IMG/VR virus record: IMGVR_UViG_3300005429_000004
Coordinates: 1-29,974 of that record
Reading direction: 5' to 3' (one strand)
Source of the DNA: a virus
Length of the DNA: 29,974 bases
Positions 1 to 29,974 of the stretch are shown here, one piece after another. A program made the position numbers and the translations under genes. A model generated the notes under the pieces. That model did not search any database. It had not been told where the DNA came from and saw nothing but the letters and a program-made list of their open reading frames with translations. Within the stretch, counting starts at the first letter, position 1. Each line of letters starts with the position of its first letter.

Positions 1-111
1 AAATGTATTCCAATTTGCTTGTTGATTAATCAGCATCCGATCCTTACTTTTAAATTTAGTTTGACCAGTTTGTGTTATATCAATTAATGTTTTGATTTCA
101 AATGATTGCAT
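1..111 (-). CDS. Conserved marine T4-like phage protein (partial, C-terminus off the window)
   Basis: Only the first 37 codons lie in the window; the frame stays open to the left edge. The N-terminus contains FEIKTLIDITQTGQTK and then a Q/N-rich stretch (INQQANWNT). From memory this resembles a short conserved protein of T4-like cyanophages and pelagiphages, with no assigned function. The start is the ATG ending at 111. A late-box-like CTAAGTATA lies just upstream on the same strand. Reasonably sure it is a gene; function unknown. Confidence 0.6.
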   Translation of the reverse strand, partial: MQSFEIKTLIDITQTGQTKFKSKDRMLINQQANWNTF

Positions 112-133
112 GACTTGTATACTTAGCGGTCAC

Positions 134-166
134 AAAAAAAGGGTCCAGTAAAACCTGAACCCTTTT
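134..166 (-). terminator. Rho-independent terminator after the 199-537 gene
   Basis: Read leftward, AAAAGGGT pairs with ACCCTTTT around an imperfect CAG/CTG extension, followed by a run of seven T. It sits about 35 bases beyond the stop of the leftward gene at 199-537, so it probably ends that transcript. The arms are A/T-flanked, so it may also act weakly in the other direction. Confidence 0.7.
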
Positions 167-198
167 CTGTACTGTTTTAATAGTAAAGTGTAATTAAA

Positions 199-537
199 TT
201 ACGCAGATACTATAAATTGTCCACCAGCAGTTGCAGTTGCACCTGAGGCATCATAATTTCCAGATCCTACTGCTGTACCTAAGTTACGTACTGCTACTTG
301 TAGTGCCGCCGCGTCCCATTGTGAATCGTCAACTACTACGTTAACTAATCCAGCTGTTCCTTCGCTGTTCATTGCGATTGGGTTAATTGCTTGTGCTAAT
401 GCTTCTAAGGCTTTACCAATTCCACCTTCAGCGGCTAATGATGCGCCTGCGTCGATTACGTAAAAACCTAAGTTTGCTGTTGAATATAAGGTCTCGTGTG
501 CGTGACCTAATCCGTTTGTTCTTGCTACTCCAGCCAT
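199..537 (-). CDS. Small alanine/glycine-rich probable virion protein
   Basis: 112 residues, rich in Ala, Gly, Asn and Thr, with no Cys, no signal peptide and no membrane segment. It begins MAGVARTNGLGHAHETLYST. This N-terminus resembles small proteins of marine T4-like phages that I remember as virion-associated, but I cannot prove this from sequence. The start is backed by a good Shine-Dalgarno (AGGAG, 7-base spacing). It is a single-gene unit: a late box lies at 599-606 and a terminator at 134-166. A strong late promoter, good ribosome site and dedicated terminator fit a structural protein made in quantity. Function is inferred. Confidence 0.7.
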   Translation of the reverse strand: MAGVARTNGLGHAHETLYSTANLGFYVIDAGASLAAEGGIGKALEALAQAINPIAMNSEGTAGLVNVVVDDSQWDAAALQVAVRNLGTAVGSGNYDASGATATAGGQFIVSA

Positions 538-598
538 TTTATTTCTCCTATTTTCTCTAATGACCCTGACATACTTTCTCTTGTATGTTAGTTAATAG

Positions 599-606
599 TA
601 TTTAGT
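599..606 (-). promoter_or_regulatory. Late promoter (ACTAAATA)
   Basis: The T4-like late box ACTAAATA on the minus strand lies about 60 bases upstream of the ATG at 537. The same octamer family (A/G/T-x-TAAATA) precedes many leftward and rightward genes of the left half. Confidence 0.65.
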
Positions 607-624
607 CGATTGGGGGAATTTTGG

Positions 625-1503
625 TTACTTTTTGCTCTGTAATGCTCGTTTTTGGAGTGCTTTAAGCATTGTGATGTATCCTGGGCCAGCTTTTACAATA
701 TCATCCAGTAATTTAATAGCCGGAAAGTAAGAAGCAATAAAAGGAGACGGAACACTTTTGCCTGCCTTTGCCATGTCTAAAAACTTTTTAGTACCTACTA
801 AGTTACGTGGACCTACAATGTATCTATAAAACATTAAGTCTTTATTTGATGTAGGTGTTTGGTCAGGAATACTAATTGTAGGTTCGTGATCCTTAACCAT
901 CGAAGTTTCTAAGTCTCTGTTAGTTGATAGTTCTTCTAAGTATGAAATTAAATCACTATTTCTTAATTTTGCTCTAGCGGCAAATAATAGTTTTGTTGTT
1001 ACTGACTTTTTGTCACGTATACTAGCAGTACCGTAATTAACAAGGTACCGTCTAATTGATTTATACTCGGAGTTTATGCGTAACATATTTTCTATACGCA
1101 TAAACAATTCTGAATTAGTACCAACAGTACCACCGGAAGCTATTTTATGAAGGTATCCATTTAATGCTAAGAGTGGAAATGATATACGTTTTCTCAAAGC
1201 CAATGCGGCCGCTGGATCTTTTAATTTATTAACTGCTTCTTCTGGTCCAGCTACAAAATATATTAAGTTATATAAATCAGTTCCATGCATACGAAAGTGC
1301 TTATAGTTTTGATTGTCTACAGTCTTTTTCGCATACCCATTAGCAATACCTTTAGAAGAACCTGGGTATTGCCTTAGTAACTCAAGAATCAATAGCGATA
1401 AGTATAGCCTTTCACCACAGTCAGTATATGATAACTTCTTTTGGTCAGTACTATTGCGAGTCATTCTCGCTTCATATATCTCGTCTAAGAATTTGAGTTC
1501 CAT
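625..1503 (-). CDS. Unknown T4-like phage protein, last gene of the NTase/ligase-like operon
   Basis: 292 residues, basic and largely helical in composition, with no recognisable catalytic motif, signal peptide or membrane segment. The N-terminal half has a YLSLLILELLRQYPGS segment and the C-terminus is Lys-rich (LQKRALQSKK). It starts five bases after the stop of the ligase-like gene at 1509-3011, so the two are almost certainly co-transcribed. The upstream AGTAGGCGAT gives only a modest ribosome site, which suggests translational coupling. If the two upstream genes form a nucleic-acid-modifying pair, this could be a partner, but nothing in its own sequence shows that. Confidence 0.75.
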   Translation of the reverse strand: MELKFLDEIYEARMTRNSTDQKKLSYTDCGERLYLSLLILELLRQYPGSSKGIANGYAKKTVDNQNYKHFRMHGTDLYNLIYFVAGPEEAVNKLKDPAAALALRKRISFPLLALNGYLHKIASGGTVGTNSELFMRIENMLRINSEYKSIRRYLVNYGTASIRDKKSVTTKLLFAARAKLRNSDLISYLEELSTNRDLETSMVKDHEPTISIPDQTPTSNKDLMFYRYIVGPRNLVGTKKFLDMAKAGKSVPSPFIASYFPAIKLLDDIVKAGPGYITMLKALQKRALQSKK

Positions 1504-1508
1504 ATCGC

Positions 1509-3011
1509 CTACTTCATATACTTGTCAGCAAAGATATTAATCATCTCTTTTGGATCTTTAACTGCAAGAAATTGTTCTAATCCAGCTGATTTTTGAATGT
1601 CTTTAGTAAACTCAAAACGTATAGCTGGCTTAACTCTATCAGTAGTTGCCATCATACGTAATGTTTTAGCTTGTGCTACATCAACTTTCATTTTTTTACC
1701 ATCATCAGTTGTAACGGTATTCAACGGCTTTGGATTAGATTGTGAATCTAATATTTTGCCTAATTGGTTAAACATCATATCTTGTTTAAATCCTGGATCG
1801 TCGTTATCGTCAACGTCTGCTGGATCAATACCTCTACGCATAAAGTCGGTATCTGTAAAGTCACTTGCTCTCATATTAGTCCCCTCTCGTTTTACTGCTC
1901 TGTTAGCCGCACTAAAGCCTGCACGATTAACTAGTTTTATATCTCCTTTTGGATTAGCTAATACATAACCTTCTCCTCCAGGCTTACCACCTATTGATGC
2001 TTTAACATCAGCAGGTTGATTTTCTAATTGATTAATGATATCATCTTTAACTCTCATGATACCGTTTACTGTTTGCCATAATGCATTAAAAGCCTTAATA
2101 TTTGTTTTTACATATTCAATAATTTTTGCTTGTTTATTTTTACTTACTTTGCTACCTGATAGCCATTGTACAAAGTCTTTACCTAGTTTATCTAATCCTG
2201 TATCAACTTTACTATTAGTATATGTATAAAGTATTTGAGAGAAGTCACTAACCTTCATTGCGGCTAATGTTTCTTTGTTTAATAAACTGTCAATCTCGTT
2301 AGCATTGTTACTTACAATTCCACTTACTTCTTTAATGCTACTCATGTCTACGTTTGGAGCATCAACTACAGTCACTGGTGGTAATACTAATACTTCTTTA
2401 CCTTCAAATAGAGGTGTTTGACCTAAAGGACCTTCGTTACCGTTTTGATCTACAACTCTATGAATAACTACACCAGTTTTACTTCTTGCTATTTGTTTAC
2501 CTATGTCACTATCTTTTTGTACTGTATATGTTACTGTATTAGGTTTAAAGGACAGCGTTTCACCTATTGTATCAGGAGTATTAAAGTATAACATGTCTCC
2601 TTTGAAATAGCCTTTGTGTTTTTTAGGTACAGCTTTTTCAAATTCGTCAAATACATCTTTCATATTGCCTGCAAATGCTTTATAACTGTCTGACTTCTCG
2701 CCACCTTTACCTCTACCAAGTAACATGGCCTGTAAGTCATCGCCACTTTGTGACTTACCATCATATCCTTTTGCACTAAAGCCTGACTTGTCTGTAAAGA
2801 CAAACTTGCCATCTGCATCACGACCAAATATTACAGCAGGTGATCCATCCCATTTGATTGTTACATCTTTGTGTCCACCTTTGGCCATGTTAGCTAAAGA
2901 TTGCAAAGCACGTTTGGCTCCAGCACTTCCTTCCCAGAAGATGATATCTTCTGCATGTTGGATACGTGCTTCCATTTCTTTTACAATTTGTTTAAATTCA
3001 AAAAATCTCAT
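1509..3011 (-). CDS. Ligase/nucleotidyltransferase-like phage protein (DUF6267-type)
   Basis: 500 residues. It has an ordered set of motifs like those of covalent nucleotidyltransferases (ATP-dependent DNA/RNA ligases, capping enzymes). These are KWDGSPAV at about 53-60 (motif I, K53 the candidate lysine), KGDMLYF at 137-143 (motif III-like, Asp in place of the usual Glu), GEGYVL at 346-351 (motif IV-like) and DIKLVNR at 357-363 (motif V-like). Residues about 215-340 form a helical insertion not found in small ligases, and 370-500 is a C-terminal extension without recognised motifs. From memory it belongs to a family widespread in T4-like cyanophages, usually labelled as unknown function. The ligase reading is my inference. 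It overlaps the nucleotidyltransferase gene stop by one base (TAATG) and is translationally coupled to it. A late promoter lies upstream of the operon. Confidence 0.75.
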   Translation of the reverse strand: MRFFEFKQIVKEMEARIQHAEDIIFWEGSAGAKRALQSLANMAKGGHKDVTIKWDGSPAVIFGRDADGKFVFTDKSGFSAKGYDGKSQSGDDLQAMLLGRGKGGEKSDSYKAFAGNMKDVFDEFEKAVPKKHKGYFKGDMLYFNTPDTIGETLSFKPNTVTYTVQKDSDIGKQIARSKTGVVIHRVVDQNGNEGPLGQTPLFEGKEVLVLPPVTVVDAPNVDMSSIKEVSGIVSNNANEIDSLLNKETLAAMKVSDFSQILYTYTNSKVDTGLDKLGKDFVQWLSGSKVSKNKQAKIIEYVKTNIKAFNALWQTVNGIMRVKDDIINQLENQPADVKASIGGKPGGEGYVLANPKGDIKLVNRAGFSAANRAVKREGTNMRASDFTDTDFMRRGIDPADVDDNDDPGFKQDMMFNQLGKILDSQSNPKPLNTVTTDDGKKMKVDVAQAKTLRMMATTDRVKPAIRFEFTKDIQKSAGLEQFLAVKDPKEMINIFADKYMK

Positions 3012-3715
3012 TATGGTAGCTCTAGTCCATCTTTTTCAAACCAGTCTTTGGCATCTTTAACTAAGTTTTCGTAATTAGGGTCTGCTTTAATTTTAGCATT
3101 AATTGATTCTACACTTTGTAAGTCTTGCGGAGTTGCAGTTGGACCCATTAAAGTCTTTGCAATAAACTTTGGATCCTTTGCACCTTCCAAAGGTTCGTTG
3201 CTTATTCTATCAACTAATCCATTTGAGGGGCTCCACTTATATCCTAGTGCTTTTGCTAACGAGGCAATCATAATCATACGGTGTTGGCCTTTAAAGTTAC
3301 TTTTTGCGTCCATGCCACCTAAAGCAAATTTCATAAACTTCTGATCACCAAACATTAAATCTGTTTGTACAAATCCGTTTTTCTCATTACCTCTAATAGG
3401 TGTTTTAAAATGTACTGAAATACCAGACTTTCGAATCCATTGTTTAGGCTCGTCATCAGGATGATTTTTAACTACCCATGCTTGTAATTTTCCTACTAGA
3501 TCGTCTTTACTAACTTTATCTTTCTCAATAGCAACATCTAAATCACCACTAGTGTCTTTAACACCAGTACTGCCAAGCATATGGCCTTTATGATCTAATC
3601 CAGTGATCTTTTCAAGCCAACCTAATGTAGGCTTTACATCTGCTTTATTAATACGGATTGTAGCTGGTTCGCCCTCAGCATTTTTGAATATGTTACCGCC
3701 TTCATTGAGAATCAT
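3011..3715 (-). CDS. DNA polymerase beta-superfamily nucleotidyltransferase
   Basis: 234 residues from the ATG at 3715, chosen because AAGGAA lies six bases upstream; an ATG 18 bases earlier lacks a good site. The superfamily signature is clear: GSTGVKDTSGDLDVAI at about 48-63 (GS motif, then metal ligands D58 and D60) and a third acidic residue in VQTDLMF (D119). Such enzymes move a nucleotide onto RNA, protein or a small molecule; the acceptor cannot be read here. The surrounding sequence (FKTPIRG, the GQHRMIMI helix) resembles marine T4-like phage homologues. It overlaps the upstream gene by 14 bases and the ligase-like gene by one base, a tight operon that suggests a joint function. Confidence 0.8.
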   Translation of the reverse strand: MILNEGGNIFKNAEGEPATIRINKADVKPTLGWLEKITGLDHKGHMLGSTGVKDTSGDLDVAIEKDKVSKDDLVGKLQAWVVKNHPDDEPKQWIRKSGISVHFKTPIRGNEKNGFVQTDLMFGDQKFMKFALGGMDAKSNFKGQHRMIMIASLAKALGYKWSPSNGLVDRISNEPLEGAKDPKFIAKTLMGPTATPQDLQSVESINAKIKADPNYENLVKDAKDWFEKDGLELP

Positions 3716-3968
3716 TTGTTTTCCTTGCTTCAACTATTTTATCAACGCCACGTTTAAATTTACGAGGATCACCACTTCTAATACTGTTTATAAAACGTCT
3801 TTCTAATTCTGCGGCTGTATCTGCGTCATAACTATCAGTTATTCTGTTTAATAAATTAATCGAACTTTCAATTAAGTTATTCCCTGTTGACTGTATTAAT
3901 GCTTCGTTATCAGTCGTACGGTGAATACTGTTTAGTTCTTCGAGTATAGATCTAGTGGTTCTTTTCAT
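3702..3968 (-). CDS. Small helical protein, first gene of the NTase/ligase-like operon
   Basis: 88 residues, highly charged and probably all-helical, with ILEELNSIHR near the start and ELERRFINSIRSGDPRKF in the second half. No known domain. The ATG at 3968 has an AGGAA site and lies 20 bases from a late box at 3988-3995. Its end overlaps the nucleotidyltransferase start by 14 bases. It could be a small partner of that enzyme (polymerase-beta-type enzymes often pair with a small helical protein), but that is speculation. Confidence 0.7.
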   Translation of the reverse strand: MKRTTRSILEELNSIHRTTDNEALIQSTGNNLIESSINLLNRITDSYDADTAAELERRFINSIRSGDPRKFKRGVDKIVEARKTNDSQ

Positions 3969-3987
3969 GGTTTCGTTTCCTATACTG

Positions 3988-3995
3988 TATTTAGT
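3988..3995 (-). promoter_or_regulatory. Late promoter (ACTAAATA) for the 3968-625 operon
   Basis: ACTAAATAC on the minus strand lies 20 bases upstream of the first gene of the leftward four-gene operon. It is divergent from the rightward late boxes of the lipase gene. Confidence 0.65.
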
Positions 3996-4039
3996 TGCCT
4001 GTGTGTAAATACTTCGACGATAAGGTGCTGGCGCATGGA

Positions 4040-4047
4040 GATAAATA
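4040..4047 (+). promoter_or_regulatory. Late promoter (GATAAATA) for the lipase operon
   Basis: GATAAATAC lies 47 bases upstream of the lipase ATG. A second box, TGTAAATA, lies at 4004-4011, so the gene may have tandem late starts. Confidence 0.65.
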
Positions 4048-4094
4048 CCTATATTATTACTATACCATAAACTAATAAAAATAAAGGAATATTA

Positions 4095-4937
4095 ATGTTC
4101 AGTAAAAAATTAACGAAACCAATAGCTAATTTATCATTTGAACACCGTGCATTACTTTTTGCTGAACTAAGTGCTATTGCTTATTATGAAGGGGAAGATG
4201 CAACTCGAGAAGGTAAAAAGCTAGGCTTTACTACTATAGAATACTATAATATTAAAGGTGCAGAAGCATATCGTTTTATGAATAAGCATGATTTTGTAAT
4301 TGCTTGTCGTGGAACACAACCTAAACAATGGAACGATATTAAAGCTGATGCAGAAGCATGGCCTGTTGTTTCAGAAACAGTCGGACGAGTTCATAAAGGA
4401 TTTAAACATGAAGTTGATAAGTTGTGGCCTCAAATAGAAGAAGACTTAGAAAGAGAACAAGCAGAACGTAACGTTTGGTTTACTGGACATTCGTTAGGTG
4501 CAGGCATGGCAACTATATGTGCAAGTCGTTGTAAAGGCGAAAATAAATGTACGAATCCTAAAGAGTTACATACTTATGGAACTCCAAGGGTTGGTTGGCC
4601 TAGTTACATTAATCATATTCCGTTCAAACATTACCGTTGGAGAAACAATAATGATATTGTTACTCGTGTACCAATGCGTTGGATGGGTTATAAACATCAC
4701 GGCACTTGTCATTACTTTAACCATTTTGGTAACCTTAGAAACTATACACCTTGGCAAATAGCTAAGGATCGTTGGCGTGGATTTTTTGTTAGTATATTAA
4801 AAGGTAAGTTTGATCCTATTTCTGATCATAATATTAATGAATATATTAAACACTTAAACAATTTAGCAAATAGTAGTAAAGAAGTTCCGCAACCATCTGC
4901 TATGAAAAGTTTAGATCCAATTACATTAATGCGTTAA
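4095..4937 (+). CDS. Class 3 lipase-like alpha/beta hydrolase
   Basis: 280 residues. It carries the nucleophile elbow GHSLGAG (S133) after a hydrophobic strand (VWFT), an oxyanion-side CRGTQPKQWND segment (71-81), a candidate catalytic Asp in NNNDIVTRVP (D187) and a His in the KHHGTCHYF region (about 201-206). This order is that of fungal-type class 3 lipases. There is no signal peptide, so it acts in the cytoplasm or is released by lysis. Substrate unknown; a lipid ester or membrane phospholipid is a reasonable guess. Start supported by AAAGGAA. It is followed after four bases by an SGNH-like hydrolase, giving two esterase-type enzymes in one late operon. Confidence 0.85.
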   Translation: MFSKKLTKPIANLSFEHRALLFAELSAIAYYEGEDATREGKKLGFTTIEYYNIKGAEAYRFMNKHDFVIACRGTQPKQWNDIKADAEAWPVVSETVGRVHKGFKHEVDKLWPQIEEDLEREQAERNVWFTGHSLGAGMATICASRCKGENKCTNPKELHTYGTPRVGWPSYINHIPFKHYRWRNNNDIVTRVPMRWMGYKHHGTCHYFNHFGNLRNYTPWQIAKDRWRGFFVSILKGKFDPISDHNINEYIKHLNNLANSSKEVPQPSAMKSLDPITLMR

Positions 4938-4941
4938 TACA

Positions 4942-5646
4942 ATGAAGAATAACTGGTTTGATATAGACTATGTCAAAACATCAACACCAACGTTATATGC
5001 ATTTGGGTGTAGTTATACTTACGGTCAAGGATTAGAAGATTGTAACGGTAAGCCATCTAAATCAAGTTATGCCTCAATATTAGGCCGTCATGCTAATCGA
5101 ACTGTAAGGAACTTATCTTTTCCTGGTTCTAGTAACAAAGAAATATTATATACTCTCAAATTAGTTCAAGAACACTTTAAGCCAAATGATTTAATTATCT
5201 TCCAATGGACTTATATAAATCGTTCAATGATGATTTCAAAAGATGGGGATCTGGATCGATGGGGGGTTGACTTTGATCCTGAACGTAGAACTGATAGACT
5301 AGGTGCTTGGATAAAATCTAAAAAAGCAAAAGGGTATTATCAAACAGTTTGGAGCCCCGATGACGATCCTCATACAACTTCCTGGTATATAAATTATGCT
5401 GAATTGTCTTTAAGAAAGCAAGGAATTAAAAGCATATTACATTTTCAACCGCCTGGGCTAGATAATCTAGAAGCAAAATTAATATCAGATTTACTTGAAC
5501 CTGATATAGAATATTGCAAGTATAATATAGTAGATTATTATATTGATAAAGCACAAGACGGGCAACACCCTGGACTTAACTCACAATGTGAGTTTGCATC
5601 TGCTCTAATCAAAGATTATCGTAAGATGTTTAGTGTAACCCGTTAG
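4942..5646 (+). CDS. SGNH/GDSL-like hydrolase
   Basis: 234 residues. The N-terminal block FGCSYTYGQGL (S24) matches SGNH block I, FPGSSN supplies the Gly of block II, FQWTYINRS the Asn-type block III, and DGQHPGLN near the C-terminus (D206, H209) the Asp-x-x-His of block V. Such enzymes cleave ester or acetyl groups from lipids, sugars or peptidoglycan. No signal peptide. It has no clear ribosome site and starts four bases after the lipase stop, so it is probably coupled. Its last 17 bases overlap the end of the convergent PiT-like gene. Confidence 0.75.
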   Translation: MKNNWFDIDYVKTSTPTLYAFGCSYTYGQGLEDCNGKPSKSSYASILGRHANRTVRNLSFPGSSNKEILYTLKLVQEHFKPNDLIIFQWTYINRSMMISKDGDLDRWGVDFDPERRTDRLGAWIKSKKAKGYYQTVWSPDDDPHTTSWYINYAELSLRKQGIKSILHFQPPGLDNLEAKLISDLLEPDIEYCKYNIVDYYIDKAQDGQHPGLNSQCEFASALIKDYRKMFSVTR

Positions 5647-6610
5647 GTATAATAACATAGTGTATTGACAATACAATTCCTACTGACACAATTAGTCCTA
5701 ACATCATTTTTAAGAAGTCACGGCCTATTATAGGAAACACATACTTAAACTTATAGTTTTCCATAAGTGTTGATATTGCAAGTTCTCTTCCACATAACAA
5801 TCCAACAAAGACCCAAGTAGTACTCATAGGAATATCATTATACTCTCTAAAGAACATTAATATAAATGCATATACTACATTAATTAATGTTGCTGAACGC
5901 ACATACCTAGTGCCAGTCTTTTCTAAAACAACGTGTTGAATCTTTCCTCCACGTTCATAAAACGTGTATCCTAAGAATACTATAAACACAACAGATACAA
6001 AAAGCATCCATTCAACGGATAATACTCTAGGAAGGAATACAGCAATATTGGCCATGTCGTGTGATAACCAAGTGTACCATAAGAATGCTGTAGTGATCCA
6101 ACTACCAACACGCCAATAAACTTTATGTGTTTCAGGTACCTTATCTGCTTTCTCATCTATAACACGTTCAACTACCATCCAAATAGCATAAGCAACTATT
6201 GCCGCTAAGGCATATCCTATAATAGATTTAACTAACATCTTTTCTAATACAAATGTACTAGCAAATGCAGACAGGACTAAGAAACTTGTTGATACAGGTA
6301 CGCCAACTCGTGTTAGTAATAGAAGTACAAGTGGAGCAGTTGCATGGTACCATTGTACTTCTTGGAAAGGTATTTTGTTTAGTCTACCAAATGATATGTC
6401 GCCCCCGTTAATATACCACCCATACCATAATGTAAATATTAAAACTGCTGATGCTGATAGCCAAAGTGTTTGCCAATTAAATGATGGCTCTGTGTTACCT
6501 GGATGATCTGAGTTAGATGCTATCCAAGGACCTAATGTTTGTACACTATCATTAGCAACAACCGAGTATGCCGCAAGAATAAATCCTACGATCATATAAG
6601 TTAATTCCAT
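5630..6610 (-). CDS. PiT-family-like inorganic phosphate transporter
   Basis: 326 residues with about eight to ten hydrophobic segments. The N-terminal AYSVVANDSVQTLGPW resembles the GAND-V-N-x-x-GP signature of the PHO4/PiT family. Two P-x-ST motifs follow: GVPVSTSFLVLSAF (about 103-116) and IPMSTTWVFVGLLCG (about 261-275), as in the family's repeated halves. It is much shorter than cellular PitA (about 500 residues). It would bring phosphate across the inner membrane, useful to a phage in phosphate-poor ocean. It lies three bases after the zinc-ribbon gene and ends an operon under a consensus sigma70 promoter (7297-7325), so it should be made early. Substrate is inferred. Confidence 0.72.
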   Translation of the reverse strand: MELTYMIVGFILAAYSVVANDSVQTLGPWIASNSDHPGNTEPSFNWQTLWLSASAVLIFTLWYGWYINGGDISFGRLNKIPFQEVQWYHATAPLVLLLLTRVGVPVSTSFLVLSAFASTFVLEKMLVKSIIGYALAAIVAYAIWMVVERVIDEKADKVPETHKVYWRVGSWITTAFLWYTWLSHDMANIAVFLPRVLSVEWMLFVSVVFIVFLGYTFYERGGKIQHVVLEKTGTRYVRSATLINVVYAFILMFFREYNDIPMSTTWVFVGLLCGRELAISTLMENYKFKYVFPIIGRDFLKMMLGLIVSVGIVLSIHYVIIPNGLH

Positions 6611-6613
6611 ATT

Positions 6614-6835
6614 TTATTCCTTCTTCTCCTCTTTTGGTTTTTGTTTCTTATTACTATAGCCATCTTTAGCCCAACCATTTCCTTTGAGTTGAAAAGATGG
6701 TGCATCTATATCTCTTTCCATAACACCTGTACAACCTCCTTGTTCACAAGGAAACTTCTTATCTCGTTTGTCAACATCTATTATAATTTCATCTGAATAA
6801 CCACACATATTACATCTGTAAGTATAAATCGGCAT
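6614..6835 (-). CDS. FmdB-type zinc-ribbon protein
   Basis: 73 residues. MPIYTYRCNMCGYSDEI is the standard opening of the FmdB/CxxC_CxxC_SSSS family. The first pair is C-x-x-C, the second is in PCEQGGC, giving a likely structural zinc site, followed by a Lys/Glu-rich tail. The family is often called regulatory, but its function is not established. It overlaps the PDZ-like gene by one base (TAATG) and sits three bases before the transporter, so the three are co-expressed. Confidence 0.8.
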   Translation of the reverse strand: MPIYTYRCNMCGYSDEIIIDVDKRDKKFPCEQGGCTGVMERDIDAPSFQLKGNGWAKDGYSNKKQKPKEEKKE

Positions 6836-7200
6836 TATTTTATTTCCGTAAAGTCTGGTGGGAAAAATATACCATGCCTCAAATCCATTTGATTCAATGT
6901 AATCTTCCCATCTTTTTTTAATATTTTAAACTTGGGTTCATCATCGGGCATTAATGCCATCAAATCAAATATTGTAATATCTTCTCCATTTATTTCTAAA
7001 ATAATGTCTCCCTTATGAATACTCCATCTTCTAAAGGCACTCAACTTTCTAACATTTGTTATTATAAAATCACCATTAGTATTTTCCAGTACTGTAATTT
7101 TTAAATTACTTAAATACATTGGTGTGAAATTATTTATATTCTTATTCGGCCAAGCATGTGCATTAGATGTTAATAACAGTATAATAATTAAATATTTCAT
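6835..7200 (-). CDS. Exported PDZ-like protein
   Basis: 121 residues with an N-terminal signal peptide (KYLIIILLLTSNAHA, cleavage likely after AHA). Then comes a region resembling a PDZ core: WSIHKGDIILEINGEDIT, followed by PDDEPKFKILKKDGKITL. The G-D-I-I-L-x-I-N-G pattern is the typical PDZ ligand-groove strand. It would sit in the periplasm, perhaps guiding a protease or binding C-terminal peptides. First gene of the transporter operon, with AGGTGA seven bases upstream of its ATG. Confidence 0.72.
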   Translation of the reverse strand: MKYLIIILLLTSNAHAWPNKNINNFTPMYLSNLKITVLENTNGDFIITNVRKLSAFRRWSIHKGDIILEINGEDITIFDLMALMPDDEPKFKILKKDGKITLNQMDLRHGIFFPPDFTEIK

Positions 7201-7313
7201 TCTCTAGTCACCTGTGTAAAGTTTTTAACTTTTTCTACTATCAACTTATCTGGAAACTTATCGTCTAATATATCCCCTGTATGATTTAATAGCTGTATTA
7301 TATCACATTCTAT
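7197..7313 (-). other. Open frame without start codon upstream of the PDZ-like gene (possible truncated gene)
   Basis: A 38-codon frame, of which about 31 codons (from NHTGDILDDKFPDKLIVEK on) lie in the transcribed leader. It ends at a TGA overlapping the next ATG (ATGA), the arrangement used by coupled phage genes. It has no in-frame ATG, and its 5' part runs into the sigma70 promoter. It may be the tail of a gene whose front was replaced by the promoter, or a frame starting at a TTG, or chance. Confidence 0.25.
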
Positions 7314-7325
7314 CTATTATGTCAA
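7297..7325 (-). promoter_or_regulatory. Consensus sigma70 promoter, leftward (PDZ/FmdB/PiT operon)
   Basis: On the minus strand TTGACA (7320-7325) and TATAAT (7297-7302) are both perfect and are separated by exactly 17 bases. This is an early-type promoter in a region otherwise dominated by late boxes. Confidence 0.85.
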
Positions 7326-7330
7326 CCTTT

Positions 7331-7359
7331 TTGACACTTTATATAAATACCCATATAAT
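7331..7359 (+). promoter_or_regulatory. Consensus sigma70 promoter, rightward
   Basis: TTGACA (7331-7336), a 17-base spacer and TATAAT (7354-7359) are all consensus. Its -35 faces the leftward -35 five bases away (TGTCAA ccttt TTGACA), forming a palindromic divergent hub. A perfect late box lies inside its spacer. Confidence 0.82.
7342..7349 (+). promoter_or_regulatory. Perfect T4-type late promoter nested in the early promoter
   Basis: TATAAATA, the exact T4 late consensus, lies inside the 17-base spacer of the rightward sigma70 promoter. The downstream genes could therefore be read both early and late. Confidence 0.6.
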
Positions 7360-7436
7360 CAATACAGACACTGGAAAAGACTAGGGTATTGCTATTCCTT
7401 AAGCATATTTTTTAACAATTTATACTTAAGGTAAAA

Positions 7437-7571
7437 ATGGCATACAAAGTAAAACGACTAATTTGCAGAATGCGAATGTGGTATGCTGAAGTTCGAGGAC
7501 ATAAAGGTAAAAGATGGAACTACGAACCTTCAGAACACTACATGGGCAGATCCAGATCCAAGAAACATTAA
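7437..7571 (+). CDS. 44-residue strongly basic protein
   Basis: MAYKVKRLICRMRMWYAEV opens a 44-residue, Arg/Lys/Trp/Tyr-rich protein ending GRSRSKKH. It has two aromatic-basic clusters and no recognised domain. Such a charge profile suits nucleic-acid binding or docking to an acidic host protein. AAGG lies nine bases upstream of the ATG. It is the first gene behind the nested early/late promoter. A weak inverted repeat (CCTTAAG with CTTAAGG) spans its leader. Too short to assign a function. Confidence 0.6.
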   Translation: MAYKVKRLICRMRMWYAEVRGHKGKRWNYEPSEHYMGRSRSKKH

Positions 7572-7599
7572 TTTAAACCACTTTTAGTACGGTTTTCGC

Positions 7600-7631
7600 T
7601 TGACCTATGTAAATACTTGTGTTACTATAAT
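7600..7631 (+). promoter_or_regulatory. Possible early/late promoter of the 7635-7860 RNA
   Basis: TTGACC at 7600-7605 is followed by TACTAT at the 17-base position and TATAAT at 20 bases, with a late-like TGTAAATA in between. The layout copies the hub at 7331-7359 but is degenerate. Confidence 0.4.
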
Positions 7632-7634
7632 CAT

Positions 7635-7860
7635 AGTACACCATATTAGCGGCAGATAGAGGAAGACCAATGAAAAGCAGGACCTAGATAACCGCACTAG
7701 ACTTACTCACATTTATTGATAGATTACCAATTACGGTAATGCATAAAAGATAAGAGTGGTTTAGGGCCTAACAACAATCGCGGCGTAGCCCGAATAAATG
7801 TTTTCAGATAGCGAGCCCCCTGTAGAGAATCAATAGTACCTACAGGGGGTTAATCTTTTC
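7635..7860 (+). ncRNA. Candidate structured non-coding RNA
   Basis: About 225 bases with no reasonable reading frame on either strand, lying between a promoter-like region and a perfect terminator. Visible pairings include ATTACC with GGTAAT around AATTAC (near 7723-7740), GCGG near 7651 with CCGC near 7693, GGGC with GCCC near 7766-7790, and the terminator stem. Short strings recall RNase P RNA in the right order (GAGGAAGACC, GCAGGACCTAGATAACCGC, GATAAGAG, GAATAAATG, CAGATA), but the P4 helix does not form with these segments. I therefore call it only a candidate RNA. It is not a tRNA or tmRNA. Confidence 0.5.
7816..7859 (+). terminator. Strong rho-independent terminator
   Basis: A perfect 10-bp stem (CCCCCTGTAG with CTACAGGGGG, 14-base loop) is followed by TTAATCTTTT. 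It ends the candidate RNA and insulates the following genes. Confidence 0.85.
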
Positions 7861-7874
7861 TGCTATATAATAGT

Positions 7875-8096
7875 ATGTTTAGAAAAATTTTAAATTGGTT
7901 TAGTAAATTTGGTGATTGGATGGCGCAAAGTGATAGAGAAATGCGTGAAGCCGGTTACATTGTTAGTTGGCCACCTATGGGATGCTCTTTTGGTGCTCCG
8001 TACGTTCATTATATAGGACCACCTAAAAAACCCCATATAAATAAACAAACTAATGATAGACCTAACACCATTTCAGGAGAAGATCCAAGAACTTAA
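7875..8096 (+). CDS. Small unknown protein upstream of hemA
   Basis: 73 residues. The N-terminal 20 residues look amphipathic ([18 protein letters not shown]), then a Pro/Gly-rich stretch ([20 protein letters not shown]) and a polar tail. It starts right after an isolated TATAAT-like box with no recognisable -35 or ribosome site, so start and expression are uncertain. The last 44 bases overlap hemA in another frame, and the hemA late promoter lies within it. Not recognised; could be a non-coding spacer. Confidence 0.45.
8036..8043 (+). promoter_or_regulatory. Perfect late promoter of hemA, nine bases from the start codon
   Basis: TATAAATA ends nine bases before the hemA ATG. By T4 late-promoter geometry the transcript would start about four bases before the ATG. 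No Shine-Dalgarno is present. Confidence 0.65.
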
Positions 8097-9258
8097 AGAT
8101 AACGGCAATTACCGTGTCTTTAACGATATTCTCCGTACCAGAGGACAATATCCTAACGCCATATGGTATGGCAAATATAATATTAAGGATATTGTAAATT
8201 GGTGTTCAAATGATTACCTAGGTATGGGACAACATCCAGTTGTTTTAGATGCCATGAAAACTGCCCTTAACCAGACAGGTGCGGGTGCAGGTGGCACACG
8301 AAATATTGCTGGAACATCTCATTATCATGTTGCATTAGAGTATGAGTTAGCTTCTCTGCATAGCAAAGAGTCAGCTCTGCTTTATACTTCAGCTTATGTT
8401 GCCAACGAATGGACATTGATTGCTCTTAAACGAATCATTCCCGACATTGAATTTGTAAGTGATAGTAAAAATCACGCTTCATTAATTGAAGGAATCAGAA
8501 ACAGTGGTGCTAAGAAACATATTTTTAAGCACAATGATCTAGAGCAGTTAGAAAGTATACTGAAAGACGTCAAAGGAACACCTTGTGTTGTTTTTGAGTC
8601 TGTGTATAGCATGGATGGATATGTCAGTAAATTAGATGACATTCTCAACTTAGCTGAAAAATATAATGCCGTTACATATCTTGATGAAGTCCACGCCGTT
8701 GGCCTGTATGGTGAAACAGGTGCTGGTTGGTCAGCAAAGCAAGGATCACAGGACAGAGTTGATATATTAAATGGTACGTTAGGTAAAGCCTTTGGTGTAC
8801 AGGGTGGATATATAGCAGGGAAGGCAGTTGTCTTAGACGCTATCCGTTCGGTCGCCTCAGGTTTTATTTTTACTACTTCTTTATCACCAGTCACTTGTGC
8901 TGGTGCTTTAGCAAGTGTAAAATATTTGCAGGACAACAATCAACTACGAGTACAACATCAGGAACGTGCTAGTCATTTAAAGGACCTATTAAGAGCGAAT
9001 GGTTTACAAATTTTTGAAAATGAAACACATATAGTACCGGTCTTCGTAGGAGACGCAAAACGCTGTAAAGCAATGAGCGATGCCTTAATCAATGATTTTG
9101 GAATTTATTGTCAGGCTATTAACTATCCTACAGTAGAGGTAGGTACTGAACGTTTACGGTTTGCTCCAACTCCGCATCATACAGATGCTATGATGGACAA
9201 TTTAGTAGATGCTTTAGTTAAAGTAGAGACAAAGTCACATAGAAAGGCTTTTCTCTAA
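8053..9258 (+). CDS. hemA: 5-aminolevulinate synthase (ALAS)
   Basis: 401 residues, the full length of bacterial ALAS. It condenses glycine and succinyl-CoA to 5-aminolevulinate, the first step of heme synthesis by the C4 route of alphaproteobacteria, using PLP. ALAS-specific blocks are intact: [57 protein letters not shown], the PLP lysine in [16 protein letters not shown] (K245), FIFTTSLSP, and [13 protein letters not shown] near the end. This set separates it from its relatives BioF, Kbl and SPT. No truncation or frameshift. It is driven by a perfect late box abutting the ATG and followed after 10 bases by a DUF454 membrane protein. A hemD-like gene lies 7 kb away. Confidence 0.95.
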
Positions 9259-9268
9259 AAGGAGTTGT

Positions 9269-9691
9269 ATGAAGATTAATATAAAAAAGGCATTGTGGTT
9301 TAGTTTAGGTTGTGTCCTATTAGTAATTGCAATTATCGGTGTATATCTACCAGGGTTACCTTGGTCGACACCGGCAGTAGGTGCGGCTTTCTGTTTTGCA
9401 CGAAGTTCGGATCGTATGCATAACTGGATTATGAACCACAAACTATTTGGACCCTTTTTAACTAACTGGGCTTCTAAAAGAGTATTCCCTACAAAAGCAA
9501 AGTATTTGATGTTGGTAACAATGGCATCAAGTTTATGTTTAATGTGGTTTACGACAGGAAACATAAAAGCAATTATGTGGACAGGTGGTGCAATGTTATG
9601 TTGTGCTATATGGGGTTGGAGATATCCAGGTTCCATAGAAGAACATAGTAGAAGAAAAGACGCAGGCGAAAAGATTGCTTGGTTAAAGTAA
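9269..9691 (+). CDS. DUF454 (YbaN-type) inner-membrane protein
   Basis: 140 residues with three or four hydrophobic segments. It shows the family pattern: GVYLPGLPWSTPAVGAAFCF near the N-terminus, then FARSSDRMHNWIMNHKLFGP and NWASKRVFPTKAKY. Function of the family is unsettled. AAAGGAG lies seven bases upstream of the ATG, and the gene follows hemA after 10 bases, so the two are co-transcribed. In bacteria members often lie near other metabolic genes; a link to heme export or membrane handling is only a guess. Confidence 0.85.
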   Translation: MKINIKKALWFSLGCVLLVIAIIGVYLPGLPWSTPAVGAAFCFARSSDRMHNWIMNHKLFGPFLTNWASKRVFPTKAKYLMLVTMASSLCLMWFTTGNIKAIMWTGGAMLCCAIWGWRYPGSIEEHSRRKDAGEKIAWLK

Positions 9692-9707
9692 TCACATCTT
9701 AATTACT

Positions 9708-9756
9708 AAGGCGATAAATACACTATACTATATATTGTGGATAGTATTATCGCCTT
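9708..9756. other. Long inverted repeat holding a late promoter
   Basis: AAGGCGATAA (9708-9717) pairs perfectly with TTATCGCCTT (9747-9756), with a partial inner ACTAT/ATAGT pairing. No T-run follows in either direction, so it is a poor terminator. Its left arm overlaps the late box at 9713-9720. Confidence 0.6.
9713..9720 (+). promoter_or_regulatory. Late promoter (GATAAATA) of the 9832 gene
   Basis: GATAAATAC lies about 110 bases upstream of the secreted-protein gene, within the left arm of an inverted repeat. A 7-bp hairpin (AGCTACA TTGG TGTAGCT, 9767-9784) follows in the leader. Confidence 0.55.
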
Positions 9757-9831
9757 AATCACGAACAGCTACATTGGTGTAGCTTAATTCAAAATCTAAA
9801 AAATTTAGCGGTATTTCCACAGGAGTTTACA

Positions 9832-10320
9832 ATGACAATTAAACGTCATGTAATGGCTGGACTTCTTATATTATTTTCAATCTTTTTAATGTCGCTAGTA
9901 ACGAAAGCTACAGCTCATGAAGGCATTCATGAAGGCATGGCCGAACATGAACTAATGGAAGTTCCTAAAAAAGGAACGACTAATCAATTCTGGGGTGAAT
10001 GGTTTGGTGAGAATCCCTTTATTAAAGAGCCATCATTGGAGTTTGTTCACGATTGGAAAGTAAATGAAGTTCCTAGAAGTATTACAATATATTATGATGT
10101 TAATAATGATGGATTTCCTGATGTAGTTTTTGCTCACCCTATAGTGGCTGAGAATCAAGCACCAGCATGTGGAACACACAGAGATGAAGAATCTAGACAC
10201 TTAATGTTTACAACATGCAAAATCGAACCTGGACCTCACACTGACTATTTTGTCACCCACGAACATAGTATGTTTAGAATTCTAGACCAACATACGTGTT
10301 CAAATTGCCCATTAAAGTAA
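9832..10320 (+). CDS. Secreted protein with an EF-hand-like calcium loop
   Basis: 162 residues. A signal peptide (hydrophobic LLILFSIFLMSLV, cleavage near KATA-HE) is followed by a His/Glu-rich start (HEGIHEGMAEHE), which could bind metal. DVNNDGFPD at about 86-94 matches an EF-hand/dockerin-type calcium loop (D-x-N-x-D-G). Four Cys in the mature part (ACGTH, FTTCK, CSNC) may form disulfides or bind metal. Periplasmic or surface location expected. The leader has an AGGAG site and a hairpin. Not recognised as a named family. Confidence 0.7.
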   Translation: MTIKRHVMAGLLILFSIFLMSLVTKATAHEGIHEGMAEHELMEVPKKGTTNQFWGEWFGENPFIKEPSLEFVHDWKVNEVPRSITIYYDVNNDGFPDVVFAHPIVAENQAPACGTHRDEESRHLMFTTCKIEPGPHTDYFVTHEHSMFRILDQHTCSNCPLK

Positions 10321-10369
10321 GTAGTTATAGTAGCAGTTTATTCTGTAAGGTGTATATCTCGTAGTGTCT

Positions 10370-10377
10370 GATAAATA
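10370..10377 (+). promoter_or_regulatory. Late promoter (GATAAATA) of the 10448-13213 cassette
   Basis: GATAAATAA lies about 70 bases upstream of the first gene of a three-gene rightward cassette of exported and membrane proteins. Confidence 0.6.
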
Positions 10378-10447
10378 AGTATATACAATATAATAAGTTT
10401 AATCGGGCACAACTCTACCAGGTTGAGAAATGCAGGAGCAAGAGGGC

Positions 10448-11002
10448 ATGAAGAAGTTTTCAATACTTATTGTTACTGTCATGGTAACAATTTTTTTAAT
10501 TAGTGCAACGGCACACGCCGATAATACAGTAACATCTACTGTTACTGGAACGACTACTGTAGATCGAACACCACCTACAGCTAGTGCACCAAACGTAATG
10601 ATAAACAATCAAGATGTATGTTCTACAGGCACAAGCGCCGCTATACAAACCCAAATTTTTGGTATAGCTGGCGGTACAACCATTAGAGATTTAAACTGTG
10701 AAAGACTCAAGTTATCTAGATCATTGTATGGTATGGGCATGAAGGTTGCGGCAGTAAGTCTTTTATGCCAAGATGCAAGAGTATTTGAAGCTATGGAAAT
10801 GGCAGGAACTCCTTGTCCTTATAAAGGCAAAATTGGAGTTGATGCGGCGAAGGCATGGGCAGAGAATCCAGAGAAGCGTCCCGATTATGAGAAATGGTTG
10901 AAGGAACATGAACTTGAAAACGTTGAAAAAGAATGGAACAACAATAAGAAGACTTGGGGCGTTGGCCTTGGTAGTCTTGCTATGTTGCTCTTCCTCTTAT
11001 AG
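10448..11002 (+). CDS. Exported protein with C-terminal hydrophobic tail
   Basis: 184 residues from the ATG at 10448, chosen because it begins a clean signal peptide (MKKFSILIVTVMVTIFLIS..AHA) and has AGGAG nine bases upstream; an ATG at 10430 is less likely. The mature part is Thr-rich (TSTVTGTTTVDRTPPTAS), then has a conserved-looking block QTQIFGIAGGTTIRDLNCE. It has four Cys and a basic-acidic helical stretch, and ends in a hydrophobic tail (GVGLGSLAMLLFLL). From memory similar proteins occur in marine T4-like phages with no known function. Its last 95 bases also encode the signal peptide of the next gene in another frame. Confidence 0.75.
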   Translation: MKKFSILIVTVMVTIFLISATAHADNTVTSTVTGTTTVDRTPPTASAPNVMINNQDVCSTGTSAAIQTQIFGIAGGTTIRDLNCERLKLSRSLYGMGMKVAAVSLLCQDARVFEAMEMAGTPCPYKGKIGVDAAKAWAENPEKRPDYEKWLKEHELENVEKEWNNNKKTWGVGLGSLAMLLFLL

Positions 11003-12698
11003 TCTAGCATACGATCAACAATATACAGTTGGCGGTACAGGCCCGCAAGGTGGCGTTGTGACTTCTGTATCTGTTGCTAGTGAAGTTACAGGAACTTCTA
11101 CTTCACAAGTTGGCGATAACTTAGAAACTACTACAACAACAAATTTTACAGAAACAGTTATAGAAAACGTAACGTCTACGCAACAAGTAACACAAACAAC
11201 TATTACTGTAACAGAAGAGGATGTATCTACAGGCGATGTTATTGTTAATTCTAATTTAAATGCAACCGGCGGCGATAGTACAGTAGTTTGTACTTATGGC
11301 GCAGGAGATGGTTTTTATAGAGATGGGCAAGGGTGTGGACGACATACTCACGTTTTTGACGACCTTCATATTAAAACAGAAGGGCAACACACATATACAA
11401 CTGATACAGACAACTATTTTAACCAACAGTCTCTAAACTATGGCTTTAGTGCCACAGCTGATGCACAAGCTAAAGATTCTAGCCCAAGTAATACACAATT
11501 TACAATTACAGTAAAACTTTATGATCCAGACACAGGTGCTAACACACAAGAAAGTAATACTTGGACATTAACTAGTTCATATCAAACTTTTAGTACAACT
11601 TTAGATGTTGGAACTAATACATATGGTGCAAACTCACAGATAATAGCAACGTTCCTTGGAATAGATTCTAATTATGATGGGTCAGGCTGGGATACAGATG
11701 TACAAAACTTTAACCTTAGTATGACTTATGATGTACTAGAATCAGTAGTAGAAACAATTAATCAAACTATTGTAACTTCTGTACAATCTGCTATAGACAC
11801 ATTAGAAAGCCAAACACAATTAATTTATAATCCAATTATACAACCTGGTACAGATACAACTACAACTATTACACAACCAACTCAAGAGTCGTTTGAAGTA
11901 GAAATAGCTGATGACAGCGGCGGCGGTGTTAATTTAGAATTTACTGTTGAGATTGATGAAACAGCTAACGTGGCAAACGTTGAGATGGCTTCAACAAACT
12001 TAGAAACAGGTGTAGTTACAATTGATGAAGTTGCATCAATAAGTTTAGATTTTAGTGCTGACTCAGGTGGAACAACTGAAGTAGTTAATGTTGCAGAAGT
12101 TGAAGCATCAGTAGGCGGAGCAATTGAAAGTGCAGTTGCAGAAGCTACTACTGAAAGTTCAGCATCAGCAACAACTGAAACAACTGAAACAACTGAAGCT
12201 ACAACAGAAGCTACTACTGAAACAGAAACAACTGAAACAGCAGAAGCTGAAACAGAAACAACTGAAACAGCATCAACAACTGAAACAGAAACAGAAGCAA
12301 CAGAAGAAACATCAAGTAGCGAAACTAAAACTGCTGACTCTAAGTCAAAGTCTAAGTCTAAAACTAAAGTAGCTAAGAAAGAAATGACAAAAGAAGAAAA
12401 GATAAAAGAACAAGTTGATAAGGCTAAACAGAAGATAGCTAGAAAGATTTTAATGGCTATGGCTGATACTTATAATGCTATTAACGAAGCAACTAAGATA
12501 GCACTTATGGCTAGTTTGACAGATACAGAATCATTTAAAGCATATCAAAAGAAAAACAATGAAGACTTAGCTAATTGGTATAGTGATTTACAAGTATATG
12601 AAGACATGCCACAGTTAATAGATCCTGCGGCACAACTATATGAGTTAGCTTCAGATAAAATAATGAACGAAATGATAGACGAACAATATAAGAAATAA
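10908..12698 (+). CDS. Large secreted Thr/Glu-rich protein with helical C-terminal domain
   Basis: 596 residues. The signal peptide (basic N-region, then LGALALVVLLCCSSSYSLA) is encoded inside the preceding gene. Residues 40-110 are Thr/Val-rich. Residues about 125-285 look like a beta-sandwich of extracellular type, with GDGFYRDGQGCGRHTHVFDD and FTITVKLYDPDTGANTQES. Residues about 405-475 are low-complexity Thr/Glu/Ala repeats, followed by an SKSKSKTK basic stretch. The last 110 residues form a charged helical domain. This modular layout suggests a cell-surface or virion fibre-like protein. The function is unknown and the start is supported mainly by the signal peptide; AAGGA is very close to the ATG. 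Confidence 0.75.
   Translation: MNLKTLKKNGTTIRRLGALALVVLLCCSSSYSLAYDQQYTVGGTGPQGGVVTSVSVASEVTGTSTSQVGDNLETTTTTNFTETVIENVTSTQQVTQTTITVTEEDVSTGDVIVNSNLNATGGDSTVVCTYGAGDGFYRDGQGCGRHTHVFDDLHIKTEGQHTYTTDTDNYFNQQSLNYGFSATADAQAKDSSPSNTQFTITVKLYDPDTGANTQESNTWTLTSSYQTFSTTLDVGTNTYGANSQIIATFLGIDSNYDGSGWDTDVQNFNLSMTYDVLESVVETINQTIVTSVQSAIDTLESQTQLIYNPIIQPGTDTTTTITQPTQESFEVEIADDSGGGVNLEFTVEIDETANVANVEMASTNLETGVVTIDEVASISLDFSADSGGTTEVVNVAEVEASVGGAIESAVAEATTESSASATTETTETTEATTEATTETETTETAEAETETTETASTTETETEATEETSSSETKTADSKSKSKSKTKVAKKEMTKEEKIKEQVDKAKQKIARKILMAMADTYNAINEATKIALMASLTDTESFKAYQKKNNEDLANWYSDLQVYEDMPQLIDPAAQLYELASDKIMNEMIDEQYKK
12160..12330 (+). repeat. Low-complexity ACTGAAACA-type coding repeat
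   Basis: An imperfect array of ACT-GAA-ACA codons (Thr-Glu-Thr with Ala variants) lies within the large secreted protein. Period varies between 6 and 15 bases, in frame throughout. Such tracts change length readily. Confidence 0.8.
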
Positions 12699-12709
12699 AG
12701 GAGGGCAAA

Positions 12710-13213
12710 ATGGCAGAGATAGAGTATAAAGGAATTAAAGTAGGGGGCAGTAAGCTCTTAATAGTTATACCATTGATTGGTACTATTATGGGTGGCCTAT
12801 GGGGAGGCTTCGAACTCTTTAATAGATATCAAATGATGGAAGCAAAGATTAACAAATATGTTGCTCCAGATCTTTCAGACTTTGATAAACGCATAGCATT
12901 AATTGAAGGAAAGCTAGTAGAAATACAAGAGTCAGTTATAACTGCTAGAGATTATACACGTGATATTAAAATAGATCTTAAAGAGGATCTAGATTATGTA
13001 ACAAACCTAACTGAAGATTCAAACAAAGAAACAAAGTTATTAGATAGAGAGTTACGTGCTGATATCAATGCAAGTGTTAAAGATATTAAAGCTCAAATGA
13101 AAACAGTTCAAACAGAGATAGAAGAATCACTTGAGAAGACAGAAGAAAATATTAATAAGAAGATTGAGAAAGCATTAGAAAATCCATTAGCTGGTATGGC
13201 TACTTCAAAATAG
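12710..13213 (+). CDS. Membrane-anchored coiled-coil protein
   Basis: 167 residues. One membrane segment at about 16-38 (LLIVIPLIGTIMGGLWGGF) is followed by about 120 residues of heptad-rich, highly charged sequence with long helices (FDKRIALIEGKLVEIQES; DIKAQMKTVQTEIEESLEK). The plan of one N-terminal anchor plus a long coiled coil recalls inner-membrane spanins and TolA-like proteins, but no partner lipoprotein is adjacent. Excellent ribosome site (AAGGAGGGC). Third gene of the exported cassette. Its end overlaps the convergent talC end by 14 bases. Confidence 0.75.
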   Translation: MAEIEYKGIKVGGSKLLIVIPLIGTIMGGLWGGFELFNRYQMMEAKINKYVAPDLSDFDKRIALIEGKLVEIQESVITARDYTRDIKIDLKEDLDYVTNLTEDSNKETKLLDRELRADINASVKDIKAQMKTVQTEIEESLEKTEENINKKIEKALENPLAGMATSK

Positions 13214-13856
13214 TTTGCCCTGTACTTGCCCAGTCGGCCATAAAGCTATCTAATCCTTTTTTAGTTAATATGTGTTCATACATCTTATAGACAACGTCTG
13301 GCGGTATAGTTACTACTTGAGCACCTAGTACAGCCGCTAGTTCGACATGTTTTACACTTCTAACACTTGCTACTAACACTTCAGTTTTAAATCCTTGTAC
13401 ACAATACATTTTAACAATATCAGCAATAAGATTCATACCATCTTCCCCAATATCATCTAAGCGTCCGACAAAGGGTGAGATATAAGTTGCTCCAGCCTTT
13501 GCGGCTAACAAGGCTTGGGCTACACTAAAACATAATGTAACGTTTACTTCAATACCTAAATGTCTTAACGTCTTACAAGCAATTAAGCCATCAACTGTTA
13601 ATGGAACTTTAACAACAACATTGTCTGCCAAACTTGCTAGATATTGCCCTTCTTGAACCATATGAGCATGATCTATTGCTGTTACTTCAGCACTAACAGG
13701 CCCATTCTGTATATTACAAATGCCCTTAATAGTTTTAGCCATATCATCGCCATTCTTATATATAAGCGAAGGATTAGTAGTTACTCCATCTACCATACCG
13801 GTAGGAATTAGTTCTAAAATTTTGTCTATATTAGCTGTATCAATAAAAAATTTCAC
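13200..13856 (-). CDS. talC: TalC-type transaldolase / fructose-6-phosphate aldolase family
   Basis: 218 residues, the usual length of the short TalC/FSA branch. It opens KFFIDTANID, has GVTTNPSL (24-31), the Schiff-base lysine in NVVVKVPLT (K83), NVTLCFSVAQAL, AGATYISPFVGRLDD and EVLVASVRS in the expected order. It transfers a dihydroxyacetone unit in the non-oxidative pentose phosphate pathway. Marine T4-like phages, notably cyanophages, carry this gene, where it is thought to push carbon toward NADPH and ribose for nucleotides. It starts with GTG (AAGGAG six bases upstream) and is preceded after 10 bases by the 13867-14130 gene. Confidence 0.93.
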   Translation of the reverse strand: MKFFIDTANIDKILELIPTGMVDGVTTNPSLIYKNGDDMAKTIKGICNIQNGPVSAEVTAIDHAHMVQEGQYLASLADNVVVKVPLTVDGLIACKTLRHLGIEVNVTLCFSVAQALLAAKAGATYISPFVGRLDDIGEDGMNLIADIVKMYCVQGFKTEVLVASVRSVKHVELAAVLGAQVVTIPPDVVYKMYEHILTKKGLDSFMADWASTGQTILK

Positions 13857-13866
13857 TCATTACTCC

Positions 13867-14130
13867 TTAAGAAAATTCAGTTCGAATTGATCGGAAGCCC
13901 TCAGGTCTTAAGTCACGCCATTTATTCTTACCTAAATCCCATAGTACCATTCTACCTGATTCAGGTTCAGGTTGTGGTTTATGATAGTTTTTTGTTTCTA
14001 TATCAATATCATGTGATTGTAATGGGTGGGTTTTAAGCATATATGTACGTTCGGCGCCACATTGCTTTTCATATACGCATTTGCCTGTATAAAAGGCTAA
14101 TCGCGATCTAACTTCAGACTCGGTAAACAT
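13867..14130 (-). CDS. Small SH3-like (DUF2693-type) phage protein
   Basis: 87 residues. The C-terminal part MVLWDLGKNKWRDLRPEGF resembles the ending of the small phage DUF2693 family (a V-W-D-x-x-x-x-W-R core), and the N-terminal half has CVYEKQCGAERTYMLKTHPL. The resemblance is by pattern only. AAAGGAG precedes the ATG. Late box and start site lie within a 23-bp tandem duplication. Co-transcribed with talC. Confidence 0.65.
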   Translation of the reverse strand: MFTESEVRSRLAFYTGKCVYEKQCGAERTYMLKTHPLQSHDIDIETKNYHKPQPEPESGRMVLWDLGKNKWRDLRPEGFRSIRTEFS

Positions 14131-14138
14131 ACTACTCC

Positions 14139-14184
14139 TTTATTGTGAAGGTTAAAGAGTATTTATTGTGAAGGTTAAAGAGTA
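14139..14184. repeat. Two exact tandem copies of a 23-bp unit
   Basis: TTTATTGTGAAGGTTAAAGAGTA occurs at 14139-14161 and 14162-14184 with no mismatch. Read leftward, the junction of the copies creates the late box AATAAATAC, while the end of the second copy supplies the AATAAA before the GGAG ribosome site. Confidence 0.95.
14160..14167 (-). promoter_or_regulatory. Late promoter (AATAAATA) made by the repeat junction
   Basis: The box spans the boundary of the two 23-bp copies and lies 29 bases upstream of the ATG at 14130. It would drive the small SH3-like gene and talC. Confidence 0.55.
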
Positions 14185-14204
14185 ACCTTCATTATGAAGG
14201 TTAC
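14182..14204. other. Perfect 9-bp hairpin over a stop codon
   Basis: GTAACCTTC, loop ATTAT, GAAGGTTAC. It covers the stop codon of the leftward gene 14201-14782. No T-run follows, so termination is doubtful; it may protect the transcript end. Confidence 0.55.
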
Positions 14205-14782
14205 CGTAAAACTAAAAAATCTAGATTAGCATTCTGAATTAAATTAATCTTAAGGTCAAGTTTATCTGAAAATTCGTAAGTTCCTGGTTTAAATGGTTTA
14301 TTCTGTTGTTTCTGCGTCGGTTTAGCTGATCCTCTAGCTGGTTGTAAGCCGTCTCCCGATGTCATTATACAACTGTATGCATTTTCGAAATGCGATACTA
14401 AACTAAACGTCGTCGTTTCTTTATTAAAGTATACTAGTACTGGCGCTTTTAATATTTGACCATTTGGAATTTGTATAACCCCCATGCCAACTATCATAGG
14501 TTGCTCACCATACTTACCTGTTACAATTGCCAATACTTGATCTGTCTTACCACAATCATATAGTGCTGGCCATTTTGCCATCTGACTTACTAACGGCTCT
14601 AACTCGTCTGGTGTTGGAGCCTTTGGTGCTGTATCTGGAACAGTTTTGTTTCGCTCTGCTTCTAATCCTGGATCAACTGTTTGTCCTTCGGCTAATGTTT
14701 GTGTACATCCTATCGCTATGAACATACAAAACGCAAATGCTAATGCTCTGCGGTAATCATAATCTAACATAGATTTAAACAT
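14201..14782 (-). CDS. Probable lipoprotein / periplasmic protein
   Basis: 193 residues. The N-terminus has a basic YRR then a hydrophobic run LAFAFCMFIAIGC. The C may be a lipidation site (IAIGC is near, but not a perfect, lipobox); otherwise cleavage after TLA is possible. A Pro/Glu linker (TVPDTAPKAPTPDELEP) precedes a domain with two further Cys and YGEQPMIVGMGVIQIPNG. Not a family I recognise by name, though similar phage lipoproteins occur in marine myophages. Good ribosome site (GGAGG, eight bases) and a late box 26 bases upstream. Confidence 0.7.
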   Translation of the reverse strand: MFKSMLDYDYRRALAFAFCMFIAIGCTQTLAEGQTVDPGLEAERNKTVPDTAPKAPTPDELEPLVSQMAKWPALYDCGKTDQVLAIVTGKYGEQPMIVGMGVIQIPNGQILKAPVLVYFNKETTTFSLVSHFENAYSCIMTSGDGLQPARGSAKPTQKQQNKPFKPGTYEFSDKLDLKINLIQNANLDFLVLR

Positions 14783-14808
14783 AATAATGCCTCCTAATAT
14801 AGCATTAT

Positions 14809-14816
14809 TATTTAGT
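14809..14816 (-). promoter_or_regulatory. Late promoter (ACTAAATA)
   Basis: ACTAAATAA on the minus strand, 26 bases upstream of the probable lipoprotein gene. Confidence 0.6.
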
Positions 14817-14847
14817 ATATAATTATGTTTAGAATGTAATTAGATGA

Positions 14848-15432
14848 CTAGTCGATGTAGTTAGAAAGCATTTGTTGTGAACATAGCTCTAAGCCTTTCA
14901 GCCACTGTTCTCCCTCATTAAAATCAAAGACACTAGTGTCAGTAGGATCGCATATCAGCCATGCATTTTGATCATTGACTTCAACATTTAGTTGTTCTTT
15001 AGTCCAGACACTCATGCCTGCGAACATTCTCCAGCCTTTAGGCTCATTACCTGATGCTAATTTCTCTATCATAAGTAAGTCGCTAGTAATTGCTAATTTG
15101 TTATTTGCATTTAATGTATTAGCACTTACCCATTCATTAGTATGTAATAAAACAATAGATGTATCACTAACCGGCCCACCTTTATGTACAAAAGTCATTT
15201 CAAGTGTCGGGTCGAACGGTATATCTTTTAACGAACCTAAGCTACTAATCTTAAACTGACTAGGCTTATTTAAAATAACACCACATACTTGTCCTGTTGT
15301 GGGATTTTCATCATATATGTAGACAACACTTTGTTGAAAAACAACGTTATTGTTTAGTACAGGTGTTGCTACAAGGAGTTTACCTTTGTAACGTGTATCC
15401 ATATCAACTCCAGTCAGGGAGCGGTCCGCCAT
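14848..15432 (-). CDS. YqgE/AlgH family protein
   Basis: 194 residues from the ATG at 15432 (AAAGGA eight bases upstream); a start 30 bases earlier is less likely. Family features: YKGKLLVATPVLNNNVVFQQS, VYIYDENPTTGQVCGVILNKP, FVHKGGPVSDTSIVLLHTNE and GWRMFAGMSVWTKEQL, matching the usual 'L-x-A-x-P-x-L-x-D-x-x-F-x-x-S-V' and 'G-G-P-V' blocks. The family is near full length (about 185-200). Its biochemical role is not settled; in Pseudomonas AlgH was linked to regulation. Its start overlaps the 15404-15643 gene by 29 bases. Confidence 0.85.
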   Translation of the reverse strand: MADRSLTGVDMDTRYKGKLLVATPVLNNNVVFQQSVVYIYDENPTTGQVCGVILNKPSQFKISSLGSLKDIPFDPTLEMTFVHKGGPVSDTSIVLLHTNEWVSANTLNANNKLAITSDLLMIEKLASGNEPKGWRMFAGMSVWTKEQLNVEVNDQNAWLICDPTDTSVFDFNEGEQWLKGLELCSQQMLSNYID

Positions 15433-15643
15433 ATTTTTTTCCTTTAATTTTTTTGCCACCAACTGTGACCCTATGTTTGCCTACCTTATGACTCTTCCTA
15501 CCACTTCTAGTTCTTAATCCTTGAGCTTTGCAACTTGATAAAGCACTTGCACCAAGTGATGAATCTGGTCTAGAAGATCTACATAGTTTTGCTGTAGCTT
15601 GAGCTTCGTCAATTAAGGTCTCGTCGATGTCTTTAATTTTCAT
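15404..15643 (-). CDS. Small basic conserved T4-like phage protein
   Basis: 79 residues. The N-terminal third is acidic/helical (IKDIDETLIDEAQATAKLC); the rest is strongly basic, with SSLGASALSSCKAQGL and KIKGKKYGGPLPDWS. From memory the C-terminal block is well conserved in marine T4-like phages; function unknown. The basic tail suggests nucleic acid or virion binding. A late box ends five bases before the ATG and there is no ribosome site, so it may be made from a leaderless transcript or by coupling to the upstream gene. Confidence 0.7.
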   Translation of the reverse strand: MKIKDIDETLIDEAQATAKLCRSSRPDSSLGASALSSCKAQGLRTRSGRKSHKVGKHRVTVGGKKIKGKKYGGPLPDWS

Positions 15644-15648
15644 AATAA

Positions 15649-15656
15649 TATTTATC
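15649..15656 (-). promoter_or_regulatory. Late promoter (GATAAATA) abutting a start codon
   Basis: GATAAATA is separated from the ATG at 15643 by only five bases and overlaps the stop of the upstream gene, so the predicted transcript would start at or next to the ATG. Confidence 0.5.
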
Positions 15657-15861
15657 TATATCTATCCGCCTTGTTGGCATATTCTTCTTCACACAATTTA
15701 AACGATAACGCTTTTCGGGGTCCTCTCGTTGTGTTGATTCTTACTTCACCTGATTTTTGGTGATATTCAATCTTTGTTATCTTAGCTAAATCGTCGTTTT
15801 TACCTACTGCTATAACTTGCCCTATTTCTAGGCCTATGTTTAATTTACGCATTTGTGTCAT
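15652..15861 (-). CDS. Small SH3-like conserved phage protein
   Basis: 69 residues from the ATG at 15861 (AGGGGA seven bases upstream); an upstream ATG at 15894 lies in the leader hairpin. IGLEIGQVIAVGKNDDLAKI and IEYHQKSGEVRINTTRGPR suggest a small beta-barrel of SH3/KOW type. From memory this family is common in marine T4-like phages. It has an early sigma70 promoter (15988-16016) and a late box (15923-15930), so it may be expressed throughout infection. Confidence 0.65.
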   Translation of the reverse strand: MTQMRKLNIGLEIGQVIAVGKNDDLAKITKIEYHQKSGEVRINTTRGPRKALSFKLCEEEYANKADRYR

Positions 15862-15880
15862 TGGATTTCCCCTTTCGAGT

Positions 15881-15899
15881 ATGCTGTAGAACACAGCAT
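15881..15899. other. Leader hairpin
   Basis: ATGCTGT, loop AGAAC, ACAGCAT: a perfect 7-bp stem between the late box and the ribosome site of the 15861 gene, and around an alternative ATG. It may stabilise the leader or hide that ATG. Confidence 0.5.
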
Positions 15900-15922
15900 G
15901 CCATTTGAGTATCTACTACTAG

Positions 15923-15930
15923 TATTTATT
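15923..15930 (-). promoter_or_regulatory. Late promoter (AATAAATA)
   Basis: AATAAATAC on the minus strand, about 60 bases upstream of the ATG at 15861 and three bases from the GGCCCCGCTGT repeat. Confidence 0.6.
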
Positions 15931-15932
15931 GT

Positions 15933-15946
15933 AGGCCCCGCTGTAG
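15933..15946 (+). repeat. Dispersed GC-rich repeat, copy 1
   Basis: AGGCCCCGCTGTAG. An identical 14-mer ends the hemD-like gene at 16626-16639, and shorter copies lie at 29375-29387 and 29413-29423. All four have the same orientation. Confidence 0.85.
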
Positions 15947-15987
15947 CTTCTTCAAATATACCAAAATTCACGTTTCGCATTGTTTCT

Positions 15988-16016
15988 ATTATAACATCAC
16001 CACCTATATAAGTCAA
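15988..16016 (-). promoter_or_regulatory. Sigma70 promoter, leftward
   Basis: On the minus strand TTGACT (16011-16016), exactly 17 bases, then TATAAT (15988-15993). It would read the 15861-14848 genes early. Its -35 directly abuts the rightward late box of the hemD-like gene. Confidence 0.75.
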
Positions 16017-16023
16017 CTAAATA
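16016..16023 (+). promoter_or_regulatory. Late promoter (ACTAAATA) seven bases from the hemD-like start
   Basis: ACTAAATA ends seven bases before the ATG, with no ribosome site, so the expected transcript has a leader of about two bases. Confidence 0.55.
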
Positions 16024-16030
16024 TTTTAGA

Positions 16031-16639
16031 ATGCAAATATATACGCAAATTAACCAACCTAGCAGTATGCCTGAAGGTTCTAAATGGCTACCGTGTTTAA
16101 AGACTTCTACAGTACCGCATCGTAAGGCTTGGAAACAGTCTTTGTTGCTTACCCATTATGATCCTATGAAACATTATGAACATGATATTGTAGAACTATT
16201 AAATGAAAAGGTTTATTGCATAGGTAGTAGAACATATGATAGATTAGTTAACTTAGGCTTTACTAAAGTAGAAATGCATGGCTCATATGCAGACGATATT
16301 AAAATACAATCTAAACCCTTAACTCCTTGTACTTGGTTGCATAGTGATAAGTTTTCTAGAGATTTTAGTAAGTACGCAGGTGTTACTGCTATCCAAACTT
16401 GTAAATCCTCATTGAACGAATCCTCACTGCGAGAAATTCTCTCACTGAACGAATCCTCACTGCCAAAAATTAGCTCACTGTATGTTTACAGCTCTAGAGT
16501 ATTAGAAGCTTTAGAGGTCACTACCTTTCCACATACTAAACTTTTCCACACAGAATCTTGCAAGCCAACTTCAGAAAAATGGTTAGAAATCCAAAGTTTT
16601 TATCCAGGAGATGAATTTAACCAAAAGGCCCCGCTGTAG
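16031..16639 (+). CDS. Uroporphyrinogen-III synthase (HemD)-like protein
   Basis: 202 residues, shorter than usual HemD (about 240-260). VYCIGSRTYDRLVNLGFTKVE (about 61-81) resembles the HemD 'G-x-x-T-x-x-x-L-x-x-x-G' segment; TWLHSDKFSRDF resembles the strand-turn before the second domain; LYVYSSRVLEAL and KWLEIQSFYPG resemble the second half of the fold. HemD closes the tetrapyrrole ring. The match is by pattern and there is little sequence identity. Two in-frame 11-residue repeats (LNESSLREILS, LNESSLPKISS) interrupt the middle, and the last codons (KAPL, stop) are supplied by the dispersed GGCCCCGCTGTAG repeat. It may therefore be altered or failing. It was kept because a phage hemA lies nearby. 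Confidence 0.5.
   Translation: MQIYTQINQPSSMPEGSKWLPCLKTSTVPHRKAWKQSLLLTHYDPMKHYEHDIVELLNEKVYCIGSRTYDRLVNLGFTKVEMHGSYADDIKIQSKPLTPCTWLHSDKFSRDFSKYAGVTAIQTCKSSLNESSLREILSLNESSLPKISSLYVYSSRVLEALEVTTFPHTKLFHTESCKPTSEKWLEIQSFYPGDEFNQKAPL
16409..16480 (+). repeat. In-frame 33-bp tandem repeat inside the hemD-like gene
   Basis: Units at 16409-16441 and 16442-16474 (TCAYTGAACGAATCCTCACT then GC.A.AAATT), with a third unit beginning TCACTG at 16475. They encode LNESSL-type 11-residue repeats. The unit contains CTCACTG, also seen at 17138 and as CTCACT in the array at the right end of the window. Confidence 0.85.
16626..16639 (+). repeat. Dispersed GC-rich repeat, copy 2
   Basis: AGGCCCCGCTGTAG, identical to copy 1, 693 bases away in the same orientation. 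It supplies the stop codon of the hemD-like gene. Confidence 0.85.
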
Positions 16640-16768
16640 GGATCTGCACCAAACGGACAGAAAAGCCAATAAAGACAAAGACTTAACGAAATGGTTGTGG
16701 TTTTTGGTCTGAGATACCACAAGAGTTTGTGTCTTCCAGCTCTCTCGATTTAATTTTACCAATAGGGG

Positions 16769-16797
16769 TTGACATCTGCTCCTGTTGACCTTATTAT
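16769..16797 (+). promoter_or_regulatory. Early sigma70 promoter P1
   Basis: TTGACA (16769-16774), 17 bases, TATTAT (16792-16797); the downstream TATAATGTAT matches the shared early-promoter tail. It begins the early gene block. The ATG at 16805 is only about eight bases beyond the -10, so that gene may be leaderless. The preceding 16640-16768 stretch has no gene; it holds a 7-bp hairpin (TTGTGGT/ACCACAA, 16695-16722). Confidence 0.75.
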
Positions 16798-16804
16798 ATA
16801 ATGT

Positions 16805-17038
16805 ATGATAAACACAATAACAAAATATTTGATTTTGATGTTGATTACTTTATTAATGTTTCTACCAAAGGCGAGTGCTAATCCAATTAATGATTTTGGA
16901 CTTAAACTTAAGACTTGGTGGGCTAACGAAAAGGCTGAAACAATTTACTTTCAAAAAGGCAAAAGAGAAGAAGCAAGAGCTCAATGGAGTAATACCGTAA
17001 TAAAGTTCAAGTCATTATTTAATAAAGACGCAGAATAA
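16805..17038 (+). CDS. Small exported protein
   Basis: 77 residues. Signal peptide with hydrophobic YLILMLITLLMFL, cleavage likely after ASA. The mature 50 residues are helical and basic (KTWWANEKAETIYFQKGKREE). Periplasmic. No recognised family. First gene of the early block; its neighbour is a lipoprotein, so the pair may alter the envelope of the infected cell (for example superinfection exclusion), which is speculation. Confidence 0.65.
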   Translation: MINTITKYLILMLITLLMFLPKASANPINDFGLKLKTWWANEKAETIYFQKGKREEARAQWSNTVIKFKSLFNKDAE

Positions 17039-17066
17039 AAACCTTAACTTACTAGGAGTATTAAAT

Positions 17067-17330
17067 ATGAAGATTTTACTTAAGATCACCTTCATTGCTT
17101 TAATAGGATTAACCTTCACTGGCTGTGGAACTATCAGCTCACTGAACAATAATCCATCATATGAATGGCTCAACGGTGGTGCGAAAATTGATAAGGGCGA
17201 TACTCCTGGTGATCCATGTATCCGATGCGGACAGAATTTTATCTTTATTCCAAACGAAGACCAATCAGCTTTGAAAGAAGCAGAGAGACAAGGATTTCAT
17301 TGGGGCAAAGATCAAGGTATCGCATATTAA
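17067..17330 (+). CDS. Small lipoprotein with a C-x-x-C motif
   Basis: 87 residues. Signal peptide ending in the lipobox LTFTGC (Cys at about 20), followed by GTISSLNNNPSYEW. The mature part has DPCIRCGQNFIF, a C-x-x-C pair that may bind metal or cycle as a disulfide. Good ribosome site (AGGAG). In operon with the exported protein at 16805 under P1. Family not recognised. Confidence 0.75.
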   Translation: MKILLKITFIALIGLTFTGCGTISSLNNNPSYEWLNGGAKIDKGDTPGDPCIRCGQNFIFIPNEDQSALKEAERQGFHWGKDQGIAY

Positions 17331-17389
17331 GATCTGAGGCCACTCATTTTTATTAGGTAAAAAAAGATGATATTTTGGCAAAATAATGG

Positions 17390-17418
17390 TTGACCTTCTG
17401 ACCGATTGAGTGTATTAT
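17390..17418 (+). promoter_or_regulatory. Early sigma70 promoter P2
   Basis: TTGACC, 17 bases, TATTAT, then a TACATAACAATAAGG tail related to the other early promoters. Confidence 0.75.
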
Positions 17419-17451
17419 ATACATAACAATAAGGAAACAGAGGGCAATTAT

Positions 17452-17997
17452 ATGTTAGATCTTATCAAAGAAATCAAATCCAGAAACATTAAAACAGAGG
17501 CTTGGATCGCTGAAGATCCAAAAAACCGTTGGTCAGGACTATATCCTGAGGACGAGGCTTATTGGGTTGAAAGAGGTATCACTACCTTAGATGCCCTAGA
17601 GAGGGATGAGTTGGCCACTTATATATACGAAGGCCATAAGGACGCTTTCGGAACAAAAGGCCGTCATTACGATTTTAATAGCATGAGCCTTCAAGAGCTG
17701 AAGGACGAGGCTGACTATATTAGTAAGGCCGTTTCTGAGTCAATGGAACAAGAAGCTCAGATTGAACAAGAGCGAGAAGCAGAGTTTAAGGCTCTTATTC
17801 AAGATACCATTGGGCTTGGTGCTGGTGATGAAGAAACAGCTCTAAGGTGGTTGACCCAAGATGAAGAATTTTATCATAGTCAAGATGTCGAATCTTGGGT
17901 GTGGGATAAAGGAATCCTTTTTACCAAATACGGTAAGGAGTTGGTTAAGAAACTTGAAACCATTATTACATTTAAAGAGTGGGAAAAGGCATCTTAG
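17452..17997 (+). CDS. Acidic unknown early protein
   Basis: 181 residues from the ATG at 17452, which has the AGAGGGCAA site typical of this block. Strongly acidic. It contains YEGHKDAFGTKGRHYDFNSM followed by LQELKDEADYISKAV, a pattern I recall from many phage proteins of unknown function. The C-terminal half has ETALRWLTQDEEF and DVESWVWDKGILF. No catalytic motif. Its acidity would suit a DNA mimic, but the sequence does not match the known anti-restriction families closely. Its stop lies within the ATCTTAGGGG box of promoter P3. Confidence 0.75.
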   Translation: MLDLIKEIKSRNIKTEAWIAEDPKNRWSGLYPEDEAYWVERGITTLDALERDELATYIYEGHKDAFGTKGRHYDFNSMSLQELKDEADYISKAVSESMEQEAQIEQEREAEFKALIQDTIGLGAGDEETALRWLTQDEEFYHSQDVESWVWDKGILFTKYGKELVKKLETIITFKEWEKAS

Positions 17998-18000
17998 GGG

Positions 18001-18029
18001 TTGACCTTTAGGATAAAAGATCATATAAT
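18001..18029 (+). promoter_or_regulatory. Early sigma70 promoter P3 with upstream ATCTTAGGGG box
   Basis: ATCTTAGGGG (17991-18000) directly joins TTGACC, then 17 bases, TATAAT, and the shared tail GTATATAACAATTAGGCAA. The spacer holds TGACCTTT (18002-18009) and AAAGATCA (18016-18023), an inverted repeat with one mismatch. Confidence 0.85.
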
Positions 18030-18061
18030 GTATATAACAATTAGGCAATAAGGAGGGCAAA

Positions 18062-18343
18062 ATGGCATATCTAGTTTATAACACAGACAATTCAGCAATC
18101 ACAGACGGACCTTTCAAAACCGAATCGGCGGCGAAAGCATCAATCACAAGGGCATCCAAAAAACATTTTCTTAAAAACGGTTCCAAGCTCAAAAATATCG
18201 CGGTAGCAGAGTCTACTTATTATTATGCGAGTATCGAGAAGATGGTTGAGCGAACTAATATGATGACTGGTAAGAAATACAAGGAGAGCATCAATACTCC
18301 AATTTCTTGTTCACCGGCATCGGAGACGTACTGGTCGATGTGA
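18062..18343 (+). CDS. Small basic unknown early protein
   Basis: 93 residues. MAYLVYNTDNSAITDGPFKT then a repeated-looking AAKASITRASKKHF; the middle has VAESTYYYASIEKMVERTNMM. From memory similar short proteins that open with 'YLVYNT' and an A-K-A-x-I-T-R helix are common in marine T4-like phages. Excellent ribosome site (AAGGAGGGC). It is the only gene of its transcript, ended by the terminator at 18363-18405. Function unknown. Confidence 0.7.
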   Translation: MAYLVYNTDNSAITDGPFKTESAAKASITRASKKHFLKNGSKLKNIAVAESTYYYASIEKMVERTNMMTGKKYKESINTPISCSPASETYWSM

Positions 18344-18344
18344 A

Positions 18345-18926
18345 TTAGGGTCTAATCATTATAAAGGAACCGTCGTCGAGATATTGGCGTTTGGTTCCTT
18401 TTTTTGAGGCTGACATTTTAGCATTTCTTTCTTTGGACCAAACACGAGTCTTACCATAAGCAGATTGTTTCTCTCGTGCTTCTTCAGGCATAGTCCATCC
18501 ATCAGCACGGCGTTTGGCTTCTCGATCTTTGGCGGCGATTGACATCAATTCTTTAGTTTCAGCAGAGAATTTTCTACCCTTCATCTTTGATGCTATCTGC
18601 TTCTTAGATTTTTCACTATGTTTATGAGGTCCCATAAAATTGTCCTTACCATTGTGTCTATTTAACCACTTGTCGTTATGCTGGGCATCAACCTTTGATA
18701 GGAACTTTGATTCCCATTCAACAGCCTCTTCAGCCGTTTCAAATATCTTACGGACAGAAGGTACAAACGACTCCTTGCCATATTGTTCAATCAATTGGTG
18801 GACTATAGGTGATGATGAGAAATAAGTTATCCACAGGTCAGAAGCTCTACATTCGTTCTTATAGCGAACGCCATAATAGTGTTGATCTGTTGGTATGTGA
18901 TGTAGATGATATGTAAAAGGTTCCAT
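18345..18926 (-). CDS. GIY-YIG-like homing endonuclease with NUMOD3
   Basis: 193 residues. The N-terminus FTYHLHHIPTDQHYYGVRY fits a GIY-YIG variant (YHL...YYG-x-R), followed by SSPIVHQLIEQYGKESF and a Glu in AVEWESKFL. Residues about 102-135 (HSEKSKKQIASKMKGRKF) are a NUMOD3 DNA-binding helix, typical of free-standing phage homing enzymes such as the T4 Seg family. It would cut related phage genomes lacking the gene and spread by recombination. It runs against all its early neighbours and has its own late box (18952-18959). A rightward terminator is embedded in its 3' end. Confidence 0.82.
   Translation of the reverse strand: MEPFTYHLHHIPTDQHYYGVRYKNECRASDLWITYFSSSPIVHQLIEQYGKESFVPSVRKIFETAEEAVEWESKFLSKVDAQHNDKWLNRHNGKDNFMGPHKHSEKSKKQIASKMKGRKFSAETKELMSIAAKDREAKRRADGWTMPEEAREKQSAYGKTRVWSKERNAKMSASKKGTKRQYLDDGSFIMIRP
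18363..18405 (+). terminator. Rho-independent terminator inside the homing-endonuclease 3' end
   Basis: AAAGGAACC (18363-18371) pairs with GGTTCCTTT (18393-18401), then a T-run to 18405. It ends the rightward transcript of the 18062 gene while being part of the leftward coding sequence. Confidence 0.75.
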
Positions 18927-18951
18927 TTCTAATCCTATTGGAGTATGTAAT

Positions 18952-18959
18952 TATTTATC
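18952..18959 (-). promoter_or_regulatory. Late promoter (GATAAATA) of the homing endonuclease
   Basis: GATAAATAA on the minus strand, 25 bases upstream of the ATG at 18926. It is one of only two boxes of this type in the early block that sit properly in front of a start codon. Confidence 0.65.
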
Positions 18960-18979
18960 CAAAAAAGATGAATTAGAGG

Positions 18980-19008
18980 TTGACCTTTACGGAAATAGAC
19001 CGTATAAT
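18980..19008 (+). promoter_or_regulatory. Early sigma70 promoter P4
   Basis: TTGACC, 17 bases, TATAAT, then the shared tail GTATATAACAATTAGGCAA. The spacer ends in GACCG next to the -10, as in P6. Confidence 0.83.
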
Positions 19009-19043
19009 GTATATAACAATTAGGCAATAGAGAGGGCTAAAAT

Positions 19044-19400
19044 ATGTCAAATCAAGTTCAAAGTCAAGAAGATCAAAAGTTTTTTGAAGAAATGGATTAC
19101 CATTCAACATATGGTAAGACGTTTGGTGCAGAAACGGTATGGTCAATCTATAACGGTGATGAGTATGGTGAAATCAAATTTGATAATCCACACCCATTCG
19201 GCGACAAGGCTGTCATTAGACATAAATGCGATGTCTTTGGACCGTACAATGAATTGGTAGAGGTCAAAGGTAAGAACTGGGGCGATATTTGGATTGCGGC
19301 CAATAAAGCAATCATTCAGTCAGAAGACTTGCACCATATCTATATTGAAGGTTTCAAAAAGAACGATGCCGGTGAACTAGAACTTGTGACAGGGAGCTAA
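19044..19400 (+). CDS. Unknown early protein
   Basis: 118 residues, acidic, aromatic-rich. YHSTYGKTFGAETVWSIYN and FGDKAVIRHKCDVFGPYNEL suggest a compact alpha/beta or beta domain; WGDIWIAANKAIIQSEDLHH forms a helix. No motif recognised. Good AGAGGGC site; first gene of the P4 operon (three genes). Confidence 0.72.
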   Translation: MSNQVQSQEDQKFFEEMDYHSTYGKTFGAETVWSIYNGDEYGEIKFDNPHPFGDKAVIRHKCDVFGPYNELVEVKGKNWGDIWIAANKAIIQSEDLHHIYIEGFKKNDAGELELVTGS

Positions 19401-19401
19401 T

Positions 19402-19560
19402 ATGTATAATAAAGAAGCGGTCGACAAACAGATCAAAAAAGATCCAAGAATCAAATCAAGTGAAGCCAAATTGATTCACAGGTTGTTAAAGGGCAGAGTG
19501 ACAAATCCAGACATAATTAAAGATCCATCTAAACCAGCTTTTATAGTGAGGACAAAATAA
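19402..19560 (+). CDS. 52-residue basic unknown protein
   Basis: Opens MYNKEAVDKQIKKDPRIK and ends PSKPAFIVRTK; Lys-rich, probably helical with an SSEAKLIHRLLKGRV core. It starts two bases after the previous stop (GGGAGC seven bases upstream) and its TAA overlaps the next ATG by one base, so it is placed well in the operon. Confidence 0.65.
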   Translation: MYNKEAVDKQIKKDPRIKSSEAKLIHRLLKGRVTNPDIIKDPSKPAFIVRTK

Positions 19561-19835
19561 TGGGATTTGAAAGAAAATGTATTGCTCATATCAAGAAGAT
19601 GGTTCACAAGCGACATAATCAGTATATTGAACCTTGGTTCCAATCTGGAACTTTATGGTGTGATGATATTTGTGAAGATGTGGCAGATACCATTCAGCAT
19701 TCAATTGTTAATTTTGTTCAAGCTCACAAGGTTGTTGTAGAAGGTTTTAATTTTAGAGATTATTCAGTATCAAAATCAGTTCTAAGGGCGACAGAAACAG
19801 AACCCTGGGACCAATGGTGCTTTGATATTGGTTAA
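19560..19835 (+). CDS. Unknown early protein
   Basis: 91 residues with four Cys. HIKKMVHKRHNQYIEPWF then TLWCDDICEDVADTIQH, and a C-terminal EPWDQWCFDIG. Coupled to the preceding gene by a TAATG overlap. No family recognised. Confidence 0.65.
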   Translation: MGFERKCIAHIKKMVHKRHNQYIEPWFQSGTLWCDDICEDVADTIQHSIVNFVQAHKVVVEGFNFRDYSVSKSVLRATETEPWDQWCFDIG

Positions 19836-19844
19836 TCTTAGGGG

Positions 19845-19873
19845 TTGACCTTTAGGATAAAAGGTCATATAAT
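19845..19873 (+). promoter_or_regulatory. Early sigma70 promoter P5 with perfect spacer palindrome
   Basis: ATCTTAGGGG (19835-19844), TTGACC, 17 bases, TATAAT. TGACCTTT (19846-19853) and AAAGGTCA (19860-19867) are perfect inverted repeats separated by six bases and abutting the -10. Confidence 0.85.
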
Positions 19874-19910
19874 ATACTTAATAATAAGGCAAACAGAGAG
19901 GCAAACTAAA

Positions 19911-20348
19911 ATGGCATATATCAAAACAGAAGAAGTTTCCGCAATAAGAAACGAACTTAAGAAGCGATTCGGACATACCGGATTGAAGTTTGGCGTCAAG
20001 AAGCAACACCATTCAAGTGTTCACGTCACAATCAAAGCAGGGCCAATAGATTTTTCAGACATTTATAAAGACCATTATGGTTCAGGCGATCATTATGCCC
20101 AAGTAAATGTTTATCACCTAAGCAATTACGGTCAACATCAACCATTCTTTGAAGAAGTTCTTAAAATAATTAAAACGGCTCCAGCATTGGCTGAAGGCGG
20201 TCGTGAATGGTTTGACAAGAGCGATGCGATGACAGACTATTTTCATACCGCATTTTATATCAATCTTAATGTAGGCGAGTATGATAAACCATATGTCTAC
20301 AATGGCAAGAAGATTTCCAAGAAAGAATTACTGAAGGAGGTTGCATAA
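19911..20348 (+). CDS. LPD29-like protein
   Basis: 145 residues from the ATG at 19911. An upstream TTG frame runs through the promoter and is not used. AIRNELKKRFGHTGLKFGVKK, SSVHVTIKAGP and DHYAQVNVYHLSNYGQ match the pattern of the 'large polyvalent protein-associated domain 29', seen alone in phages and fused in mobile-element proteins. Its role is unknown, probably in hijacking or defence evasion. Start backed by GAGAGGC. Confidence 0.65.
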   Translation: MAYIKTEEVSAIRNELKKRFGHTGLKFGVKKQHHSSVHVTIKAGPIDFSDIYKDHYGSGDHYAQVNVYHLSNYGQHQPFFEEVLKIIKTAPALAEGGREWFDKSDAMTDYFHTAFYINLNVGEYDKPYVYNGKKISKKELLKEVA

Positions 20349-20575
20349 TGGTAAAAAATAAAAGAGCCCTTCCATTTGAATGTGAAGTATTAGATCATCC
20401 TGAAGAAATCACAAATCCATTCAGTGGAGTGAAAGTCACTCTACCACCTGATGCGGTTGCGGTATATGATTGCATCAAGGGAGCAGAAATGCTAGGTAAA
20501 TTTGATAAGATGCAAAAAGGGATTGATTGGTTTATTGATAACGAGCCTAAGGCTTATATGACCCTTTTAGATTAG
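20348..20575 (+). CDS. Small acidic unknown protein
   Basis: 75 residues: ECEVLDHPEEITNPFSGVKV then LPPDAVAVYDCIKGAEMLG and a C-terminal helix MQKGIDWFIDNEPKAYMTLL. It overlaps the previous gene by one base (TAATG) behind GGAGGTTGC. From memory its short motif NPFSG-x-x-V-x-L-P-P-D-A is shared among marine phages; function unknown. Confidence 0.68.
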   Translation: MVKNKRALPFECEVLDHPEEITNPFSGVKVTLPPDAVAVYDCIKGAEMLGKFDKMQKGIDWFIDNEPKAYMTLLD

Positions 20576-20581
20576 GAAAGA

Positions 20582-20731
20582 ATGGCAATGGCATTCAGAA
20601 TGGCAAAAAATAAAAGAAATAAATTTGAAAGAAAACTAGACGAATATAATCATATAATGGAATTGATTAGAACAATAATTCCGATCGCTATATTGATTCT
20701 TCAGGTAGTTATATTATTAAGGCTTGTATGA
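20582..20731 (+). CDS. 49-residue single-span membrane protein
   Basis: Basic N-terminus (MAKNKRNKFERKLDE), then a membrane segment RTIIPIAILILQVVILLRLV at the extreme C-terminus. Starts six bases after the previous stop; its TGA overlaps the next ATG (ATGA). Tail-anchored topology expected; role unknown. Confidence 0.62.
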   Translation: MAMAFRMAKNKRNKFERKLDEYNHIMELIRTIIPIAILILQVVILLRLV

Positions 20732-20943
20732 CTATAAGAGCAAAGACTCAAAAGGAATTAGTTATCGACCTTACTGGTCCAGATGGGAATGCCTTTGCAT
20801 TGATGGCTTATGCTAAAAGGTTAGCCACTCAATTAGGTATGAACTATCATGTGATCATAGATGAAATGAAACAGGGTGACTATGAACACCTAGTGAAGAC
20901 ATTTGATTTTCACTTTGGTGACTACGTCATATTGGAGAAATAG
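20728..20943 (+). CDS. Conserved T4-like early protein
   Basis: 71 residues. IDLTGPDGNAFALMAYAKRL followed by DEMKQGDYEHLVKTFDFHFG. From memory this 'DLTGPDGN-x-F' block is widespread among T4-like phages of many hosts. Function unknown. ATGA overlap with the preceding membrane protein. Confidence 0.72.
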   Translation: MTIRAKTQKELVIDLTGPDGNAFALMAYAKRLATQLGMNYHVIIDEMKQGDYEHLVKTFDFHFGDYVILEK

Positions 20944-20944
20944 T

Positions 20945-21181
20945 ATGTGGACAGACGAATGTTTTTCAGAAATTCAAAAAGGCGACAAAGTTTGGTATCA
21001 AACTCCGCAAGGCCAAACCTTTAGTGGTAAGGCTGTAATGGTAGGCCCACATGGTTGGGTTCTTAATACGGGCGGAAGACACGGAACGGCAAAGGTCGTT
21101 AATGAAAATTCAAATTACTTGGGCCACAAGCCCGGAAAGGATAGAAGCCCAGACCATTTAGGTCATTGGCTAAATTCATGA
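20945..21181 (+). CDS. Small SH3/KOW-like protein
   Basis: 78 residues from the ATG at 20945, just after the previous stop. KGDKVWYQTPQGQTFSGKAV then VGPHGWVLNTGGRHGTAKVV suggests a small beta-barrel, as in KOW domains that bind RNA or ribosomes. Ends in a polar HKPGKDRSPDHLGHW tail. ATGA overlap with the next gene. Confidence 0.68.
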   Translation: MWTDECFSEIQKGDKVWYQTPQGQTFSGKAVMVGPHGWVLNTGGRHGTAKVVNENSNYLGHKPGKDRSPDHLGHWLNS

Positions 21182-21306
21182 CACCATTTGGATTACTAGG
21201 TTTACTTTTAACAATATTTGGCTTAGGGTTGGTGACCTATATGCTGATGCAATGGAACAACGAAACACCAAGAAGGAAAAATGATAATAATAAAAAAGAT
21301 AGTTAG
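21178..21306 (+). CDS. 42-residue single-span membrane protein
   Basis: MTPFGLLGLLLTIFGLGLVT membrane segment, then a polar, basic tail (NNETPRRKNDNNKKDS). Overlaps both neighbours in other frames. Phage-type micro-membrane protein; role unknown. Confidence 0.6.
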   Translation: MTPFGLLGLLLTIFGLGLVTYMLMQWNNETPRRKNDNNKKDS

Positions 21307-21394
21307 GAATATTTTTGATACTTTAATGCTAGGATCAATAACGGTAGGCGGTACAATTATATTTCTAATGTTAGTAGGAGTGGTGACGATATGA
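21281..21394 (+). CDS. 37-residue single-span membrane protein
   Basis: MIIIKKIVRNIFDTL then a membrane segment MLGSITVGGTIIFLMLVGVV. It starts 26 bases inside the previous gene, with AGAAGGAAAA just upstream, and overlaps the next ATG. Fourth of five neighbouring short hydrophobic proteins. Confidence 0.55.
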   Translation: MIIIKKIVRNIFDTLMLGSITVGGTIIFLMLVGVVTI

Positions 21395-21609
21395 TGATTG
21401 ACTTAATACTTTTAATCAAGGTAATGGCTTTAGGAGGTCTTTTAGTAGGCTGTGGTTATTATCTTGGAATAGGTGCAGGCCGAAAACAAGGGTCTGGTGA
21501 TACAGTCGATATGCTTTGCCACCGAGGATATCTCAAGTTTCGTAGGGTTGGAAAGAACAGAAGAGAGATAGAACTCATAAAATTAAATGGAGAGGTAGAA
21601 GAATCATGA
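21391..21609 (+). CDS. Membrane-anchored small protein
   Basis: 72 residues. Hydrophobic N-terminus (LILLIKVMALGGLLVGCGYYLG), then a basic cytoplasmic part (CHRGYLKFRRVGKNRREIEL). GLLVGC is lipobox-like, but the charge pattern fits a simple N-terminal anchor better. Overlaps the previous stop and the next start. Confidence 0.63.
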   Translation: MMIDLILLIKVMALGGLLVGCGYYLGIGAGRKQGSGDTVDMLCHRGYLKFRRVGKNRREIELIKLNGEVEES

Positions 21610-21947
21610 TAAGAGAATTTGTTTTAATTATTTCGATGTCGATGAATAATAGTGGGCATCTTCCATCGCAAAATTCTTATAATGAATTGGCTATACCTAT
21701 GAAGAATGTCTTCGCTTGTGAGCTAGAGAAAAAGCAGATACCAAACGAAGGCTGGACTATAAATGGATATCAATTTAGTATCGAAGCCACTTGTCTTCCT
21801 AGAGAAGATTTTATTGAGCCCGACCAAGAATATTATATAGAATGCTGGGATAAACCACAATATGATTTACCAGAGCATTGTAGAGATTTAGAATTCCACG
21901 ATTCGGATTTTCCGAACGACTCGGTAGGTTCGAAAGAAAAGGGATAA
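21606..21947 (+). CDS. Unknown early protein, possibly exported
   Basis: 113 residues, acidic. A weakly hydrophobic N-terminus (REFVLIISMSM) might be a poor signal peptide. Four Cys (FACELEKK, ATCLPRED, IECWDKP, HCRDLEF) suggest disulfides. ATGA overlap with the previous gene; last gene of the P5 operon. No family recognised. Confidence 0.65.
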   Translation: MIREFVLIISMSMNNSGHLPSQNSYNELAIPMKNVFACELEKKQIPNEGWTINGYQFSIEATCLPREDFIEPDQEYYIECWDKPQYDLPEHCRDLEFHDSDFPNDSVGSKEKG

Positions 21948-22190
21948 TGAATTCTATGCTAGGAACTAGGACATCCGAAGCATAGAGGTTTTCAGCCGTT
22001 GCGGCTTGTTTCTCCAGAGCATAGCTCAAATAAACAAAATCGCAAGACGGAAGCCTGAGAAGGATTCATGACAAAGGTTGACTGCCTACGCTAGAGTCAG
22101 CTGGGGGATTGAATTCGAGCCGATACTAGAGCTAGTAGATCGGGGAGTCTTTAAAACCAAGATCAGGCCCATTTTTATGTATTTTGGACA
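21948..22190 (+). ncRNA. Gene-free, structured-looking region (candidate ncRNA)
   Basis: About 240 bases with no plausible gene on either strand. It contains several stems: TCTATGCT (21953-21960) with AGCATAGA (21979-21986); AGCCG TTG CGGCT (21994-22006); GAGCATAGCTC near 22017-22027; TGACT with AGTCA near 22079-22099; and TACTAGAGCTAGTA near 22123-22137. It lacks a tRNA or known riboswitch signature that I can recognise. It may be an RNA processed from the P5 transcript or a long 3' untranslated region. Confidence 0.4.
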
Positions 22191-22200
22191 ATCTTAGGGG

Positions 22201-22229
22201 TTGACCTTTTGAGCCTTTGACCGTATAAT
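22201..22229 (+). promoter_or_regulatory. Early sigma70 promoter P6
   Basis: ATCTTAGGGG (22191-22200), TTGACC, 17 bases, TATAAT, shared tail GTATATAACAATAAGGCAA. The spacer ends TTTGACCG, a direct repeat of the -35 region. Confidence 0.85.
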
Positions 22230-22268
22230 GTATATAACAATAAGGCAATAAAACGAGAGGCAAAAAAC

Positions 22269-22499
22269 ATGGCAAATAATTTTACCAACAACGAAATGAA
22301 GCTAGAAACTCTAGCCCAACTAGAGTGCTTAACGAACAGTCTAAAGGCTAAGGTGAATGTCCTTGATGCTTTGGACAGAGATGAAGCGTCAGGATCTTTT
22401 GATCTTCACGATCAGCTATCGACGTTCCATCAACTAACTGAGTCTTTGGCACAGGTAGTTTCAAGATCTGAATCAATAGTTCCTAAAGGAGGGCAATAA
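22269..22499 (+). CDS. Small helical acidic protein
   Basis: 76 residues, apparently all-helical: LETLAQLECLTNSLKAKVNV, LHDQLSTFHQLTESLAQVVS. Coiled-coil potential. GAGAGGC site. First gene of the five-gene P6 operon. Function unknown. Confidence 0.68.
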   Translation: MANNFTNNEMKLETLAQLECLTNSLKAKVNVLDALDRDEASGSFDLHDQLSTFHQLTESLAQVVSRSESIVPKGGQ

Positions 22500-22500
22500 T

Positions 22501-22800
22501 ATGAACAATCTAGTCACAAAGGCAAGCGAACTAATTTACCAAATGGACAACGGTCAACTCAACGAAGTGATCGAAGCGGTAAAATTGAAACGTCAACATC
22601 TTTCACGTCAGGCTACCAGAAACATTATGGTAGGCGACATTGTTGGCTTTGAAGGTCGAAGAGGCCAAACGGTAAGCGGTAAGGTTGTCAAGGTAAATCA
22701 AAAGACTTTGGTAGTCCTTGATAGCAAGACTCAAACACGATGGAAAGTTTCAGGAACACTGGTTTCGAAACTAGGCATTGGTGAGGATGCCACAGCCTAA
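22501..22800 (+). CDS. SH3/KOW-like conserved T4-type protein
   Basis: 99 residues. An N-terminal helix (ASELIYQMDNGQLNEVIEAV) is followed by a beta-barrel-like part: MVGDIVGFEGRRGQTVSGKV, VKVNQKTLVVLD, TRWKVSGTLV. The VGD-x-V-x-F-x-GRRGQ-x-V-x-G-x-V-x-K-V-N block is, from memory, widely conserved in T4-like phages. Possible RNA or ribosome binding. AAAGGAGGGC ribosome site. Confidence 0.75.
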   Translation: MNNLVTKASELIYQMDNGQLNEVIEAVKLKRQHLSRQATRNIMVGDIVGFEGRRGQTVSGKVVKVNQKTLVVLDSKTQTRWKVSGTLVSKLGIGEDATA

Positions 22801-23010
22801 ATGAGTTCTGTAGATTTTAAGAAATATTCAAATCCTGATAAATTGTATCAGGTCAAACTCTTAAGAACAGATAAGTCAGCAGGGTTCTTCGAAACATTAA
22901 AGAAGGCCCTTGCTAGACAAAAAGAGTTTGAATATGCAACGATAATCAGAGTTGACCCAAAGACCCGTGAACCATTATACGGATCAGACGGTTGGCCAAT
23001 GCCGGTATAA
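22801..23010 (+). CDS. Small basic unknown protein
   Basis: 69 residues: YQVKLLRTDKSAGFFETLKK, FEYATIIRVDPKTREPL, C-terminal GSDGWPMPV. Starts directly on the previous stop (TAA-ATG). No ribosome site of its own, so it depends on coupling. Confidence 0.65.
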   Translation: MSSVDFKKYSNPDKLYQVKLLRTDKSAGFFETLKKALARQKEFEYATIIRVDPKTREPLYGSDGWPMPV

Positions 23011-23241
23011 ATGGGACCATATTGCGAAAAGAAACAATTAGAGCGGGCAGAGTCTGTCAAGAAACTTCTTGAACAGAAAAATATGAGCGAGTGGGCTAGA
23101 ACATTCTGGACCAAGGTTTTAAGAGATCTCGCTTTTGACGAATTCACATATAATCACAGAGTAGTCAATGCCTATGGCAAAGACTTTAGACAAATAAATT
23201 TCGCCTTGGGTAAACCACCCTGGCCAATAGATAGGATTTAA
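23011..23241 (+). CDS. Small basic unknown protein
   Basis: 76 residues: KKQLERAESVKKLLEQKNMS, EWARTFWTKVLRDLAFDEF, RQINFALGKPPWPIDRI. Directly abuts the previous stop (TAA-ATG) and overlaps the next ATG by one base. Unknown. Confidence 0.65.
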   Translation: MGPYCEKKQLERAESVKKLLEQKNMSEWARTFWTKVLRDLAFDEFTYNHRVVNAYGKDFRQINFALGKPPWPIDRI

Positions 23242-23453
23242 TGAAGGGTAAATGGAAATTCAAAGACCTAAACAAGAGATCAAACTATCATAAATTCGAA
23301 AAAATTGTTCGAAGGGATCAATTGGCGAATGCAAGACAAGAAGCTTTTAACAGATTCAAAAGAGAAGGTGATTCAGAACATATTGCCTTCGTTAAATGTT
23401 TGAATTATGTTGGGGTCAGAGAGCATAACCAAAACCAGAAAAATAGAGGTTGA
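23241..23453 (+). CDS. Small strongly basic unknown protein
   Basis: 70 residues, helical and Lys/Arg-rich: KFEKIVRRDQLANARQEAFN, RFKREGDSEHIAFVKCLNYV. Could bind nucleic acid. Its stop lies in the -35 of promoter P7. Confidence 0.63.
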   Translation: MKGKWKFKDLNKRSNYHKFEKIVRRDQLANARQEAFNRFKREGDSEHIAFVKCLNYVGVREHNQNQKNRG

Positions 23454-23478
23454 CTTTTTGAAGCTCAGACCTTATAAT
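23450..23478 (+). promoter_or_regulatory. Early sigma70 promoter P7
   Basis: TTGACT, 17 bases, TATAAT; the tail (AATGAGGCAAAAGAGAAGGC) is a divergent form of the shared one. The -35 overlaps the stop codon of the preceding gene. Confidence 0.78.
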
Positions 23479-23512
23479 AAGTAGACAATGAGGCAAAAGA
23501 GAAGGCAAGATT

Positions 23513-23674
23513 ATGGCAGATGAATTAGTTGAAAAAATTGCTAGAATGGACTTAAACCAACGAGACGAGTTTATTAAGACTCTCGTTAGGAAATGGCCAG
23601 ATATGGCAACGAGCTTATCCAATATGATAGGCTTGGAAATACAAATCCAAGAAATGGAGGAGGCTCATGATTAA
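23513..23674 (+). CDS. 53-residue acidic protein
   Basis: Helical: MADELVEKIARMDLNQRDEF then VRKWPDMATSLSNMIGLEI and an acidic end. GAAGGC ribosome site; overlaps the next start by eight bases. Resembles small 'E-x-x-x-x-L-x-x-W-P-x-x-A' proteins of T4-like phages; unknown role. Confidence 0.65.
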   Translation: MADELVEKIARMDLNQRDEFIKTLVRKWPDMATSLSNMIGLEIQIQEMEEAHD

Positions 23675-23816
23675 GGCAATCTTTTGGATGGGAATCGGAG
23701 CCCTAGGTTTATATCTTTACAATGATCCGTCACAGATGTCTGTGGTAGTTGATATGGGTAAAGATTTAGTAAACCAAGGCGCAGAATTTATCCAAGATAA
23801 AACAAAGGCAGAATAA
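23667..23816 (+). CDS. 49-residue membrane-anchored protein
   Basis: A short hydrophobic N-terminus (IKAIFWMGIGALGLYLY), then an amphipathic helix (MGKDLVNQGAEFIQDKTKAE). GGAGGAG lies in front of the ATG. Possibly exported or inner-membrane. Confidence 0.6.
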   Translation: MIKAIFWMGIGALGLYLYNDPSQMSVVVDMGKDLVNQGAEFIQDKTKAE

Positions 23817-23831
23817 CAAGGAGGTAGGGCA

Positions 23832-24266
23832 GTGGACATCATATTCGACGTAGATGGAACTTTGATGGACATTTCACATCGCAAGAAGTTCGTAGAGTCG
23901 AAACCTAAAGACTGGGATAGTTTTAGGGAGCAGACTCCGGACGACAAACCAATCACCGAAATCTTCCAAGTGGCAATAGCCCTACAGAAAGCAGGTCATA
24001 GAATTATTATTGCCAGCGGTAGGAACAGAAGCCAACGAGGAATTACTCTAAAACAATTAATGGCTGAAGGATTGGTCTTTATTGATTTGTTCATGAGAAG
24101 CGACAAAGATTATAGATCTGATGTGGTTCTTAAGAAAGAGATGCTAGGAGCCATGAGACGAAAAGGTTATAATCCTAAAATGGTTTTTGATGACAGAAGT
24201 TCTGTCGTTCAAATGTGGAGAGATGAAGGCTTACGAGTGGCACAGGTTGCCCCGGGAGACTTTTGA
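23832..24266 (+). CDS. HAD 3'-phosphatase like the phosphatase domain of T4 polynucleotide kinase
   Basis: 144 residues. FDVDGTLMD gives the nucleophile D6 and acid/base D8 of the HAD fold; IIIASGRNRS is motif II with R64; YRSDVVLKKEML supplies the motif III lysine; MVFDDRSSVVQMWR (D120, D121) is motif IV. The C-terminal VVQMWR...VAQVAPGDF closely matches the end of T4 Pnkp (VVEMWR...WQVASGDF, from memory). That domain removes 3'-phosphates from RNA or DNA ends before ligation. Here no kinase domain is attached. GTG start with GGAGG upstream, preferred because the protein opens with the HAD strand. A pseudoknot lies five bases after the stop. A phosphatase for another substrate is possible. 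Confidence 0.85.
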   Translation: MDIIFDVDGTLMDISHRKKFVESKPKDWDSFREQTPDDKPITEIFQVAIALQKAGHRIIIASGRNRSQRGITLKQLMAEGLVFIDLFMRSDKDYRSDVVLKKEMLGAMRRKGYNPKMVFDDRSSVVQMWRDEGLRVAQVAPGDF

Positions 24267-24271
24267 ACAGG

Positions 24272-24319
24272 CCTGGCAATAAGGTGCTCGTCCAGTGCCA
24301 GGTAGTATCCTGGACGGGC
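24272..24319 (+). ncRNA. H-type RNA pseudoknot (7-bp and 10-bp stems)
   Basis: Stem 1: CCTGGCA (24272-24278) with TGCCAGG (24296-24302), perfect. Stem 2: GCTCGTCCAG (24286-24295) with CTGGACGGGC (24310-24319), nine Watson-Crick pairs and one G-U. The arms interleave (1, 2, 1', 2') with linkers of 7, 0 and 7 bases, the classic geometry of a coaxial H-type pseudoknot. It sits between the phosphatase stop and the next ribosome site (GGAGG at 24342). It may act as a regulatory element or riboswitch-like leader, or block RNA decay. Without the pseudoknot, the two stems could be alternative hairpins. Confidence 0.65.
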
Positions 24320-24350
24320 AATATATTAACCAACAACCAACGGAGGCTAT

Positions 24351-24542
24351 ATGATTAAGGCAAACAACGAAAAAAATAAAATTGATAATCGATCAGAAAA
24401 TGAAATTGAGCATGATCGAATGATGAAAGAATTCTTCGACAGAGGCGGAGTGGTCCAAAAAATACCCGCAGGTATTACAGGGTCTGAATATTATGGAACT
24501 CCAGCAGTCGTAAATAAATGGGCAAAAAAGAAGAAAAAATAA
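24351..24542 (+). CDS. Small basic T4-like protein
   Basis: 63 residues: NEIEHDRMMKEFFDRGGVVQ then IPAGITGSEYYGTP and a KKKK end. The D-R-M-x-x-E-F-x-x-x-GG-x-V/I-x-x-I/C-P pattern is, from memory, common in small T4-like cyanophage proteins. It follows the pseudoknot; GGAGG nine bases upstream. Confidence 0.68.
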   Translation: MIKANNEKNKIDNRSENEIEHDRMMKEFFDRGGVVQKIPAGITGSEYYGTPAVVNKWAKKKKK

Positions 24543-24544
24543 GG

Positions 24545-24573
24545 TTGACCTGCTAAATTTTAGGTGCTATAAT
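24545..24573 (+). promoter_or_regulatory. Early sigma70 promoter P8
   Basis: TTGACC, 17 bases, TATAAT and the shared GTATATAACAATTAGG tail. The spacer retains a partial repeat (ACCT and AGGT) and CTAAATTTTAG. Confidence 0.82.
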
Positions 24574-24614
24574 GTATATAACAATTAGGAACACTTAAAC
24601 GAGGAGTGATGCAT

Positions 24615-24821
24615 ATGACATCCAAGATCGTAATCAGGGACGCAACGAATACTCATTGGTCTTCAAAAACCAAAGAGGCAGGAAAATGTTTCAAAGTTAT
24701 TAAGCTCACCAATTACAAGAACTTCAAAATTTTGGGCCAACTCTTTACTCAACTAGAGTTGAAGAAGTTTTTAGAAAACCTACCATCCAGAGTCACCTAC
24801 GAAATCTTAGGAGAACAATAA
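24615..24821 (+). CDS. Small basic unknown protein
   Basis: 68 residues from the ATG at 24615, placed nine bases after GAGGAG; an ATG six bases earlier and a GTG are less likely. KIVIRDATNTHWSSKTKEAG, FKVIKLTNYKNFKILGQLF, a small alpha/beta-like protein. First gene of the P8 operon (seven genes, then a tRNA). Confidence 0.66.
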   Translation: MTSKIVIRDATNTHWSSKTKEAGKCFKVIKLTNYKNFKILGQLFTQLELKKFLENLPSRVTYEILGEQ

Positions 24822-24822
24822 A

Positions 24823-25044
24823 ATGGGTTATTATACTCTACCTCCAATCGATCGTAAACGGTACACCGACATAAAAGGACTTGAAGGACCGTTCGTAATG
24901 AATAGTGGTAAGGTTTTGTATTATGATCCTAAGGAAGGCAAGTATTACGATCGTGATACAGATTTCTATGTATCGAACGAAGATATGCTTCATCATAATA
25001 AATTGAGTCCTGAACTTTACACCTACCACGGAGGGCAATCATGA
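24823..25044 (+). CDS. Conserved T4-like small protein
   Basis: 73 residues: FVMNSGKVLYYDPKEGKYYD then RDTDFYVSNEDM. The 'G-x-V-L-Y-Y-D-P-x-E-G-K-Y-Y-D-R' repeat-like block is, from memory, shared with marine T4-like phages. Highly aromatic, acidic. One base after the previous stop; overlaps the next start. Confidence 0.7.
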   Translation: MGYYTLPPIDRKRYTDIKGLEGPFVMNSGKVLYYDPKEGKYYDRDTDFYVSNEDMLHHNKLSPELYTYHGGQS

Positions 25045-25265
25045 TAATGTATAATGTTGATGATGTTTTAACAGCCAGACGTTCGGATCCAAAGAAAACG
25101 AATAATCAATTTTTCACAGAATCAGTTGGTGGAATGACAAGAGAATGCGAACTGATTAATGCTCTGCTTGATATTAGAGATTCAAGCGAAAGCGGGTCAT
25201 ATGAAATGGCCACAGTAGATCAAACTTTAGGAAAAATGGGATATACCCCATGGACGAAGGGATAA
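25041..25265 (+). CDS. Small unknown protein
   Basis: 74 residues: RRSDPKKTNNQFFTESVGGM, RECELINALLDIRDSSESG, C-terminal GYTPWTKG. GGAGGGC site. Overlaps the previous gene by four bases (ATGA). Confidence 0.65.
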   Translation: MIMYNVDDVLTARRSDPKKTNNQFFTESVGGMTRECELINALLDIRDSSESGSYEMATVDQTLGKMGYTPWTKG

Positions 25266-25268
25266 AGA

Positions 25269-25439
25269 ATGTTGAGAACTTTTATATTCCAAACGGCTAC
25301 AGAATCAATTGAGATTGTGGCAACAGGATTTAGGGGTGCCTGCGATACTTTGGCAGAGTCATTTCCAGCAATCAAAATCACAGATATCTTAGCCATGGAG
25401 GAGCATTTTTGTCCTAATATTAATGATACAATTCATTAG
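25269..25439 (+). CDS. 56-residue unknown protein
   Basis: LRTFIFQTATESIEIVATGF, RGACDTLAESFPAIKITDIL: a small alpha/beta profile with two Cys. Starts three bases after the previous stop (GAAGGGA). Reminiscent of small phage proteins with an 'E-A-D-x-L/Y-x-x-L' helix; unknown. Confidence 0.6.
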   Translation: MLRTFIFQTATESIEIVATGFRGACDTLAESFPAIKITDILAMEEHFCPNINDTIH

Positions 25440-25451
25440 GAGATTAAAGTT

Positions 25452-25724
25452 ATGTCAGTTCTAGTTGGTATTATGAGTATAGTATTTGGCGGTTATGTGG
25501 CACAACCACAATGGTTTAATGACGGACCATATGAGTTTCTTGAGGCACATCAATCTCAAGAAGAATGTCAGATAGTAGGAGCAGGAACGAGCGATATTTG
25601 TTCTGAAGGGAATCGATATGTTCTTTCAGATAAGAAAGCCCCTAAAGTATCTGAGTCAGCAAAATTTCAATTTGTCGATTGTGATTATTGGGCAGGTTGT
25701 TATGCAATGAAAGAGGAGAAGTAG
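25452..25724 (+). CDS. Small cysteine-containing, possibly exported protein
   Basis: 90 residues. The N-terminus (VLVGIMSIVFGGYVAQP) could be a short signal or membrane anchor. Four to five Cys (EECQIV, DICSEG, DCDYWAGCY) suggest disulfides in the periplasm. GGAG upstream. Unknown family. Confidence 0.63.
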   Translation: MSVLVGIMSIVFGGYVAQPQWFNDGPYEFLEAHQSQEECQIVGAGTSDICSEGNRYVLSDKKAPKVSESAKFQFVDCDYWAGCYAMKEEK

Positions 25725-25727
25725 AAG

Positions 25728-26000
25728 ATGTTAAAAATAGACGAAGTGGTACCTGGTAAGGCATTTGCCTGTAAATTTAAGGTCGTGACAATGTTAGATA
25801 CATTTGGACGACCCAACGGGCTATCTGATGTACCTTTAGCAGGTCCAGGCGACTATGAAGGCTTTGGTCTTATTAAAGTTCGCGACATGGAGTCTAAGCA
25901 GGTTAGGGTTGTAGATCAAGAGAGCGGAAAAGAATTCATCGTTTCTTTTGATAATATTTGGGATATCGATGAAGCCATTCTGAAAGAAGATAAAGAATGA
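25728..26000 (+). CDS. Conserved T4-like early protein
   Basis: 90 residues. GKAFACKFKVVTMLDTFGRP, LAGPGDYEGFGLIKVRDMES, KEFIVSFDNIWDID. From memory this block order occurs in many marine T4-like phages, with no assigned function. Two or three beta strands suggest a small barrel. GAGGAG site. Confidence 0.72.
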   Translation: MLKIDEVVPGKAFACKFKVVTMLDTFGRPNGLSDVPLAGPGDYEGFGLIKVRDMESKQVRVVDQESGKEFIVSFDNIWDIDEAILKEDKE

Positions 26001-26164
26001 AACTGACTTTATTCTTTGGCTGTATAATTTTTGGTGTTGGGCTCCTGTTCTATGGAGCTCAAATCAAAGATCCTTTTGACATTGATCTAAATTATTGGGA
26101 ATATACAGGTTTATGTCTTGTAGGGTTTTCTTTTATACTTTGGCACGATCAGTCAGATCGTTAA
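25997..26164 (+). CDS. 55-residue protein with two membrane segments
   Basis: LTLFFGCIIFGVGLLFYGA and YTGLCLVGFSFILW are two membrane segments separated by an acidic loop (QIKDPFDIDLNYWE). ATGA overlap with the previous gene. Role unknown. Confidence 0.62.
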   Translation: MKLTLFFGCIIFGVGLLFYGAQIKDPFDIDLNYWEYTGLCLVGFSFILWHDQSDR

Positions 26165-26172
26165 CCAGTTTT

Positions 26173-26248
26173 GGGCTTATGGTGAAACTGGACATCACAC
26201 TAGTCTTCTAAACTTGCATTCCTGGTTCGAGTCCAGGTAAGCCCACCA
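26173..26248 (+). tRNA. tRNA-Arg (anticodon UCU)
   Basis: 76 bases with encoded CCA. Acceptor GGGCTTA/TAAGCCC perfect, D stem GTGA/TCAC perfect, T stem CCTGG/CCAGG with loop TTCGAGT, anticodon loop CTTCTAA giving UCU at 26207-26209. The anticodon stem CTAGT/ACTTG has one T-T mismatch. It decodes AGA/AGG, the arginine codons used freely by these AT-rich genes. It lies directly after the early membrane protein and is probably cut from that transcript. Confidence 0.88.
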
Positions 26249-26255
26249 CTGGTGC

Positions 26256-26333
26256 TTAATCTCGGTCAAAGATATACCAAACTAAGAACATCGTAATTCC
26301 GATCATTATTAATGAGTAGGTATCCTTAATCAT
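26256..26333 (-). CDS. Possible 25-residue membrane peptide on the minus strand
   Basis: MIKDTYSLIMIGITMFLVWY then a charged end (IFDRD), a clean single membrane span. A late box lies five bases upstream of its ATG, the same near-leaderless layout as hemA. Position between a tRNA and an early promoter. Small size leaves chance as a real alternative. Confidence 0.35.
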   Translation of the reverse strand: MIKDTYSLIMIGITMFLVWYIFDRD

Positions 26334-26338
26334 ACCAA

Positions 26339-26346
26339 TATTTATT
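26339..26346 (-). promoter_or_regulatory. Possible late promoter (AATAAATA)
   Basis: AATAAATA on the minus strand, five bases from the ATG at 26333. Confidence 0.4.
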
Positions 26347-26360
26347 GACAATCTTAGGGG

Positions 26361-26389
26361 TTGATCTTTGTAGGAAAAGATCATATAAT
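26361..26389 (+). promoter_or_regulatory. Early sigma70 promoter P9 with perfect spacer palindrome
   Basis: ATCTTAGGGG (26351-26360), TTGATC, 17 bases, TATAAT, shared tail. TGATCTTT (26362-26369) and AAAGATCA (26376-26383) form a perfect inverted repeat in which both half-sites changed relative to P5. Confidence 0.85.
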
Positions 26390-26435
26390 GTATATAACAA
26401 TAAGGCAATAAACAGGCAAACAAAAGGAGGGCAAT

Positions 26436-27059
26436 ATGCCAAATTGGTGCAATAATAACTTAATCCTATCAGGGAATCTTAAAGAACTCGAAAAGGTCCA
26501 AAAGGACATCGAGAAGGGTGATTTTTTTAATTCCATCCTACCTATTCCAACAGAACTAGCAGATACTCAATCTCCAGCAAGAGACGAAACCCAGGAGCAA
26601 AAAGATAAGAATAAAGCTCTTAAAGAAAAACTCGGTTGCGACAATTGGTACGATTGGAGAGTGAATAACTGGGGCACGAAATGGGATATCGATGCTGATT
26701 CATTTTATCAAAACGAAATTGTGAAAGTGACTGACAATACTGGGAAATTGATCCTAGCATTTGATACGGCATGGTCACCCCCAGAAGGAATTTATAATGC
26801 GATCGTCGATCAAGAAATCCTCGGCGTGAATGCCTATTATTATGAACCTGGATGTGATTTCGCTGGACATTATTATAATGGTCATGATGATTGTATTACG
26901 ATTTCAGATTGTGATGACGACTATTTCGAAATGAGTGATCTTGGTAGATCTTTAGACGGCTACTATAATATTCTTGAAGATCGTGCTATGTGGCGAGAGG
27001 AAGAAGAAGCTGATAAGAAGAATGAAGAGCTGAAGAAAGCTGAGGTGACAAATGAGTAA
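26436..27059 (+). CDS. Api92-like / DUF1281-type ferredoxin-fold protein
   Basis: 207 residues, very acidic. MPNWCNNNLILSGNLKEL is the standard opening of the Api92/DUF1281 family; WYDWRVNNWGTKWDID and LAFDTAWSPPEGIYNAI match its later conserved blocks. These proteins are common on plasmids and phages; the fold is ferredoxin-like but the function is unproven. A long Glu/Lys tail ends the protein. AGGAGGGC ribosome site. First gene of the P9 operon, which runs six genes. Confidence 0.82.
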   Translation: MPNWCNNNLILSGNLKELEKVQKDIEKGDFFNSILPIPTELADTQSPARDETQEQKDKNKALKEKLGCDNWYDWRVNNWGTKWDIDADSFYQNEIVKVTDNTGKLILAFDTAWSPPEGIYNAIVDQEILGVNAYYYEPGCDFAGHYYNGHDDCITISDCDDDYFEMSDLGRSLDGYYNILEDRAMWREEEEADKKNEELKKAEVTNE

Positions 27060-27222
27060 ATTTTCAATTGGTGTCACTTATACGGTATGGACCGATGTCG
27101 AAGCGAATAGCGAAGAAGAGGCAGTCGACAAGGCCGTGAACACAGATTATGATGTGCCAGATCACTTCGAGCTTAATGAATACGAAGATCCAAAGATACA
27201 TGAATACAAGGAGGGCAAATAA
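27052..27222 (+). CDS. 56-residue acidic protein
   Basis: FSIGVTYTVWTDVEANSEEE, then AVDKAVNTDYDVPDHFEL: a beta-beta-alpha pattern with the 'V-x-A-x-S-E-E-E-A' turn typical of small phage DpnD/PcfM-like proteins. Overlaps the previous gene by eight bases and the next by one. Confidence 0.63.
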   Translation: MSKFSIGVTYTVWTDVEANSEEEAVDKAVNTDYDVPDHFELNEYEDPKIHEYKEGK

Positions 27223-27371
27223 TGACAGTAGGCGAAAGAGTAAGAACTAAATCAGGTGTAGAGGGCGAGATTGTTGAAGACTATGGCAATATGGTTGTTA
27301 TCATAGATGACGATGCTGAAACTGATGATGATCTATTAGAATTTAAGAAATCTGAACTGGAGATTATATAA
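27222..27371 (+). CDS. 49-residue KOW-like acidic protein
   Basis: TVGERVRTKSGVEGEIVEDY, then a run of acidic residues (IDDDAETDDDLLEF). The N-terminal part looks like a single KOW motif. GGAGGGC upstream; overlaps the next gene by one base. The next gene opens with a related motif, suggesting duplication. Confidence 0.65.
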   Translation: MTVGERVRTKSGVEGEIVEDYGNMVVIIDDDAETDDDLLEFKKSELEII

Positions 27372-27907
27372 TGACTTTATATGTAGAGGGCGATAAGGTT
27401 AGAACACTAGATTGCACGAATGGCGTTATTCGTGGCACGGTTGTAGAAGCTGAAGGCAATTATGTTCACGTCAAAGTAGATGATTGGACTGATACTTGCC
27501 CATTTAGACACGAAAGTGACAAGATTCAGCTTCATATTAATGACATAGGCTTTCAAGATCCTAAACAAGACGACTTGATCCATGAAGATATGCGAGGGCT
27601 TATGCTGACTCATTATGTCATGGCTGAACGAATGATGCAATATGACACCTATATGATCCTAAAGTCAATTAAAGACTATAATGATCACGATACTCTATGC
27701 CATATATTAGGCGATGGATTTGTAGGCTATCATAAGATGGATAACGATCAATTGATTGCAGAGTGGAATGACAGCGAAGATGGCTGGTATGGTGCTTATC
27801 AAGATGGGGAATTACCGTGGGCGACGTTCGAAGATGATCCAATAAATACTTTAGAACAAGACGAAACCGGAGAAGTAGCCCATGCATCAAGAAAAGGATC
27901 CAAATGA
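27371..27907 (+). CDS. Acidic early protein with N-terminal KOW-like motif
   Basis: 178 residues. VEGDKVRTLDCTNGVIRGTV...VHVKVDDW resembles the KOW-like part of the previous gene. The rest is helical and acidic (DMRGLMLTHYVMAERMMQY; DHDTLCHILGDGF; QLIAEWNDSEDGWYGAYQDG). No family recognised. A late-box-like AATAAATA at 27841-27848 inside the gene is probably chance. Confidence 0.68.
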   Translation: MTLYVEGDKVRTLDCTNGVIRGTVVEAEGNYVHVKVDDWTDTCPFRHESDKIQLHINDIGFQDPKQDDLIHEDMRGLMLTHYVMAERMMQYDTYMILKSIKDYNDHDTLCHILGDGFVGYHKMDNDQLIAEWNDSEDGWYGAYQDGELPWATFEDDPINTLEQDETGEVAHASRKGSK

Positions 27908-28115
27908 TTTTAGACAAGGTACAGACCATTATTGGACATTTTATACAGACCAAAAGTGGATTGAACACCAAAAAGAAGTTTTATTATGGGAGAAGAAGCC
28001 TGTGAATTACACGAAGGAACAATACATTAAAAAGAACAAGGACTTCTTAATACAGGGTTGGGCAGATACCTTTTGGCCAAATCATGTAGTGGTTAAGCCC
28101 GAGAAAAATAAATAA
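27882..28115 (+). CDS. Small basic aromatic protein
   Basis: 77 residues: FRQGTDHYWTFYTDQKWIEH, LLWEKKPVNYTKEQYIKKNK, GWADTFWPNHVV. Rich in Trp and Lys. Starts 26 bases inside the previous gene with no clear ribosome site. Unknown. Confidence 0.62.
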   Translation: MHQEKDPNDFRQGTDHYWTFYTDQKWIEHQKEVLLWEKKPVNYTKEQYIKKNKDFLIQGWADTFWPNHVVVKPEKNK

Positions 28116-28119
28116 TATT

Positions 28120-28635
28120 ATGGCGTATTTGACTCAATTATGGAATAGTAAATTAAAAGCCGTTCGTAGAGGAGGTGTTAATCCTGCTCTCTTACAGAAG
28201 CAATGGCTAGTGAAATGGGATGATCCTAACTTTGGACAAGGCGAAAAGGTACATGAAGAATCCTTCGCTCAGTTTAACGAGGCAATGGATTATGCTATAA
28301 GCATCGGCCTTAAATATGATTTAAGGAAACAGAACGGAAAAATTCCCCAAATTGATCCTAATCAAAGCAGAATCAAGTCAGGATATAGTCCTTTACCAGA
28401 AGTATCAGCAATCCCGGCAGTTTGGCCAGCAGTCACTTGTTATGGTCATATGCCCCAAGATATTATGGAAGAAGATGTGGCATTATATTGTATGAAGCAT
28501 GGTATTACCGATAGGCCAGAGCATTCATTACCACCAGAAAAGAGACAAGAGCAGAAGAGCAATAATAGACCTGAGAATAGAACCGGACAAGGTCCTTTAT
28601 CCTTTGATGATATGCTCTCGAAGAGGCAACGGTAG
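28120..28635 (+). CDS. Unknown early protein with disordered tail
   Basis: 171 residues. KQWLVKWDDPNFGQGEKVHE and FNEAMDYAISIGLKYDLRK in the N-terminal half; a Pro-rich middle (YSPLPEVSAIPAVWPAVTC); and a polar, probably disordered C-terminal tail from about 135 (PPEKRQEQKSNNRPENRTGQ). No catalytic motif. Last gene of the P9 operon. Confidence 0.67.
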   Translation: MAYLTQLWNSKLKAVRRGGVNPALLQKQWLVKWDDPNFGQGEKVHEESFAQFNEAMDYAISIGLKYDLRKQNGKIPQIDPNQSRIKSGYSPLPEVSAIPAVWPAVTCYGHMPQDIMEEDVALYCMKHGITDRPEHSLPPEKRQEQKSNNRPENRTGQGPLSFDDMLSKRQR

Positions 28636-28800
28636 CAAAATTTTTCAGACATAACCTATAAGTGCGAAGCAAGAGCGGTCGCGATTTTTGTTCGTAGGCA
28701 GACGCCAACTCACCAAAGATCTCGCCCTAATTATTCGATTATTAACCAGATAGAAGCCGTCTACGTCTTCTATCTCCAGGGAGCAGAGGATACCCCTAGC
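28636..28800 (+). other. Leader region with a 9-bp hairpin
   Basis: 165 bases without a gene. AGATAGAAG (28748-28756) pairs perfectly with CTTCTATCT (28767-28775) just upstream of the 28801 gene. I see no sigma70 or late promoter of the kinds found elsewhere. Confidence 0.45.
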
Positions 28801-29184
28801 ATGAAAGATAATAAAAACTCGATTTATGTAGTAGACCTAGAAACCAAAGAACTCCTTGTAGCGACGATGAATTTTATGGAAATGTTCGCCGACGCTCAAG
28901 TGGACCAAGAAACCGAACAAGAACTCCGACAGATTAACTGTGAACTAGGTGCCAAGTTTGGCCTCATTCGGACAGAGATTCGTACAGAAGAGGGAGTAGA
29001 TGCAGATGGAAATCCTACTGTCACCTTCAAGCAGAATGTCGATCAGTCTCCGTGGAAGTCTACAGAAACGGACGCTCCCGCTTTGCCCGGTGAGATAAAA
29101 CACCTTAGACTGGTTAAAGACGCTGATTCTAAGTCTAATGTTGACAAAGACAGTAAGAACGATGAAGACACCATTAAACCGTAG
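28801..29184 (+). CDS. Unknown acidic protein with low-complexity tail
   Basis: 127 residues. NSIYVVDLETKELLVATMNF, QETEQELRQINCELGAKFGL, then VDADGNPTVTFKQNVDQS and a Lys/Asp/Ser-rich tail (ADSKSNVDKDSKNDEDTIK). No recognised family. Weak ribosome site (GGGAGCAGAGG about 12 bases upstream) and base composition richer in GC than its neighbours, but codon structure looks real. Confidence 0.6.
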   Translation: MKDNKNSIYVVDLETKELLVATMNFMEMFADAQVDQETEQELRQINCELGAKFGLIRTEIRTEEGVDADGNPTVTFKQNVDQSPWKSTETDAPALPGEIKHLRLVKDADSKSNVDKDSKNDEDTIKP

Positions 29185-29374
29185 CCTATTGACGTTATCA
29201 CACGCCAGAACTTTTACATATACCTTAGTCAACCCTATAAGCCCTTTATAGTCTACGTCGTTGCTACGCCACGTCATAGATGCTTTCGCTATGCTCAAGC
29301 CTTCTTAGAATGCCTTAGATGCATTAGAGTCAGACGTGCTAGAGAGTCTTTTGGCTCTGCCTAAAGCGACCCCT

Positions 29375-29387
29375 AGGCCCCGCTGTA
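29375..29387 (+). repeat. Dispersed GC-rich repeat, copy 3
   Basis: AGGCCCCGCTGTA, 13 bases identical to copies 1 and 2. Confidence 0.8.
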
Positions 29388-29412
29388 CGGTCCTAGACCA
29401 TATGGCCACGGT

Positions 29413-29423
29413 GGCCCCGCTGT
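29413..29423 (+). repeat. Dispersed GC-rich repeat, copy 4 (shorter)
   Basis: GGCCCCGCTGT, 38 bases after copy 3, preceded by a TGGCCACGGTGGCC stretch. Confidence 0.7.
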
Positions 29424-29452
29424 TAAAAGGACAGAATTTTGAGGAAGATAGA

Positions 29453-29545
29453 ATGACTGACCTAGACAGAATCCTAATACCTTTAGCATTATTCCTTATG
29501 GAGGAGATCGGTTGGCTCCTTATGGTACGAGCATTGGTGCTATGA
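29453..29545 (+). CDS. Possible 30-residue membrane peptide
   Basis: MTDLDRILIPLALFLMEEIG, then WLLMVRALVL. GAGGAAG lies about eight bases upstream of the ATG. Its acidic-hydrophobic pattern could be a real small membrane protein, but the region is gene-poor and the call is weak. Confidence 0.3.
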   Translation: MTDLDRILIPLALFLMEEIGWLLMVRALVL

Positions 29546-29834
29546 GGTTTTCACGCCCGAAGGTATTGGTTGGCTTGAAGAGTATTCAAACTATGCCTCT
29601 CGCCACCTCGACCTTGCCAAAATTTCTTACTCTTAAAAAGTGTAAAAAATCCACACAAAAGACCCCAAAATAGAGAGACCCCTGGCCAAACAAACACCAA
29701 AAATGGCCTATTATAGGGGTGGCATTTACACCATAGAACCTCGAGTGATACATGAGGTTTCTTGACATGGTGGGGTCTCTATAGTGTCAATGGTTCTGAG
29801 GAGAGCTGTAATAGGGATGCCTCAGCTGACCATC

Positions 29835-29970
29835 CTCACTATGCCTCACTATGGCCACTGTCATGGCCACTACCATGGCCCCTCACTATAAGCTCACTAA
29901 GGCCACTAGGGACGGTCACTACTATAAGCTCACTAGGCTCACTGTGAAAGCTCACTACTATAAGCTCACT
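29835..29970 (+). repeat. CTCACT repeat array (continues past the window edge)
   Basis: CTCACT occurs eight times in 136 bases, with CCACT/GTCACT variants between. The 19-mer CACTACTATAAGCTCACTA is exact at 29917-29935 and 29953-29971, and TATAAGCTCACTA occurs three times. Same orientation throughout. Confidence 0.85.
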
Positions 29971-29974
29971 AAGA

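Follow-up and report, generated by a model that had tools for sequence, protein, structure and literature searches.

A compact H-type pseudoknot directly behind a 3'-phosphatase gene in a viral genome and its possible part in the fate of two neighbouring cistrons

The stretch of viral DNA analysed here (29,974 nucleotides, IMG/VR record IMGVR_UViG_3300005429_000004, henceforth the window) carries a gene for a stand-alone PNKP/PseT-type HAD 3'-phosphatase, followed on the same strand by an ORF of 63 residues (Table 1). The phosphatase matches PF25109 (E=4.4e-31), bears the PHROG annotation polynucleotide kinase and has homologues in 3262 phage records by tblastn. The window protein has no kinase domain, to which this phosphatase is often fused in phages. 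Transcription across the intergenic region probably begins at a sigma70-like promoter upstream of the gene. The spacer between the phosphatase and the 63-aa ORF measures 84 nt and is 51% G+C, compared with 37% for the window, and its first 53 nt consist of an H-type pseudoknot and a 5-nt lead.

Table 1. Features of the phosphatase locus and of the alternative element in related contigs
Feature	Position	Strand	Details
Promoter, sigma70-like, TTGACT-17-TATAAT	23450..23478	+	consensus match only
Stand-alone PNKP/PseT-type HAD 3'-phosphatase	23832..24266	+	GTG start; UGA stop 24264-24266
Spacer between stop and pseudoknot, 5 nt	24267..24271	+	ACAGG (sequence)
Stem 1, 5' arm	24272..24278	+	CCTGGCA; CCTGGCG in G001
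Loop 1, 7 nt	24279..24285	+	ATAAGGT; 8 nt in G001
Stem 2, 5' arm	24286..24295	+	GCTCGTCCAG (sequence, G001 comparison)
Stem 1, 3' arm	24296..24302	+	TGCCAGG; abuts stem 2, L2 = 0 nt
Loop 3, 7 nt	24303..24309	+	TAGTATC; TAATACC in G001
Stem 2, 3' arm	24310..24319	+	CTGGACGGGC (sequence, G001 comparison)
Leader of next gene	24320..24350	+	A/C-rich, predicted unstructured; Shine-Dalgarno GGAGG 24342-24346
63-aa ORF	24351..24542	+	AUG at 24351; basic C-terminus
Promoter TTGACC-17-TATAAT	24545..24573	+	consensus
Alternative element behind the phosphatase	L043:1936-2036; L044:1936-2036; also L045		

Direct reading of the sequence confirmed the pseudoknot to the base at 24272-24319 on the + strand, and the stems, linkers, coordinates and 5-base distance from the stop codon that had been given in a first-pass annotation of this DNA all proved exact. 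Its segments follow the UGA in the order listed in Table 1. Stem 1 pairs 24272-24278 with 24296-24302 (7 bp), stem 2 pairs 24286-24295 with 24310-24319 (10 bp, including one G.U, T24288.G24317), and the linkers L1/L2/L3 measure 7/0/7 nt. Given that L2 has no nucleotides, the two stems are expected to stack coaxially. One extra weak pair is possible per stem (24271.24303 and 24285-24320), and alternative pairings can be formed by CCAGG at 24298-24302 with 24309-24313 and by 24246-24258 with 24308-24321.

The annotation had judged chance an unlikely source of so precise a fold, and shuffling bears this out. The summed stacking energy of the pseudoknot is -40.9 kcal/mol, whereas 847 dinucleotide-shuffled windows yield -33.0 at best. 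When the local stretch of 64 nt or of 84 nt is shuffled 50,000 times each, -40.2 is never reached (best -31.3 and -35.1, respectively), and when stem 2 is held fixed and the rest shuffled, an equally stable stem 1 arises in 2 of 200,000 cases (p about 1e-5). On both strands of the window, of a relative that shares the pseudoknot (G001, 75 kb, see below) and of five syntenic relatives (309 kb), about 415 kb altogether, nothing else passes -33. A loose count of 7+10 bp arms, allowing one G.U per stem and flexible linkers, finds 6 matches in 102 shuffled 30-kb strands; arm length by itself is only moderately unusual, and the ranking by stacking energy is decisive. The knot is predicted to lie 4 to 9 kcal/mol below every nested fold in the window and in G001, including a competitor that pairs the 3' end of the phosphatase gene (24246-24258) with 24308-24321; the energy is a stacking sum to which a simple penalty in the style of Dirks and Pierce was added, so only the sign of the difference is trustworthy. 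That the fold is a product of chance with no function is extremely improbable: it is known from two contigs only, and a mere count shows arms of this size and flexible spacing to be no great rarity, but the energy and conditional tests (0 in 847, 0 in 50,000 and 2 in 200,000) speak against chance, as does the retention of the structure in G001 despite five nearby changes. We conclude that the pseudoknot is a real, well-formed RNA structure beyond chance.

The second-strongest pseudoknot-like match of the window is a strong hairpin, AGCCCCCTGTAG...CTACAGGGGGTT, at 7814-7866; it lies in a gene-free stretch, is present in G001 too and is possibly a terminator.

One relative keeps the pseudoknot: G001 (IMGVR_UViG_3300021087_000009), whose phosphatase is 91% identical to that of the window. 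Within 24272-24319 the two genomes differ by five events, A24278G, G24283T, an inserted T in loop 1, G24305A and T24308C. Four of the five fall in loops, and the sole stem change, A24278G, turns an A-U pair into G.U and leaves the pairing intact. At least 58 nt on each flank are identical, including the whole leader (24320..24350); with the flanks identical and the loops variable, the arms, save for this wobble, thus sit unchanged between two variable loops. For these two sequences the bias of changes toward loops is weak (Fisher p=0.07), and they offer a single wobble change that preserves pairing and no pair altered at both positions in a compensatory way. Arms that change without compensation, which the annotation had named as the observation that would tell against the fold, did not occur in this comparison of two sequences. 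On a larger scale, window 24050-25950 is nearly identical to G001 (0-5 changes in most 50-nt segments) and is bordered on both sides by more divergent sequence, a pattern that looks like a recent exchange of a gene segment.

The wobble T24288.G24317 is found in both genomes and the wobble 24278.24296 in G001. On the other strand both would be A.C or C.A mismatches, which argues that the selected form is the + strand RNA. This observation bears on the possibility that the arms form a DNA-level element, either an inverted repeat for recombination or protein binding or a by-product of gene rearrangement. The junction between the phosphatase and the 63-aa ORF is indeed specific to the window lineage, the nearby gene order is rearranged in relatives, and the four arms are alike (CCTGG/CCAG), as if derived from a duplicated repeat. 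However, the two non-Watson-Crick pairs are of the G.U type when read on the + strand and mismatches on the other, a DNA palindrome has no need of interleaved arms, and a search of the window and of seven related contigs yielded no second copy. We therefore regard a DNA-level element as very unlikely.

Exact and gapped DNA patterns of the arms, run against viral contigs, returned G001 plus chance matches only, and blastn against phages and plasmids gave no match. A scan of distant phosphatase loci, comprising 16 further viral contig loci (49-62%), 80 loci found by profile and 5 in genome contigs, revealed a counterpart only in copies of G001. Rfam covariance models detect only tRNA in the window and, for 24200-24400 at E<=10, give chance matches only. 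The pseudoknot belongs to none of the RNA families described, and it would act in ways already known for cis-acting RNAs. Several riboswitch classes use compact H-type folds, and the alternative pairings described above could in principle serve a small ligand-binding aptamer that controls the 63-aa ORF. Such an aptamer is highly improbable, however, for there is neither an expression platform at the ribosome-binding site nor a terminator, and the loops, where a ligand would be expected to bind, are the very parts that changed between the two genomes. The riboswitch-like control proposed in the annotation is left unsupported by the lack of an Rfam match, of sequestration of the ribosome-binding site and of deep conservation.

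Its place 5 nt 3' of a UGA likens the pseudoknot to recoding signals such as the MuLV gag-pol readthrough pseudoknot and -1 frameshift signals. A ribosome that pauses at the knot might slip by +1 on UUU-UGA, rarely read through the stop codon or reinitiate at the next gene. UUU-UGA is slip-prone in principle, and the +1 tail is nearly alike in the two genomes (EQAWQ* in the window, EQAWR* in G001) because it ends before the insertion in loop 1. Viral recoding pseudoknots, as a rule the first- or second-ranked ones of their genome, have spacers and stem energies similar to the 5 nt and -41 seen here (PMC3835772); the window knot is likewise the strongest of its window. Against these similarities, a slippery heptamer of the X XXY YYZ type is absent (the sequence reads GAC UUU UGA), the +1 tail has only 5 residues, the 7-nt loop 1 is long for known stimulators, and, unlike in these, stem 2 is longer than stem 1. 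Moreover, the 1-nt indel in loop 1 makes both the readthrough and the -1 frame differ between the genomes. In-frame readthrough would add exactly 12 residues in the window (TGLAIRCSSSAR), as the annotation had stated, versus 30 codons in G001, the two being alike only in the first five, and no open frame is conserved downstream. Nearly all homologues of the phosphatase end at GDF with any of the three stop codons (UAA/UAG/UGA). The shift of frame in G001 and this variable stop codon disfavour the stop-codon readthrough that the annotation had listed among possible roles, and we consider an effect coupled to termination, in any of its forms, to be decidedly unlikely.

The main rival to the interpretation that we favour below looks downstream. 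In T4, the operator bound by gp32 on its own mRNA is a pseudoknot located 5' of an unstructured leader with the Shine-Dalgarno sequence (PMC535899), and the layout in the window is the same. By this analogy, the product of the 63-aa ORF or another phage protein would bind the pseudoknot and spread over the leader onto the ribosome-binding site. The window pseudoknot shares with those of T4, T2 and RB69 gene 32 the H-type fold, the intercistronic place in a large phage, the expected coaxial stacking of its stems and the position 5' of an unstructured leader and Shine-Dalgarno sequence; it ends at 24319, 22 nt before the Shine-Dalgarno sequence (24342, with the AUG at 24351), so that the ribosome-binding site is not covered. 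It is larger than the gene 32 pseudoknot (48 nt versus about 28 nt) and more GC-rich, and it differs further in standing directly behind a stop codon, in lacking a UUAAA/UAAA array and any sequence or Rfam match, and in preceding the 63-aa ORF and not the single-stranded DNA-binding protein gp32. The product of this ORF is small with a basic tail, but it falls in no Pfam or PHROG family, and the predicted model (mean pLDDT 75, pTM 0.44) gave no useful fold match among solved structures, so RNA binding would be a guess. Homologues of the ORF in relatives lie elsewhere, behind a promoter-like sequence of their own, whereas in the window lineage the ORF has no promoter of its own and would so have come under a new kind of control that lacks one. 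The joint conservation of pseudoknot and leader in G001 fits this proposal. On the other hand, nothing comparable to the knot occurs in the leaders that precede the ORF's homologues in L040-L044, and the knot lies nearer to the stop codon than to the Shine-Dalgarno sequence. Taken together, a translational operator of the gene 32 kind is possible, if somewhat unlikely. On account of the same leaders, we rejected the notion that pseudoknot and 63-aa ORF move together as a unit.

Type III toxin-antitoxin systems also place a short H-type pseudoknot RNA, ToxI, ahead of a small ORF. Unlike ToxI, the window pseudoknot is present as a single copy, with no tandem repeats and no terminator between RNA and gene, and the 63-aa ORF is too small for a ToxN endoribonuclease and has no family match.

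Elsewhere in the window, promoters of the form GTTGACCTTT-N-AAAGGTCATATAAT recur at 17999, 18978, 19843, 22199, 24543, 26359 and other positions. Some of their spacers are palindromic even when changed (GACCTTT/AAAGGTC at 19844, GATCTTT/AAAGATC at 26360), a sequence pattern that suggests an operator between -35 and -10. A 321-nt gene-free spacer before a promoter (21948-22268) is relatively G+C-rich (folding z -1.8), and a long stretch with no convincing gene (29190-29974) contains hairpins and imperfect tandem repeats (ACTATAAGCTCACTA...). An aminolevulinate-synthase-like aminotransferase (8053-9258, by eye, with a weak PHROG aminotransferase match) and a transaldolase-like protein (13200-13856, by eye) are likely encoded by auxiliary metabolic genes.

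Looking upstream instead, phosphatase homologues at 49-70% identity have different, mostly short 3' flanks, and in L040-L042 the next gene begins right at the phosphatase stop with no element between. The 60 nt after the phosphatase stop are not more structured than those after other genes (34 loci, p=0.37), which indicates that an element of this sort is no general requirement of phosphatase genes. In three syntenic contigs (L043, L044 and L045) the phosphatase stop is immediately followed by a different element of ~100 nt. When L043 is compared with L044, this element differs at 6 of 101 positions (94% identity), the phosphatase at 96 of 435 (78%, with 23 of 38 four-fold sites changed), and the flanking genes are 74-78% identical. 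The element contains a double compensatory change (CCUUAC:GUAAGG in L043, CCUAAC:GUUAGG in L044), and six of the seven differences at or after the stop codon are third positions of one frame, the seventh creating a stop in L043; judged from these sequences, it may be a conserved RNA or an overlapping short gene. The gene that follows is a homologue of window gene 25728 in L043 and of window gene 24823 in L044; the constant neighbour of the element is the phosphatase, an association that points to the cistron upstream. The element has no sequence similarity to the pseudoknot, and the two were therefore not taken for the same RNA. Its minimum free energy is unexceptional (z -0.6 and -0.2), it has no Rfam match, its possible peptide has no tblastn match, and it was found in three contigs only. 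Another syntenic relative has a gene-free, hairpin-rich region (L119:13234-13400) with a motif, CAGGGCGACTT, similar to CAGGGGGGCGACTT of the L044 element.

No intrinsic terminator was called at the pseudoknot, whose tail AATATATTAACC holds no U-tract. With no U-tract, terminator call, occlusion of the ribosome-binding site or Rfam family, its field of action would be the decay of mRNA, the translation of the following gene or termination; an exonuclease block and control or coupling of the downstream gene, both on the annotation's list of roles, may still apply. Within this field we tentatively favour a cis-acting element at the 3' end of the phosphatase cistron, which it would protect or insulate. 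Transcription would start from the promoter at about 23450, and the RNA behind the phosphatase stop would fold into the pseudoknot, its two coaxially stacked GC-rich stems acting as a structural 3' end. The leader of the 63-aa ORF, rich in A/U and A/C, would be where the polycistronic RNA is cut or where it decays from its 3' side; the knot would then stop 3'-to-5' exonucleases and spare the phosphatase message, giving the two cistrons different lifetimes. With the stop codon in the A site, the pseudoknot would also stand at the mRNA entry of the ribosome and insulate the cistrons from each other. This 3'-end reading is favoured by the place of the knot at the stop codon, its strength, the single-stranded leader that could be cut and the parallel in L043 and L044. 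In E. coli operons, intergenic or stop-proximal RNA structures that lack U-tracts stabilise upstream cistrons and lead to differential decay (PMC5927463). The pseudoknot resembles malE-malF-type 3'-protective structures in being a stable intercistronic fold just behind a stop codon with no U-tract, and differs from them in that those are hairpins shown by RNA mapping and it is a pseudoknot known from sequence. Several points weigh against the 3'-end reading: the flanks of 34 phosphatase loci show no excess of structure, the bias of changes toward loops is weak, the parallel element of L043 and L044 shares no sequence with the knot and is perhaps coding, and a plain hairpin would already block exonucleases, leaving the requirement for a pseudoknot unexplained.

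The nature of the upstream gene is of interest here. Pnk of T4, through its phosphatase activity, helps to destabilise mRNA from the 3' end, presumably because the treated ends suit PNPase better as substrates (PMC3014915). By analogy, this role makes a link between the window phosphatase gene and mRNA decay plausible. T4 RegB cuts GGAG sites and works with Pnk; it was not found in the seven contigs, which are fragments and were searched with no positive control.

Whichever of its neighbours it serves, the pseudoknot probably controls the decay or translation of the messages of two adjacent genes. It would be somewhat bold, and we think it unlikely, to see in it a second class of phage regulatory mRNA pseudoknot, unrelated to that of gene 32, in which a knot at the entry of the terminating ribosome sets the fate of two cistrons and a 3'-end phosphatase acting on RNA ends could feed back on decay. 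The tie to an RNA 3'-phosphatase is suggestive in view of the part that Pnk phosphatase plays in 3'-end mRNA decay in T4 (PMC3014915). A second statistically solid intergenic pseudoknot in a phage would make it testable whether large phages widely balance their cistrons by such folds.
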